The translations under genes and the position numbers were made by a program. Below are positions 1 through 64,000 of a stretch of DNA of 64,000 nt, one piece after another. The notes beneath the pieces were generated by a model, which was not told the DNA's origin, ran no database searches, and saw nothing but the letters and a program-made list of their open reading frames with translations. The stretch covers positions 1,426,001 to 1,490,000 of the forward strand of contig NC_007498.2 in assembly GCF_000012885.1 (NCBI RefSeq), written 5' to 3'. Each line of letters starts with the position of its first letter. The first letter of the stretch is position 1. The DNA comes from Syntrophotalea carbinolica DSM 2380. GTDB lineage: Bacteria > Desulfobacterota > Desulfuromonadia > Desulfuromonadales > Syntrophotaleaceae.

Positions 1-483
<483 letters not shown>

Positions 484-523
484 GGTTTTATAGTTGCTCT
501 GAATCTGAATTGTTTTTAGGATG

Positions 524-549
524 GCCCATGGAGACTGTTTTCCATGGGC
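524..549 (+). promoter_or_regulatory. Perfect 9-bp hairpin between guaB and guaA
   Basis: The arms GCCCATGGA and TCCATGGGC pair perfectly around an 8-base loop. The hairpin ends about 37 bases before the guaA start. No T-run follows directly, so it is not a clear terminator. It could be an RNA-processing or stability element, or an operator, between the two GMP genes. No function is shown by sequence alone. Confidence 0.4.
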
Positions 550-586
550 ACATTCTTTACCCCCATACCAGCTTTACGGAGTACCC

Positions 587-2149
587 ATGTCCCAGGATAT
601 TCACGGCGAAAAGATACTGATTCTCGATTTCGGATCCCAATACACCCAGCTGATCGCCCGCCGCGTACGCGAGGCTCATGTCTATTGCGAGCTGCATCCT
701 TTTGATATGGACCTTGACGCGATTCGCGCTTTCGGTCCCAAGGGGATCATTCTTTCCGGCGGCCCCAAATCCGTCTATGAAGAAGGTGCTCCGGTGGTCG
801 AGGAGGCTTTGTTCGAATTGGGGATTCCTGTGCTGGGGATCTGTTACGGCATGCAGCTCATGTCCCGCCATTTCGGTGGGCGGGTGGTGCCGGCCGGCAA
901 GCGCGAATACGGTCATGCGACGCTGCTGCCATGCGGTTCTCCGGGGCCGCTGTTCGACGAATTTTTCGTCGACGGCAAAAGCCCGGTATGGATGAGCCAT
1001 GGTGACCATGTCGAACAGGTGCCCGATGGTTTCGAGGTCGTGGGCTGCAGCGAAAATGCCCCGGTGTGTGCCATTCAGGATATCGCACGGGATCTGTATG
1101 GCGTACAGTTTCACCCCGAAGTCAATCATACGCCTCGCGGCGAACAGCTGCTCGATACCTTCGTTCGGCAGATCTGCGGCTGCACCGGTCAGTGGACACC
1201 GGGACAGATTATCGAGGATGCCGTCGTGCGCATCCGCGAACAGGTCGGCAGCGAACGCGTCATCCTGGGGCTGTCCGGTGGGGTTGACTCATCGGTGGCC
1301 GCAGCCCTGATCCAACGTGCGATCGGTGATCAGCTGGTCTGCGTATTTGTCGACAACGGTCTGTTGCGTCTCGATGAGGGCGACCAGGTCATGCGTACCT
1401 TTGCCCAGAACATGGGGGTTAACGTGATTCGCGTCAATGCCCAGGATCGTTTCATGACGGCGCTCGCCGGTGAAAGCGACCCTGAGCGTAAGCGCAAGAT
1501 TATCGGCAATCTGTTTGTGGAAATCTTCGAGGAGGAGTCGGCCAATATCGAGGATGCCACCTGGCTTGCCCAGGGGACCATCTATCCCGACGTTATCGAG
1601 TCGGCAGGCGCCAAGACCGGTAAGGCTCATAATATCAAGAGCCATCACAATGTCGGCGGTTTGCCCGAACATATGAAACTCAAACTTCTCGAGCCCCTGC
1701 GTGAGCTTTTCAAGGATGAGGTGCGAGCCATCGGCGAAGAGCTGGGTTTGCCGCATCCGATGGTCTATCGACACCCGTTCCCGGGCCCCGGTCTCGGGGT
1801 GCGCATCCTGGGCGAGGTCAAGCCGGAATACGCCGATATCCTGCGCCGTGCCGATGCCATCTATATCGAGGAACTTTATCGTACCGGCCATTACGACAAA
1901 ATCAGCCAGGCTTTCGCCGTGTTCCTGCCGGTCAAGAGTGTCGGTGTTATGGGCGACGGCCGCACCTATGAATACGTCATTGCCCTGCGTGCCGTGGAAA
2001 CCAAGGATTTCATGACCGCCGGCTGGTACCCTCTGCCCTATGCCGACATGGCGCATATCAGCGGGCGTATTATCAATGAAGTCAAAGGTGTCAACCGGGT
2101 CGTTTACGACATCTCCAGCAAGCCCCCCGCAACCATCGAGTGGGAATAG
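587..2149 (+). CDS. guaA: GMP synthase (glutamine-hydrolysing)
   Basis: The enzyme converts XMP to GMP using ATP and glutamine. Reading from ATG 587 gives 520 residues, the usual family length. The start is set by the family N-terminus ([21 protein letters not shown]) and a GGAG site at 578-581; a 22-codon upstream extension would run through the intergenic hairpin and is unlikely. The class I amidotransferase domain (about 1-195) shows the nucleophile motif GICYGMQ and the His-x-Glu motif FHPEV. The PP-loop SGGVDSS opens the ATP-pyrophosphatase domain at about residue 228. The C-terminal dimerisation domain ends in KPPATIEWE, the standard GuaA terminus. Confidence 0.98.
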
Positions 2150-2153
2150 CCGT

Positions 2154-3164
2154 ATGGCGGGCCATCAGCCGGGCAGGCCGGGGCGACCGCCCCGCAAGTA
2201 TAGCCAGGCCGCGCGCCTGCATGACCTGATCCGCATTCTGGAGGTCCGCCACGGCAGCACCGCCGACGAGTTGGCTGAGGAGTGCGGCGTTACCCGCCGC
2301 ACCATCTACCGTGATTTGCAGGCTATAGAAGATGCCGGTTATCCCCTGATCAAGGAGCCTTCAGGGGATGGCCGGATCCTTTACGGCTTTCTTACCGGTT
2401 TTTCCAAAATCCCCCCTATTACCTTTTCCCTGTCCGAATTAATGACCCTTTACCTATGTCGCGGGCAACTCGGCATGCTCGAGGGTACCCCTTTTCTGGA
2501 TGATCTCGATGCCGTTTTCGGGCGCATCCGGGCCAGCCTGCCACCGCGCAGCGTCGCCCATCTGGAACGTCTCGCACAAGCTGTGACCCCGCGTTTCCAG
2601 GGAACCCGCGATTACCGTGGCAAGCGCGAGGTTCTCGAATCGTTGCGGCGGGCTCTGCTGTATCAGTATCGTTGTACTATTCGGTATGCGCCGGCACGTC
2701 GCAAGGCCGCCGAGTATCTATGCGATCCCTATACCCTGTTGTTTTTCAAAGAGTCGTTGTATGTGGTTGGCTATGCGCACAACCGCGGTGACCTGCGACG
2801 CTTTCTGGTGGATCGTATCGAAAGTGTCCGGGTCGGCGAGGAGCGCTTCGAGATTCCCGAGGATTTCCGCCTGGACGAAGAAGACCGGGAGGCCTTCGGC
2901 ATGGTCGGCGAAAAACCGCAACCTATCCGGGTACGCTTTTTTTCCGAAGTGTCGCATCTGATTCGGGAACGCCAATGGCACCCCACTCAACAGCTTGAAG
3001 AACAGCCGGATGGTTCGCTGATTCTTTCTCTGCAGGCCGGCGGTCACAAGGAGATCCTTGCCTGGCTTTACTCCTTTTTGCCTCATCTCGAGGTGCTCGG
3101 CCCCGATACCTTGCGCCACGCCTTTGCGGCGGGGTTGCAGCAGGCTTTAGATGCGACATTGTGA
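2154..3164 (+). CDS. HTH/WYL-domain transcriptional regulator
   Basis: This is a predicted DNA-binding regulator of 336 residues from ATG 2154, four bases after the guaA stop. The first residues are basic and proline-rich. A DeoR-like helix-turn-helix follows at about 18-65 (LIRILEVRHGSTADELAEEC, then VTRRTIYRDL). A WYL domain lies at about 160-240, with the family-type stretch LLFFKESLYVVGYAH and then RRFLVDRIESV, and a WCX-like C-terminal extension follows. WYL proteins often sense nucleotides or oligonucleotides, but the ligand here is unknown. The tight spacing suggests co-transcription with guaA. An earlier in-frame start inside guaA (2040) is unlikely. Confidence 0.85.
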   Translation: MAGHQPGRPGRPPRKYSQAARLHDLIRILEVRHGSTADELAEECGVTRRTIYRDLQAIEDAGYPLIKEPSGDGRILYGFLTGFSKIPPITFSLSELMTLYLCRGQLGMLEGTPFLDDLDAVFGRIRASLPPRSVAHLERLAQAVTPRFQGTRDYRGKREVLESLRRALLYQYRCTIRYAPARRKAAEYLCDPYTLLFFKESLYVVGYAHNRGDLRRFLVDRIESVRVGEERFEIPEDFRLDEEDREAFGMVGEKPQPIRVRFFSEVSHLIRERQWHPTQQLEEQPDGSLILSLQAGGHKEILAWLYSFLPHLEVLGPDTLRHAFAAGLQQALDATL

Positions 3165-3237
3165 CTTGTGACTTAATCTGTCGCAGATGGGGAATATCCT
3201 TCCAAGGTAGACACATACTTTTCGGGAGGATAACGAC

Positions 3238-3564
3238 ATGCTGGTTTTATCTTTGGGCGAACAATCGGGGGAAACGGTATATCTTGATATCCATCATGCG
3301 GAATGGTGCCAGCGCTCGGGGACTCCCCGCTGGGCCCTGTCTGCGCTGCTTGGGGACGGGTGGTATGAAGGCGAGGTGCTGATCGAGTCGGGGGACCAGG
3401 TGCAGGTGACCTTTGCCGACGAATGGCTCGGCTGTTCGCGGATCGGCGAGTTTTTCGAGCGGGTCGATCGCGAAAGACTTCTGGCCGCCATCGGTAAAGC
3501 TTTGATGGGGCGTGGTCTGGCGGATGTGTCTGAGTTGCAAATTCCGCCCATGCTGTTCTCGTAG
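3238..3564 (+). CDS. Conserved-looking hypothetical protein, 108 aa
   Basis: I do not recognise the family. The ATG is preceded by a good ribosome site (GGGAGGATAAC). The product is a small acidic soluble protein without signal peptide or membrane segment, with no obvious metal-binding motif. It is rich in Trp/Glu/Asp (for example GDGWYEGEVLIESGDQVQVTF), suggesting a small beta-rich fold followed by a helical end. It sits between the WYL regulator and maf, about 70 bases from each, and is probably part of the same transcription unit. Confidence 0.7.
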   Translation: MLVLSLGEQSGETVYLDIHHAEWCQRSGTPRWALSALLGDGWYEGEVLIESGDQVQVTFADEWLGCSRIGEFFERVDRERLLAAIGKALMGRGLADVSELQIPPMLFS

Positions 3565-3644
3565 GGCCGCAGGCGGTGTAGACGTTGCATTTATGGCGCA
3601 GCTGAAGTAAAAAGGGAGGATATTTTTATTTCAGGAGCGTGTTT

Positions 3645-4238
3645 ATGAAGATCATTGTCTTGGCTTCCACCAGCCCTTATCGGATGCAGTTGATGCGGCA
3701 ACTCGGTCTGCCGTTTCATGTCGCAGCGCCTCAATATCAGGAACAGATCGATCAGGAAATCGCTCCGGAACTGCTGGTTAAACACCAGGCCGCCGGCAAG
3801 GCCAAAAGCCTGGCTCAGAAGTATCCCGATGCTCTGATCATCGGCTCGGACCAGGTTTTTGTGGACGCGTCCGGGAGAGTGCTTGGCAAGCCCGACAGCT
3901 TGGAGGGGGCGGTGCGCCAGCTTCGCGGCATGGCGGGCAAAAGTCACACCTTTTATACCGGGTTGTCCGTGTATGACAGCAACCGCGACGAGACTCTGAC
4001 CGGTTTCGCGACCTATCGGGTGACTCTGCGCGCCTTGACGGAGCAGGAGATCCGCTGCTATCTGCAGCGGGAAAATCCTTTGGACTGTGCCGGATCCTTC
4101 AAGGTCGAAGGGTTGGGGATAGCTCTCATGCAGCGGCTTGAGGGGGATGATTATACAACGCTCATCGGCTTGCCTTTGATCAAGCTTGTCGATTTTCTCG
4201 GTCATTTCGGTGTCCGGGTGCTGGGCGATCAGGCGTGA
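3645..4238 (+). CDS. Maf-family nucleotide pyrophosphatase
   Basis: Maf proteins hydrolyse non-canonical or pyrimidine nucleoside triphosphates to monophosphates, as house-cleaning enzymes. ATG 3645 is chosen over GTG 3639 because CAGGAG at 3632-3637 is properly spaced to it; the product is 197 residues. The N-terminus IVLASTSPYR corresponds to the Maf motif LASxSPRR. IIGSDQVF matches the GSDQ/D motif with the catalytic Asp, and FKVEGLG matches the late family motif. Which substrate subclass it belongs to (dTTP/UTP, YceF or YhdE type) cannot be fixed by eye. Confidence 0.9.
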   Translation: MKIIVLASTSPYRMQLMRQLGLPFHVAAPQYQEQIDQEIAPELLVKHQAAGKAKSLAQKYPDALIIGSDQVFVDASGRVLGKPDSLEGAVRQLRGMAGKSHTFYTGLSVYDSNRDETLTGFATYRVTLRALTEQEIRCYLQRENPLDCAGSFKVEGLGIALMQRLEGDDYTTLIGLPLIKLVDFLGHFGVRVLGDQA

Positions 4239-4240
4239 TC

Positions 4241-4269
4241 TTGACGGTCCGCGGCAGCGGTGCTAAAGT
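4241..4269 (+). promoter_or_regulatory. Putative sigma-70 promoter for dnaE
   Basis: A TTGACG -35 box and a TAAAGT -10 box are separated by 17 bases just after the maf stop. This predicts a leader of about 140 bases before dnaE. It is supported only by consensus match. Confidence 0.45.
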
Positions 4270-4418
4270 GTCGCGTTTTTATCCTCTCAATCCTGACGTT
4301 GTCCCTATAAATTATCACCATTGTTGACATGAGCGCGCTTTTCGATGGGCGTGTCGGCCATTCTTTTTGAGTACAGCCGGCAAGCCTGCCGATAGCGGTC
4401 GCTTCGGTTGGATATTGC

Positions 4419-7400
4419 ATGGAAAAAGTGCCTTTTGTACACCTCCACGTTCACACCCAATACAGCCTTCTCGATGGCGCCATTCGCATAGGTGACCTGA
4501 TCAAACGTGCCGAAGACTGCGGTATGCCGGCCGTCGCCATTACCGATCATGGCAATATGTTCGGTGCCGTCGAATTTTTCAGCAAACTCAAAAAAAGCTC
4601 CGTTAAGCCGATTGTCGGTTGCGAAGTCTATGTTGCGCCCGGTTCCCGGTTTGAGAAGAGCAATGTGCGTGGCGGCGACAAAGCCTACCATCTGGTGCTT
4701 TTGTGTCAGGATATCGAAGGATACCAGAATCTCTGCCGGATGGTTTCAGCCGGTTACCGCGAAGGTTTTTACTATAAGCCGCGTATCGACTGGGACCTGC
4801 TGCGTAAATACAATAAAGGCTTGATTGCGCTGACGGCCTGCCTGGGCGGGGAGCTTCCCTCGCTGTTGATGCAGGGCAAACACGAGCAGGCCGTGGCCCG
4901 CGCCCGTGATATGGCCGCCATATTCGATGAGAATCGTCTGTATCTCGAATTGCAGGAGAACTTCATCGCTGAGCAGAAGCCCGTCAATGAGGGTCTTATC
5001 GCTATCGGCAAAGAGTTGGGACTGCCCCTGGTTGCCACCAACGATTGTCATTATCTGACCCGCGAGTCCGCTGCCGCCCATGAAGTTTTGCTGTGCGTGC
5101 AGACCGGCAAGACCATGGATGATCCGGACCGCTTTCGGTTTTCCAATGACGAGTTCTATCTCAAAACGCCTGAAGAGATGGCCGAACTCTTTCATTATGC
5201 ACCCGAGGCCCTGGCCAATACCGTTGCGATTGCCGATCGCTGTAACCTGGAACTCGATTTCGATACCTACCATTTTCCCCAGTACGAAAAACCGGCCGAA
5301 AAGACCCTCGATCAGGTGCTGGAAGAGGATTCCTGGCGCGGTCTGGAAGAGCGCCTGGCCGAAATCCGCAAGGTTCGTCCCGATTTTTCCGCCGAAGAGG
5401 AAAAAGTCTACCACGACCGGTTGGTACGGGAACTCGAATGTATCAACAGCATGGGGTTCCCGGGTTATTTCCTGATCGTGGCCGATTTTATCAACTGGGC
5501 CAAGGATAACGGGATCCCCGTCGGTCCCGGTCGCGGCAGTGCCGCCGGTTCGCTGGTAGCTTACGCCATTCGCATCACCGATATCGATCCCATTCCCTAT
5601 AATCTGCTGTTTGAACGTTTTCTGAACCCCGAGCGCGTCTCGATGCCTGATATCGACGTCGATTTCTGCATCTACGGGCGGGAAGATGTTATCGAATACG
5701 TGCGGCAGAAGTACGGCGAGGAAAACGTCGCCCAGATTATCACCTTCGGTACCATGATGGCCAAGGGGGTGATCCGTGATGTGGGGCGGGCCCTCAATAT
5801 GTCCTACGGCGATGTCGATCGAATCGCCAAGCTCGTACCCACGGTGCTCAATATCACCCTCAAGGAAGCCCTGGAACAGGAACCGCGTCTGCAGGAATTG
5901 CAGGACAAGGATCCCCAGGTCAAACAACTTCTCGATATCGCCCTTACGCTGGAAGGTCTGACCCGGCATGCGTCCACCCATGCCGCCGGCGTGGTGGTTA
6001 CCCCCAAGCCGTTGTCCGAATATCTGCCGTTGTACACCGATCCGAAATCGGGCGGCCAGGTTACCCAGTTCCCCATGAAATACGTGGAGCAGATCGGGCT
6101 GGTCAAGTTCGACTTCCTCGGTTTGAAGACGCTGACCGTTATCGCCAACGCGGTACGGCTGATTCATGAGGGCAATGATCCGGAATTTGACCTGAAACTG
6201 GTGGGGGACGATGATCCCGATACCTATCGGTTGCTGTCGGCCGGTGAAACCACGGGCGTGTTTCAGCTCGAGTCTTCCGGTATGAAGGAACTGCTGGTCA
6301 AGCTCAAACCGAGTTGTTTCGAGGATATTATCGCCGTCTGCGCCCTTTATCGTCCGGGGCCGCTTGGATCGGGCATGGTCGACGATTTCATTCTGCGCAA
6401 ACACGGCAAAAAGGAGATCACCTACGACTTTCCGCAACTCGAGCCGATTCTGAAAGACACCTATGGCGTTATCGTCTATCAGGAACAGGTCATGCTGATC
6501 GCCCAGGTGCTGGCACGCTATTCCCTGGGAGGCGCCGACTTGCTGCGCCGGGCCATGGGTAAGAAAAAACCCGAGGAGATGGCCAAGCAAAAAGAGATTT
6601 TCATGTCCGGCGCCCGGGAGAACGAACTCGATGTCAAAAAGGCCGAGGCGGTCTTCGATCTCATGGAAAAATTCGCCGCGTACGGTTTTAACAAATCGCA
6701 TTCGGCGGCGTATGCCCTGGTCGCTTATCATACGGCGTATCTGAAGACCCATTATCCGGTGGAATTCATGGCTGCTCTGCTGACAGAGGACATGGAAAAC
6801 ACCGAAAAGGTCATCAAGAACATCAACGAAGTACGCTCTATGGGTATCGAGGTGCTGCCTCCGGACATCAATGCTTCGAGCAGTTCCTTCACCGTACACG
6901 ACAATGCCATACGGTTCGGACTCGGCGCCGTCAAGGGCGTCGGCGGAGCGGCTATCGACGCGATACTCGAGGTTCGCCAGGAGCAGCCCTTCACCACTTT
7001 GCACGAATTCTGCGAGCGGGTCGATTTACGCAAGGTCAACAAAAAAGTCGTCGAAGCGTTGATCAAGTGCGGAGCTTTCGATTCTTTGGGCGGTCATCGC
7101 GCCCAGTACCTGGTGGTGCTGGAAGAGGCCATGGAAATCGGCCAGAAGGTGCAGCGCGAAAAGGCGGAGGGGCAGGCATCCCTGTTCGGTACCGATGAGA
7201 TTGTATCTCAGCGGGGCACCAGCTATGGGGTTTTGCCCGAAATGGAGGAATGGTCCGATAAAGTCAAGCTCGGGTTCGAAAAAGAGTCACTGGGGTTCTA
7301 TATCACCGGCCATCCCCTGGGACGCTATCAGGAGGTCATACGGCGTTTCGCCAATTGTACCACCGCCGACGTTGCTGAACGGGCCGACAAGGAAGAGGTG

Positions 7401-7889
7401 CGATTGTGCGGCATGGTCAGCGGCATCAAGGATCTGGTGACCAAAAAGGGCGAACGCATGGCTTTTGTGACCCTGGAGGATCTCAGCGGCTTCGTGGAAA
7501 TGGTGGTATTTCCCGATATCTATCGCGACGCTTCGGACTCTCTGCACAGCGATCAGCCGCTGCTGGTGACCGGGACGGTGGAAGTTGCAGAGGAAACACG
7601 CAAACTGATGCCGAAAGAAATCCTGCCTCTGGCGGAGGTCAGCCGCAAGGAAACCAAACGGGTGCACTTCAGGTTTCAGGTTCCGGGGCTCGTCGACGAT
7701 CAACTGCATCGTCTCAAGGAGATCATAATGCGTCATCGGGGCGCTTGCCCGGTGCTCATGCACCTGGTGATTCCCCATCGCAGCGAGACCGTTCTGCGGT
7801 TGCCCGAAAGTCTGAAAATTGCCCCTACCGATGAAATGATGGAAGACACCGAGCGCCTGTTTGGGTACAATGTGATAACTTTCGAATAA
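4419..7889 (+). CDS. dnaE: DNA polymerase III alpha subunit
   Basis: This is the replicative polymerase catalytic subunit, 1156 residues, normal for DnaE1. The PHP domain opens the protein (HLHVHTQYSLLDGA, then ITDHGNMFG). The polymerase core carries GPGRGSAAGSLVAY and the catalytic PDIDVDF motif, followed by the YGEENVAQIITFGTM and HASTHAAGVV segments. A helix-hairpin-helix region (LRKVNKKVVEALIKCGAFD) and a C-terminal OB fold (LCGMVSGIKDLVTKKG) follow. The ribosome site is weak. A very long antisense frame inside the gene is a codon-bias shadow. accA follows 85 bases downstream, an arrangement common in proteobacteria. Confidence 0.98.
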   Translation: MEKVPFVHLHVHTQYSLLDGAIRIGDLIKRAEDCGMPAVAITDHGNMFGAVEFFSKLKKSSVKPIVGCEVYVAPGSRFEKSNVRGGDKAYHLVLLCQDIEGYQNLCRMVSAGYREGFYYKPRIDWDLLRKYNKGLIALTACLGGELPSLLMQGKHEQAVARARDMAAIFDENRLYLELQENFIAEQKPVNEGLIAIGKELGLPLVATNDCHYLTRESAAAHEVLLCVQTGKTMDDPDRFRFSNDEFYLKTPEEMAELFHYAPEALANTVAIADRCNLELDFDTYHFPQYEKPAEKTLDQVLEEDSWRGLEERLAEIRKVRPDFSAEEEKVYHDRLVRELECINSMGFPGYFLIVADFINWAKDNGIPVGPGRGSAAGSLVAYAIRITDIDPIPYNLLFERFLNPERVSMPDIDVDFCIYGREDVIEYVRQKYGEENVAQIITFGTMMAKGVIRDVGRALNMSYGDVDRIAKLVPTVLNITLKEALEQEPRLQELQDKDPQVKQLLDIALTLEGLTRHASTHAAGVVVTPKPLSEYLPLYTDPKSGGQVTQFPMKYVEQIGLVKFDFLGLKTLTVIANAVRLIHEGNDPEFDLKLVGDDDPDTYRLLSAGETTGVFQLESSGMKELLVKLKPSCFEDIIAVCALYRPGPLGSGMVDDFILRKHGKKEITYDFPQLEPILKDTYGVIVYQEQVMLIAQVLARYSLGGADLLRRAMGKKKPEEMAKQKEIFMSGARENELDVKKAEAVFDLMEKFAAYGFNKSHSAAYALVAYHTAYLKTHYPVEFMAALLTEDMENTEKVIKNINEVRSMGIEVLPPDINASSSSFTVHDNAIRFGLGAVKGVGGAAIDAILEVRQEQPFTTLHEFCERVDLRKVNKKVVEALIKCGAFDSLGGHRAQYLVVLEEAMEIGQKVQREKAEGQASLFGTDEIVSQRGTSYGVLPEMEEWSDKVKLGFEKESLGFYITGHPLGRYQEVIRRFANCTTADVAERADKEEVRLCGMVSGIKDLVTKKGERMAFVTLEDLSGFVEMVVFPDIYRDASDSLHSDQPLLVTGTVEVAEETRKLMPKEILPLAEVSRKETKRVHFRFQVPGLVDDQLHRLKEIIMRHRGACPVLMHLVIPHRSETVLRLPESLKIAPTDEMMEDTERLFGYNVITFE

Positions 7890-7974
7890 AGTAGGCTTTG
7901 TATGCCTGTGGCGTATTTGTGTGATCCGAATCGTATGATGCCATGGTTGCAGACAAGGATGTCAGGAGAGGTAC

Positions 7975-8928
7975 ATGCAATTTTACCTGGATTTTGAAAA
8001 ACCCCTGGTTGAACTGGAACAGAAACTGAGCGAATTGCGGGACTATTCCACCGACGAGGTCGATTTTTCCGGTGAAATCCAGCGCCTGGAGAAAAAAGCC
8101 GAAAAATTACGGCGTGAAATCTTCTCCAATCTCAACCGCTGGCAGGTGACCCAGTTGGCACGTCATGTCAATCGTCCCTTTACCCTCGATTTCGTTGAAC
8201 ATGTTTTTACGGACTGGTTCGAAGTTCATGGCGATCGCAACTTTCGCGATGATCCGGCGTTGGTTTGCGGATTTGCCCGTTTGGACGGGCAGCCCTGCGC
8301 CGTTATAGGTCATCAGAAGGGGCGGGATACCAAGGAGAAGGTTTACCGTAATTTTGGCATGCCCAATCCCGAGGGGTACCGTAAGGCCCTGCGGGTCATG
8401 CAGATGGCTGAGCAATTCGGTCTGCCGATTTTTACTTTTGTCGATACGCCGGGGGCGTTTCCCGGAATCGGTGCCGAGGAGCGGGGACAAGCCGAAGCCA
8501 TCGCCCGCAACCTGCGGGAAATGGCGGCTCTCAAAGTCCCGGTTATCGTAACCGTTACCGGAGAAGGCGGTTCCGGAGGGGCGTTGGCCGTGGCTGTCGG
8601 CAATCGTGTGCTGATGATGGAAAATGCCGTGTACTCGGTCATCTCTCCGGAAGGCTGCGCCGCCATTTTGTGGAAGGACGGTGCCAAAGGGCCGGTTGCC
8701 GCAGAGGCACTTAAACTGACCGCGGGTGATATCCAGAATCTTGGTTGTGTCATCGATGAAGTGATTCCCGAGCCGCTGGGCGGTGCCCATAGCGATCATA
8801 AGGCAGCTGCCGAGCAGGTACGGATTTGCCTCAAGAAACATCTTGACGACCTGAAAGACCTGTCTTCGGATGAACTGCGTGAACAGCGTTATCAAAAGCT
8901 GCGCGCCATGACCATGGTTCAGGAATAG
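7975..8928 (+). CDS. accA: Acetyl-CoA carboxylase carboxyltransferase alpha subunit
   Basis: The protein forms the carboxyltransferase with AccD and transfers CO2 from carboxybiotin to acetyl-CoA to make malonyl-CoA. Its 317 residues match the family. It shows the N-terminal coiled region ([16 protein letters not shown]), the [29 protein letters not shown] block, [18 protein letters not shown], and the oxyanion-forming [17 protein letters not shown] precedes ATG 7975. accD and accBC are not in the window. Confidence 0.98.
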
Positions 8929-9021
8929 TATCTATAAGCCTCGCTTTGCTGTTCGCGGTTTCGGATATCAGGTGGCAGGCGTTTCGAATGACGCTGTCAC
9001 ACTGAAAATGCACATGGAAAA

Positions 9022-9804
9022 GTGAAGACCAGGGTATTTATGTTGCTACGCATGTTGCAAAGAGCCGGGATTGTCTGCCTGGCAGCTGCCTTGTTATGCG
9101 GTTGTGCCGGGCGGTATCGCACCCGGGTGGTCGATACCCCGGCCACGGCAGGACTTAAGGGACACCAGAAGCCCTATACGGTGAACGGGAATCTCTACCA
9201 GCCGATGAGCAGCTGCGAGGGATTCGTGCAGGAGGGGCTGGCCAGCTGGTATGGCCCCAAATTCCATGGCAAAAAGACCAGCAACGGCGAGATATACGAC
9301 ATGCACGCCATGACCGCCGCGCACAAGACTTTGCCACTGGGTACCCATGTTCGTGTCGTCAACAAAAATAATGGTCATCAGGAAATTGTACGGATCAATG
9401 ACCGGGGCCCCTTTGTCGGCAATCGTATTATCGATCTGTCCTACGAGGCGGCAATGCGTCTGCAGGTCGTAGGTCCCGGTACGGCGCCGGTGCGCATTGA
9501 AGCCCTTGGTATGGCTGCGGTGGATAACCGGGGTCTGGTAACCTATCGTCCGGCCCCCAGTTACGAAGTGGGCGATTATGCTGTTCAGATCGGCGCATTT
9601 ACCGTTAACCAAAATGCTCAGCGGCTGGCCGGCAGATACCGGCAGCAACTCGGGCAGGCCCGTGTGCAAAAAGGTTGGGTCAACGGTAAATTGTTTTACA
9701 GGGTATGGGTAGGACGTTACCCTTCGTTGTCTGCAGCTTTTGAAGCGAAGGAAGCTTTTGCCCGCTCAGGGTATGGCAACAGCTTTGTGGTGGCCCTCGA
9801 TTAA
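9022..9804 (+). CDS. rlpA: RlpA-like septal/lytic lipoprotein with SPOR domain
   Basis: RlpA proteins are outer-membrane lipoproteins acting on peptidoglycan, in some species as lytic transglycosylases on denuded strands. The N-terminus is a lipoprotein signal with lipobox LLCG-C. A double-psi beta-barrel follows (ASWYGPKFHGKKTSNGE, AAHKTLPLGT, RINDRGPF), keeping the His and Asp that are catalytic in active homologues. The C-terminal 75 residues form a SPOR domain (YAVQIGAF to FYRVWVGRYPS) that binds septal peptidoglycan. The start is uncertain: GTG 9022 (260 aa) or ATG 9040 both keep a workable signal peptide. Confidence 0.9.
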   Translation: MKTRVFMLLRMLQRAGIVCLAAALLCGCAGRYRTRVVDTPATAGLKGHQKPYTVNGNLYQPMSSCEGFVQEGLASWYGPKFHGKKTSNGEIYDMHAMTAAHKTLPLGTHVRVVNKNNGHQEIVRINDRGPFVGNRIIDLSYEAAMRLQVVGPGTAPVRIEALGMAAVDNRGLVTYRPAPSYEVGDYAVQIGAFTVNQNAQRLAGRYRQQLGQARVQKGWVNGKLFYRVWVGRYPSLSAAFEAKEAFARSGYGNSFVVALD

Positions 9805-9872
9805 GACGCGGTTGACTGCTTCCTTTTGTTCTCCAGCCGTTTGCATTTGCAGTGCAGGATTTTTTGCAATTT

Positions 9873-11426
9873 ATGGATTTTTCAGATTTTGAGAATTCGC
9901 CCGCGGGCGAAAAAATAGCGGCCATCGAAAGCATCATTCAGGGCCACCTCGACTTACCCACTCCGCCCAACGTGGTGTTTCGTCTCCTCGAAGTCGTCAG
10001 GAATGACGAACATTCCTTTCTGGAAATTGGCAACATCATCAGCAAAGATCCCTCTTTGACGGCCAGAATGATGAAAATCGCCAATTCCTCCCTGTTCGGG
10101 TTCGGCGGAAAGATTAAAACCATAGAAAATGCTCTGACGGTTCTCGGCATAAACGTGACCCGGAATATAGCCCTGTCGTTTATGATTATGGACAGCCTGG
10201 CGGCACCTGACAGCGATCTGTTCGACATGGACTATTTCTGGAAACGTGCCATTACCGCAGCCGTGGCCGCCGAGATGTTGGCTTCCCATATCCGCGGTTC
10301 AGGCGCCGATGCTTTTTTGAGTGGCCTCCTGAAGGATATCGGCGTGCTGGTCATGTACCAGCGGATGGAGATGGAATATAAACAAATCCTTTTGCTGAAA
10401 GCTTATGCCGGAAGCGCGAGCTATCCGATCGAAAGGGAGCTTCTCGGTTTCGATCATGGCCAGCTGACCGGCTTGATGCTTAAACAGTGGGGGCTGCCGG
10501 AAAATATTTACCGGCCTATCTTTCATCATCATGACGAGGTGCGATACGATTCACCCCATGGGGATCAGGCGGCCATTTTGCAGTTTGCCGACCAGCTGTC
10601 CTCTCTTTATCACGGTGCGGCCGACCCGTCGGTTCTGGAGGAGCTGCATCGAACACTTGAGCATCGCTATGCGCTTGACAGCCAGACGATACGGCAGTTG
10701 GTCGATTCTCTGGCAGAGAGAACGGTTGAGATCCTGAGTTATTTTGATATCGATCCGGGCGAGATGAAACCCCTGTCGCGTCTATTGCAGGAAGCCAATT
10801 ACGAGCTCGGGAAGCGCTCGTTGTCCTATGAACAGATGGTGGGGGAACTCAGGCAAACTCAGGAAGAATCCCAACAATGCATCAATAAGCTCCTTGACGC
10901 CAATAAATCTCTGCGTAAACTTGCCTACCGCGATGAGTTGACCGGTCTTTACAATCAGCGTTTTTTCCTGACCGAAATGGATAAGGAATTGGCCCGGGCC
11001 AAACGCTACGGATATTCCTTGTCACTGGTGTTCTTCGACGTCGACTTCTTTAAAAATATCAATGATACCCATGGTCATCTGGCAGGGGATGCCGTATTGC
11101 GTCACGTTTCCGCGAAGGTAACCTCCTGTGTACGCAGTTGCGATACGGTTGTGCGTTACGGTGGAGACGAATTCGCGATCATCATGCCTGAAACGGATCA
11201 AGGCGATTTGGCGATTTTTACCGAGCGCCTGCGATTTGAGGTCGAAAAGATGCTGGTGCCCATGAACGGCAAGACCATCGCTGTGACCATAAGCATCGGC
11301 GGAACCAGTTTTGATGGCAGAGATGAGTCCGTAACTCGATATGTACTTTTGAATGTCGCCGATCAGGCCATTTATCAGTCAAAAAAATTGGGTCGCAATA
11401 CCGTTACCATTCAATCCGTTGCCTGA
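9873..11426 (+). CDS. HDOD-GGDEF signalling protein (probable diguanylate cyclase)
   Basis: The N-terminal HDOD domain (about 25-220; LPTPPNVVFRLLEVVRNDE, DPSLTARMMKIANS, ITAAVAAEMLA) is a degenerate HD-type output or signal domain. A predicted coiled segment (about 310-345) leads into a GGDEF domain (about 350-515). The active-site motif is intact (RYGGDEF, about 430-434). RSCD five residues before it matches the RxxD inhibitory I-site, so product inhibition by c-di-GMP is likely. There is no membrane segment. The start is uncertain: ATG 9873 is used, and GTG 9852 would add 7 residues; neither has a strong ribosome site. Confidence 0.9.
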   Translation: MDFSDFENSPAGEKIAAIESIIQGHLDLPTPPNVVFRLLEVVRNDEHSFLEIGNIISKDPSLTARMMKIANSSLFGFGGKIKTIENALTVLGINVTRNIALSFMIMDSLAAPDSDLFDMDYFWKRAITAAVAAEMLASHIRGSGADAFLSGLLKDIGVLVMYQRMEMEYKQILLLKAYAGSASYPIERELLGFDHGQLTGLMLKQWGLPENIYRPIFHHHDEVRYDSPHGDQAAILQFADQLSSLYHGAADPSVLEELHRTLEHRYALDSQTIRQLVDSLAERTVEILSYFDIDPGEMKPLSRLLQEANYELGKRSLSYEQMVGELRQTQEESQQCINKLLDANKSLRKLAYRDELTGLYNQRFFLTEMDKELARAKRYGYSLSLVFFDVDFFKNINDTHGHLAGDAVLRHVSAKVTSCVRSCDTVVRYGGDEFAIIMPETDQGDLAIFTERLRFEVEKMLVPMNGKTIAVTISIGGTSFDGRDESVTRYVLLNVADQAIYQSKKLGRNTVTIQSVA

Positions 11427-11478
11427 CGCGCATCCCTGATGCACGGTGATCCGGCAACCATTCTATTTAGGGATAATC

Positions 11479-11679
11479 ATGGATCAAAAAAAAGAATTTG
11501 TCGTGAAGATGGCCCCCAATCAGAAACTGACCATGTATCCCGCATGCGATACCTGCGATGGCAAAAAACCGGGCGTTGGTTATCTGTGCGGCAGCGATGA
11601 AGAAGGTAACGGTTTCGTTGTCTGGATCACCGATGAAAATGTGTATGAAATTATGAAAAAGCTTATCGGCCAGGATTAG
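11479..11679 (+). CDS. Small Cys-containing hypothetical protein, 66 aa
   Basis: I do not recognise the family. ATG 11479 is preceded by TAGGGAT at good distance, which favours it over an upstream in-frame start. The protein is soluble and mildly basic at the N-terminus, with a CDTC pair and a later Cys (YLCGSDEEGNGFVVW). This could be a small metal-binding or redox site, but three Cys is too few for a standard zinc ribbon. It sits about 50 bases after the HDOD-GGDEF gene. Confidence 0.6.
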   Translation: MDQKKEFVVKMAPNQKLTMYPACDTCDGKKPGVGYLCGSDEEGNGFVVWITDENVYEIMKKLIGQD

Positions 11680-11714
11680 GAGGCTGTCGGATCGTGGACA
11701 GTCCGATAGACTCC
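11679..11714 (+). terminator. Hairpin overlapping the stop of the 66-aa gene
   Basis: CTGTCGGA pairs with TCCGATAG (one G-U), extended by GGAG/CTCC across a single mismatch. There is no T-run directly after it. It probably acts as a transcript-end stabiliser together with the next hairpin. Confidence 0.4.
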
Positions 11715-11748
11715 CAAATGGGCTTTTAAGTTCATTTCCCAATGACGG

Positions 11749-11790
11749 CCGCCCCTTGCACCTTGCCGGGGGCGGATGTTTTGTCTCTTT
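11749..11790 (+). terminator. GC-rich terminator-like hairpin before glycerate kinase
   Basis: CCGCCCC (11749-11755) pairs with GGGGCGG (11769-11775) and is followed by the T-rich stretch ATGTTTTGTCTCTTT. It likely ends the transcript of the signalling gene and separates it from glycerate kinase. Confidence 0.5.
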
Positions 11791-11885
11791 ATCGCTTTTC
11801 CCTCATCGGTCAGCCGAGCATCTGTTGCTTTGGGTGACCTTGATTCCTGCTGATCCGCTTGGTTTTACCTCTGCTCGGGGGGCTT

Positions 11886-13007
11886 ATGCGTATTCTTGTA
11901 GCTTGCGATGCATTCAAGGGCAGCCTTTCTGCGCAACAAGCCTGCCGTACCGTTGCCTCAGGCATATCTGCCGTAGAGCCGGACTGGCGTCTGACCTCGG
12001 TGCCGCTGGCTGATGGCGGTGAAGGGACCGCGGAGATCCTGGTAGCCGCAGCCGGGGGCTCCTGGGTCGAGGTGCCGGATGTCATGGGACCGCTGCCGGA
12101 GATGACTCTGACGGCAGCCTACGGTTGTCTTGAGCAGCGTCGGGCAGCTGTGGTGGAAATGGCTCGCTCCAGCGGCCTGGTGCTGCTGAGAGGCGATCAG
12201 CGCCACCCTTTGCAAACCACGACCTACGGTGCCGGACAGCTTTTATCGGCAGCCATCAAAAGCGGAGTGACGCATGTCCTGTTGACGTTGGGCGGCAGCG
12301 CTACGGTCGATGGTGGTACCGGTGCCGTGCGCGCCCTCGGTTGGCGGTTTCTTGATGCCGGCGGCAAGGATATTCCTCTCGGTGGTGGGGGCTTGATCCA
12401 TTTGCAACGCATTGTGCCATCCAGCCTGTCCTTACCCCGCATTACCGTATTGTGCGATGTGACCAATCCCCTTTGCGGCCCGCAGGGCGCAGCCCAGATC
12501 TTCGCTCCACAAAAAGGGGCCACCCCGGCACAGGTTGCCATGCTGGCGGAGGGGCTGGAAAATCTGGCCCGGAGGATCAAAGACCAACTTGGTATCGATG
12601 TGGCGCATCTGCCGGGAGGCGGAGCGGCCGGAGGTTTCGGTGCAGGTGCGCAGGTCTTTATGGGGGGGCGTCTGATACCGGGTGTTTCCGCTGTGATGGA
12701 GCAGGTTCAATTCGAGCGGCAATTGGGTCAGGCCGACTGGGTGATTACCGGTGAAGGCTGTCTCGATCGCACCTCCCTGCAGGGGAAAGTGGTTAGCGGA
12801 GTGCTTGACGCAGCCCGCCGGCAGGGAGTACCGGTGGCGGTGCTTGCAGGACAGATACGCTTGACTGCGGAGGAATTGCAGCAGGCCGGTATTCGTCATG
12901 CTGTGGCGGCCATGCCGCAGGATATGCCTTTGGACGAGGCTCTGACGCGTGCGCCTGAATTGCTCGGGAAGGCTGCGCGGTCGCTTTCGGCCAGGATGCA
13001 TGGGTGA
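11886..13007 (+). CDS. Glycerate kinase (GarK/GlxK family)
   Basis: The enzyme phosphorylates D-glycerate with ATP, feeding 2-phosphoglycerate into lower glycolysis (eno is 4 kb away). ATG 11886 follows a TCGGGGGG ribosome site and gives 373 residues. The family signature start MRILVACDAFKGSLSA is present, as are PLADGGEGTAEIL, the glycine-rich GGSATVDGGTGAVRALGWRF, the LPGGGAAGGFGAG loop, and WVITGEGCLDRTSLQGK. The GarK/GlxK family makes 2-phosphoglycerate; I infer the same here. No sugar-acid genes are adjacent. Confidence 0.93.
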   Translation: MRILVACDAFKGSLSAQQACRTVASGISAVEPDWRLTSVPLADGGEGTAEILVAAAGGSWVEVPDVMGPLPEMTLTAAYGCLEQRRAAVVEMARSSGLVLLRGDQRHPLQTTTYGAGQLLSAAIKSGVTHVLLTLGGSATVDGGTGAVRALGWRFLDAGGKDIPLGGGGLIHLQRIVPSSLSLPRITVLCDVTNPLCGPQGAAQIFAPQKGATPAQVAMLAEGLENLARRIKDQLGIDVAHLPGGGAAGGFGAGAQVFMGGRLIPGVSAVMEQVQFERQLGQADWVITGEGCLDRTSLQGKVVSGVLDAARRQGVPVAVLAGQIRLTAEELQQAGIRHAVAAMPQDMPLDEALTRAPELLGKAARSLSARMHG

Positions 13008-13037
13008 ATAGGGCGGCCGGCGAGGGTTTTTGCAGGC

Positions 13038-13835
13038 TCAGGCCAATCCGCGTCGCCGTAATTCTTCTTTGACCAGCTGTCTCTGGGATGGGCTTAGACG
13101 CCGGGAGGCGGATAACTGCAGGATTTCCGGTCCCCGCATCCCAGGCATCCACAGGGTAAACCAGATACCCGGCGTGCGCGGGTGTTTGAGAATGGCGTCT
13201 CGTACACTTTTCCGTGCTTTCCATCGAGGGTGCCTTGCGATGCTGGAAATGGTTTCGGCGCTGGCGGTGGCGCCGCGTAAAAACTGGGCTATGGCCATTT
13301 CCTGCAGGCGTGGGTTCGTCAGGCAGGGATCCATGAGGGCGGCATGGCCTTCCTTGAGAAGCTCCGCGGCGATGGCCGTTGGCGCCCGGCGCGCAAGGGT
13401 GATCTTGTTGCCCAGAGGCGTGGTTGGCAGACGCTGAATGATGAGGCGCTCGGCCGCCAGTTTCTGATCGGGGGAGGCGCCGGGCAAAAAACATATATCC
13501 AGCAATTCGAACAGATGCAACTGAGGCAGCAGCGCCTGCAGGACAGGGGCCGGCAAATGGGGGTTTTTGACCAGAGCTCGACGCACTTTATGGCTATTGA
13601 GAGCCAGATCCATCTGATGTATGGCGCGCAACAGATCTTCGCTGAGATCGCGGCGTCTCAGCAGCGCCAACAGGTGAGGCTCCTCCAGTGCGCGGTTTTT
13701 GAGGGCCGCGCGCACCACCTCATGGGCGGGATCCTGGAGGATTCCGTAGAGGGCTTCGCTACTGCAGGTCAGTGCCCCATATAAGCGACTGGCTATATGG
13801 GGGCTGATAGCATGGGCTTTTCGTCGACTGTCCAT
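13038..13835 (-). CDS. Hypothetical alpha-helical repeat protein, 265 aa
   Basis: No family is recognised with certainty. The sequence is built of degenerate helical repeats of about 25-45 residues with a pattern like ALxNPxLxxxxLxxLL: VVRAALKNRALEEPHLLALL, KVRRALVKNPHLPAPVLQAL, LMDPCLTNPRLQEMAIAQF. This suggests a HEAT/ARM or leucine-rich-variant type scaffold. It is soluble and strongly basic, with no signal peptide. It lies downstream of tgt on the same strand after an 81-base gap and ends tail-to-tail with glycerate kinase. The ribosome site is weak. Confidence 0.75.
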   Translation of the reverse strand: MDSRRKAHAISPHIASRLYGALTCSSEALYGILQDPAHEVVRAALKNRALEEPHLLALLRRRDLSEDLLRAIHQMDLALNSHKVRRALVKNPHLPAPVLQALLPQLHLFELLDICFLPGASPDQKLAAERLIIQRLPTTPLGNKITLARRAPTAIAAELLKEGHAALMDPCLTNPRLQEMAIAQFLRGATASAETISSIARHPRWKARKSVRDAILKHPRTPGIWFTLWMPGMRGPEILQLSASRRLSPSQRQLVKEELRRRGLA

Positions 13836-13916
13836 ATTTTGGATAGGCGCGATGTTGAAAAACGGCCGGTGGCCCGGTGGCTTTCGCCGGTGTTGCGTTC
13901 CCCGGTCCGGATGCTT

Positions 13917-15026
13917 CTATTTGTTGGCGCCGTATTCCTCCAGGAAGTTTTTCTTGAATGCGGCAAAGTCGCCAGCTTCGATAGCCTGGCGGGCTTCTTT
14001 CATCATATTCAGATAGAAATGCACATTATGGATGGCTGCCAGGGTCGCTGACAGAATTTCGTTCGATTTGAACAGGTGATGCAGATAGGCCCGGCTGAAA
14101 TTACGGCAGCAGTAACAATCGCAGGAGGCATCCACCGGATAAAAGTCTCTGCGATAGCGACGGTTGGTCAAACGGATCCTTCCGCGCCGCGTAAAGAGCG
14201 TGGCGCTACGGGCGTAACGGGTCGGTATGACGCAGTCGAACATGTCCATGCCGCGTTCCACGCTTTCCAGAATATCTTCGGGCAAGCCCACCCCCATCAG
14301 GTAGCGCGGTTTGTTTTCAGGCAGCATGGGGGCGGTGTAGTCGACCACCTTTTTCAGCAGATCCAGCCCCTCGCCAACGCTTACTCCGCCGATGGCGTAA
14401 CCGGGGAAATTCATGGTGGTCATCTGCCGCGCGCATTCCTGACGCAGGTCTTCATAGATTCCACCCTGTACGATACCGAACAGAGCCTGGTCGGAACGAT
14501 TGTGATTTTGCAGGCAGGCTTCCGCCCAGCGCAGGGTTTTCCGGATCGACTTCGCCGCGTAATCATGGGTTGCCGGGTAGGGGATGCATTCGTCGAAGGC
14601 CATGATGATATCCGCCCCCAGGGTGTTCTGGATCGCCATGGCTTCAGCGGGCCCCAGAAAGATTTCTTCCCCGGTCATTTCGTGGCGGAAAAATACGCCG
14701 GTTTCGGTGATGCGTTTTTTGGGCAGGGAAAAGACCTGAAAACCGCCGCTGTCGGTGAGAATCGGATGGGGCCAGTTCATGAAGCTGTGCAGCCCCCCGG
14801 CTTTCTGCACCAGACCCTCTCCGGGCGCCAGATGCAGGTGGTAGGTGTTGGACAAAATAATCTGGGCTCCGGTTTCTTCGACCTGGGCCGGCGTCATGGC
14901 TTTGAGGGCGCCGTGGGTCCCGACGGGCATGAAAATCGGGGTCTCGATGGTACCGTGGGGGGTGGTCAGTCTGCCACGTCGTGCCGCGGTTTGAGAGTCG
15001 GTTGCGAGCAGTGAAAATTCAAACAT
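13917..15026 (-). CDS. tgt: tRNA-guanine (queuine) transglycosylase
   Basis: The enzyme exchanges G34 for the queuosine precursor preQ1 in GUN-anticodon tRNAs. At 369 residues it is the normal bacterial length. It shows the pocket motif ILTDSGGFQVFSL, the preQ1 recognition region FGIVQGG, the nucleophile segment FDCVIPTR, and the zinc site CDCYCCRNFSRAYLHHL. One difference from the common motif PTRNAR is PTRYAR here. queA and the preQ1 synthesis genes are not in the window. It is divergent from ftsH across about 200 bases. Confidence 0.97.
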   Translation of the reverse strand: MFEFSLLATDSQTAARRGRLTTPHGTIETPIFMPVGTHGALKAMTPAQVEETGAQIILSNTYHLHLAPGEGLVQKAGGLHSFMNWPHPILTDSGGFQVFSLPKKRITETGVFFRHEMTGEEIFLGPAEAMAIQNTLGADIIMAFDECIPYPATHDYAAKSIRKTLRWAEACLQNHNRSDQALFGIVQGGIYEDLRQECARQMTTMNFPGYAIGGVSVGEGLDLLKKVVDYTAPMLPENKPRYLMGVGLPEDILESVERGMDMFDCVIPTRYARSATLFTRRGRIRLTNRRYRRDFYPVDASCDCYCCRNFSRAYLHHLFKSNEILSATLAAIHNVHFYLNMMKEARQAIEAGDFAAFKKNFLEEYGANK

Positions 15027-15228
15027 GGTCTATGTTATCCCTGCGATTTTGAAGGTAGAATGAAAAAAGGCCCAAGCAGTTCTTGAACCTTGTCGGGACT
15101 TTATCAGAAGCTTTGTTTGAAAGCAACTATTGGGGCTATGGAAGGAGTTGTGGTCGGCCGGATTCCTGTTAGTATTTCACATGAAAATCCTGTCTGATTC
15201 AGCCATGTTGGGCGAAAGGAAATCGTTG

Positions 15229-17169
<1,941 letters not shown>

Positions 17170-17370
17170 AGGCAGGTTTTGCGGACTGACCCAGAGAGGC
17201 GACTTTTGTTCTGCAATGTCCCTGCCGCAAAAGGTTGAAGCGCCACTTCAAGGGGCGATGGCCACGGCAAATTCAATGGCGCCCCCGGTCATGACGGTAC
17301 AGATCGCCGTAGTCGCAGGGGCCTGGTAGTTTGGTCAACGGTAAAACATATCGTTATCTGCCCCCGGAAA

Positions 17371-17408
17371 CGTCAAAAGGCCTGTGAATATTCACAGGCC
17401 TTTTGACG
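17371..17408. terminator. Perfect 38-bp palindromic bidirectional terminator (ftsH/eno)
   Basis: The 19-base arms are exact reverse complements with no unpaired loop on paper; the core is GGCCTGTGAAT/ATTCACAGGCC, flanked by CAAAA and TTTTG tracts. The tracts supply T-runs in both orientations. It lies between the convergent ends of ftsH and eno, so it most likely ends both transcripts. Confidence 0.85.
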
Positions 17409-17432
17409 TTGATCATTGGCAATACGACGGAT

Positions 17433-19125
<1,693 letters not shown>

Positions 19126-20145
19126 TTGAGTACACGGAATTTCCGCGGGAGGTTTGTGGCCGAAGATCAACGGCTGGCGAACCTCCTTTTCGGTCAAGCC
19201 AATACCAATCTGAAGCAGATCGAACGAATTCTGGGGGTGCGTATCGCCTCCAAAGGGGGCGAGCTGCACATCTCCGGGGACGAGCATCAGGTTGCACTGG
19301 CTCAACGCCTGGTGGAAGAACTTTATGGCTTGTTGCAAGCCGATTACCCTATTTACCCTCCCGATGTCGATTATGCCATACGCATCCTCAGTGCCGACGG
19401 CAAGGCCCGATTGAAGGATATTTTCCTCGATACCGTTTGCATCTCCGCCCGTAAAAAAATCATCTCCCCCAAAAGCCTGGCTCAAAAAGCCTACATCGAT
19501 GCCATTCGCCGCAACGAGGTTGTTTTCGGTATCGGCCCGGCGGGTACCGGTAAAACCTATCTGGCCATGGCCATGGCCGTGTCGTTTCTGTTGAAAAAGG
19601 AAGTGGCGCGTATCGTGCTCGTACGCCCGGCCGTCGAAGCCGGCGAAAAGCTGGGTTTTTTGCCCGGAGATATTGCGGAGAAGGTCAATCCCTATCTGCG
19701 GCCGCTTTACGATGCCCTTTTCGACATGCTCGATTACGACCGGGGGCAGATGTATATCGACAAGGGGGTCATCGAAGTGGCGCCGCTGGCGTTTATGCGG
19801 GGACGAACCCTCAACGATGCTTTCGTCATTCTCGACGAGGCGCAAAACACCACCGCCGAGCAGATGAAAATGTTCCTCACGCGTCTCGGATTCGGCAGTC
19901 GGGCTGTGATTACCGGAGACATTACCCAGATCGATCTTCCCAACGAACGCAGGTCGGGGCTGCTCGAAGCCGCTGAAGTGTTGCGGGAGGTCAAAGGTAT
20001 TCATTTTAACTATTTTTCCGATCGCGACGTTGTGCGCCATCCCATCGTTCAAGCCATCGTCAAGGCTTACGACCGGAAGCGCAAACGGCCTGCAGCTTCG
20101 AAGGCAAGCGGAGGAGAAACGGATCGTCATGACCGGCAAGACTGA
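19126..20145 (+). CDS. PhoH-like ATPase
   Basis: PhoH family proteins are cytoplasmic ATPases linked to RNA metabolism and commonly found next to ybeY. TTG 19126 preceded by AAAGGA gives 339 residues and the expected N-terminus (RLANLLFGQANTNLKQIERILGV); an upstream GTG at 19018 would add 36 unlikely residues. Walker A GPAGTGKT is at about 137-144, Walker B FVILDEAQNTT follows, and then the ITGDITQIDLP sensor motif. It heads a tight operon and overlaps the next gene by 17 bases. Confidence 0.93.
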   Translation: MSTRNFRGRFVAEDQRLANLLFGQANTNLKQIERILGVRIASKGGELHISGDEHQVALAQRLVEELYGLLQADYPIYPPDVDYAIRILSADGKARLKDIFLDTVCISARKKIISPKSLAQKAYIDAIRRNEVVFGIGPAGTGKTYLAMAMAVSFLLKKEVARIVLVRPAVEAGEKLGFLPGDIAEKVNPYLRPLYDALFDMLDYDRGQMYIDKGVIEVAPLAFMRGRTLNDAFVILDEAQNTTAEQMKMFLTRLGFGSRAVITGDITQIDLPNERRSGLLEAAEVLREVKGIHFNYFSDRDVVRHPIVQAIVKAYDRKRKRPAASKASGGETDRHDRQD

Positions 20146-22462
20146 TCGTAAGCAGGAAGGCAATGTGCGTAAGGGTAAATCCGTTTTTGCCTTTATGAAC
20201 CGCCAGATTTTTACGGATTCGGCCACCCAGCGGAAGTTTTTGCTGTTGTTGGTGAGTATCCTGATCGCTTTTATCGTTATCCCCAAAGGCAGCTTTATCC
20301 CCGGCTTTTATCGCCCGGGCGACATTGCTCAGCGCAATGTCAAAGCTCCGCGCGATCTGCTCGTGCCCGATGAAGCGCTGACGGAAAAAAAACAGCGGGA
20401 TGCTGCCGACGCGGTATTGCCGCTGTACGATTACGATCCCCGCACCGGGCGCGATGTCACCGAACGCCTGAAACATGGATTCGACATGCTGCGAAAGTTG
20501 CCGGAGCCCGGACTTGCGCAGCGTCATGAGCTGGAAACCCTGCTCGGTATAAGTCTGTCGGATGCTGAAATGGCGGTGTTGCAGCAACTTGCTGCGCAGA
20601 GTGACCAGGCCCAATTGCTTGTACAAACCTTGCAACAGGTTATGCTCAATCAGATTGTCGGTAACCTCCAGCTTTTTCAAACCGGCGGTGAACGCGGCAT
20701 CGTGGTTCGTAACCTGGTAACCCGGGAGGAACGTGTCGCCCAGGGGCTTGATCAGGTGATCGGCATCGGCGATGCCCTCGATCGGGTTGCAGAAAAATCG
20801 GAGCAACTCACGGGGCTGTCCGCTGCCGACCGTAAGTTGTTGACGGTGCAGCTATCCAAGCTGTTGAGGCCCAATCTGACCTATAATCAGAGCGAGACGG
20901 AAACCCGTCGTCAACAGGGTCGTCAGGCTGTCAAGCCGGTTCTGATGCAAGTCAAAAAGGGCGAGATGGTGGTCCGGGAGGGGGAACGGGTTACCGAGGA
21001 ACAGGTCAATAAGCTCAAGGCCCTGCGGGCGCTCGGCAGCGACCAGATGTCTCTGCGCATGGCTGCCGGATTGTTTCTGATCCTGTTGCTGTTGCTGTCC
21101 GTGGCCCATCGTTACGGACGCCGGAACATCAGCAAGTATCGGCCCGATAACCGGGATCTGCTATTTATGGCGGTGACCTTCGTCGGGTTGTTTATCCTGG
21201 TTAAATTGGCGATCTTTATCTGCAGCGCCCTGGAGGGCTCTTTTCCCTATATCGAGTCTTCCACCTATTACTACGCTTTTCCCTTTGCGGTCGGCGCGAT
21301 GCTGGTGCGCATTGTCCTTAATTCCGAGGTGGCGTTGGTCTTCGGCCTGAGCTTCGCCATGGTTATCGGCCTGCTGTTCGGGGACAATCTGCATATTGCC
21401 CTGTTTGCTTTGGTGGGCAGTCTGACCGGAGGGCACTGGGTGCGTCACTGCATCCAGCGGACAACCCTCTATCAGGCCGGTTGGCGGCTGTCGATGGTCA
21501 ACGTCGGTATGGTTCTGGCCACACAACTCATCGCCGGCCGCGGTTTCGATATGCAGATGTTTTACAAAGCCGGGTTCGGTTTTGCCGGCGGATTTGTCTG
21601 CGCTCTGCTGGTGACCGGGCTGGTGCCGTTGGTCGAAACCCTGTTCAAGTACACCACCAATATCAAGCTGCTGGAACTGGCCAACATGAATACCCCGGTT
21701 CTGCGCGAGTTGATGATTCAGGCTCCGGGTACCTATCATCACTCCATCATTGTCGGCAACCTGGCCGAGGCGGCCGCCGAAACCATCGGCGCCAATCCGC
21801 TGCTTGCACGCGTGGCCGCGTATTATCACGACATCGGCAAGATTCGCAAGCCGCTCTACTTTGTCGAAAATATCGGCACCCAGGAAAATCGCCACAATAA
21901 ACTGAGCCCCTCCATGAGCGCACTGATTCTTATGTCGCATGTGAAAGAGGGGGCCGATATGGCTCGCGAGAACAAACTCGGTCAGACCCTTATCGATATC
22001 ATTCGCCAGCATCACGGTACGGCCCTGATCAAGTTTTTTTACGACAAGGCCAAAAACCAGGAAGATCCCGGCGTCCAGCAGATCAACGAACGGGATTACC
22101 GGTATCCCGGACCCAAGCCCCAGACCCGTGAAGCGGCCGTGATTATGCTGGCCGATGCCATCGAGGCGGCAAGCCGTACCCTGGCGGATCCGACACCGGC
22201 GCGGATTCAGGGCATGGTGCAGAAGATTATCAACAATATCTTTATCGATGGGCAACTCGACGAATGCGAGTTGACTCTCAAGGATCTGCACAATATAGCC
22301 AAGAGTTTTAACCGTATCCTGGCGGGGATTTTTCACCACAGGATCGATTACCCCGAGCCCGTTCACAAGGAACGGGAGAAGGAAACGGTCAAGAAAAAAA
22401 ATGGGGATGATTCACATCGAGAACCGCCAAAAGAATCAAAAGATAGCGGTGGAAACGCTTGA
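20129..22462 (+). CDS. 7TM-HD family membrane phosphodiesterase (PgpH/YqfF-like)
   Basis: Members of this family hydrolyse c-di-AMP in Firmicutes; the nucleotide used here is unproven. From ATG 20129 the product is 777 residues: a first helix at about 25-50, a large 7TM-HD extracellular domain, about seven membrane helices (around 310-520), and a C-terminal HD domain. The HD domain shows GTYHHSIIVGNLAEAAAE, the metal motif YYHDIGKIRKP (about 565), IRQHHGT and MLADAIEAASRTL. The C-terminal tail is highly charged. The start overlaps phoH by 17 bases and the end overlaps ybeY by 62 bases, indicating coupled translation. Confidence 0.93.
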   Translation: MTGKTDRKQEGNVRKGKSVFAFMNRQIFTDSATQRKFLLLLVSILIAFIVIPKGSFIPGFYRPGDIAQRNVKAPRDLLVPDEALTEKKQRDAADAVLPLYDYDPRTGRDVTERLKHGFDMLRKLPEPGLAQRHELETLLGISLSDAEMAVLQQLAAQSDQAQLLVQTLQQVMLNQIVGNLQLFQTGGERGIVVRNLVTREERVAQGLDQVIGIGDALDRVAEKSEQLTGLSAADRKLLTVQLSKLLRPNLTYNQSETETRRQQGRQAVKPVLMQVKKGEMVVREGERVTEEQVNKLKALRALGSDQMSLRMAAGLFLILLLLLSVAHRYGRRNISKYRPDNRDLLFMAVTFVGLFILVKLAIFICSALEGSFPYIESSTYYYAFPFAVGAMLVRIVLNSEVALVFGLSFAMVIGLLFGDNLHIALFALVGSLTGGHWVRHCIQRTTLYQAGWRLSMVNVGMVLATQLIAGRGFDMQMFYKAGFGFAGGFVCALLVTGLVPLVETLFKYTTNIKLLELANMNTPVLRELMIQAPGTYHHSIIVGNLAEAAAETIGANPLLARVAAYYHDIGKIRKPLYFVENIGTQENRHNKLSPSMSALILMSHVKEGADMARENKLGQTLIDIIRQHHGTALIKFFYDKAKNQEDPGVQQINERDYRYPGPKPQTREAAVIMLADAIEAASRTLADPTPARIQGMVQKIINNIFIDGQLDECELTLKDLHNIAKSFNRILAGIFHHRIDYPEPVHKEREKETVKKKNGDDSHREPPKESKDSGGNA

Positions 22463-22853
22463 AAAGGTAGCACAGAGGATCTTAAACGACTCGGAATGTC
22501 CTGATGCCGAATTATCGCTGCTGATCGTCGACGATATCGAAATACAGCAAATCAACCGTGATTATCTGCAGCGCGACAAACCCACTAATGTGATCTCCTT
22601 CGCCATGCAGGAAGGTGAGGACGTCGGTTTGCACCCCGGTTTGCTCGGCGATGTGATCATCTCCGCCGATACCGCCGCCCGGGATGCCCGCGAGGCTGAT
22701 CTGCCATTTGAAAGCGAACTCTATTTTCTGTTGCTGCACGGGGTTCTGCATTTACTCGGCTACGATCATGAGCGCGGCACCGAAGAGGATGCGCGACGCA
22801 TGGAGGCACGGGAGGCGGAATTGTTTGCCCGGATTCGGGAAGAGTTTCTATAA
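22401..22853 (+). CDS. ybeY: Endoribonuclease YbeY
   Basis: YbeY is a metal-dependent RNase needed for 16S rRNA 3'-end maturation and ribosome quality control. The 150-residue product has the UPF0054 signature with the three metal-binding His: LHGVLHLLGYDHERG. PTNVISFAMQEGED is the usual preceding motif. It starts inside the end of the 7TM-HD gene (62-base overlap); ATG 22407 is a near alternative start. The phoH-HD-ybeY order is widespread. Confidence 0.96.
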   Translation: MGMIHIENRQKNQKIAVETLEKVAQRILNDSECPDAELSLLIVDDIEIQQINRDYLQRDKPTNVISFAMQEGEDVGLHPGLLGDVIISADTAARDAREADLPFESELYFLLLHGVLHLLGYDHERGTEEDARRMEAREAELFARIREEFL

Positions 22854-22868
22854 GGCCGATCGGTAAGC

Positions 22869-23576
22869 ATGAAACCGGAAAAAAACATCCATTTCAGTTT
22901 TAACTGTGCCATTGAGGGTTTTCTGTGGGCGGTGCGCACCCAGCGGCATATGCGCTATCATTGCATCATAGCGGTGGGGGTGGTTCTGGCGGGACTTATT
23001 TTCAAGGTTTCCGCGCTGGAATTCATTCTTCTGGTGTTCGGTGTGGTTCTGGTTCTGTTTGCCGAACTGATCAACACGGCCTGCGAGGCTTTGGTGGATC
23101 TGGTTTCACCGGATTTTCATCCCCTGGCGCGGCGGGTCAAGGACGTTGCGGCGGGTGCCGTACTGCTGGTAAGTGTCGGTGCAGCGATCATGGGCTACCT
23201 GATTCTTGCCGGGTACGTTTTCCGTTCGGCAGGTGACGGGAACGATTTTCTTCTAACCGGAGCGCCGCCGGGCGAACTGGCAATCCTCAGCCTTTTGACC
23301 GTCATCTTGCTGGTGGTCCTGCTTAAAGCCTGGGCGGGACGTGGCACCCCCTTGGAAGGTGGCATGCCCAGCGGCCACGCCGCGTTTGCTTTTTCGGTGG
23401 CGACTTCGGTGGCACTGGCTGCGGTCGGATCGGTGGTGACGCTGCTGGTTCTGGCGCTGGCGGTCATGATCGGTCACAGCCGTGTTTATATGGGCATTCA
23501 CAGCCTGCATGAGGTGCTGGCAGGCGCGCTGCTCGGTGCCGGGGTGACCTGGGCGCTGTTTCTGTGTTTCGGGTGA
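22869..23576 (+). CDS. Fused diacylglycerol/undecaprenol kinase and PAP2 phosphatase
   Basis: Residues about 1-118 form a DgkA-type integral membrane lipid kinase with the signature ELINTACEALVDLVSPDFHPLARRVKDVAAGAVLL. Residues about 130-235 form a PAP2 phosphatase with GMPSGHAAFAFS and SRVYMGIHSLHEVLAG; the usual final Asp of motif 3 is Glu here. About seven hydrophobic segments are visible. Known families suggest phosphorylation of undecaprenol or diacylglycerol by one half and dephosphorylation of a lipid (pyro)phosphate by the other. How the opposite activities are coordinated is unknown. It sits in the envelope-maintenance operon. Confidence 0.9.
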   Translation: MKPEKNIHFSFNCAIEGFLWAVRTQRHMRYHCIIAVGVVLAGLIFKVSALEFILLVFGVVLVLFAELINTACEALVDLVSPDFHPLARRVKDVAAGAVLLVSVGAAIMGYLILAGYVFRSAGDGNDFLLTGAPPGELAILSLLTVILLVVLLKAWAGRGTPLEGGMPSGHAAFAFSVATSVALAAVGSVVTLLVLALAVMIGHSRVYMGIHSLHEVLAGALLGAGVTWALFLCFG

Positions 23577-23626
23577 GCCTTCGGCATTCGGCGGGACGCC
23601 GTTAATTTTTCAGGTGGAGGTCGGCA

Positions 23627-24484
23627 TTGGACGACGACAGTTCGGGAAACAAAACCGTTTTCTGGCGCCGCTTCAGCGAAGCGTTGCTGCCCGGTCGGCG
23701 GCGCGTACGAAGCGAAGAGGAACTGCAGGCGGTGATCGATGCCTCCGAGGAGGAAGGCATCATCAACGAAGAAGAAGGCGAAATGCTGCACTCCATCTTC
23801 GAGTTCGGCGAAACCATCGTTCGCGAAATCATGGTGCCCCGGACCGATATGCTCTGTTGCAGTATCGATGACACGGTCGAGGCGGTGCTGCATGGCATTA
23901 TCGATTCGGGTCATTCCCGTATTCCCCTCTACAAGGGAACCACCGATCGGATCGTCGGTCTGGTCTATGCCAAGGACCTGTTGAAGCACTGGGGTAAACC
24001 GCTGGAGCAAATTGATCTGGGCAGCATTATGCGTGAGCCGTATTTTGTTCCCGAAACCAAGAAGATCGAGGAGCTGTTCAAAGAATTTCGCAGCCGCCGA
24101 ATGCATATGGCGATTGCCATCGACGAGTATGGCGGTACCTCCGGATTGATTACCATCGAAGATCTTATCGAAGAGATCGTCGGCGATATTCAGGATGAAT
24201 ACGATCTGGAAGAAGAGTGGCTGCAACCCCAGGAGGACGGTAGCCTGCTGGTCGATTGCCGGCTGAATATCGATGAGTTCGAGGATTATTTTGACGTCAC
24301 TCTGCCACGGGAGCGGTTCGATACGGTTGGCGGATGGCTGTTTCACCTGCTTGGCCGCGTACCCCTCAAAGGGGAGGAGCTGCGCAACCAGGGGCTCTTG
24401 ATGACCGTGGAAAAGTGCGATGACCGTAAAATTCATACGGTACGGGTCCGTCGGGATTCCTCCCCTGAAGAACCTGCCCCATGA
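23627..24484 (+). CDS. CBS-domain / CorC-HlyC family protein
   Basis: This is a 285-residue soluble protein of the CorC/TlyC type without the membrane DUF21 domain. The N-terminus is acidic and helical (INEEEGEMLHSIFEFGE), followed by REIMVPRTDM and two CBS motifs (about 75-190; HSRIPLYKGTTDRIVGLVYAKDLL and MHMAIAIDEYGGTSGLITIEDL). A CorC_HlyC C-terminal domain (about 205-275, TVGGWLFHLLGRVP) ends it. The start is TTG with GGAGG upstream. The family is linked to divalent cation handling. It overlaps lnt by 4 bases (ATGA), a pairing seen in many proteobacteria. Confidence 0.92.
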   Translation: MDDDSSGNKTVFWRRFSEALLPGRRRVRSEEELQAVIDASEEEGIINEEEGEMLHSIFEFGETIVREIMVPRTDMLCCSIDDTVEAVLHGIIDSGHSRIPLYKGTTDRIVGLVYAKDLLKHWGKPLEQIDLGSIMREPYFVPETKKIEELFKEFRSRRMHMAIAIDEYGGTSGLITIEDLIEEIVGDIQDEYDLEEEWLQPQEDGSLLVDCRLNIDEFEDYFDVTLPRERFDTVGGWLFHLLGRVPLKGEELRNQGLLMTVEKCDDRKIHTVRVRRDSSPEEPAP

Positions 24485-26001
24485 AGCTGCGCCTGCCGGA
24501 TACCGAGCTGCTTTGGGCTTTTCTCTCCGGGGTATTGCTGGCGCTATCGTTTCCGCGGCCCGATATCGCTGCCATGGCCTGGTTGGGCCTGGTGCCTTTG
24601 TTGTTGGTCTGCTCCAGGCGGCCGTTTGCCTGCGGGGTTGCCGCGGGCGTCGGTTTTTTCGGTCCGGTACTGTATTGGCTGAATATTGTCATGACCAGTT
24701 ACGGTCAGCTTCCTCCGGTTCTTTCGGGTGTGGCCTATCTTCTGCTGATCGGCTATCTGGCGTCGTTTTTCGGGGCTGCCATCTGGGCGGCCAAGCGTTT
24801 TGAGCAACGCCTGGGGCTTTCTCTGGCCCTGACCCTGCCGATATTATGGGTTGCTCTCGAGTTTTTGCGCTCCTTCCTGCTTACGGGGTTTCCCTGGGCA
24901 ACTCTGGGGTATTCCCAGCAGAGTCTTTTGCCCCTGATTCAGTCCGCCGATCTGTTCGGTCCCTACGGTCTGAGCTATCTGCTGATCCTGTCCAATGCCA
25001 CGCTGGCGCTGTTGATACAGTTTGTTTGCCGACGCGCATCGAGGCCTTTTCCCTATCTGGCGGTGACTCTTACTTTAGCACTGGCAGGCGGTTTCTACGT
25101 TTACGGTAATTATCGGCTGGCACATCATCCCGACCACCGTCAGGAAACGCTGGCAACCGTTCTGGCGCAGGGCAATATCGACCAATCCCTGAAGTGGAAT
25201 CCCGCATTTCAGTGGCGTACCATTGACATTTATAAACGGTTGTCCCTGCAGCATCAGGAGCAGTCCGCGGAACTGATTGTCTGGCCGGAAAGCGCCGTGC
25301 CGTTTTTCTACCAGCAGCCCGGTGTCCTTTCCGAACAGGTGCGACAGGTCGCCGCCGGCAGCAAGGCCTGGTTGTTGTTCGGTAGTCCGGCTTTTGAGGA
25401 TATCAACCGGCAGCGTCACTATCTCAACAGTGCTTTTCTGCTCTCTCCCGAGGGGGAGGACCTGGGACGCAGCGATAAGGTACATCTGGTGCCTTTTGGC
25501 GAATATGTGCCGCTGAAGACTTTTTTGCCTTTCATCGACAAACTTGTTGTAGGCATTGGAGATTTCAGCCCCGGCAGCGTCAGTCCGCTGCCGATGAACG
25601 GGCATAAAATCGGCGTGCTGGTCTGTTTCGAGGGGATTTTTCCCGAACTGGCACGCGATTATGTGCGCCGCGGCAGCGATCTGCTGGTGAATATTACCAA
25701 CGACGCCTGGTTCGGTCGTTCCTCCGCTCCTTATCAACATCTGGCCATGACCCGTTTCCGGGCTGTGGAAAACCGCATCTGGCTGGCGCGGGCGGCCAAT
25801 ACCGGCATTTCCGCATTGATAGCACCTTCCGGCCGGATTACCTCCCGGACCCCTTTATTTGAACGGACAGCCTTGAGCGGCATGGTCGGTCTGGGCGCCG
25901 CGCCCACGGTTTACAATCGACTCGGCGATGTCTTCCCGGCAGCTTGCGGATTTGTCAGTCTGGTGTGGTTGTTTCTGGCCTGGCGACGAGATAGAAAGTA
26001 A
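24481..26001 (+). CDS. lnt: Apolipoprotein N-acyltransferase
   Basis: The enzyme adds the third acyl chain to lipoproteins in the inner membrane. Its 506 residues comprise about six N-terminal membrane helices, a periplasmic nitrilase-like domain (about 220-470), and a final helix. The Glu-Lys-Cys triad is visible as WPESAVPFF, KVHLVPFGEYVPL and VCFEGIFPE. AWFGRSSAPYQHLAMTRFRAVENRIWLARAANTG is the conserved late block. It ends the operon that starts at phoH. The Lol system that sorts its products is encoded at 42.5-44.4 kb. Confidence 0.97.
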   Translation: MKLRLPDTELLWAFLSGVLLALSFPRPDIAAMAWLGLVPLLLVCSRRPFACGVAAGVGFFGPVLYWLNIVMTSYGQLPPVLSGVAYLLLIGYLASFFGAAIWAAKRFEQRLGLSLALTLPILWVALEFLRSFLLTGFPWATLGYSQQSLLPLIQSADLFGPYGLSYLLILSNATLALLIQFVCRRASRPFPYLAVTLTLALAGGFYVYGNYRLAHHPDHRQETLATVLAQGNIDQSLKWNPAFQWRTIDIYKRLSLQHQEQSAELIVWPESAVPFFYQQPGVLSEQVRQVAAGSKAWLLFGSPAFEDINRQRHYLNSAFLLSPEGEDLGRSDKVHLVPFGEYVPLKTFLPFIDKLVVGIGDFSPGSVSPLPMNGHKIGVLVCFEGIFPELARDYVRRGSDLLVNITNDAWFGRSSAPYQHLAMTRFRAVENRIWLARAANTGISALIAPSGRITSRTPLFERTALSGMVGLGAAPTVYNRLGDVFPAACGFVSLVWLFLAWRRDRK

Positions 26002-26048
26002 AAGGTTCGAGAGTATTATTCCAGTTACCAATCACTCCATCCTTCCGT

Positions 26049-26077
26049 TTGACAATCTCCCCATAACGGCGAAAATT
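26049..26077 (+). promoter_or_regulatory. Possible promoter before the Leu dehydrogenase
   Basis: A perfect TTGACA at 26049-26054 lies in the 237-base gap after lnt, but the matching -10 (AAAATT at 17-base spacing) is poor. The region is AT-rich just downstream. This is a tentative call. Confidence 0.25.
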
Positions 26078-26238
26078 AAAATAGAGTTGATTAAGGGCAG
26101 GTTCGACAGGGCCTGACCTGATATCGCTCATCCTGGAGTTCGGCCGGTTTCAACCTTCTTCAACGGGCTGGTCGGCTTCATGGTTGTAGGACACACCTTT
26201 CAGCTTGATCTTTTCGATCGAGGAAGGAGGTTAAGCCC

Positions 26239-27351
26239 ATGCTGGATGCCTTTTCCTATGCTGATGATCTGGGACCTACCAAAATTATCCACATTTACGA
26301 ACCGACAATCGGCCTGAAGGCAGTGCTGGTGGTTGATAATGTTTCTATCGGACCGGCCATCGGCGGTTTGCGCATGGCACCGGATGTCAGTACCGACGAG
26401 TGTTTCCGGCTGGCACGGGCCATGACGTTGAAAAACGCAGTATCGGGGCTAGCTCACGGTGGCGGCAAATCGGTTCTTTACGGTGATCCGAAGATGCCGC
26501 TTGCGGAAAAGGAACAACTGATCCGAGCTATGGCCTGTGCCCTGCGCCATTGCCACGATTATATTTTCGGTCCCGACATGGGCACCGACGAAACCTGTAT
26601 GGCCTGGGTCAAGGACGAGATCGACCGGGCCGTTGGTTTACCTGAAGCCATCGGCGGTATACCTCTGGATAAAATCGGTGCCACCGGTTGGGGAGTGCGC
26701 CATGCTGTGGAAATTGCCGCTCCTGCCGCAGGATTCTCTTTGTCCGGTGCAAGGGTTGTCGTTCAAGGGTTTGGCGCCGTGGGACAACATGCTGCGCGTT
26801 TCCTTGGCGAACTGGGTGCGGTGCTGGTTGGAGCGGCCGATTCCAAGGGGACCCTTTATCATCCGGAAGGGATCGACGTCGATGCATTGATGGCGCTAAA
26901 ACAAGCCGGCAAGAGTGTTGTCGATTATGCTGACGGCCAGAAACTCGACCGGGATGCGGTCATCGGCCTGGAATGCGAGGTCTGGATTCCGGCCGCCAGG
27001 CCCGATGTCGTCACGGAAGCCAATGTTGATCGTATGCGTACCCGGCTGGTCGCTCAGGGCGCCAACATCCCCTTGACCCCGGGGGCGGAAAAAATCCTGC
27101 ATGAACGCGGTGTTTTATGCCTGCCAGATTTTATCGCCAATGCCGGGGGAGTGATTTGCGGAGCCCTGGAGTATCACGGAGGCTGGAAGGGTCTGGTATT
27201 CGATGTGGTAGCGGAAAAAATTCGCAGCAACACCGAGGAAATGTTGCGCAGGGTAAAAACAGAAGGCCGTTTGCCACGCGATGTGGCCACCGATATGGCC
27301 CTGACGGTATTGCACAAAGCCATGGCGACCCGGCGCTGGACGATTTTTTGA
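26239..27351 (+). CDS. Glu/Leu/Phe/Val dehydrogenase, probably leucine dehydrogenase
   Basis: The family interconverts branched-chain or aromatic amino acids and 2-oxoacids with NAD and ammonia. GGAAGGAGG precedes the ATG; the product has 370 residues, a leucine/phenylalanine dehydrogenase length. The catalytic block shows GPAIGGLRM, LKNAVSGLAHGGGKSVL (both active-site Lys) and PDMGTDE. The NAD fold opens with VVQGFGAVGQHAARFL, and DFIANAGGVI is the conserved late motif. Substrate cannot be fixed by eye. The adjacent ferredoxin oxidoreductase and acyl-CoA ligase support a branched-chain 2-oxoacid route. Confidence 0.88.
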   Translation: MLDAFSYADDLGPTKIIHIYEPTIGLKAVLVVDNVSIGPAIGGLRMAPDVSTDECFRLARAMTLKNAVSGLAHGGGKSVLYGDPKMPLAEKEQLIRAMACALRHCHDYIFGPDMGTDETCMAWVKDEIDRAVGLPEAIGGIPLDKIGATGWGVRHAVEIAAPAAGFSLSGARVVVQGFGAVGQHAARFLGELGAVLVGAADSKGTLYHPEGIDVDALMALKQAGKSVVDYADGQKLDRDAVIGLECEVWIPAARPDVVTEANVDRMRTRLVAQGANIPLTPGAEKILHERGVLCLPDFIANAGGVICGALEYHGGWKGLVFDVVAEKIRSNTEEMLRRVKTEGRLPRDVATDMALTVLHKAMATRRWTIF

Positions 27352-27365
27352 GATAAAATACGGAA

Positions 27366-27507
27366 TTTACCGCAGAGTCCGCAGAGGACGCGGAGGAAAT
27401 CGATCATGGACAATACTGCGCGGTTCACGTTTAGAGGCCGTTGTCCCTTCTTAAATAAGTCTTTGCTCACAGCTTTTCTCTGCGCTCTCAGCGTACTCCG
27501 CGGTAAA
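27366..27507. repeat. MITE-like element with imperfect 17-bp terminal inverted repeats
   Basis: The left end TTTACCGCAGAGTCCGC matches the reverse complement of the right end (TTTACCGCGGAGTACGC) at 15 of 17 positions. CGCAGAG/CGCGGAG heptamers repeat inside the left end and their complements recur on the right. The 142-base unit has no convincing coding frame. Similar CGCAGAG-rich dispersed repeats are known from several proteobacterial genomes; only this copy is visible here. Confidence 0.6.
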
Positions 27508-27567
27508 AGGGGTTGATGGTTTAAAACGCACCTTTCGCGCAACGCAAAACCAGGGAAAGAGGCAGGC

Positions 27568-28500
27568 ATGTACCGAATTCGTTTTCATGGTCGTGGTGGC
27601 CAGGGGATCAAGACCGCCAGCCGCATCCTCGGCACGGCTCTGTTTATCGAGGGGTTCGAGGTGCAGGACGCGCCTCGTTATGGTGCCGAGCGGCGCGGCG
27701 CGCCGATATTCGCCTATGTGCGGGCCGATACAATCCCCATACAGGAGCGTGGGGTGATCCATCGGCCGGATCTGGTGGTCGTGGCGGATGAAACGCTGCT
27801 TGCGATTACTCCTGCACAGGTTCTGGAGGGGATCACCGCTGCGACTGTGGTGTTGATTTACTCCGGTCATCCGGAATCATGGTGGCGGGAGCAGTTTCCC
27901 CATGTCGGACGGATTATTGTTCTGTCGCCTATAGCAGAACATCCCGGTGGCATCCCCGCCGGGGCGTTTTGTGCCGGGGCAGCGGCAGCTTTGCTTGGTG
28001 AGGTGTCCGAGGAGGCCTTGACCCAGGCGGTGGAGGAAGAACTGGCGGCCCATGATCCCGAGCTGGTGTTGTCCAATAAACAGGCTGTCATGACAGCTTA
28101 TGCGGCGGTCGCAAATTATCACGGGCAGGTACAGTCCGGCCCGCCCCTGACGGTTAACGAGACGCAGCCTCCGGCATGGATCGATATGTCCAGGGATGCG
28201 GTCGATATTGCGGCGCCGGTTATTCATGCCGGCACCACCAGTTGTCTGGTCAAAACCGGACTGTGGCGTACCCGGCGGCCGGTCATTGATAAGGAAAAAT
28301 GTCGTCGCTGCCTGCAATGCTGCGCCTGGTGTCCGGAAGGGGGGATTCGGGTCGGAGAGGATGGCTTTCCGGTCATCGATTATGAACATTGCAAGGGCTG
28401 CCTGGTATGTGCTGCCCAGTGCCCCTTTAAGGCGATAAAGGTCATTCCCGAGTCGCAGGCCAAGGAGGAGCAGGATGCGCAAGCTGCTGACCGGAAATAA
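27568..28500 (+). CDS. 2-oxoacid:ferredoxin oxidoreductase, fused gamma and delta subunits
   Basis: Residues about 1-185 form the gamma domain (FHGRGGQGIKTASRIL, APRYGAERRGAP). A linker (PPAWIDMSRDAVDIAAPVI) leads to a bacterial ferredoxin-type delta domain at about 230-300. Two full CxxCxxCxxxCP motifs (CRRCLQCCAWCP, CKGCLVCAAQCP) predict two [4Fe-4S] clusters. The enzyme couples oxidative decarboxylation of a 2-oxoacid to acyl-CoA with ferredoxin reduction, or runs in reverse. The stop overlaps the alpha gene by 26 bases. The substrate is not readable; branched-chain 2-oxoacids are inferred from the neighbours. Confidence 0.9.
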   Translation: MYRIRFHGRGGQGIKTASRILGTALFIEGFEVQDAPRYGAERRGAPIFAYVRADTIPIQERGVIHRPDLVVVADETLLAITPAQVLEGITAATVVLIYSGHPESWWREQFPHVGRIIVLSPIAEHPGGIPAGAFCAGAAAALLGEVSEEALTQAVEEELAAHDPELVLSNKQAVMTAYAAVANYHGQVQSGPPLTVNETQPPAWIDMSRDAVDIAAPVIHAGTTSCLVKTGLWRTRRPVIDKEKCRRCLQCCAWCPEGGIRVGEDGFPVIDYEHCKGCLVCAAQCPFKAIKVIPESQAKEEQDAQAADRK

Positions 28501-29704
28501 AGCCGCGGCCTGGGGGGCACGGCTGGCCGAGGTCGATTATCTGCCGGTGTTTCCCATTACACCCCAGACCGAGATCATCGAAACCCTGGCTGAATGGGTC
28601 GATCGCGGGGAACTCGATGCCCGGCTCACGACCCTCGAATCGGAACATTCCATGGTGACCGCGGCAGGGGCGGCGGCGGCGACGGGGGTGAGGGTGTTCA
28701 CCGCCACCTCCAGTCAGGGGCTGCTGTATGCCATGGAAATGCTTTATAACGTGGCCGGATGGCGTGTGCCGCTGGTGCTGGTCAATGTTTCCCGGGGCCT
28801 GTCGGCGCCCATCACTCTGGAACCGGATCATAACGATGTGCTGGCGGCGCGCGACAGCGGTTTTCTGCAATTACACTGCGCTACCTGCCAGGAGGTACTC
28901 GATAGCGTGCTGCTCGCTTATCGCCTGGCCGAGGACAAACGGGTGCGGCTGCCGGTGCTGGTCAATCTGGACGGTTTTTATCTCTCCTTTACCCGCGAAC
29001 CGGTGATCCTTCCCTCGCGCGAACAGGTGCGGGCCTTTTTGCCGGCTTTCGATGCCGGCAGTAACAGATTTCGCGGCGGGGAGCCGGTCAGCCAGGCGGT
29101 GGCGGTGCTGGGCGGCGGTCCTTATTCCTATTTCCGTTATCAGACTCACCTGGCGGCGGTCGAAGCCGGGGAAGTTTTCGACGAACTCAGTGAGGCCTTC
29201 AGTAATCATTTCGATCGTGGTTTCAAGGCGATCGAGGATTATCGCTGCGAGGACGCCGAGATCCTGTTCGTCATGATCGGATCCTTTGCCACCAAGGCCC
29301 GCGAGGCCGTCGATCGCCTGCGCGATGCCGGTCAGAAAGTCGGACTGTTGCGGCCGCGACTGTTACGTCCGTTTCCAGCGCGGGAATTTGTCCGCTTGCT
29401 ATCGGGACGGGCGGGAGTGGCGGTTATCGATCAGAACCTCAGCACCGGGCTTGGAGGCATTCTCTACACCGAACTGGCGGCGGCGCTTTACCCTGTGCCA
29501 CGGCGTCCGATTTTAGCGAGTTTTATCGGCGGATTGGGCGGACGCGATATCACGGCGGGTGAATTTTATGCCATGGCCGAGCAGGTGCGCCAGGCCGTGG
29601 AAACAGGCCAGGCTCCGCCTCCGCGTTTGTTGTTTACCGATCAGGAAATGCAGACTGTTCGGGGATTGCAGCGCATTGCCGGATCAGAAGAGGGGGAATC
29701 ATGA
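28475..29704 (+). CDS. 2-oxoacid:ferredoxin oxidoreductase, alpha subunit
   Basis: The 409-residue alpha subunit carries the pyrimidine-binding domain I (VFPITPQTEIIETLAEWV, TLESEHSMVTAAGAAAATGVRVFTATSSQGL) and transketolase-C-like domain II (about 255-350). The ATG follows AAGGAGGAGC, a strong ribosome site inside the end of the gamma-delta gene. The SRGLSAPITLEPDHND segment is typical of the pyruvate/2-oxoisovalerate type. It overlaps the beta gene by 4 bases, so all three subunits are translationally coupled. Confidence 0.92.
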   Translation: MRKLLTGNKAAAWGARLAEVDYLPVFPITPQTEIIETLAEWVDRGELDARLTTLESEHSMVTAAGAAAATGVRVFTATSSQGLLYAMEMLYNVAGWRVPLVLVNVSRGLSAPITLEPDHNDVLAARDSGFLQLHCATCQEVLDSVLLAYRLAEDKRVRLPVLVNLDGFYLSFTREPVILPSREQVRAFLPAFDAGSNRFRGGEPVSQAVAVLGGGPYSYFRYQTHLAAVEAGEVFDELSEAFSNHFDRGFKAIEDYRCEDAEILFVMIGSFATKAREAVDRLRDAGQKVGLLRPRLLRPFPAREFVRLLSGRAGVAVIDQNLSTGLGGILYTELAAALYPVPRRPILASFIGGLGGRDITAGEFYAMAEQVRQAVETGQAPPPRLLFTDQEMQTVRGLQRIAGSEEGES

Positions 29705-30612
29705 GCGAGCAGGATTGTGCCGGAACCGGGAAAGCCACTCGGCAGGGACTGTTGGGTGCCGGTACTCCCATGTGCGCGGGGTGTGGCGGGTTGCAGGCCT
29801 TGCATCAGATTTACGATCTGGTGGGGGACAAGACCGTGTTTGTCAATGCTGCCGGCTGCATGACCCTGCTGTCTATCTATCCTTTTACGCCTTTTCCCGG
29901 CTCCTGGCTGTACACGGCCATGGCCTGCGCACCCGCCGGTGCCCAGGGGGTCAGGGATGCGCTCGATGTGCTGCTTGCCAAAGGGCGCATTCAACCGGAA
30001 CAGGATCAATTGCCGGTGGTGTTGACCGGAGACGGATCGGCTTACGGCATGGGGCTTTCCGCCACCTCGGCAGCCATCGATCGCGGACTTGATTTTCTCT
30101 ATATCTGTTACGATAACGAAGGCTATGGGAATACCGGACACCAGTATTCGGCGGCAACGCCGGCAGGAGCCCGCACGGCCACCAGCCGGGTCGACGGTTA
30201 CGCGGGGATTAAAAAGGACCTGTTCGCCATCTGGAGCGCCCACCGACCGGCCTACGTTGCCACCGCCATCGGTACCGAACCGGCCGATCTGGCGCGCAAG
30301 CTAAAAAAAGCCTTAAGCTTGAGCGGCCCGCGCCTGCTTCTGGTCCTGGCCCCTTGTCCCACGGGGTGGGGATTTGAACCCGCACGCATGGTGGAACTCG
30401 GCAAGTTGGCAGTAAAGACCGGTATCTGGCCTCTGAAGGAGTACAGCGACGGGCAGGTGCGGCATACCCAGGTCCCGGCACGGCGGAAACCGGTGACGGA
30501 CTATTTGCAGTTGCAGGGGCGTTTCCGACATCTGTTTGCTCCCGTGCGGGATACGGATAAACTGACCGCTCTGCAGCGGCAGGTGGATGATTACTGGGAG
30601 CATATCGACTAA
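29701..30612 (+). CDS. 2-oxoacid:ferredoxin oxidoreductase, beta subunit (TPP-binding)
   Basis: The 303-residue beta subunit binds thiamine diphosphate and one [4Fe-4S] cluster. The cluster ligands appear in MCAGCGG, AAGCMTLL and APCPTGWGF. The TPP motif starts with TGDGSAYGMG and ends with CYDNEGYGNTGHQYS. Its gene starts on the last bases of the alpha gene (ATGA). The catalytic set alpha, beta, gamma and delta is complete in this operon. Confidence 0.92.
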   Translation: MSEQDCAGTGKATRQGLLGAGTPMCAGCGGLQALHQIYDLVGDKTVFVNAAGCMTLLSIYPFTPFPGSWLYTAMACAPAGAQGVRDALDVLLAKGRIQPEQDQLPVVLTGDGSAYGMGLSATSAAIDRGLDFLYICYDNEGYGNTGHQYSAATPAGARTATSRVDGYAGIKKDLFAIWSAHRPAYVATAIGTEPADLARKLKKALSLSGPRLLLVLAPCPTGWGFEPARMVELGKLAVKTGIWPLKEYSDGQVRHTQVPARRKPVTDYLQLQGRFRHLFAPVRDTDKLTALQRQVDDYWEHID

Positions 30613-30649
30613 GCGGTTTTGGCAGATCGTACCATCGAAACGGATGATC

Positions 30650-30675
30650 TCCCGCCTTCAGTTAAGGGGGCGGGA
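30650..30675 (+). promoter_or_regulatory. Hairpin between the oxidoreductase operon and the acyl-CoA ligase
   Basis: TCCCGCC and GGCGGGA form a 7-bp GC-rich stem with a 12-base loop, ending 24 bases before the preferred ligase start. No T-run follows, so it is more likely a processing or attenuating structure than a terminator. Confidence 0.35.
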
Positions 30676-30699
30676 CCCTTCGGGATGGGGAGGTATGGC

Positions 30700-32403
30700 A
30701 TGGGCAAGGCAGCTAGTTATTACCACTGTGGTGGTCTGGAGCCCCTTAAAGGGGAAACCATTCCGGAGCATTTTAACCGGATCGCAAGACACTGTGCTGA
30801 CAGAGAGGCCATCGTTTCACGCCATCAGGGACAACGGATGACCTATGCCCAACTTGCAGGAGCGTCCGACCGTCTGGCGAGGGGGCTGCTCGGCATGGGG
30901 TATGGGCGCGGCGACCGTATCGGTGTGTGGGCGACCAACAGCATCGAATGGTTGCTGCTGCAGTTGGCCACGGCGCGCATCGGGGTTGCTCTGGTAGCCA
31001 TCAATCCCGGCTACCGGCGGCAGGAAATCGCCTATGCTCTGCAACACTCGGAGGTGCACGGGGTTTTCTTCATCCCGGCTTTCCGATCGAGCGACTATGT
31101 GGAGATACTCGGCAGTATCATTCCTGGGCTGCATGAGGGCGGAACGGAACTCAGCCATCCGGAATTCCCTCATCTGCGACAGGTGGTTCTTTTCGATCCG
31201 CAAAATGCCGAAGCGACCCGTAAGGTGTTGCCGGGCCTGACAGTTTGGCAGGAGGTGCTGGCGGCAGGGGAGGGCGTGACGCGGCAGGATCTCGAAGCCG
31301 CCACCGCTGCCCTCGATCGGGACGATACCATTGCCCTGCTGTATACCTCCGGTTCCATGGGATCACCGAAAACCGCCGTTCTTTCCCACCATAACATCCT
31401 CAACAACGCCTGGTTTACCGCCCGGCGCATGGCTTTTACCGAAACGGACAGACTGTGCGCCCCGGTGCCTTTCTATCACTGTTTCGGCATGGTACTGGCC
31501 AATCTGGTCTGCATGGCGGTCGGGGCATGTGTGGTGTTGCCCCAGGAGTATTTCGATCCCCTGGCGACCTTGCAGGCGATCGAGGCCGAAGCTTGCACAA
31601 CCCTTTACGGTGTGCCGACCATGTTTCTGTCGCAGGTGGAGCATCCACAGCGTGACAGCTTCGATCTGACCAGTTTACGCACCGGCATTATGGGGGGCGC
31701 ACCGTGTCCGCCGGCGCTGGTACGACGGGTCATGGACGAGCTGCATTGCCCCGAAATCCTTATCGGCTACGGTATGACCGAAGCCTCGCCTTTAACCCAT
31801 TTGACGGCGCCGGAAGATCCTTTGCCGATCCGTTTGGAAACGGTCGGTCGAAATCTGCCACACCAGGAGGTCAAGCTCATCGATCCCGACAGCGGAGCCA
31901 CCGTCGCCATGGGCGAAGTCGGTGAGGTCTGCTTTCGCGGGTATCATGTCGCCAAGGGATATTATGGCGATCCCGAGGCCACGGCCCTGGGCATCGATGC
32001 CGATGGCTGGTTGCACTCCGGCGATCTCGGTACCATGGATGGCGACGGTTATGTGAAGATCACCGGACGGCGCAAGGAAATCATCATTCGCGGCGGCGAA
32101 AACATCTGTCCCTGGCAGATCGAACAACATCTGCTTCAGCATCCCAAGGTGGCCGAGGTGGCGGTATTCGGTTTGCCCGATGAATTCTACGGGGAGCAGA
32201 TCATGGCCTGGGTGCGGCTTGAAAGCGGACAGCAGGCCGACGAGGAAGAGCTAAGGGATTTTTGCAAAGCCGGTCTGGCCCATTTCAAGGTGCCCCGGTA
32301 TCTCTGGATCGTGGATGAATTTCCCAAAACCGGCAGCGGCAAGCTGCACAAGCCGCAAATGCGGGAATTGTCGCTGCAAAGGTTGAAAGGCGATAAGAAT
32401 TGA
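30700..32403 (+). CDS. Acyl-CoA synthetase (AMP-forming, FadD-like)
   Basis: The enzyme activates a carboxylic acid with ATP and CoA. ATG 30700 is chosen because GGGGAGG sits just upstream; TTG 30619 would add 27 residues through the hairpin. The 567-residue product shows the P-loop-like LLYTSGSMGSPKTAVLSHHN, PFYHCFGMV, the adenylate motif LIGYGMTEASPLTH, GYVKITGRRKEIIIRGGENICP, and catalytic Lys near the end (KTGSGKLHKPQMRE). It resembles medium/short-chain ligases related to fatty acyl-CoA synthetases. It is probably co-transcribed with the oxidoreductase, which makes or uses acyl-CoA. Confidence 0.88.
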   Translation: MGKAASYYHCGGLEPLKGETIPEHFNRIARHCADREAIVSRHQGQRMTYAQLAGASDRLARGLLGMGYGRGDRIGVWATNSIEWLLLQLATARIGVALVAINPGYRRQEIAYALQHSEVHGVFFIPAFRSSDYVEILGSIIPGLHEGGTELSHPEFPHLRQVVLFDPQNAEATRKVLPGLTVWQEVLAAGEGVTRQDLEAATAALDRDDTIALLYTSGSMGSPKTAVLSHHNILNNAWFTARRMAFTETDRLCAPVPFYHCFGMVLANLVCMAVGACVVLPQEYFDPLATLQAIEAEACTTLYGVPTMFLSQVEHPQRDSFDLTSLRTGIMGGAPCPPALVRRVMDELHCPEILIGYGMTEASPLTHLTAPEDPLPIRLETVGRNLPHQEVKLIDPDSGATVAMGEVGEVCFRGYHVAKGYYGDPEATALGIDADGWLHSGDLGTMDGDGYVKITGRRKEIIIRGGENICPWQIEQHLLQHPKVAEVAVFGLPDEFYGEQIMAWVRLESGQQADEEELRDFCKAGLAHFKVPRYLWIVDEFPKTGSGKLHKPQMRELSLQRLKGDKN

Positions 32404-32438
32404 GGTGATCACTGCAGGTTGCAGGGGTGTTATGACAG

Positions 32439-32463
32439 GGGGCCTTCGCTTGGCGAAGGCCCC
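32439..32463 (+). terminator. Terminator after the acyl-CoA ligase
   Basis: GGGGCCTTCGC and GCGAAGGCCCC form a perfect 11-bp stem with a 3-base loop. Only a short T-run (GATTTTA) follows after a few bases. It likely ends the plus-strand dehydrogenase/oxidoreductase/ligase operon and lies close to the convergent gene's end. Confidence 0.7.
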
Positions 32464-32550
32464 TGCTGATTTTAGCGGTGGCAAGACTGTATCGGACAAT
32501 CGACAAATTGTCAGGTGTTATGTTTCAACGATCACAATCTTGCTGAACCC

Positions 32551-34224
32551 TTAAATCCTGTCATCGTCCTTTTCACGGATTTCGACCCTGCGGATTTTGC
32601 CGCTGATGGTTTTGGGCAACTCCGGCACGAATTCGATGATGCGTGGATATTTGTAAGGCGCTGTGACATTTTTAACGTGATTCTGCAGTTTTTCCTTTAG
32701 CGTATCATCGGCTGTAAAATCTTTGGTCAGCACGATGGTCGCCTTGACCACCTGGCCACGGTCCGGATCCGGCACGCCGGTAATGGCGCATTCCATAACC
32801 GCCGGGTGTTCCATGAGAGCACTTTCGACTTCGAACGGTCCGATGCGGTAGCCGCTGCTTTTGATGACATCGTCGGCACGGCCGACGAACCAGTAATAAC
32901 CATCTTCGTCCCGCCAGGCCATATCACCGGTGTGATAGTAACCGTCGTACCAGACCTCGGCAGTTTTGTCTTCATCGCGGAAGTAACCGGGAAACAGGCC
33001 AAGAGGCCGTCCGGACTTGGTGTTGATGACGATTTCGCCTTCTTCACCTACGTCGCAGGGGCGCCCTTCGGCGTTGAGCAGATCGATATCGTAAAGCGGG
33101 CAAGGTTTGCCCATGGAACCAGGTTTGGGTTCCATCCAGGGCCAGGTGGCGATGGTGACCACCAGTTCGGTCTGCCCGTAGGCCTCCATGAGTTTGAGTC
33201 CGGTGTATTTAAGGAACCGTTCGTACACTTCAGGGTTCAGGGGCTCGCCCGCCACGACGCAATATTTCAGCCCGGAAAAATCGTACTGGGAGAGATCTTC
33301 CTTGATGAGGAAACGGTAGATGGTCGGCGGTGCGCAGAAGGTGGTCACGCCGTAGCGGGCCGCCATGGCCGCCATCGATGCGGCGTTGAATTTATCGTAG
33401 TCATAGACGAACACGGCGCTGCCGCACAGCCATTGGCCGTAGATCTTGCCCCACACCACCTTGGCCCAGCCCGTGTCGGCCACCGTGTAATGCAGGCCGT
33501 CATCCATGTTGTTCTGCCAGTATTTGGCGGTAAGGATATGTCCCAGGGGATAGATCATGTCGTGGTGGATCAGTTTGGGATAGCCGGTGGTGCCGGAGGA
33601 AAAATAGGCCAGGCAGGTATCGTCGTTGCAGGTGTTTTCATTTCCTTCCGGACGCACGAAGTCCGCAGAAGCCTTTTCCAGTTCGCTCTTGAAATCAAGC
33701 CATCCGTCCCGCGGTTCCCCCAGTATCAGCTTGTGCCGGATTCTGTCGCCGGTCTGACGTTGGCCTTCCTCGATATGCTCGACAAGCCCGTCGTCGGCCA
33801 CACTCACGATCATGGGGATGGAAGCGACCTCCACGCGGTACTTGATATCCTTGGAGGTGAGCATATGGGTGGCCGGAGTGGCGATGGCGCCGATCTTGTG
33901 CAGCCCCAGTAGGCAGAACCAGAATTCGTAGCGACCTTTGAGGATCAGCATGACATGGTCGCCTTTTTTGATGCCGTAGCTGCGGAACAGGTTGGCGGCT
34001 TTGTCGCTGTAGTGCTTCAGGTCGCCGAAGGTGAAGGTCCGGTCGTTGCCGTGGTCATCGCACCATACCAGCGCGCGCTTCTCCGGCTGCTCGGCGGCAT
34101 AAACGTCGACCACATCGTAGGCGAAGTTGAAATTATCCGGAATCTTGATGTTCAGATGGGACTTGAAATCTTTGTAGGAGTTAAATTCGGTCCGGTTGAC
34201 GAACCGGTCCAGAAGACAAGACAT
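32551..34224 (-). CDS. Acyl-CoA synthetase (AMP-forming, medium-chain/benzoate-CoA ligase-like)
   Basis: This second ligase of 557 residues belongs to a different branch from the plus-strand one. It shows the Acs/BCL-type N-terminus with [23 protein letters not shown], the phosphate loop [72 protein letters not shown], and the catalytic Lys in [22 protein letters not shown] precedes the start. The substrate acid is unknown. The XRE-cupin gene just upstream on the same strand is likely its regulator. Confidence 0.9.
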
Positions 34225-34295
34225 GGTTCCTCCTCAAAACAGCATGGCGCGCGGTACGCCGGTAGAGACGCAAAGCAAAAGGCTCCGCATCCAAA

Positions 34296-34850
34296 TCACA
34301 GGATGATGGCCAGAAATTTTGCCGGGCGACCATCGAGAGCCTCCATGGCATGTTCGTAGTTGGCATCGAAATAGATGGAATCGCCTTCCTCGAGTTCGAT
34401 TTCATTGTTGTGAATATAGATTTTGAGCCGGCCCTCCAAAAGGAAATTGAATTCCTGACCGGGGTGGGCGTTTCGCTGTGGAGCATCGCCCTGCGGCCGC
34501 GGATCGACGCTGACCAGAAAAGGTTCGGCTTTTTTATGAATAAAATTGGCCGCGAGATTCTGGTAGCTGTACTGTTTGCGACGCTCCACCGCGACCCCTT
34601 TGTCTTTGCGGGTTACGGTGAAGATGTGCATGCGCGGCATGTCGCCCGTCAAAAGCAGGCCCATGTCGACTTTCAGGTCGGTGGCGATTTTATACAGGAT
34701 GCTGGCGGGGATATCCTCACTGCCGTTTTCGTAGCGTTGGTAGGTGAGAATGGGAAGGTTGAGACTATCCGCCATCTGCTCTACGGATATCTCGGACAGT
34801 TCGCGCAATTCACGTACGCGGGAAGCGATTTCGCGGATTTTCTGCTGCAT
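34296..34850 (-). CDS. XRE-family regulator with C-terminal cupin domain
   Basis: This is a 184-residue predicted transcription factor. The helix-turn-helix is at about 5-62 ([32 protein letters not shown]). The C-terminal cupin barrel (about 105-182) has [30 protein letters not shown] and [16 protein letters not shown], and probably binds a small ligand. It lies about 70 bases upstream of the ligase gene and on the same strand, an arrangement that suggests a ligand-responsive switch for ligase expression. AAGGGAGCC precedes the start. Confidence 0.9.
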
Positions 34851-34976
34851 GCTCGGCTCCCTTCCGGTTGATGGGGTGTGAGTAAGGGGTTGGGGATAGA
34901 TTGTCTCGGGCGCATAAGCCCTTGTTATGATAGGGGGAATAAAGTCTAAAGGAAAGAGTTAATTGGCTTTTATTCG

Positions 34977-35034
34977 CTAAAAAGAAACGGGCCATTTTTA
35001 CTCGATGGCATGCATGGGTAAAGCCGGCCCGTTT
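34977..35034 (-). terminator. Terminator downstream of trpB
   Basis: Read on the minus strand, AAACGGGCC and GGCCCGTTT form a 9-bp stem followed by CTTTTT. The loop is long (32 bases) and may fold further. It separates trpB from the XRE-cupin gene. Confidence 0.6.
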
Positions 35035-35066
35035 TTGAAAATTGGAACCTTTGTCCGGGGTAAAAA

Positions 35067-36287
<1,221 letters not shown>

Positions 36288-36319
36288 GTTGCACTCCATA
36301 AAATAAAGATGAATAATCC

Positions 36320-36339
36320 GCTCCGATTTTATACGGAGC
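36320..36339 (-). promoter_or_regulatory. Perfect 6-bp inverted repeat in the trpB leader
   Basis: GCTCCG and CGGAGC flank an 8-base AT spacer 32 bases before the trpB ATG. It could be an RNA hairpin or a protein-binding site controlling the orphan trpB. There is no leader peptide with Trp codons that I can see, and no T-run. Confidence 0.3.
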
Positions 36340-36498
36340 CTCCCGGTCGAAGATGTCATTGTCCGTGCATGGAATCATGACACAGATACAATGGCTATTT
36401 CATAAAACTTGTCCTGTGCGGAATGAAACAGTTTCTCTGAAACCTATCGAAAGCCGGAGTAAAATTCAATCGCAAATTGTCTCCGTAGTGGTGAAAAA

Positions 36499-37431
36499 CT
36501 AGCGTCTGTCGGGAAGGCCGGCAGCGGGATTCAGCAAAGCGGGGAGGTTGTAGATAATAATGGCAATGGAGATACATCCCATTCCTCCCAGGGACCAGAC
36601 GGTAGGATATTCCTCCGGCAGGAGTATCCAGCTAAGGATGGCGCCGCAGACGGGGATCAGGAATTTCCAGAGATTGAGTTCCGATACCTTGACGGAAGGT
36701 TTACGCAGCAGCTTGAACCAGATGGAAAAGGCCGACGCCGAGAGAAACGATAACCATATGAGTGCCGCCCAGAAGGACGGCGGATTGGTCAAGGATATGG
36801 GTTCTTCGAAGGGTATGGAGAGTAGCCAGAGACCGAGTCCGCCGATAAAGATTTGTGCGGAGTTTAAAAATACCGGTTCCAGAGCGCTTCCGTGGCGGGA
36901 GACGAAAATGTTTCCCAGGGCACCGGCAGCATTGGCCAACAGCAAAACACCGATGCCGATCAGTTCCGACAAGCCGGCGGGGGATGTCCAGGGTTGACGG
37001 CTTAAGCTTAATATGGCTATCCCGATGAGTCCCAGCAGGAGACTGACGGTTTTGATCGGCGTCATGCGGTCCCCAGGCATAAGATAGTGTGCCAAAACCG
37101 CCGAAACCAGTGGTGACGCGCCGATGACCATGGCAGCCAGGGCACCGGGAACCAGGGTCAAGCCCAAGTAAAAGAGTCCGTACAGGGCGAAGGTCTGGAA
37201 AAAAGCGACCTTGAGAATTAACCCGCCGTTACCTAAAACGGTCGCCGGGCGGGGGCGCCGGGACCACCACAGAGGGACGAGGAGCAGACCGGAAAGCACA
37301 AAACGTGATCCGGCGAAGGCCAGCGGACCGCAGTACTGCAAGCCGGTTTTAACACCGACGAAGGCCGTCGACCATAACAGACAGGCAATGATGGCCAAGA
37401 GCGGGATGCTGGACAGGGGGTGATCCTTCAA
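36499..37431 (-). CDS. EamA-family (DMT superfamily) transporter
   Basis: This is an integral inner-membrane protein of 310 residues with about ten hydrophobic helices in two EamA repeats (about 10-140 and 160-290). The N-terminal repeat has the typical ALLWSTAFVGVKTGL start and the FAGSRFVLSGLLL segment. Members export amino acids or metabolites; the substrate is unknown. The start is TTG with GGAGA upstream. It lies about 210 bases upstream of trpB on the same strand, so a link to amino-acid export is possible but unproven. Confidence 0.88.
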   Translation of the reverse strand: MKDHPLSSIPLLAIIACLLWSTAFVGVKTGLQYCGPLAFAGSRFVLSGLLLVPLWWSRRPRPATVLGNGGLILKVAFFQTFALYGLFYLGLTLVPGALAAMVIGASPLVSAVLAHYLMPGDRMTPIKTVSLLLGLIGIAILSLSRQPWTSPAGLSELIGIGVLLLANAAGALGNIFVSRHGSALEPVFLNSAQIFIGGLGLWLLSIPFEEPISLTNPPSFWAALIWLSFLSASAFSIWFKLLRKPSVKVSELNLWKFLIPVCGAILSWILLPEEYPTVWSLGGMGCISIAIIIYNLPALLNPAAGLPDRR

Positions 37432-37624
37432 TTCATGTCTCCATGGCAGGGGGCTTGCCTATTTTGGATGAAGAGCCTGCATCCTGCAAGGGGGTATTCT
37501 TTTAGCCCAGGCCGGAGCGTTATATCGATGCTGAATATCGACAGACTCTAAGTCGATCGGTTATCCCAGAGCATGCGGAGAATGCAAGGGTCAAGGAAGA
37601 CCAACATTCAATGATGCGTGCATG

Positions 37625-37652
37625 AAAAAAGCCCCCCGCTTGCGCGGGGGGC
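37625..37652 (-). terminator. Strong intrinsic terminator of the aldehyde dehydrogenase gene
   Basis: GCCCCCCGC and GCGGGGGGC form a 9-bp stem with a 4-base loop; on the minus strand it is followed directly by TTTTTT. It lies about 60 bases after the dehydrogenase stop, so the gene ends as its own transcription unit. Confidence 0.9.
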
Positions 37653-37710
37653 TTGCTTACCGGAGGATTAGGTATGGTTGGTTAATTCCCTGGTAAGTTT
37701 CTGGTGCAAC

Positions 37711-39051
37711 TTAGCCCTGTACAACACGGCGGGCAGCGCGCTTGATGTTGACCAGGTTGCGGAAGCTGACGTTGTCCGAGGTGATGTTGTTACCCTGAGG
37801 GCCGCAACCGAGGGTCAGCGACGGGATCATGACGTTGAACAGACCGCCGATGGCGCCGTGGCTGGTGGGCGAGTTGAAGGTAACGCGGTTGGCATCGACA
37901 CGGCTGGCGAACTCGATGCAAAGAGCGTCGTCGGCAGAGTGGATACCAGCGGTGTGGCCTTTGCCGCCTTTTTTGAGCAGTTCGGCGCAACGCTCGATGG
38001 CTGCGTCTTTACCGTCGACGATCATGTAGCCGAGAGAGGGGCTGAGTTTTTCGCGGCTCATGGGCTCTTCGTCCTGGGTGCCTTTGAGGGGGCCGACGAT
38101 CAGAGCTTCGGTGCTCTCGGGTACGGAGAAACCGGCCATTTCGGCGATTTTGTAAGGAGGCTGGCCAACGACCTTGCCGGAAACAACGTAGCAGTCGCCG
38201 AAGTAGAGTTTTTCCAGCTTGGCTTTTTCTTCATCATTACAGATGTAAGCGCCGAGTTCCTTCAGTTTAGCAATGGCTTTTTCAGCGGTTTCGGCGTTGT
38301 CGAAAATCAGGTTCTGCTCGGAAGCGCAGACCACGCCGTGGTCGAAGTTTTTGGACAGCAGAGTGTCAGCCATAGCCTGGTCGATGTCAGCATCGGCGGC
38401 AACATATACAGGGCAGCCGCCGGCGCCAACGCCGAAAGCGGGATTGCCGGAGCTGTAAGCGGCTTTAACCATGGCGCCGCCACCGGTAGCCAGGATAACG
38501 GCTACGCCGGGGTTGGTCATCAGAGCGTTGGTAGCTTCGATGGAAGGCTCGGCAATGTACTGGATGCAGTCCTTGGGAGCACCGGCAGCCATAGCGGCTT
38601 TGAGAGCCATTTCGGCGGTCTTGGCGCAGCACTTCTGGGCGCGGGGGTGGAAGCCGAGGATGATAACGTTACGGCCTTTAAGAGCGGAGAGGATCTTGAA
38701 GGATACGGTCGAAGTGGGGTTGGTGGTCGGAGTAACACCAGCAACGATGCCGTAAGGCTCGGCGATCTCGATGATGTCGTTTTCGTCCTTGACGACACCA
38801 ACGGTCTTGACGTCCTTCATGTCTTCCCAGATCACGGTGGAACCGAAATGGTTCTTGATGACCTTGTCTTCGTATTTACCGAGGCGGGTTTCTTCAACGG
38901 CATCTTTGGCCAGGTCTTCTTTATTGGCTTCGATGACTTCGGCAATGGCTTTGCAGATAGCGTCGGTCTGTTCCTGGTTGAGCTTTTTCATCTCCTCCAG
39001 AGCGACCTGAGCTTTTTCTACCATCTGGTCAATGACTTGCTTTGCGTCCAT
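37711..39051 (-). CDS. Acylating aldehyde dehydrogenase (acetaldehyde dehydrogenase type)
   Basis: The enzyme converts an aldehyde, NAD and CoA to acyl-CoA and NADH. ATG 39051 preceded by AGGAGG gives 446 residues. The sequence resembles the aldehyde domain of AdhE and EutE/PduP: YGIVAGVTPTTNPTSTV, the catalytic Cys in DHGVVCASEQ, LSPSLGYMIV and the C-terminal GALGG-like HGAIGGLFN. There is no N-terminal microcompartment targeting peptide and no shell gene nearby. Codon use is strongly biased and the ribosome site is ideal, so high expression is inferred. It would suit ethanol, acetaldehyde or acetoin fermentation. Confidence 0.92.
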   Translation of the reverse strand: MDAKQVIDQMVEKAQVALEEMKKLNQEQTDAICKAIAEVIEANKEDLAKDAVEETRLGKYEDKVIKNHFGSTVIWEDMKDVKTVGVVKDENDIIEIAEPYGIVAGVTPTTNPTSTVSFKILSALKGRNVIILGFHPRAQKCCAKTAEMALKAAMAAGAPKDCIQYIAEPSIEATNALMTNPGVAVILATGGGAMVKAAYSSGNPAFGVGAGGCPVYVAADADIDQAMADTLLSKNFDHGVVCASEQNLIFDNAETAEKAIAKLKELGAYICNDEEKAKLEKLYFGDCYVVSGKVVGQPPYKIAEMAGFSVPESTEALIVGPLKGTQDEEPMSREKLSPSLGYMIVDGKDAAIERCAELLKKGGKGHTAGIHSADDALCIEFASRVDANRVTFNSPTSHGAIGGLFNVMIPSLTLGCGPQGNNITSDNVSFRNLVNIKRAARRVVQG

Positions 39052-39242
39052 TGTGTTCCTCCTAGATGTGTTGGAATGACTACCTGAAACAGGCATCTTA
39101 ACTGCAGCCGGGCAGATTGGGCTGACTGTCCACTCATGATAAATCCTTGGATAAAGTGTGGCGCAGTGAGTCCGTATCTCCCGACCAATACCGATTACTC
39201 ACGAAATTCAAAAAGGCAATGTCAATCTTTATCGAATGCAAC

Positions 39243-39271
39243 CTTCTAGGAAGAAACGGCTTTAAAGTCAA
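39243..39271 (-). promoter_or_regulatory. Possible sigma-70 promoter of the aldehyde dehydrogenase
   Basis: On the minus strand TTGACT and TAGAAG are separated by 17 bases, about 190 bases before the start codon. The -10 matches at 4 of 6 positions. A second TTGACA lies further downstream without a good partner. Confidence 0.35.
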
Positions 39272-39586
39272 GACAAAAAGGTGAAAAAATACCTTAAAGC
39301 GAAACTTGGAGCATTCATTGAAACACACGCAATACCCCGTAAAACAAGGGTAAAACAATGGTTGATTACCGCGTTTAAAAGGTTTTGGGGTTGTCTCGTT
39401 TTTATATGAGTGCAAAAAATCGTATACAACGATTATGAAAATAGTAGATTTTTAATTTTTTTGGTCGAATAATATCCATCGTCATCCCTGTATTCTGTGT
39501 TGTTAATTCTTCAGCAATTTGGTGTTAAGTTGCCGATTTCGCGTATGACTGTGCTAATGAACAGTGGGTGTGTTCGCAACAACACC

Positions 39587-39615
39587 TTGCTCTGAACGCG
39601 GCAAGTCGCTATACT
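39587..39615 (+). promoter_or_regulatory. Putative sigma-70 promoter for prfB
   Basis: TTGCTC and TATACT are separated by exactly 17 bases, giving a leader of about 120 bases. In the leader, CCTCC (39620-39624) and TCCCT (39635-39639) can each pair with the single AGGGAGG at 39646-39652, so two alternative hairpins are possible. Confidence 0.55.
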
Positions 39616-39739
39616 CGCGCCTCCTTAACGGTAATCCCTTTAGCTAGGGAGGTTGTTTGTCCAAGGTGAAGTAATGTGATTTGCATTCGCTTGCATGTGC
39701 GTTGACTCTTTTGTCGAACGTATTCAAGGAGAACGAATA

Positions 39740-40835
39740 ATGTATCGTGAAGTTAATGAAATATTGGGTTCTCTCAAAAAGAAGCTCGATGAGCTGAGGA
39801 GGTATCTTTGACGTTGATGCCAAGGCCGAGCGAGTCGCTGAGCTAGAGGCTGAAATGTCTCGTCCCGGATTCTGGGAATCGGGAGATCAGGCTCAGGATA
39901 TTCTCAAGGAACGAACCGGTCTTGAGAAGCTGGTCACGTCTTTTCGTGAATCGCAGCAGGAATTGGAAGATCTGCAGCTTTTGGCAGACCTCGGCGCCGA
40001 AAGCGGTGATGAAGCCACGCTTGAAGAGATCTCCGCTTTGTTGCCGGATCTGCAGCGGCGGGTGGATAAAATGGAGTTTGCTCGCATGCTTTCCGGTGAG
40101 CACGATTCCTGTGACGCTATTTTCAGTATCAATGCCGGCGCCGGCGGTACGGAGGCTCAGGATTGGGCCGATATGCTGCTGCGTATGTATATGCGGTATT
40201 TTGAGAAAAAAGGTTTCAAGGCCGAACTGACCGATCATCAGCCCGGCGATGAGGCGGGGATCAAGGGTGCGACCCTTACTGTTTCCGGGGATTATGCCTA
40301 CGGCTGGTTGCGGGCCGAAATAGGGATTCATCGCCTGGTGAGAATTTCGCCCTTCGATTCGAATGCTCGTCGGCACACCTCCTTTTGCTCGGTATTTGTC
40401 TTTCCGGAATTGCCCGATGATGTTGAGGTCGATATCAACGAGAAGGACCTCAAGGTCGATACTTACCGATCCAGCGGTGCCGGCGGCCAGCATGTCAACA
40501 AGACCGATTCGGCCATTCGTATTACCCATGTTCCAAGCGGTATCGTTGTCGCGTGTCAGAATGAACGTTCTCAGCACAAGAACCGAGCTACAGCGATGAA
40601 GCAACTCAAGGCCCGGTTGTATGAACTTGAATTGCGGAAAAAAGAAGAGGAAGCATCTGCTATCGCCGGTGAAAAGATGGAGATCGGGTGGGGCAGTCAG
40701 ATTCGGTCTTACGTGCTGCATCCCTATCGGATGGTAAAGGATCATCGCACAAACTTTGAGTCCGGCAATGCTGATGCTGTGCTCGACGGTGATCTGGATG
40801 GTTTTATCGAGGCGTATCTCCTTTCGGCCAAGTAG
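39740..40835 (+). CDS. prfB: Peptide chain release factor 2, with programmed +1 frameshift
   Basis: RF2 recognises UGA and UAA stops. Translation starts at ATG 39740, runs 23 codons to CTT TGA (39806-39811), and must slip +1 to continue at GAC 39810, giving 364 residues in total. The slip signal is canonical: AGGAGG (39797-39802), TAT, CTT, TGA C. It lets RF2 control its own level through the in-frame UGA. The protein shows the RF2 anticodon-like tripeptide SPF (RISPFDSNARRHTSF) and the catalytic GGQ (GAGGQHVNKTDSA). A caller that ignores the shift would start falsely at ATG 39855. lysS follows, as in many bacteria. Confidence 0.97.
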
Positions 40836-40967
40836 CTTTTCAGCCGATCCTGCAGGAACGAATGCGCCTCTGAACCTACGGGAAAGACAGGCTTTATCCT
40901 TGACTTGCCGGAGGCCATTGTTTAAGGTGCCTTGTTTGACAAAATGCAAGGAAAAGGAAGGGAAAAC

Positions 40968-42452
40968 ATGGAAGAATTAAACGATCTGTTGCTGCAGCGT
41001 CGCGCCAAATTGGACGAGTTTCGGGGCGAGGGGGTCAATCCCTACGCCAACGATTTTTGCGTGACTGCTACCTCCGGGGATATTGTCGCAGCCCATGGTG
41101 AGCAGGACGGCGCAGCGCTGGAAAATATCAATCACCACTATGCTCTTGCCGGTCGCATGATGGCTCGTCGTGATTTCGGCAAGGCCGCTTTTATACAGAT
41201 TCAGGACCGCCATGGTCGTCTGCAGGTATTCGTTCGTCGTGACAATGTCGGGGAAGAAGCTTTCCAGATGTTCCGCAAGCTCGATATCGGGGATATTGTC
41301 GGGGTGACAGGCAAGCCGTTTCGTACCAAGACCAACGAACTGTCTTTGCGTGCGGACTCCCTTCGTCTGCTGACCAAGTCCTTGCAGCCGCTGCCGGAAA
41401 AATGGCATGGCCTGACCGATGTGGAAATGCGCTATCGTCAGCGCTATCTCGATCTGATCGTAAATCCGGATGTCCAGGAGATATTCAAAAAACGTAGTCA
41501 GATCGTCAGTCTTATACGTAATTTCATGGTGGATAACGACTTTCTCGAAGTCGAGACACCCATGATGCAGCCTGTGGCGGGCGGCGCCACGGCGCGACCG
41601 TTTATGACCCATCATAATACGCTGAAGATGGATCTGTTTCTGCGTATTGCCCCCGAATTGTACCTCAAGCGTCTGGTGGTGGGCGGATTTGAACGGGTGT
41701 TCGAGATCAATCGCAACTTCCGAAACGAAGGGATTTCCATTCAGCATAATCCCGAATTCACCATGATGGAGTTTTATCAGGCCTACGCTAACTACGAAGA
41801 CCTGATGGACTTTACCGAAAAGCTCATCTGCCATGTGGCGGAAAAGGTGGTCGGTTCTCTCACCTTTACTTACGGCGGCCGGGAGGTGGATCTGACGGCT
41901 CCGTGGGATCGTTTGACCGTCAAGGAAGCGATTCTCAAGTATGGCGATGTCGAACCGGAAGTGCTGGAGGACAAGGATCAGTGTCTGGCCTACGCCCGAA
42001 GCCTCGGTCTGGATTTTGACGATACGATCGGTTACGGCAAGCTGTTGACCGAACTTTTTGACGAGGTGGCGGAGCCGAAATTGTGGAATCCGACCTTTAT
42101 CACCCAATATCCGACCGAAGTATCCCCGCTTTCGCGCAAAAACGAGGACAATCCCGAGGTGGTCGATCGCTTTGAGTTGTTTGTCGTCGGTCGCGAATTG
42201 GCCAACGCCTTTTCCGAGCTCAACGATCCGATTGATCAGAAAGATCGCTTTGCCAAGCAGCTGTTGGAGAAGGAAGCCGGCGACGATGAAGCGCATGCCA
42301 TGGACGAAGACTACATCCGTGCCCTGGAGTACGGATTGCCTCCCACCGCAGGTGAAGGCATCGGTATCGATCGGCTGGTCATGCTGCTGACCGATGCAGC
42401 GTCGATCCGGGAGGTCATCCTGTTTCCTCAATTGCGTCCTGAAGCCAAATAA
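40968..42452 (+). CDS. lysS: Lysyl-tRNA synthetase, class II
   Basis: The enzyme charges tRNA-Lys. ATG 40968 follows AAGGAAGGG and gives 494 residues. The N-terminal OB domain carries YALAGRMMARRDFGKAAFIQIQDRHGRLQVFV. The class II core shows motif 1 around FMVDNDFLEVETPMMQ, motif 2 FRNEGISIQHNPEFTMMEFYQAY, and motif 3 GEGIGIDRLVMLLTD. The C-terminus ends normally (VILFPQLRPE). It lies about 130 bases after prfB. Confidence 0.98.
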   Translation: MEELNDLLLQRRAKLDEFRGEGVNPYANDFCVTATSGDIVAAHGEQDGAALENINHHYALAGRMMARRDFGKAAFIQIQDRHGRLQVFVRRDNVGEEAFQMFRKLDIGDIVGVTGKPFRTKTNELSLRADSLRLLTKSLQPLPEKWHGLTDVEMRYRQRYLDLIVNPDVQEIFKKRSQIVSLIRNFMVDNDFLEVETPMMQPVAGGATARPFMTHHNTLKMDLFLRIAPELYLKRLVVGGFERVFEINRNFRNEGISIQHNPEFTMMEFYQAYANYEDLMDFTEKLICHVAEKVVGSLTFTYGGREVDLTAPWDRLTVKEAILKYGDVEPEVLEDKDQCLAYARSLGLDFDDTIGYGKLLTELFDEVAEPKLWNPTFITQYPTEVSPLSRKNEDNPEVVDRFELFVVGRELANAFSELNDPIDQKDRFAKQLLEKEAGDDEAHAMDEDYIRALEYGLPPTAGEGIGIDRLVMLLTDAASIREVILFPQLRPEAK

Positions 42453-42462
42453 ATCATTATGC

Positions 42463-42490
42463 CGGGCAAGTGCGTTCTCGCGCTTGCCCG
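42463..42490 (+). terminator. Hairpin between lysS and lolC/E
   Basis: CGGGCAAGTGCG and CGCGCTTGCCCG form a 12-bp stem with one G-U pair and a 4-base loop. No T-run follows, so it may act as a stabiliser or partial attenuator upstream of the Lol genes. Confidence 0.45.
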
Positions 42491-42511
42491 TATCGCTACC
42501 ACGGGAGATTC

Positions 42512-43765
42512 ATGGGCTACGAATGGTTTGTCAGTCTGCGCTATCTGCGGGCCAAGCGTAAACAAACATTTATCTCGGTGATTTCGTTTATATCCATTGC
42601 CGGGGTAACTCTGGGAGTGGCTGCTCTGATCGTGGTGCTGGCAGTAATGACGGGCTTTCACGACGGGGTTCGGCAGCAGATCCTTGGCAACGTGCCCCAT
42701 GTGTTGATTCAACAACAGGGTGGATCCATTGCTCGATACAAGGATCTTGTCGAGCAAGTCAGGCAAACGGTCCCCGAAGCGATCGCCGTCAATCCCTTTG
42801 TCAGTAAAGAGGCCATGTTGCTGGCGCATCGCAATGTCGCTGCAGTGAGTGTCAAGGGGATTGAAAAGGGCAACAAGGTTTTCACTCAGTCTTTTTTGAA
42901 TTTTCGCAGCGAGCAGGTGCAATCCGCTCTGTTCGACGATCAGGAGGGACTGCCCGGCATTATCCTCGGCCTGGATACGGCGTCTACGCTCGGAGTTGCA
43001 CTGGGAGACACCGTCAACGTTATTCCTCCCAAGTTTAATGTGACACCTTTTGGCCTTATCCCGAAAATGAAACCCTTTCGGGTGGTGGGGATCTTGGAGC
43101 ACCGGGGTGGCTTTCTTGATGCGTATTTTGCCTATGTCGACCTGCTTCAGGCGCAACAGTTCCTTGAAACCCGTGAGCAGGTCAGCGGTGTGGAAATCGA
43201 ATTGTCCTCGTTTGAGCAGTCGCGTCCGGTAACCAGGCGCCTGCGCGAAAGCCTGCCGTATCCCTATCTTGTAAGTTCCTGGGAAGATCTGTTCGGATCT
43301 TTTCTTTCTGCCCTTAAGCTTGAAAAACTCGGCCTTTTTATTGTGCTGGGCATCATTGTTCTGGTCGCAGCGTTCAATATCGCTACCACCCTGATCATGA
43401 TTGTCATGGAGAAACATAAGGATATAGCCATCTTACGTTCCATGGGGGCAACTTCCCGCAGTATTTTGCGCATCTTCGTGTTCCAGGGTTTGATTATCGG
43501 TACTCTGGGCACCCTGCTTGGCATGTTGCTTGGCGTTACGCTCGCGAGCAATGCCGATCCTATTATCAAGGGGCTTGAGAAGGCTCTGAATATCAGGATT
43601 TTCGATCAGGCGGTGTATGGCATGGAGCACTTTCCCTCGGTGGTTCATATGGATGATGTCGCCGCGGTGGCATTGATGGCCATGGGCATTTGTCTTTTGG
43701 CAACCGTATATCCGGCGTGGCGGGCATCTCGGATGGATCCGGGTGAAGCCCTGCGTTATGAGTAG
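42512..43765 (+). CDS. Lipoprotein-releasing ABC transporter permease (LolC/LolE type)
   Basis: The protein is the membrane part of the Lol complex that extracts lipoproteins from the inner membrane. ATG 42512 follows CGGGAGATT; the length is 417 residues. It has a first helix at about 20-50 ([34 protein letters not shown]), a large periplasmic MacB-like domain, and three helices near the end (about 270-400). The motif [30 protein letters not shown] is typical. A single permease gene suggests a LolCE hybrid working as a homodimer, as in many non-enteric bacteria. Confidence 0.93.
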
Positions 43766-43775
43766 GGGGGCTGCT

Positions 43776-44441
43776 ATGATCGAGGTTACGAATTTATGCA
43801 AAAGCTTCGTTAGCGGTACCCGTCGGGTTGATGTGCTTTCGCATGTCGATATGAAGATCGATGCCGGCGAAAGGGTTGCAGTGGTCGGTGCTTCAGGGGC
43901 AGGCAAGACGTCTCTGATGCATATCCTTGGAGGCCTGGATCGCCCCACCAGCGGCGATGTCCTATACGATAAGCAGGATATCTTCAGTCTCAAGGGGGCT
44001 GGGCTTGACGATTTTCGCAATCGCACTCTCGGTTTTGTTTTTCAATTCCATCAACTGCTGCCGGAGTTTACGGCGCTGGAAAATGTCATGCTGCCGGCTC
44101 TGATCGCCCGATGGTCGCGCGCCAAGGCAAAGTCCGCGGCCAGGGAACTGCTTACGGAGGTTGGCCTCGAGTCGCGGTTGAGCCACAAACCGGGGGAATT
44201 ATCCGGAGGCGAGCAGCAACGCGTCGCCATCGCACGGGCGTTGGTCGGGTCGCCCCGGGTGCTGTTTGCCGATGAGCCGACCGGCAATCTTGACAGCAAT
44301 ACCTCCGAAAGCATTTATCGGTTGTTGTCCAGGCTGCATGAGACCCGTGGACTTACTCTGTTTATCGTTACACATGACGCCCGTCTTGCGGCTGGCCTCG
44401 ATCGTGTCGTGCATATGGCAGATGGCCGAATTACCGGCTAG
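43776..44441 (+). CDS. lolD: Lipoprotein-releasing ABC transporter ATPase
   Basis: This ATPase powers the Lol permease. ATG 43776 with TAGGGGGG upstream gives 221 residues. It has Walker [12 protein letters not shown]-loop [16 protein letters not shown], signature [15 protein letters not shown] and Walker [14 protein letters not shown], followed by the H-loop VTHD. The gene begins 10 bases after the permease stop. Earlier in-frame starts overlap the permease and are less likely. Confidence 0.95.
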
Positions 44442-44514
44442 ATAGGGGTTTACACCCCATGGATCTTTACCTATAATGGCACCCTTTTGTTTGCCCGCTC
44501 GGAGTAATGGTTGC

Positions 44515-46770
44515 ATGAAGAATCGTTGGATAATCTGGCTGATACTGTTTTTGTTGATACCGGTCTCCGGGGTGGCTTCTCCCATCCAGGTGGATCAGGT
44601 TGTGGTCGAAGGCAACCGCCGTGTTGAACGCTCCTATATCGAAGGGGTGTTGACGGTTTCGGCCGACAAACCCATCACTGTTGCGGACGTAGATCGGAAT
44701 ATCCAGGCAATATTCAAGACCGGCCGTTTCCGGGACGTGTCCGCCGAGCTTGTTGAACGCAACGGCAAACAGGTGCTTGTGTTCAACGTCAGTGAAAGGC
44801 CTTTGCTGCGTAAAATCGTTTTTTCGGGAAATTCGGAAATAAAAACGGATAAGCTGGGCGAAATGGTCAACGCTCAGAAAATCGAATTTTACCGTCCGCA
44901 GATCATCCGTGAAGGCACGGAAATCATCAAGCGGGCGTATATCCAGGAAGGTTATTACGCCACCGAGATCGAGGCCAGCGTCGATATCAATGACCGCCAG
45001 GAGGCTACCATCACGTTCACCATCGATGAGGGTGATAAGGTTTATGTGACCGACATCCAATTCGAGGGGAATACGGTATTCAAGGCCAAGGAACTCAAAA
45101 AGGCCATGCTGACCAAGGAGAAGTGGTTCCTGTCCTTTATCACCGGCCGCGGTGGCTATAATGAAGAAATGACCAAGGTCGATCGGGATATTCTTTCCGA
45201 CCAGTACTACAATGAAGGTTACATTCAAGTTCGAGTCAAAGGTCCGATTGTCAATTTGCTGCCGGACAAAAAGTCCATCGAACTGTTGTATGAAATAGAA
45301 GAAGGCGTTCAGTTTTTTGCCGGCAACCTGGACATATCGGGAGATCTTCTGAAGGACAAACAGGAACTGTTGGAGACCATGACCCTGCACAAAGGCGCGG
45401 TGTTCAGCCGCAAGGTCATGCGCGAAGACATGTCCAAACTCAACGATCTCTATGCCGATAGCGGCTTTGCCTATGTCAATGTCACGCCGGAAACTCAGGT
45501 TAATGAACAGACTCGGCAGGTCGATATCACTTACGATGTCGAACAGGGCATCCGCGCACGCATCGGCCGCATTAATATTTCAGGCAATACGCGAACCCGC
45601 GACAAAGTTATCCGTCGACAGGTCAAGCTGGCCGAGGGGGAAACCTACAGCGCCTCCCTGATTAAAAACAGCCGCCGTAAAATCAATAATCTTGGCTATT
45701 TCGACGAAGTCAACCTGACCACCCGCAAGGGTGATGATCTGTCGCTGATGGATATCGATATCGATGTCAAGGAAAGAGCTACCGGCAGCTTCAGCATCGG
45801 GGCGGGCTTTTCTTCCGTCGACGGCATGATGGTGCAGGGTTCCGTTTCCCAGGATAACTTCCTTGGACGCGGCCTGCGTCTCGATTTGTCCGGTTCTTTG
45901 GGTGGCAGTCGTACGGTCTACCGGGTCGGTTTGCTCGATCCGTACTTTCTGGATCGCGATTTGGCGCTGGGTTTCGACGTGTACGATACCGAACGGGAAT
46001 GGACCGATTTCGATCGGGATACAACCGGGGGCGATATCAAACTCGGGTTACCGATTACCGACGACATCCGTACGTTCTTCGTCTATCGCTACGAAGAGAA
46101 AAACATCACCGATGTCGACGACGACGCCAGTTGGACGATCCGGAAGCAGGCGGGCAAGCATACCCTGTCGTCCATCACCGCCTCATTGTCACGCAACACC
46201 ACCGATTTTCGTCCGGACCCCAGCCGCGGCAATATTTCCGAACTCGCCATTGAGTATGCCGGGCTCGGTGGTACCGAGCGGTTCATCAAATACACCGCCG
46301 ATCATCGGTACTTTTATCCGCTACCGTGGGGCATGGTCTTCAGCGCCCATGGACAGGTGGGATACATCCAGGAAATGGGCGGGAAAGATGCTCCGCTGGA
46401 TGAGCGCTTCTTCCTCGGGGGGATGAATTCGCTGCGCGGTTTCGAATCCCGCGAAGTCGGCCCCCGTGAAGCGAACGATGATGGCACCGACTACGATTTT
46501 GTCGGTGGGGTGAAGGAAGCCGTTTTCAACCTGGAGCTTACCTTTCCGCTCATCAAAGATATGAAGATGAAAGGTTTGGTCTTCTTTGATACCGGCAACG
46601 CCTGGGCCGACGATGAAACCATGTTCTCCGAGATGCGTTACAGTGTCGGTGCCGGGATCGCCTGGAACAGCCCCATGGGGCCATTGCGCTTCGCCTGGGG
46701 GTATAACCTCAGTCCCAAGGAATGGGAAGAACCTTCGGCATTCGATTTTTCGGTCGGGAAAAACTTTTAA
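44515..46770 (+). CDS. bamA: Outer-membrane protein assembly factor BamA
   Basis: BamA inserts beta-barrel proteins into the outer membrane. ATG 44515 follows GGAG and gives 751 residues. A signal peptide (about 1-22, ending in VSGVAS) precedes five POTRA repeats (about 25-345) and a 16-strand barrel. The barrel contains the family motif GAGFSSVDGMMVQGSVSQDNFLGRG and the lid-loop VRGF-type motif as LRGFESREVGPR. The C-terminus ends in F (FDFSVGKNF), the outer-membrane sorting signal. The position between the lol genes and skp/lpxD is the classic envelope arrangement. Confidence 0.97.
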   Translation: MKNRWIIWLILFLLIPVSGVASPIQVDQVVVEGNRRVERSYIEGVLTVSADKPITVADVDRNIQAIFKTGRFRDVSAELVERNGKQVLVFNVSERPLLRKIVFSGNSEIKTDKLGEMVNAQKIEFYRPQIIREGTEIIKRAYIQEGYYATEIEASVDINDRQEATITFTIDEGDKVYVTDIQFEGNTVFKAKELKKAMLTKEKWFLSFITGRGGYNEEMTKVDRDILSDQYYNEGYIQVRVKGPIVNLLPDKKSIELLYEIEEGVQFFAGNLDISGDLLKDKQELLETMTLHKGAVFSRKVMREDMSKLNDLYADSGFAYVNVTPETQVNEQTRQVDITYDVEQGIRARIGRINISGNTRTRDKVIRRQVKLAEGETYSASLIKNSRRKINNLGYFDEVNLTTRKGDDLSLMDIDIDVKERATGSFSIGAGFSSVDGMMVQGSVSQDNFLGRGLRLDLSGSLGGSRTVYRVGLLDPYFLDRDLALGFDVYDTEREWTDFDRDTTGGDIKLGLPITDDIRTFFVYRYEEKNITDVDDDASWTIRKQAGKHTLSSITASLSRNTTDFRPDPSRGNISELAIEYAGLGGTERFIKYTADHRYFYPLPWGMVFSAHGQVGYIQEMGGKDAPLDERFFLGGMNSLRGFESREVGPREANDDGTDYDFVGGVKEAVFNLELTFPLIKDMKMKGLVFFDTGNAWADDETMFSEMRYSVGAGIAWNSPMGPLRFAWGYNLSPKEWEEPSAFDFSVGKNF

Positions 46771-46800
46771 CCCGGTCTTAACGGGCCAGGTATGATACAT

Positions 46801-46823
46801 GGCCGGCGCTTTTTTCGTCGGCC
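46801..46823 (+). promoter_or_regulatory. Hairpin between bamA and skp
   Basis: GGCCGGCG and CGTCGGCC pair with one G-U around a loop of T residues. The T-run lies in the loop, not after the stem, so this is at most a weak terminator and may tune bamA versus skp-lpx levels. Confidence 0.35.
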
Positions 46824-46875
46824 CTCTCTTTCATAGTAAGCTGGGCTGATTCACTTAACCTTAAAGGAGCGTTAA

Positions 46876-47391
46876 ATGAAAAAGATCTTTGGATTTATGT
46901 TGGTTGCCATGTTGATTGCGGCCGCACCCGCCGCAGCCGCCGATGTGAAAATCGGCGTCATCGACCTGCAGAAAGTTTTGCGGACCTCTTTGGCCGGACA
47001 AGCGGCTCAGAAAAACATTGCCGAAAAAGCCAAGGCTTTCCAGGAAACCATGCAGGGCCGACAAAAAGATCTTCAGAAGCTCAATGCGGATTTCGAAAAA
47101 CAGAAGATGGTATTGTCCAAGGAGGCCGTCGCCGACAAAGAGCGTGATCTTCAGCAAAAAGTTAAGGATTTTCAGCGCTTCGGCAAAGATGCTCAGGAAG
47201 AACTGCAGCAGGAAGACCGCCAGGCAACTACCCGCATTCTTGATGAAGTGGCCAAGGTTGTCAAAGAGATGGGCGCTAAAGCCGGCTACGATGTCATTGT
47301 TGAAAAGAGTACAACCCTTTATACCGCCGACCGTGCCGATTTGACGGACCAGGTGGTGAAAGCCTACGATAAGCAATTTAAAGGCAAGTAA
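46876..47391 (+). CDS. skp: Periplasmic chaperone Skp/OmpH family
   Basis: Skp holds unfolded outer-membrane proteins on their way to BamA. The 171-residue precursor has a clear signal peptide (about 1-21, ending AAPAAAA) and then the family start [16 protein letters not shown] long charged coiled-coil follows (about 50-110, the tentacle region), with a final [13 protein letters not shown] segment forming the trimer core. AAAGGAG precedes the start. Confidence 0.93.
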
Positions 47392-47408
47392 AGGGAAAAG
47401 GAGAAGCC

Positions 47409-48440
47409 ATGGCGACCCTGAATGAATTGGCTGAACTGATCGGTGGCGAGGTGGTCGGTGACGGATCCGTGGTCCTGAACCGTATGGCTCCCATTGAGTC
47501 AGCCGGCCCGGGCGATATCACTTTTGTCGCCAACCCCAAGTACCTGGCAAAACTTAAAGACACCACCGCTTCGGCCGTTATCGTCAAGGCGGGGATTGAA
47601 TGTCCCGGCGTTAATTTGCTGATATGTGCCAACCCTTATCTGGCTTTTGCCAAAGTACTCACGGCATTGCATGCGCAGCGGCCCGCACCGCAAGGGGTTA
47701 TGGACGGTGCATGGGTCGACCCCTCAGCCGAACTTGGTGCCGATGTGACCGTTCATCCGGGGTGTGTCGTCGGCAAGAACGTCCGTGTCGGCCGCGGCAC
47801 GATTCTCTACCCCGGGGTTGTTCTTTATGACGATGTCCAGGTTGGCGAGGATTGTCTTGTCCATGCCGGCGTGCTGGTTCGTGAACAATGCCGTCTCGGC
47901 AATCGCGTTGTGGTGCAGCCTGGAGCGGTGATCGGATCCGATGGATTCGGGTTTGCTCCCGACGGGAAAAGTTATTACAAAATCCCCCAGGTGGGAATCG
48001 TCGCCATTGAAGACGATGTGGAAGTTGGGGCCAATGTCTGTATCGACCGTGCAGCCATGGGGGTGACTCTCATCAAGCGCGGCACCAAGATCGATAACCT
48101 GGTACAGATCGCCCATAACGTCAGCATCGGAGAAGATACCATTCTGGTTGCGCAGGTCGGTATCGCCGGCAGTAGCAAAGTCGGCGATCACTGTACGCTT
48201 GGCGGTCAGGTCGGTGTTTCCGGGCACCTCAAGATTGGCGATAATACCATGGTCGGTGCGCAGAGCGGGATCATCAGCGATCTGCCGGCTGGCCAGGTTT
48301 TCTCCGGAACGCCTACCATGCCTCATCGGGAGTGGCTCAAAGCCTCGGCCAGTATGCGATCGCTGCCGGCAATGCGTAAAACCGTCAGCAATCTGCAAAA
48401 ACGTATTGAAGAGCTGGAAAAGCTTATCAAGGAAAGGTAA
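47409..48440 (+). CDS. lpxD: UDP-3-O-(3-hydroxyacyl)glucosamine N-acyltransferase
   Basis: The enzyme adds the second 3-hydroxyacyl chain in lipid A synthesis. Its 343 residues comprise an N-terminal uridine-binding domain (about 1-100), a left-handed beta-helix of hexapeptide repeats (about 105-310), and a C-terminal helix ([14 protein letters not shown]). The catalytic His region is seen in [14 protein letters not shown], and [11 protein letters not shown] is typical. It begins 18 bases after skp. In the route inferred here its acceptor would be the diamino sugar nucleotide product. Confidence 0.97.
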
Positions 48441-48444
48441 CCGC

Positions 48445-48888
48445 ATGACCCTCGAGATTCTTGATATCATGAAACTGCTGCCGCATCGATACCCCTTTCT
48501 TCTGGTGGATCGCATCGAAGATCTGGAACCGGGTAAAAGGGCCGTCGGCATCAAGAATGTCACCATCAACGAACCGTTTTTCCAGGGTCATTATCCGGGT
48601 CATCCCATCATGCCCGGGGTTCTGATCATCGAGGCCATGGCCCAGGTGGGTGGCGCGGTTGCCGCTATCACAGCCGGAGATAAAGACGATCAGGTGCCGT
48701 ATTTCACCGGTATCAATAAGGCGCGTTTTCGTCGGCCGGTAGGCCCCGGCGACGTTTTGCAGTTGCAGCTGGAACTTCTCAGCAGTCGGCGCGGTCTGTT
48801 TGTTTTCAGCGGAAAAGCTTATGTCGATGGCAACCTGGTTGCCGAAGCGGAGTTGAAAGCGGTCTTTGCACCTCGTTCTCAGGATTGA
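48445..48888 (+). CDS. fabZ: 3-hydroxyacyl-ACP dehydratase FabZ
   Basis: FabZ dehydrates 3-hydroxyacyl-ACP and competes with LpxA/LpxD for the same acyl donors, which explains its place between their genes. ATG 48445 gives 147 residues; longer upstream readings lie inside lpxD. The hot-dog fold signature is clear: [13 protein letters not shown], then [23 protein letters not shown] with the catalytic His and Glu. AAGGAAAGG precedes the start and the gap to lpxD is only 4 bases. Confidence 0.98.
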
Positions 48889-48892
48889 CAGC

Positions 48893-49663
48893 ATGATTCA
48901 TGCAACAGCAATTATTCATGATGGTGCCCGTATCGAAGATGGCGTTGAAATCGGTCCCTACGCGGTGATTGGTCCCCATGTGAGCATCGCCGCCGGTACA
49001 AGTGTCGGTGCGCATGCCGTTATTGAAGGTTGGACCGATATCGGCAGGGATAATCGTATTTTCCAGTTTACGTCCATCGGTGCTGATCCTCAGGATCTTA
49101 AATTCCATGGCGAGCAGTCGAGCTTGCGTATCGGTGACCGCAATACCATCCGCGAATTTGTCACCATGCATCGGGGTACGGAAGATGGCGGCCTTGAGAC
49201 TGTGGTCGGCGACGACAACCTGTTTATGGCTTACACGCATGTAGCCCACGACTGCATCATCGGCAATCGGGTCATTCTCGCCAACGGCGCTACCCTCGGC
49301 GGGCATGTTCGGGTAGATGACTGGGCGATTCTCGGCGGATTGTCCGCCATACATCAATTTACCCGTGTCGGCTGCCATGCCATGATCAGCGGCGGAAGTA
49401 TGGTTACCCAGGATATCGCTCCTTACATCATCGCGCAGGGGGACCGGGCCAAGGCCGCCGGGATCAATCTTGTCGGTCTGAAACGGCGCGGCTTTTCCGA
49501 TGAAATTTTGCGGGACATAAAACAGGCTTACAAGCTGATGTTCCGTAGTAACCTTCGTCAGGAACAAGCCCTCGACCGGATCTCCGCCGAAATTTCGGAT
49601 GCTCCTGAAATCAAGGCATTTGTCGATTTTATACGAACCAGCGAAAGGGGCGTTGCACGATGA
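48893..49663 (+). CDS. lpxA: UDP-N-acetylglucosamine (or GlcNAc3N) O/N-acyltransferase LpxA
   Basis: LpxA transfers the first 3-hydroxyacyl chain to the sugar nucleotide. ATG 48893 gives 256 residues with the standard beta-helix and C-terminal helices. The catalytic His lies in THVAHDCIIGNRVILANGATL; IHQFTRVGCHAMISGGSMVTQDIAPY and GLKRRGF are conserved blocks. The next two genes are predicted to make UDP-GlcNAc3N, so this LpxA probably acts at a 3-amino group, as reported for Acidithiobacillus ferrooxidans and Leptospira interrogans. Its end overlaps the next gene by 4 bases. Confidence 0.96.
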   Translation: MIHATAIIHDGARIEDGVEIGPYAVIGPHVSIAAGTSVGAHAVIEGWTDIGRDNRIFQFTSIGADPQDLKFHGEQSSLRIGDRNTIREFVTMHRGTEDGGLETVVGDDNLFMAYTHVAHDCIIGNRVILANGATLGGHVRVDDWAILGGLSAIHQFTRVGCHAMISGGSMVTQDIAPYIIAQGDRAKAAGINLVGLKRRGFSDEILRDIKQAYKLMFRSNLRQEQALDRISAEISDAPEIKAFVDFIRTSERGVAR

Positions 49664-50610
49664 GTCAACTGCGGGCCGCCGTTATCGGTGTGGGATATCT
49701 GGGGCGTTTTCACGCCCAGAAATATGCGGCACTGCCCGGCGTTGAGTTAATCGGTGTGGTCGATGTCGATCAGGCCGCGGCAGAGAATGTTGCGGCCGAG
49801 GTGGGGTGTCGCGCTTTTTCCGACTATCGCGAGCTGCTTGAGCGGGTCGATCTCGTGTCGATTGTCGTGCCCACTCGCCTGCACTATCAAGTCGCCAAGG
49901 ACTTTTTGAATGCGGGTCGCCATGTGCTGGTGGAAAAGCCGATTACCGAAACGGTAGCCGAGGCGGATGAGCTTATCGCCCTGGCGCGGCAGAACGGGGC
50001 TGTATTGCAGGTCGGACATCTGGAACGCTTTAATCCGGCCATTGTCGCGCTCAACGGCGAACTGCACACGCCCATGTTCATCGAATCGCATCGGCTGACA
50101 CCCTTTCGCGGTCGTGGGACCGACGTCAATGTGGTTCTCGATCTGATGATTCACGATATCGACATCATTCTTAACATGGTTCAGGCCGATCTCACCTCCA
50201 TTAGCGCATCGGGGGTGCCTGTGCTGTCCGAAGAGGTCGATATCGCCAATGCGCGCCTTGAATTTTCCAGCGGATGTGTTGCCAACGTCACCGCCAGCCG
50301 GGTCAGCCGGGACGCCATGCGCAAGGTGCGCGTCTTCCAGCCGGACGGATATTTCTCCATCGATTATCAGAAACGGAAAATCGCGGTGTGTCGCAAGGGT
50401 GGCGTCGGCATGAATCTGCCAGGGTTGCCCGGGATCACCATGCAGGAAAAGGGTTTTGCCGAAAGTGATGCCCTGCTGGATGAGATCGAGGCTTTCATCG
50501 GTGCCGTCAGGAACGGGACTTCACCCGTTGTCGGCGGCGAGGATGGCCGTCGTGCTCTTGACGTGGCTCTGCAGATCAGCAGTCACCTGGGTGGCATGCT
50601 TCCAGGTTGA
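49660..50610 (+). CDS. gnnA: Gfo/Idh/MocA-type oxidoreductase, probable UDP-GlcNAc 3-dehydrogenase
   Basis: The 316-residue protein has an N-terminal Rossmann fold (AAVIGVGYLGRFHAQKYAALPGVELIGVVD) and the family motif VEKPITETVAEADELI with the catalytic-type Lys-Pro. The C-terminal beta domain includes HLERFNPAI and NVVLDLMIHDIDIIL. By position between lpxA and lpxB and by pairing with a DegT aminotransferase, it fits GnnA, which oxidises the 3-OH of UDP-GlcNAc with NAD. The symbol rests on context and family, not on a direct comparison. Confidence 0.8.
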   Translation: MSQLRAAVIGVGYLGRFHAQKYAALPGVELIGVVDVDQAAAENVAAEVGCRAFSDYRELLERVDLVSIVVPTRLHYQVAKDFLNAGRHVLVEKPITETVAEADELIALARQNGAVLQVGHLERFNPAIVALNGELHTPMFIESHRLTPFRGRGTDVNVVLDLMIHDIDIILNMVQADLTSISASGVPVLSEEVDIANARLEFSSGCVANVTASRVSRDAMRKVRVFQPDGYFSIDYQKRKIAVCRKGGVGMNLPGLPGITMQEKGFAESDALLDEIEAFIGAVRNGTSPVVGGEDGRRALDVALQISSHLGGMLPG

Positions 50611-50836
50611 TGTTTGGCTTGCCATGATGGTTTTGAAGGCGGGGACCTGTGTCAGACCTCGCCTTTTTATCATTGAGTGAGGATTATGCTCTCATCTCGG
50701 GCATATGAGCGTCTGCCTCGCTGCACAGCCATATAACACCTGTCCGCTTCGCGTGTCGAGCCGTGCCGGAGGTTTTTTAAAATTTGTCTTCCCATGTTCT
50801 GACCTACAGGCAGAGGGTTTTTCAAAAGGATTAGAT

Positions 50837-51931
50837 ATGTCCATACCTATGGTTGATCTTAAAGGGCAATACAACAGCATCAAGGAAGAAATCTGCCAGG
50901 GTTTGCTCGATGTGCTTGAGTCCAGCCAGTTTATTCTCGGTCCCCAGGGCCGTGCGCTTGAACGGGAAATAGCCGCATATTGCGGTGTGCGGCATGCCTT
51001 CGGTGTGGCTTCCGGGACAGATGCCTTGCATCTTGCGTTATTGGCAGCGGGCATCGGTGCCGGTGATGAAGTGATTACCACGGCGTTTACCTTTATCGCC
51101 ACCGCCGAGGCTATCGCCTATGTCGGCGCCAAGCCCGTATTCGTCGATATCGATCCGGCCACCTTCAACATCGATGTGAGCAAAATCGAAGATGCGTTGA
51201 CCCCCCGTACTCGAGCCATTCTTCCGGTGCATCTGTTCGGCCAGCCCGCCGATCTTGAGAGTCTTGCCCGGTTGTGTGACAAGCATAATCTGAAGATGAT
51301 AGAGGATTGTGCCCAGTCGTTTGGTGCTGCCTATGGAGAACGCATGACCGGCTCCTGGGGGGATCTCGGTTGCTTTTCCTTTTTCCCGAGTAAAAATCTC
51401 GGTTGTTACGGCGATGGCGGCATGATCGTCACCGATGACGACCAGCTTGCGGAAAATATCCAGATGCTGCGCAATCATGGCAGCCGGGAGCGCTATTATC
51501 ACGCCGTTGTCGGATATAACAGCCGCCTGGATGACATGCAGGCGACGATTTTGCGCACCAAAATGAAATATATCGATACCTATAACCGGTTACGCCGTGA
51601 AAATGCCGGCCATTACAGTTCGCGCCTGGACGGTTCCGGCGTGACGGTGCCGTTTGTAAGCGGGGACGGCACCCATGTGTTCCATCAGTACACCATTCGC
51701 GTCAAGGATCGCGAAAAGATCCAGAAAGCTTTGACGGCACAAGGCATTGCGTCGGCCATCTATTATCCTGTGCCGCTTCATCAGCAGGAGGTTTTTGCCG
51801 CCGATTGCGCCGGTGTATCGCTTCCGGTTACGGAGCAGGTTGCCAAAGAGGTTCTGTCGTTGCCGATGTATCCGGAATTGAAGGAAGAACAGATTGACAC
51901 CATCTGCCGTACCTTGTTGGCTGCCCTTTAG
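50837..51931 (+). CDS. gnnB: DegT/DnrJ-family aminotransferase, probable UDP-3-keto-GlcNAc transaminase
   Basis: This PLP sugar aminotransferase of 364 residues starts at ATG 50837 (AAAAGGA upstream). It opens with the family start IPMVDLKGQYNSIKEEI and shows GVASGTDALHLAL, DIDPATFNID, the EDCAQSFGAAYG block, and the PLP-lysine region FSFFPSKNLGCYGDGGMI, ending with a NSRLDDMQATILRTKM segment. Paired with the oxidoreductase, it matches GnnB, which aminates the 3-keto group to give UDP-GlcNAc3N. It lies in the A. ferrooxidans order, between gnnA and lpxB. Confidence 0.82.
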   Translation: MSIPMVDLKGQYNSIKEEICQGLLDVLESSQFILGPQGRALEREIAAYCGVRHAFGVASGTDALHLALLAAGIGAGDEVITTAFTFIATAEAIAYVGAKPVFVDIDPATFNIDVSKIEDALTPRTRAILPVHLFGQPADLESLARLCDKHNLKMIEDCAQSFGAAYGERMTGSWGDLGCFSFFPSKNLGCYGDGGMIVTDDDQLAENIQMLRNHGSRERYYHAVVGYNSRLDDMQATILRTKMKYIDTYNRLRRENAGHYSSRLDGSGVTVPFVSGDGTHVFHQYTIRVKDREKIQKALTAQGIASAIYYPVPLHQQEVFAADCAGVSLPVTEQVAKEVLSLPMYPELKEEQIDTICRTLLAAL

Positions 51932-51940
51932 GTGAGCGAC

Positions 51941-53119
51941 ATGCATGAAGTCAAACAACCGCGACGCATTATGGTCGTGACCGGAGAGGCTTCCGGCGAT
52001 TTGCATGGCGCCCATCTTATCGAGGCCGCAGGCAAGGTGGACCCCGGTTTATCTTTCTTCGGCGTCGGTGGTGCATGCATGGCGAAAGCCGGGTGCGAGA
52101 TTCTGATCCCCGGCGAAGATCTGGCGGTCATGGGGTTGGTCGAGGTGCTTGGTCATTTCCCGACCATATGGCGTGCTTTTCGAAAATTGAAGAAGATCTT
52201 GCACGGGCCGCAGCGACCCGATGCCCTGGTTCTTATCGATTTTGCGGAATTCAATCTGTTGCTGGCCGCTCAGGCAAAAAAGGCCGGAGTGCCGGTGCTT
52301 TATTATGTCAGTCCGCAGGTTTGGGCATGGCGGCGCGGGCGGGTGCGCCGCATCGCTTCGGTGGTCGATCGTCTGGCCGCCATTTTTCCGTTTGAGCCTG
52401 AACTCTACCAGGGGCTGGATATCGATGTCGAGTATGTCGGTCACCCGTTACTCGATGAGTTTGCCATCACTTGCGAGCGGGATGCTTTTTTGCGGCGCCT
52501 GGGTCTTGACCCCGCCCGGCAGGTGATAGGCCTGTTTCCGGGCAGCCGAAAAAACGAGCTTAAGTATATCGCCGAAACCATTCTGCAGTCGGCGGTCAAG
52601 TTGCGGGAGAAACACCCCGATGCGCAATTCCTGCTGCCGGTAGCTTCCAGCTTCCGCCGTCAGGACATCGAAGCTCTTGTGGCTCCCTACGGTCTGCCTG
52701 TCACCGTGGTCGACGAGCCTATTTACGATGTCATAAATGCTTGTGATGCTGTCATTAGCGTATCCGGTACCGTTACCCTGCAGGTCGCTCTGGTCGGTAC
52801 CCCCATGGCTATCGTCTACAAAATGGCACCGCTTAGTTTCGCTATTGGAAAACGTTTGATCCGGGTTCCCCACATCGGGCTTGCCAATATCGTGGCAGGC
52901 CGGGGCGTGGTCAAAGAATTCATTCAGGAAGACGCGACGCCGGCCATGATTTCACGGGAGATTGACGCCATACTGACAGATGCCGAGTACAACCGCAGCA
53001 TACGCGGCGGCCTCGCCACCGTTCAACAGCGGATGGGAGAGGGTGGTTGCGCTGCACGGGTAGCTCGTATGGTTTCGGAGCTTTGCCGTGAGATTCCAGG
53101 TAAGGAGCGTATGGTTTGA
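51941..53119 (+). CDS. lpxB: Lipid-A-disaccharide synthase
   Basis: LpxB joins lipid X and the UDP-diacyl sugar into the tetraacyl disaccharide. ATG 51941 is used because AGGTGA lies at suitable distance; GTG 51932 would add 3 residues. The 392-residue GT19 protein shows MVVTGEASGDLHGAHL, MGLVEVLGHFP, YYVSPQVWAWRRGRVRRI, LFPGSRKNEL, and ISVSGTVTLQVALVGTPMAIVYK. It overlaps msbA by 4 bases. Confidence 0.97.
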   Translation: MHEVKQPRRIMVVTGEASGDLHGAHLIEAAGKVDPGLSFFGVGGACMAKAGCEILIPGEDLAVMGLVEVLGHFPTIWRAFRKLKKILHGPQRPDALVLIDFAEFNLLLAAQAKKAGVPVLYYVSPQVWAWRRGRVRRIASVVDRLAAIFPFEPELYQGLDIDVEYVGHPLLDEFAITCERDAFLRRLGLDPARQVIGLFPGSRKNELKYIAETILQSAVKLREKHPDAQFLLPVASSFRRQDIEALVAPYGLPVTVVDEPIYDVINACDAVISVSGTVTLQVALVGTPMAIVYKMAPLSFAIGKRLIRVPHIGLANIVAGRGVVKEFIQEDATPAMISREIDAILTDAEYNRSIRGGLATVQQRMGEGGCAARVARMVSELCREIPGKERMV

Positions 53120-54855
53120 AATACAATCCTAAACAACTTTATCAGCGCCTTTGGCGCTATTCCAAGCCTTATCTGCCCCGGGTGTTTCTGGCGATGTTCG
53201 CATCTATCGTGGTTTCCGGCGTGGATGTGGCAACCGCCAAGTTGGTGAAGCCCTTTGTCGATGATGTGCTGATGGCGGCCGACAGAGGTCTGGCCAATCT
53301 GGTACCGATCATCGTGATTGGTCTGGCTGTTTGCAAGGGAGGCGGGCGTTATATCCAGGAATATTTTATCAAGACTGCCGGTCAGATGGTGGTGCAGGAT
53401 ATCCGTAATGATCTCTATCGACATTCCATGAATCTCTCCATGGGATACTTTTCGCGCAGTTCCACGGGCAACGTGATGTCTCGCATCCTTAACGATGTCG
53501 GTGCCCTGCAGAGATCAGCCGCGGATGTCATGGTCGATGGCCTGCGGGAGAGTTTTACCCTTATGGGGCTGACTTTCGTGGCTTTTCAGAGCGATTGGCG
53601 TTTGGCCACCATTGCATTTCTGGTGATGCCTGTATCCATTGTTCCCGCAAGTGTCATCGGCAGACGTATCAAAGAAAACACCCGGCGGGGCCAACGCACC
53701 ATGGGTACCTTGACCCGGGTTCTGCAGGAGAGTCTTGCCGGCATCAAAGTCATCAAGGCCTTTGGCTCCGAAGATCGGGAATGTCAGCGGTTCAGAACCG
53801 AGAACAAACGTTTCTATCATTTTATCCGTAAGGTTCTGAAGTACGATTCGGCGGCCACCCCAGTGATCGAGATCCTCTCGTCCTTCGGCATCGGCGCCGT
53901 TCTTTGGTACGGTATCCGCCGGGTCAGCGACGGAGCCATGACGCAGGGGGATTTGTCGGCGTTTATCGCCGCATTGTTCATGATGTATGCCCCCATGAAG
54001 CGTTTGACCAAGGTAAGCAATACCATCCAGCGGTCACTCGGTGCCGCGGAGCGGGTCTTTGAACTCATGGATGAAGTTCCCGAAATTGCCGATCAGCCCG
54101 ATGCCATACAGGCGCCAAGAGCTGTCGGGAATATCGTTTTTGAGCATGTGGGTTTCTCGTATGGTGATGAGCCGGTGCTGCATGATCTTAATCTGTCGAT
54201 TCGGGCCGGGGAAATTGCGGCCCTGGTCGGTCCGAGCGGCGGCGGTAAATCGACCGTTATCGGCCTTCTGAACCGTTTTTACGACCCGCAACAGGGTGCC
54301 ATTCATATCGATGGGTACGATATCCGTCAATTGACCCAGGATAGCCTCAAACAGAGCATGGCCCTGGTCGATCAGGAAACCTTTTTGTTTAACGATACGG
54401 TGTGGAATAATATCCGTTACGGTCGTCCCGAAGCCAGCGATTCCGAAGTCGAAGAGGCTGCCAGGCAGGCTTATGCGGACGAGTTCGTGCGTGCCATGCC
54501 CGATGGGTATGAAACGGTTATCGGCGACCGGGGCGTCCGCCTGTCCGGCGGCCAGCGCCAGCGCATCTGCATTGCACGCGCCATTTTGCGCGATGCGCCG
54601 ATTCTACTGCTTGACGAGGCGACCAGTGCCCTCGACACCGAAAGCGAAGCAACGGTGCAAAAAGCTCTCGTCAATCTTATGAACAACCGTACCACCATCG
54701 TTGTCGCGCATCGGCTATCCACCGTCATGCATGCCGACAAGATCGTGGTTCTGGAGGGTGGCCGTATTCGCGAAATCGGTCGCCATCAGGATTTGCTCTC
54801 CGGTGACGGTCTTTACCGGCGTCTGTATGAGATGCAATTCGCCGACCGGGATTGA
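53116..54855 (+). CDS. msbA: Lipid A/phospholipid flippase MsbA-type ABC exporter
   Basis: This half-transporter of 579 residues flips lipid A-core across the inner membrane. The start is TTG 53116 with AAGGAG upstream, overlapping lpxB. Six helices span about 20-310, followed by an ATPase domain with Walker A GPSGGGKST, signature LSGGQRQRICIARAI, Walker B ILLLDEATSALD and H-loop VVAHRLSTV. Its place between lpxB and waaA supports the lipid A role. Confidence 0.94.
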   Translation: MKYNPKQLYQRLWRYSKPYLPRVFLAMFASIVVSGVDVATAKLVKPFVDDVLMAADRGLANLVPIIVIGLAVCKGGGRYIQEYFIKTAGQMVVQDIRNDLYRHSMNLSMGYFSRSSTGNVMSRILNDVGALQRSAADVMVDGLRESFTLMGLTFVAFQSDWRLATIAFLVMPVSIVPASVIGRRIKENTRRGQRTMGTLTRVLQESLAGIKVIKAFGSEDRECQRFRTENKRFYHFIRKVLKYDSAATPVIEILSSFGIGAVLWYGIRRVSDGAMTQGDLSAFIAALFMMYAPMKRLTKVSNTIQRSLGAAERVFELMDEVPEIADQPDAIQAPRAVGNIVFEHVGFSYGDEPVLHDLNLSIRAGEIAALVGPSGGGKSTVIGLLNRFYDPQQGAIHIDGYDIRQLTQDSLKQSMALVDQETFLFNDTVWNNIRYGRPEASDSEVEEAARQAYADEFVRAMPDGYETVIGDRGVRLSGGQRQRICIARAILRDAPILLLDEATSALDTESEATVQKALVNLMNNRTTIVVAHRLSTVMHADKIVVLEGGRIREIGRHQDLLSGDGLYRRLYEMQFADRD

Positions 54856-54878
54856 GTAGGGTTTAAGGGGAGGGTGGA

Positions 54879-56174
54879 GTGTACCTGCTTTACGATCTGA
54901 TCTGGCTTGTCGCAGCCACGGTTCTAATCCCATGGTATCTGTTGCGCAGATTCTGTGGAGGCAAAAACCGGAAAGGTCTTCGCGAACGCTTCGGTTGGTA
55001 TGCCCCTCATCGTCTGGCCCCCTTACAGGGGCGTCCGGTGCTTTGGCTGCATGCCGTTTCCGTAGGGGAGACCCGCGCCGCGGTGTCTTTGATTCGTGCC
55101 CTTAAACAGACCTATCCCGAACATGCCCTGGTCCTTACCAACGTTACGGAAACCGGCCATGCCATTGCCTGCGATATCGACGAAGTCGATCTGAGCCTGT
55201 TTTTCCCTTTCGATATATCATGGGCGGTGCGGCGTGTCTTGCGGCAGATCAGACCTGATATTGTCGTCATCGTCGAAACGGAAATCTGGCCCAATCTGGT
55301 GCGGTGCGCCAAGCGGGCCTCGATCCCCATGGTACTCGTCAACGGGCGGATTTCGGATCGGTCCTTTCCCCGTTATCTCAAAGTACGGTTTTTGCTGCGG
55401 GCCATTCTGAATCGGTTCGATGCGTTGTGTATGCAGACCCGGCAGGATCAGCAACGTATGCTGGCACTCGGTGCCAGCGAGGGGCATGTCGCCGTTACGG
55501 GCAATCTTAAGTTCGACATGTCCTGTGACGGGGTCGGGGCATTGACGCCCGAAGCATTACGGCTTGCCTACAAATTATCCACGGAAACACTGGTGTGGGT
55601 GGCAGGAAGTACCCATCCCGGCGAAGAAGAGAAAATCCTGCATGCCTTCCATGAAGTTCGAAGACAGGGCGTTGCCTTGACGCTGGTTTTGGCCCCGCGG
55701 CATCCCGGCAGGGCCCAGGAGGTCGGAGAGTTGCTCGACAGCCATGGGCTGACCTGGGTCGTGCGTACTTCGCTGGATAAGTATGGCGATGTCCTGAAGG
55801 ATGGGGCTGTCCTGCTGGTCGATACCGTTGGCGAGTTGTTGAAACTCTATGCGGCTGCGGATGTCGTATTTGTCGGGGGTAGTCTGGCCCCGGTGGGCGG
55901 GCATAATGTCCTGGAAGCGGCGTTGTTGAAAAAACCGGTGTTGTTCGGACCGCACATGCAGAATTTCCGTGAAATCGCGCGGTTGTTGACCGAGGCCGGT
56001 GGCGGCAAAATGGTCGCGGAACAGGAGCTGGTTGATGAACTGGTGCGGTTGTTGACCGATCCTGAAGCCAGAAAGACGATGGGCGCGATCGGATACGATC
56101 TATTGCTGCAGCATACCGGCGCCACGGAACGCACGGTGCAGGTTATCCGGCGTGTTTTGAGCGCTGAAGTATGA
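54879..56174 (+). CDS. waaA: 3-deoxy-D-manno-octulosonic acid (Kdo) transferase
   Basis: WaaA adds Kdo to lipid IVA. The GTG start follows AGGGGAGG; the product has 431 residues. An N-terminal membrane anchor (LIWLVAATVLIPWYLL) leads into the GT30 domain with GRPVLWLHAVSVGETRAA, VVIVETEIWPNLVRCAKRA, the donor-binding VAGSTHPGEEE, and FVGGSLAPVGGHNVLEAALLKKPVLFGPH. It overlaps lpxK by 4 bases. Confidence 0.96.
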   Translation: MYLLYDLIWLVAATVLIPWYLLRRFCGGKNRKGLRERFGWYAPHRLAPLQGRPVLWLHAVSVGETRAAVSLIRALKQTYPEHALVLTNVTETGHAIACDIDEVDLSLFFPFDISWAVRRVLRQIRPDIVVIVETEIWPNLVRCAKRASIPMVLVNGRISDRSFPRYLKVRFLLRAILNRFDALCMQTRQDQQRMLALGASEGHVAVTGNLKFDMSCDGVGALTPEALRLAYKLSTETLVWVAGSTHPGEEEKILHAFHEVRRQGVALTLVLAPRHPGRAQEVGELLDSHGLTWVVRTSLDKYGDVLKDGAVLLVDTVGELLKLYAAADVVFVGGSLAPVGGHNVLEAALLKKPVLFGPHMQNFREIARLLTEAGGGKMVAEQELVDELVRLLTDPEARKTMGAIGYDLLLQHTGATERTVQVIRRVLSAEV

Positions 56175-57244
56175 CAAAGCTGGCTCTATTTTATCGGCAT
56201 CTGGCAGTCAAGGGTCCGTGTTCCCCGCTGGAATGGCTGATCTTTGCATTTTTGCTGCCGCTGGGATGGCTTTATGGTGCAGTCATGCGCCTGCGGGCCT
56301 TGTTCTACCGCATCGGCTGGTTTGATGCCTATTGTGCGGATGTTCCGGTTATTTCCGTCGGTAATCTGAGCGTGGGGGGGACCGGGAAAACGCCGGTTGT
56401 CGATTACCTGATCCGCTATTGCCGGTCGCTGGATAAGCGCGTGGCGGTTGTCAGCCGCGGTTATGCCGGCGGCAAAGGGGCCGCGCTGCGTGTTGTCTGC
56501 GCCGGGCAGGGTCCAATACTCGATGTTCAGCAGGCCGGCGATGAACCCTGGTTGCTGGCCCGTCGCAATCCCGCAGCCATTGTTATCGTCGCGCCGCATC
56601 GTGCTCAAGGGGTGCGTCATGCGGTTGAAAATCTCGGTGCCGAGGTGGTGTTGCTGGATGACGGTTTTCAGCATCTGGCCGTGTCCAGAGATTTTGACCT
56701 GGTACTGCTCGATGCCTTGCGGCCTTTCGGTAATGGGCAGGTATTGCCGGCCGGGCTTTTGCGCGAGCCAGTCTCTGCGCTGAGGCGGGGTGACCTGTTT
56801 GTTTTGACGCGCTGTCCGGAAGATTTGGCCGGTACAGCGGATGTGCCCGGTCCCGTGGTGCATTGCCGGCATATTTTGGAAGAGAGCGCTGTCGATCTGG
56901 ATGGCGAAGTTCGAAGTCTGCGGGAATTGGCCGGGCTGCGTGGCATCGCTTTTGCGGGTATCGCCGAGCCCGAGGGTTTTTTTCGTGAGCTCCAAAGCCA
57001 TGGTTTAACTTTGACCCGGACGCTGCATTTTTCGGATCATGCCGCCTATGATGAGCGGGCGGCGATCCTTTTAAAGGATGCGGCAAAGTCGGGGGATTAT
57101 TTTATTACCACGGAAAAAGACGCCGTCAAGTTGGCGCACATGACATTACCGTTACCCTGTTTTCAGGTGCCGTTGCGGTTGATGTTTGTTGAAACTGGTC
57201 AACTGGAACAAAAGCTATCCCCCATTATCAGCAATCAGAGGTGA
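56171..57244 (+). CDS. lpxK: Tetraacyldisaccharide 4'-kinase
   Basis: LpxK phosphorylates the 4' position of the lipid A disaccharide. The 357-residue protein has an N-terminal hydrophobic helix ([23 protein letters not shown]), then the P-loop [19 protein letters not shown], the RGYAGG motif, [20 protein letters not shown] with catalytic-type Asp, and [10 protein letters not shown]. The lpx pathway is thus present here from lpxD/lpxA to lpxK except lpxC and lpxH/lpxI, which lie elsewhere. Confidence 0.96.
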
Positions 57245-57249
57245 TCTGT

Positions 57250-57447
57250 ATGGCGATATCTCAGGAATTACTTGAAATTCTTGCCTGTCCGCAATGTAAG
57301 GGTGCGGTTCGTCAGGTGGAGGCTCCCGAGTCGCTGATTTGCGATCGGTGTTGCCTGAAATATCCCGTTGAGGACGGCATCCCCGTGATGCTGGTTGAGG
57401 AAGCCCAGCCTCTGGAAGACTGTGACAAAGTCGAAAATCCCCGATGA
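57250..57447 (+). CDS. Trm112-like (YcaR) small zinc-ribbon protein
   Basis: This is a 65-residue protein with the Trm112 pattern: [31 protein letters not shown]. Two Cys pairs suggest a zinc ribbon. ATG 57250 is chosen with AGAGGTGATCT upstream; GTG 57241 would add 3 residues. In proteobacteria this family commonly follows lpxK, but its role in LPS synthesis is unknown; eukaryotic and archaeal Trm112 activates methyltransferases. Confidence 0.92.
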
Positions 57448-57550
57448 CCCCATGAATTAGCTGGTCCAGCTTGGTTCAGGCGTTGAACGCATGGTCGTGC
57501 AGGCCTGAATGGCTTGTCATGGCCATCGTGTTTTCTGTCTTTTCCGTGGT

Positions 57551-57578
57551 AAAGTACCTCGTTATTTCGCTGTACTTT
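57551..57578 (+). promoter_or_regulatory. Inverted repeat upstream of waaF
   Basis: AAAGTAC and GTACTTT form a perfect 7-bp stem with a 14-base AT-rich loop in the 175-base gap between the Trm112-like gene and the heptosyltransferases. It may be an operator or RNA hairpin. The rest of the gap shows no clear promoter. Confidence 0.3.
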
Positions 57579-57622
57579 CATGGTGCCTACGATGCATTCC
57601 CTGATAAAGGAGTAGCTGTTTT

Positions 57623-58654
57623 TTGAAACCGATCGATCCTCAAAACATTCGGCGTATCATGGTGCGATCGACCAACTGGGTTGGCGATGCCGTCATGACC
57701 ACGCCGGCTATGGCCGATCTTAGGAAGGCCTTTCCCGACGCTGAAATCGTCGTTGTTGCCAATCCTCTGGTGGCTCAACTGTTTACCTGGCACCCCTATT
57801 GCGATCGTGTGCTGGTTTACGACAAAAAAGGGCCTCACAAAGGGTTTGCCGGATTGTGGAAATTCGCACGGCAACTCAGTAGGGAAAACTTCGATATGGC
57901 CGTTTTGCTGCAAAACGCCATCGAAGCGGCCATTATGGCTGCTCTGGCCGGCATACCGCGACGGGTCGGATACCGCACCGATGCGCGGCGTTTACTTTTA
58001 ACCCACGGTGTCGCCGTGGGGGCCGAGCAGAAACGTTTGCATCATACAGAATATTACCGTCATATGCTTGGCCATATCTGCCCGGGGCAGGGTGACGGTC
58101 GCCTGCGTCTTGCGTGCAGCGAGGCGGAGCAGTCCTGGGTAAGGGAGACTCTCGGGGACGATCGTTGGGTAGCCATTAATCCCGGTGCCGCTTATGGCTC
58201 CGCCAAACGTTGGTTGCCCGAGCGGTTCGCCGCGGTTGCCGATGGTCTTGTCGAGGAATTCGGTTTGCGGGTGGTGTTGACCGGCGGACCCGGCGAGAAG
58301 GAAATCGGCCGGGATATCGCGCAGGCCATGCGTGCCCCGGCACTGAATCTGATTGGCGAAACATCCGTGCGGCAGTTGATGGCGGTACTGGAGGCCTGTC
58401 GGCTGATGATTACCAACGATTCGGGGCCTATGCACGTAGCGGCTGCTTTCGATGTGCCCATCGTGGCGGTGTTCGGCCCGACCGATCATACCACCACTTC
58501 ACCCTGGACTCAGGATTGTCGCATCGTACGTAAATCCATCGATTGCGCCCCCTGTCTGCTCCGGCAGTGTCCGACCGATCATCGTTGTATGCGGGCCATT
58601 TCGCCCGAAGATGTACTGACCGCTGCACGTCAGCTCCTGGGAGATGTCTCATGA
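57623..58654 (+). CDS. waaF: Lipopolysaccharide heptosyltransferase II
   Basis: This GT9 enzyme adds the second heptose of the inner core. TTG 57623 follows AAAGGAG; the product has 343 residues. It shows IMVRSTNWVGDAVMTTPAM, the GYRTDAR segment, INPGAAYGSAKRWLPERFA, NDSGPMHVAAAFDVPIVAVFGPTDHTTTSPW, and the WaaF-type end CLLRQCPTDHRCM. It overlaps the next gene by 4 bases (ATGA). Confidence 0.94.
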   Translation: MKPIDPQNIRRIMVRSTNWVGDAVMTTPAMADLRKAFPDAEIVVVANPLVAQLFTWHPYCDRVLVYDKKGPHKGFAGLWKFARQLSRENFDMAVLLQNAIEAAIMAALAGIPRRVGYRTDARRLLLTHGVAVGAEQKRLHHTEYYRHMLGHICPGQGDGRLRLACSEAEQSWVRETLGDDRWVAINPGAAYGSAKRWLPERFAAVADGLVEEFGLRVVLTGGPGEKEIGRDIAQAMRAPALNLIGETSVRQLMAVLEACRLMITNDSGPMHVAAAFDVPIVAVFGPTDHTTTSPWTQDCRIVRKSIDCAPCLLRQCPTDHRCMRAISPEDVLTAARQLLGDVS

Positions 58655-59703
58655 GAGTGCTGATTGTTAAAATCAGTGCCCTGGGCGATGTGGTGCATGC
58701 GTTACCGGTGCTCGCCTATCTCAAGGAGGCCCATCCGGAGATCAAGATCGACTGGTTGGTCGAAGAAGGCTTCGCACCGCTGATCGAAGGCCACCCGATG
58801 TTGCGGCGGGTTTACCGTCTTGGACTCAAGCGCTGGCGGCGCGAGGGCTGGAGATCCGTTCTCGCAGGCGTTAAGTCCACAGTGCACGAGTTGCGTAACG
58901 AGCGTTACGATATGGTTCTCGATTTGCAGGGGAACTGTAAAAGTGGTCTCTTTACTTTGCTATGCGGTGCTCCCCGGCGGTACGGATTTTCTTTCAGTGG
59001 CGTGCGGGAATGGCCGAACCTGCTTGCGACCAATCGCAGGGTTGTATTGACTGCCGCCGACCATCATATCAGTGATCGTTCCCTGGCGGTGGCACGCGAG
59101 GCGTTTCCTGTCGGCAATGCGCGTTCCGCGGCGGGGCCTTTGCACGTGACACCTCAGGCACGTACAGCGGTGGAGAAGCAGCTCGGTTCATTTAATATGA
59201 ATGGCCCATCGCTGGTTGTCCTGCAATACGGAACGACCTGGGAAACCAAACTCTGGCCCCTTGATTCCTGGCAGCGATTGGCTCGCACGCTCTGTACGGA
59301 AGATAACCTGCGACCGGTATTGATATGGGGCAACGAGGCCGAACGTGACGCCGCCGAGGCCATTTACCGGGCTACCGATGGACAGGCCGTGATCTGGCCG
59401 CGCGGCACTTTACAGGAACTTGCCGCGCTCCTGGAGAGAGCCGATTTAGTGATCGGAGGCGATACCGGTCCGATTCATATTGCTGCCGCCCTCGACACTC
59501 CTACCGTGTCGATTTTCAGAGTGACGGACGGATCCCGAAACGGGCCGCGTGGGCCACTTCACATACGTTTGCAGAGTCCCCTGGAATGTTCGCCTTGTCT
59601 TCAGAAATCATGTCCAAGGGATGCGGAATGCGGACATAGCATTACCGTTAACCAGGTGCTGGACGCCACACGCAAACAACTCAAAAGACAGGGCCAACAA
59701 TGA
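58651..59703 (+). CDS. waaC: Lipopolysaccharide heptosyltransferase I-like (GT9)
   Basis: From ATG 58651 the product has 350 residues. It shows the WaaC-type start LIVKISALGDVVHALPVLAYLKE, DWLVEEGFAPLIEGHP, DLQGNCKSGLFTLL, LQYGTTWETKLWPLDSW, and GGDTGPIHIAAALDTPTVSIF. The C-terminus contains CSPCLQKSCPRDAEC, similar to WaaF-type Cys-rich ends. WaaC adds the first heptose to Kdo. The exact heptose acceptor is inferred. It overlaps the following kinase gene by 4 bases. Confidence 0.9.
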   Translation: MRVLIVKISALGDVVHALPVLAYLKEAHPEIKIDWLVEEGFAPLIEGHPMLRRVYRLGLKRWRREGWRSVLAGVKSTVHELRNERYDMVLDLQGNCKSGLFTLLCGAPRRYGFSFSGVREWPNLLATNRRVVLTAADHHISDRSLAVAREAFPVGNARSAAGPLHVTPQARTAVEKQLGSFNMNGPSLVVLQYGTTWETKLWPLDSWQRLARTLCTEDNLRPVLIWGNEAERDAAEAIYRATDGQAVIWPRGTLQELAALLERADLVIGGDTGPIHIAAALDTPTVSIFRVTDGSRNGPRGPLHIRLQSPLECSPCLQKSCPRDAECGHSITVNQVLDATRKQLKRQGQQ

Positions 59704-60533
59704 TTTATGGCACAGGCAGTATGACTGTCACCGAGGAAGCCCGATCCGCGCTCGAGGCCGCCGGTCTTACCCGTTTTAATGATTTTATGGGATATGCGGG
59801 AGGTACGCATATCTGCCATAAGCGGGGTCGCTCCACTGTGCGTTTGCAGATCGGCGAGCGGGCTTTTTTTCTCAAGCGTAACCGGTTTCACTGGGTTGAA
59901 TTTTTAAAGGGGATCTCGCGTCTGCGTCTGCCGGTTCGCGGGGCGCTTCGCGAGTGGCGCAATATTGCCAAGGTGCGTGCTGTCGGCGTGCCGACGGTGA
60001 TGGCTGTTGCGTTTGGTGAACGCCCCCTACTGGGGATTGAAACCTGTTCTTTCAGCATGACCGAAGAGTTGTATGATTGCCTTCCGCTGGATCAGGTGCT
60101 GAACACAGGATTTTCCGGGGCTTTATCCCGGGAGCAGCGCCAACGCAAGCGCGGTTTCATTCGTCAATTGGGGGAGCTTGCTCGCCGTTTGCATGAGAAT
60201 GGCCTCTATCATCAGGATTTTTATCTGAGCCATTTCTTCCTTGGTCCCGACGATGTACTGCATCTTATCGATCTGCAGCGGGTCTTGTCCAATCCTTTGC
60301 GTGCCGGTCATTTTCGTATCAAGGATCTGGCTCAACTTAACTATGCCGCCGGTCGCGTGAGCTGTCTGAGCCGAACCGATCGGTTGCGGTTTCTGTCGGC
60401 TTATTTCGGTCATTCCCACCTGACTGTTCCGGAAAGAAAGCTGGTGAAGGCTGTTCTGGCCAAGACGGCCCGTATTGCCCGACACGATATCAAGTTGCTG
60501 GCGCGTCGCCGTCGCCGCGGAGAATTACCTTAA
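59700..60533 (+). CDS. WaaP/Kdo-kinase family lipopolysaccharide kinase
   Basis: This is a protein-kinase-like LPS core kinase of 277 residues. The beta-3 lysine is seen in FFLKRNRFHW. The helix LARRLHENGLYHQDFYLSHFF carries the catalytic HxD-type motif (HQDF), and HLIDLQRV gives the metal-binding Asp (DFG-equivalent). The C-terminal end is basic. It likely phosphorylates core heptose or Kdo; which position is unknown. It overlaps waaC, so it belongs to the core operon. Confidence 0.87.
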   Translation: MIYGTGSMTVTEEARSALEAAGLTRFNDFMGYAGGTHICHKRGRSTVRLQIGERAFFLKRNRFHWVEFLKGISRLRLPVRGALREWRNIAKVRAVGVPTVMAVAFGERPLLGIETCSFSMTEELYDCLPLDQVLNTGFSGALSREQRQRKRGFIRQLGELARRLHENGLYHQDFYLSHFFLGPDDVLHLIDLQRVLSNPLRAGHFRIKDLAQLNYAAGRVSCLSRTDRLRFLSAYFGHSHLTVPERKLVKAVLAKTARIARHDIKLLARRRRRGELP

Positions 60534-60564
60534 ATCCTGAACGATGCATAGCATTGGGGGGTGC

Positions 60565-61830
60565 ATGACTCGGAAAATCAGCGTTATATGCGCACCTGCG
60601 CCCAAACCCAATCCCGGCATGGCCAGTGTCGATCTCGCTTTCCATGCATTAAGCCGTCGGCATGGGTTTGCCGATCAGGTAACCTTTTATCAGCTTTACA
60701 CCGCCGATGAGTTGCATGCACAAGCTGGAGATGAGCTGCAAAAGGAAGTGCGTATCCGGCAGAGCCTGCCGTTTGCCTACCAGAATTTTCGCAATCGTCT
60801 GGAAGATGTTTTCTCCAGTGACCGGATCGTGTTTTGGGGCGACTTTCTGCATAGTGCGGATTATCATGTGGCGGCTGCGCGACGCCTGGTAAAAATCGGC
60901 CTGGTCGATCATGCCGATGATGCTCTTGCGTTGGTAAGGGATCACTATTTTCTACGCCACGCGCCCGCAGAGGTCTGGTCGAAGGTCCTGGTTTTCGGCG
61001 GTAACTTGCTCCATAATCGCTCAGCGCATTATAGCGCCGACGATTACGGACCAGAGGCGCAACGATTTTTTCGGCGTGCCGAACAGATCAAGATGCGGGA
61101 TATTTATTCGGCGGCCCGGGTGTCCGAACTGCGCAACGACTATTCTGCGAGTTATCTGGGGTGCGATTGTTCCCTGGTGTTATTGCCAGAGGATTTAAAA
61201 GAGCTGGCCTGCAGCGATCGGCAGAATCCTATTGTTCCCGACACCGGCCGTGTCGGTGTTTTTTTCGGGCGCAATAAATGCCATCCCGGAATCATGGCAC
61301 GTTTTGCGCGCGATCTGTGTCGCAGGTTGGGTAAGCGCGGACAATGGTTGCCGTGGGGCCTGACCAAGGGTTTCGGGCGCATGCGCGACAAGGTTCGTTT
61401 CCGGTTTCCCGGTTTGGAGATTGTGAACCATCCGACGCCGCCGACTCCCGGCGATCTGTACCGGATGCTTGGCAGTTATGAACTGGTGATCTCCGATACC
61501 TATCATGTATGTGTGAATGCCTGGCGTCTGGGGGTTCCCGCGGTGTGCATCGGTCAGGCGGTAGTTTCGGAACAGGACAATATCAACAGCGGCCACGTGT
61601 TCGCCTGGAGGGATAAACGGCAGGTATTCTACGGCATGTACGATGCTCTGGACTATTACGTGTACGCGGAAGAGATCGGGGATCGCCGCTTGCGTGGCCG
61701 AAGGCTCGATCAATTAACCGAATTGCTGCAAACGCCCGTATCCACGCAGGCCGTGCATGCACGCCTGTTGTCAAGTGCCCGCGCCATGGAACAATCGGCG
61801 ATTCGGGCGATTTTGCCTTCACTTCGCTGA
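60565..61830 (+). CDS. Polysaccharide pyruvyltransferase-like protein
   Basis: The 421-residue protein (ATG 60565, GGGGGG upstream; ATG 60544 is an alternative) shows a GT-B-like layout. An N-terminal domain with FWGDFLHSADYH leads to a C-terminal segment ELVISDTYHVCVNAWRLGVPAVCIG, which resembles the conserved end of PF04230 pyruvyltransferases. It also keeps a GVFFGRNKCHPG start of the second domain. It may add a pyruvyl or another acidic group to a core sugar. The family call is by pattern only; a divergent glycosyltransferase is possible. Confidence 0.6.
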   Translation: MTRKISVICAPAPKPNPGMASVDLAFHALSRRHGFADQVTFYQLYTADELHAQAGDELQKEVRIRQSLPFAYQNFRNRLEDVFSSDRIVFWGDFLHSADYHVAAARRLVKIGLVDHADDALALVRDHYFLRHAPAEVWSKVLVFGGNLLHNRSAHYSADDYGPEAQRFFRRAEQIKMRDIYSAARVSELRNDYSASYLGCDCSLVLLPEDLKELACSDRQNPIVPDTGRVGVFFGRNKCHPGIMARFARDLCRRLGKRGQWLPWGLTKGFGRMRDKVRFRFPGLEIVNHPTPPTPGDLYRMLGSYELVISDTYHVCVNAWRLGVPAVCIGQAVVSEQDNINSGHVFAWRDKRQVFYGMYDALDYYVYAEEIGDRRLRGRRLDQLTELLQTPVSTQAVHARLLSSARAMEQSAIRAILPSLR

Positions 61831-61874
61831 CTCTTCGATAATTCAGATTGTTCAACCGGCAAGGGATACTTGCA

Positions 61875-62777
61875 ATGCAATGGTCTATTATCATTCCCAC
61901 CTACAATTACGGTCGTTATATCGAGCGATGTCTGCTTTCCATTCTCGATCAGTCCGGCGAGGATTACGAAATCGTGGTTGTCGACGACGGTTCCACGGAC
62001 GATACCCGCGACGTTATCAAGACCTTTATGCAAAAACACAAGCTACCCGTCGGTCGCCTGCGCCTTTTGCATCAATCCAATCAAGGCCCCGCGGCTGCGC
62101 GAAATCATGGTATTGCCAAGGCCAGGGGGGATTTCATCTGGTTCCTTGATTCCGATGACCGCCTGGCCCCCAATGCCCTTGAGCATCTGCGTCTGGCTGT
62201 GGCTCAGCATCCTGACGGCGAGATGTTTTTCGGCGGTTACCGCTCGGTCGCGCAGTCCGGGGTGTCAACGGATAAACTTCCGGGAAATTTGAGTTCCGAC
62301 CGGACGGAAAATTTTCGGCGGTTTCTGCGGAAAGATCTCAAAAGTCTCACCACCGGAGCCGTGGTCATTCGCAAGGCGGCTCTGGGGGAGCTTCGGTTTC
62401 CCGAAGGTATTCATGTCAACGAGGATGTGGTCTTTTTCGGACAGATGATCGCTCGTTGCGATACGTTGGCGATTCCCCAGGTGCTGGTCGAAAAGATACG
62501 TCATCCCGCCAGCTTGCGGGGAAATCTCGATCGTATCGAGGAAACCGGTCTACGTTCCGTCGATGCGCTGTTTGATCCCGCCCGGCTGACCCCCGAGCAA
62601 ATGAAGCTGCGCTCCATGTATCGAGCCAACCGCTGCTTACGCCTGTTTCGTGCACACTACCTGGCTGGCAATCATGCCCGGGCCCGAGCCTATTATGCGC
62701 AGGCACTGCAAACCTCCCCCCGCTGTTTGTTCAAGGGCTCGTATCTGTTGAAGTTTTTGCTGTGCCTGGGCAAATAA
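61875..62777 (+). CDS. Family 2 glycosyltransferase
   Basis: This is a soluble GT-A enzyme of 300 residues (ATG 61875, AAGGGA upstream). The nucleotide-sugar fold shows IIIPTYNYGRYIERCLLSILDQS, VVVDDGSTDDT, NQGPAAARNHGIAKARGDFIWFLDSDD (DxD motif) and a conserved HVNEDVVFFG acceptor segment. It probably extends the outer core or O-chain. The acceptor and donor cannot be read from sequence. Confidence 0.92.
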   Translation: MQWSIIIPTYNYGRYIERCLLSILDQSGEDYEIVVVDDGSTDDTRDVIKTFMQKHKLPVGRLRLLHQSNQGPAAARNHGIAKARGDFIWFLDSDDRLAPNALEHLRLAVAQHPDGEMFFGGYRSVAQSGVSTDKLPGNLSSDRTENFRRFLRKDLKSLTTGAVVIRKAALGELRFPEGIHVNEDVVFFGQMIARCDTLAIPQVLVEKIRHPASLRGNLDRIEETGLRSVDALFDPARLTPEQMKLRSMYRANRCLRLFRAHYLAGNHARARAYYAQALQTSPRCLFKGSYLLKFLLCLGK

Positions 62778-62803
62778 AAGACACCATAACGATAAAATCA
62801 CGG

Positions 62804-62832
62804 TTGTCAGAACGATTTTTTGCCCCTATGAT
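62804..62832 (+). promoter_or_regulatory. Strong-looking sigma-70 promoter before the last gene
   Basis: TTGTCA and TATGAT are separated by exactly 17 bases. It would start a leader of about 210 bases before the kinase-like gene, making this gene separately transcribed from the core operon. A weak hairpin with a T-run (62794-62822) overlaps the -35 region and may end the upstream transcript. Confidence 0.6.
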
Positions 62833-63052
62833 AGCTTGTTTTTCCCGTACTGTTCGTGATGCGTTCATTTGCGGATGCTTTTTATTCGATCTTCAGTTGC
62901 GCTTGAACCCCGTTGTCGGATAAAAGCTGGTGGCGTGTGGCGCCTGATTTAGCACGGGGTGAGTGGTATTCGCTGACCTTATGGCGGCAAGCTGCGATCG
63001 ATACCTCAAGTACATGAGCGGGATGCAAAGGTTGAGAGGAAAATCAGGTTCG

Positions 63053-64000
63053 ATGTTATGTGCCAAAACACCACCAACAACTGTCTGGCTTTATCGATCC
63101 AGCCGTTCGGTCGCTGCCGATACCTGCGAGGTGGTATCTGTTGTTTCCCCGAGGGGACACCTGTTCCACCGAGTCGCGCGTCGCACACAGCGGTTTCTGC
63201 GACACCTTGAAAACTGCGGGTGTCCGGCCTGGGGTGTCGTGGGTGTCGGGGTGCAGAGTGCCGGGTGGTTATCCGAGCGCATTGTTTTTCAGACACGGTC
63301 TGTCGGCAAGGCACTCCCCCTGGAGGCCTATTGGAATGGTGCATACGGTGATTTGACTGCTGCCGATAAGCGCCGGTTTGTTCGGGTTCTGGGGCGCTTT
63401 CTGCATCGTCTGCACGATGCCGGCATTGCTTTTGATCACCGTCTCTGGGGTGAGTTGCTGGTTGATGCGCAAAGATCGGAGATCTCCTTTGGGCTTTATG
63501 GTCATCCGCCGGGCCGTTGGGGAAAAGCGTTATCCGATAGACAACGTATGGTTTCCCTGGCCTCTTTGTATGCTTCGGTTTTTGGTCGTGCCAGCCGATC
63601 CGAGAGGTGGCGACTCATTACGGCTTATCTCGGTCCTCAAGTCAGCCGGGCGCTGCGACGCAGATGGTTAAAAGGGCTGCAGGCCCGCTGTCTCAGGCAG
63701 GCCAGGCGTTTATGGTCCCGGCAGGCTCGGCGCTGTTTTGGCATCAATGACGATTTTGTCAGAGAAAACCGTCAGGGCTACGATGTTTATCGCCAGCGCG
63801 GCGCCGAAGCTGAGGCCGCTTTACGCGCTTTGCTGCCGGATCCCGATCAGGCTTTCGAAAATGCCGTGATCTATAAACCGGGCAGTCGTACGCATGCCGG
63901 GCATGTTGTGCTGGGTGGGCGTTCTTATTTTTTAAAACGCTACAATCGTCGCGGTCTGTTTTACAGTTTGGTCCGTTTCGGTCGTTTTTCCCGCGCCCGC
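63053..64000 (+). CDS. Kinase-like protein with two units, 3' end cut by window (316 codons seen)
   Basis: The frame has no stop to the right edge, so it is easy to miss. ATG 63053 is tentative (AGAGGA about 13 bases upstream); ATG 62981, 63014 and 63023 are in frame too. Residues about 100-200 resemble the C-lobe of WaaP-like kinases (VLGRFLHRLHDAGIAFDH), but the HQD-type catalytic motif and the later LIDLQR Asp are absent. From about 270 a second unit starts with YKPGSRTHAGHVVLGGRSYFLKRYNRRG, matching the N-lobe with its beta-3 Lys of the 59.7 kb kinase. The product may pair a degenerate kinase with an active one. Confidence 0.75.
   Translation, partial: MLCAKTPPTTVWLYRSSRSVAADTCEVVSVVSPRGHLFHRVARRTQRFLRHLENCGCPAWGVVGVGVQSAGWLSERIVFQTRSVGKALPLEAYWNGAYGDLTAADKRRFVRVLGRFLHRLHDAGIAFDHRLWGELLVDAQRSEISFGLYGHPPGRWGKALSDRQRMVSLASLYASVFGRASRSERWRLITAYLGPQVSRALRRRWLKGLQARCLRQARRLWSRQARRCFGINDDFVRENRQGYDVYRQRGAEAEAALRALLPDPDQAFENAVIYKPGSRTHAGHVVLGGRSYFLKRYNRRGLFYSLVRFGRFSRAR

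Follow-up and report, generated by a model that had tools for sequence, protein, structure and literature searches.

What role is left to the first half of a protein that resembles two kinases in a row, once that half has lost the residues of a working kinase? The question arises at the right edge of the window, the whole stretch of 64,000 nucleotides of Syntrophotalea carbinolica DSM 2380 analyzed here (bases 1426001–1490000 of a single-contig genome of 3,665,893 bases). The original prediction placed there a frame open to the window end, encoding two WaaP-like kinase units in tandem, the first of them degenerate. Both parts of this proposal were borne out, the frame by the genome sequence and the architecture by sequence profiles, a fold model and the relatives of the gene. 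We favor, with a probability of about 0.58, a two-unit protein of the lipopolysaccharide (LPS) core in which unit 2 would be the working kinase and unit 1 a former WaaP-type kinase that now serves unit 2 non-catalytically.

The frame is open on the forward strand from 62963 to 64000, and the surrounding genome sequence puts its end at 64453. Translation from the GTG at 62963 would give 496 amino acids, and from the ATG at 63053 would give 466. The ATG is backed by a relative in genome G117, 58% identical over its full length, whose own ATG likewise gives 466 amino acids; the gene is thus described here as 63053–64000, continuing to 64453 past the window edge. The five other frames of 63053–64453 contain 8 to 20 stops each. 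A sequencing frameshift or a wrongly joined frame, which would agree with the lack of a Pfam Kdo match for unit 1 itself, is an extremely improbable origin for this gene: it is in effect refuted by the G117 relative, which has the same two-unit architecture, length and start at 58% identity, and coding-type constraint on unit 1 (see below) also speaks against it. Upstream, a sigma-70-like site (TTGTCA, spacing of 17, TATGAT) was seen at 62804–62832, within the 275-base gap ahead of the tandem gene, and 62700–63200 contains two such sites on both strands, compared with 0.3 in shuffles. A structured RNA leader was considered and dropped, as an Rfam search of 62700–63200 at gathering scores gave no match. 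ATG, GTG or TTG codons within residues 150–330 occur in frame at residues 166 and 172 in unit 1 and at 260, 272, 286 and 306 in unit 2. That one of these candidate codons might serve to produce unit 2 separately was considered and set aside.

Unit 2 comprises residues 236–466 (63758–64000, continuing to 64450) and is assigned to the Kdo/WaaP kinase family by PF06293 and by the model of the G117 relative. The whole protein scored 60.2 bits against PF06293, above the gathering cut-off of 21.3, with a single matching stretch that lies within unit 2. A second N-lobe with the FLKR lysine had been expected near 63860; the lysine is indeed present (residue 295, 63935–63937), but the unit begins earlier, at about 63758. 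Extension of the sequence past 64000, which had been proposed as a check, revealed no early stop and a full C-lobe with HGDLKWDN and DFDG. All active-kinase motifs (lysine, HxD, Asn, Asp) are present in unit 2 and invariant across nine aligned sequences. In the model of the G117 relative (pLDDT 87, pTM 0.79), residues 237–465 matched PRPK (Z 19.4) and WaaP (Z 18.9). Unit 2 carries the family motifs of KdkA-type Kdo kinases and matches over most of its length, but its 54.0 bits against the KdkA equivalog NF002475 fall far below the required 142, so that its substrate cannot be named.

Unit 1 (residues 1–235; 63053–63757) combines a reduced N-lobe with a full C-lobe. Alignment with intact tandems and column tables showed that the catalytic loop, HxDLHxGN in those tandems, has decayed to FDHRLWGE (63431–63454), in which the catalytic Asp is replaced by His129 (codon 63437–63439) and the Asn by Glu134. 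In the same alignment the metal-Asp segment, otherwise LLDxD, has decayed to LYGHP (63494–63508), with Gly150 (codon 63500–63502) at the position of the metal Asp, and according to the column table the ATP lysine has no counterpart. The first half had been described beforehand as a kinase C-lobe without the catalytic HxD and the metal Asp, and these segments, together with a WaaP-like fold, agree with that description. Since neither the lysine that would bind ATP nor the catalytic and metal-binding Asp residues are left, unit 1 is, judged by its sequence, a putative pseudokinase.

Profiles, sequence searches and a fold model indicate that unit 1 is a genuine WaaP relative and not a chance resemblance. 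The NCBIfam RfaP model found unit 1 at 1.8e-5 over profile positions 75–264; a profile for which five first units, all intact, were the sole input gave it 79.3 bits; WaaP was reached in the PDB by sequence once the unit 1 alignment was used as the query; and AlphaFold2, applied to the 245 residues that make up the first half of the window gene's product, gave a model (pLDDT 82, pTM 0.77) with WaaP as its best PDB match. This match is the heptose I kinase WaaP (RfaP) of Pseudomonas aeruginosa (6DFL), found with a Foldseek E of 4.5e-8, a Z of 12.7 and an rmsd of 4.9 over 196 residues, and the likeness extends to the fold and to the C-lobe with its helical tail. WaaP K51, D163, H168 and D188 are without counterparts in unit 1. 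Other searches with unit 1 or the whole protein did not reach this assignment: unit 1 scored 23.8 bits against the RfaP/WaaP heptose I kinase equivalog NF011703, which requires 170, residues 1–269 alone gave no Kdo match (PF06293) at E 1, and a PDB sequence search with the whole protein returned, among its best 60 matches, weak matches to eukaryotic kinases alone. In the unit 1 model, the C-lobe helices are complete, and the glycine-loop/ATP-lysine sheet is down to two strands that adjoin low-confidence stretches. Structure prediction, the second check proposed, thus placed a kinase fold in the first half, and none of the three outcomes named beforehand as counting against the prediction (an early stop, no C-lobe, no first-half kinase fold) occurred.

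It is very unlikely that unit 1 retains an unusual activity or nucleotide binding in spite of its lost motifs. The DHRL common to the window gene and the G117 relative at the former catalytic loop would suit such an activity, as would the finding, reported in the available part of the source (PMC3281104), that ErbB3 and others predicted to be pseudokinases have residual activity. Against this, none of the four residues (lysine, catalytic Asp, Asn, metal Asp) is retained, the glycine-loop/lysine sheet is mostly gone, and each of the substitutions K51A, D163A and D188N, made singly in the WaaP of P. aeruginosa, resulted in no growth (PMC6147952).

The neighbors of the gene support the setting originally suggested, LPS core phosphorylation, in that they point to LPS core synthesis; the enzymatic role of either unit is a prediction. 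Upstream on the forward strand lie two heptosyltransferases of glycosyltransferase family 9 (57623–59703; PF01075, 169 and 147 bits) and a separate RfaP-like kinase of the same cluster (59700–60533; NCBIfam RfaP 143.9 bits, below the cut-off of 170, and Pfam Kdo 71.2 bits), followed, between the two kinase genes, by a polysaccharide pyruvyl transferase-like gene and a family 2 glycosyltransferase (60544–62777; PF04230 34 bits, PF00535 128 bits). On the other side are the next kinase gene (64450–65211, Y below), a SIS-domain gene, glycosyltransferases, LAB_N, a PMT_2 protein and a full RfaP (321 bits). The genome has four Pfam Kdo places at E 0.001, all inside 10.7 kb. Most of the stretches from relatives that were compared contain parts of this neighborhood; G121 is an exception. 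Farther past the window, the ORF at 72712–73878 of the same genome (L002:14712–15878) looks by eye like a fusion of a NeuA-type cytidylyltransferase and a KdsC-like phosphatase, and it is preceded by a NeuB-like gene, also recognized by eye.

How unusual such a pair is was assessed among relatives. A search of the window's order gave a match at 1e-10 in 35 of 136 genomes. The tandem set consisted of 77 non-duplicate ORFs from the fetched loci of the best matches (at most 30 per search), 23 of them from the order search, 27 from the class search and 1, 1, 5 and 20 from the others. Contained copies were removed, and an ORF then qualified with a best unit 2 match of 60 bits or more whose start lay no earlier than residue 180; L074 and L139, with N-terminal best matches, and L113 and L116, with weak ones, fall outside the set. 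Unit 2 keeps the lysine, His, Asp, Asn and Asp in 77/77, a figure that is partly built in by the choice of ORFs on their unit 2 match. Unit 1 keeps its lysine, Asp, Asn and Asp in 69/77 and has lost all four in 6/77: the window gene, the G117 gene, two neighboring genes in G113, and one gene each in G012 and G106, that is, six genes from five genomes, all of the window's order. The remaining two were counted as neither intact nor wholly lost: L124, with unit 1 catalytic Asp changed to Glu, Asn to His and metal Asp to Gly and the lysine kept, and L125, with an unclear unit 1 lysine column and Asn changed to His. Across 17 genomes, Pfam Kdo matched twice in 6/6 intact tandems and once in 6/6 dead-unit ORFs. 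The pseudokinase-kinase pair had been called unusual, and this stands for one part only: tandem LPS kinases are common in these sequence sets, and what is unusual is the dead first unit, which six genes have, all from a single order.

Some tandems and their relatives have further architectures. In G113 (L039:11797–14561), two pseudokinase-kinase genes, one of clade X and one of clade Y (see below), are adjacent and overlap, and their first units have decayed differently. Two Syntrophobacteraceae records (L051:4651–8337, L059:4645–8478) contain one-frame fusions of 1229–1278 residues, ordered as a glycosyltransferase-like part, two motif-intact kinase units and a heptosyltransferase-like end, the ends being assigned by eye. 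The 845-residue product of L053:5710–8244 (G007) joins an intact tandem to a glycosyltransferase that is a relative of the one encoded at 61848–62777 in the window.

In trees of unit 2, those genes of the window's order and of near relatives whose unit 1 is dead or missing fall into two neighboring paralogous clades. Clade X (10 rows, support 96/85) contains the window gene, and clade Y (10 rows, support 95/92) contains the next gene of the same genome, 64450–65211. Eleven intact tandems sit apart from X and Y together, across a branch with support of only 75/53. The narrower tree omitted rows below 150 bits and the long-branch L019_1453, which the wider tree put in X. Unit 1 has been lost outside X and Y too, since the wider tree has single-unit genes interspersed with distant intact tandems. 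The X and Y genes are chromosomal neighbors in the window genome, G117, G012, G106, G125, G076 and G113, an arrangement that an old tandem duplication would leave. Both genes are present in 5/5 genomes with a dead unit 1, and a separate Y gene is absent from 6/6 genomes with an intact tandem, in which strong Y matches lie only inside the tandem itself; G118 and G120 have weak Y matches near 1e-8, in other ORFs or in unit 1. Two cases argue against a strict link between the loss of unit 1 and the second copy Y: in G106, the dead unit 1 belongs to the Y gene and not to the X gene, and L057 and L061 have X genes without unit 1 and no Y in the sequence stretches compared. A single ancestral loss of unit 1 chemistry before the X/Y split is compatible with the trees, since X and Y fall on one side of the 75/53 branch. 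A topology with the four dead units of X as a single clade was not rejected (AU p 0.469).

The window gene and its G117 relative share 49% identity in unit 1 and 67% in unit 2, and dN/dS is about 0.31 and 0.12, respectively, with dS at 1.5–2 and thus near saturation. Bootstraps of the unit 1 value ranged from 0.19 to 0.46, and 0/199 usable replicates reached 1 or more; residues 1–60 look nearly free, with a dN/dS of 0.69 on 58 codons. The dN of unit 1 was 2.0 times that of unit 2 in this pair, compared with 1.04, 1.05, 1.10 and 1.25 in four intact pairs. For a second dead pair, the window gene and G113 X, the ratio was just 1.18 (0.691/0.586; 160 aligned unit 1 codons), and the twofold relaxation therefore rests on one pair. 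Unit 1 is under purifying constraint, which is relaxed in the closest pair (window–G117).

These values bear on whether unit 1 is a functionless relic in decay, whose catalysis became redundant and which then drifted and was trimmed, so that the leftover constraint is that of not misfolding and spoiling unit 2. This is possible, although we doubt it. The twofold dN of unit 1 in the closest pair agrees with it, and so does a graded series of decay: unit 1 has a near full C-lobe in the window genome and G117, is cut short to remnants in G113 X, G012 and G106, and is absent from other X/Y-clade genes (e.g., L015, L016, L017, L057 and L061). Less easily reconciled with a relic are the unit 1 dN/dS of about 0.3 (bootstrap 0.19–0.46), for part of which avoidance of misfolding could account, the absence of stops and frameshifts from two species whose unit 1 sequences have about half of their residues in common, and the confident fold models of the G117 relative and of the window's unit 1. 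The data would make a retained structural role more likely than pure drift. Because the WaaP C-lobe is kept and is under purifying selection, unit 1 is most likely a non-catalytic helper of unit 2; the relatives that manage with a shortened unit 1 or without one count against this.

The favored arrangement, a non-catalytic unit 1 serving a live unit 2, would place two kinase units in one protein for LPS-core synthesis. Judging from its family, unit 2 would phosphorylate an inner-core sugar at the expense of ATP. Unit 1 would formerly have been a WaaP-type kinase, as it apparently still is in the live-live tandems of relatives, and with its chemistry lost it would act as a folded platform that both steadies unit 2 and holds a partner or the lipid-linked substrate. 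The loss of unit 1 chemistry would accompany a second copy of a unit-2-type kinase next door (Y, 64450–65211). In P. aeruginosa, the C-lobe of WaaP binds acyl-ACP by seven basic residues and the enzyme is thereby stabilized (PMC6147952). By-eye reading of the alignment gave basic counterparts in unit 1 for K140, R141, R221 and R226 and none for R222 and R229, and R237 was not placeable. That the retained C-lobe of unit 1 could hold an acyl-ACP-like partner for unit 2 is a guess by analogy, as four of these positions are kept and two are not, and the kept ones may be structural. A more elaborate history, in which an ancestral live-live tandem was copied, the task of unit 1 passed to the second unit of the copy (Y), and the first copy's own unit 1 was turned into a dedicated pseudokinase for organizing or regulating core phosphorylation, perhaps docking acyl-ACP as the WaaP C-lobe does, seems unlikely to us. 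If true, it would mean a pseudokinase-kinase for carbohydrate and not protein phosphorylation, with live, dead and lost forms in one order.

Pseudokinases are best known from protein-kinase signaling. JAK/TYK2 have dead and live kinase units in one chain. The same is described for plant tandem kinases of the wheat Yr15 family, in the available part of the source. Both groups are eukaryotic protein kinases of signaling or immunity, whereas the gene described here belongs to an LPS sugar kinase family. Closer in setting is PA5006, a kinase gene in the P. aeruginosa operon with waaP, wapP and wapQ. Compared by description in the available parts of the sources, it is of similar size (fragment numbering up to residue 493) and has a similar place among LPS kinases (PMC8707732, PMC8005017). 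As the 27 tandem ORFs from the class search keep both catalytic sites, PA5006 may, by analogy, be a live-live tandem relative. In the available part of a 2025 review of bacterial serine-threonine pseudokinase families (PMC12599244), a search by term for lipopolysaccharide, Kdo, WaaP, tandem and LPS found none of them. Among titles and the beginnings of abstracts on WaaP/wapP/wapQ/PA5006, bacterial pseudokinases, tandem kinases and Pelobacter carbinolicus lipopolysaccharide, a set with thin coverage of subscription papers, no LPS-kinase pseudokinase was found described.

Taken on its sequence, the gene probably encodes a pseudokinase-kinase of LPS core synthesis in which unit 1 is structural. 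An LPS sugar kinase has thus apparently turned pseudokinase within a tandem, with live-live relatives surviving and with genes of the same order in which the unit is partly decayed or missing. Nature thus supplies a series in which the use of a kinase fold without its chemistry can be studied. The gene may also add a non-catalytic part to inner-core phosphorylation, which is relevant to the strength of the outer membrane.
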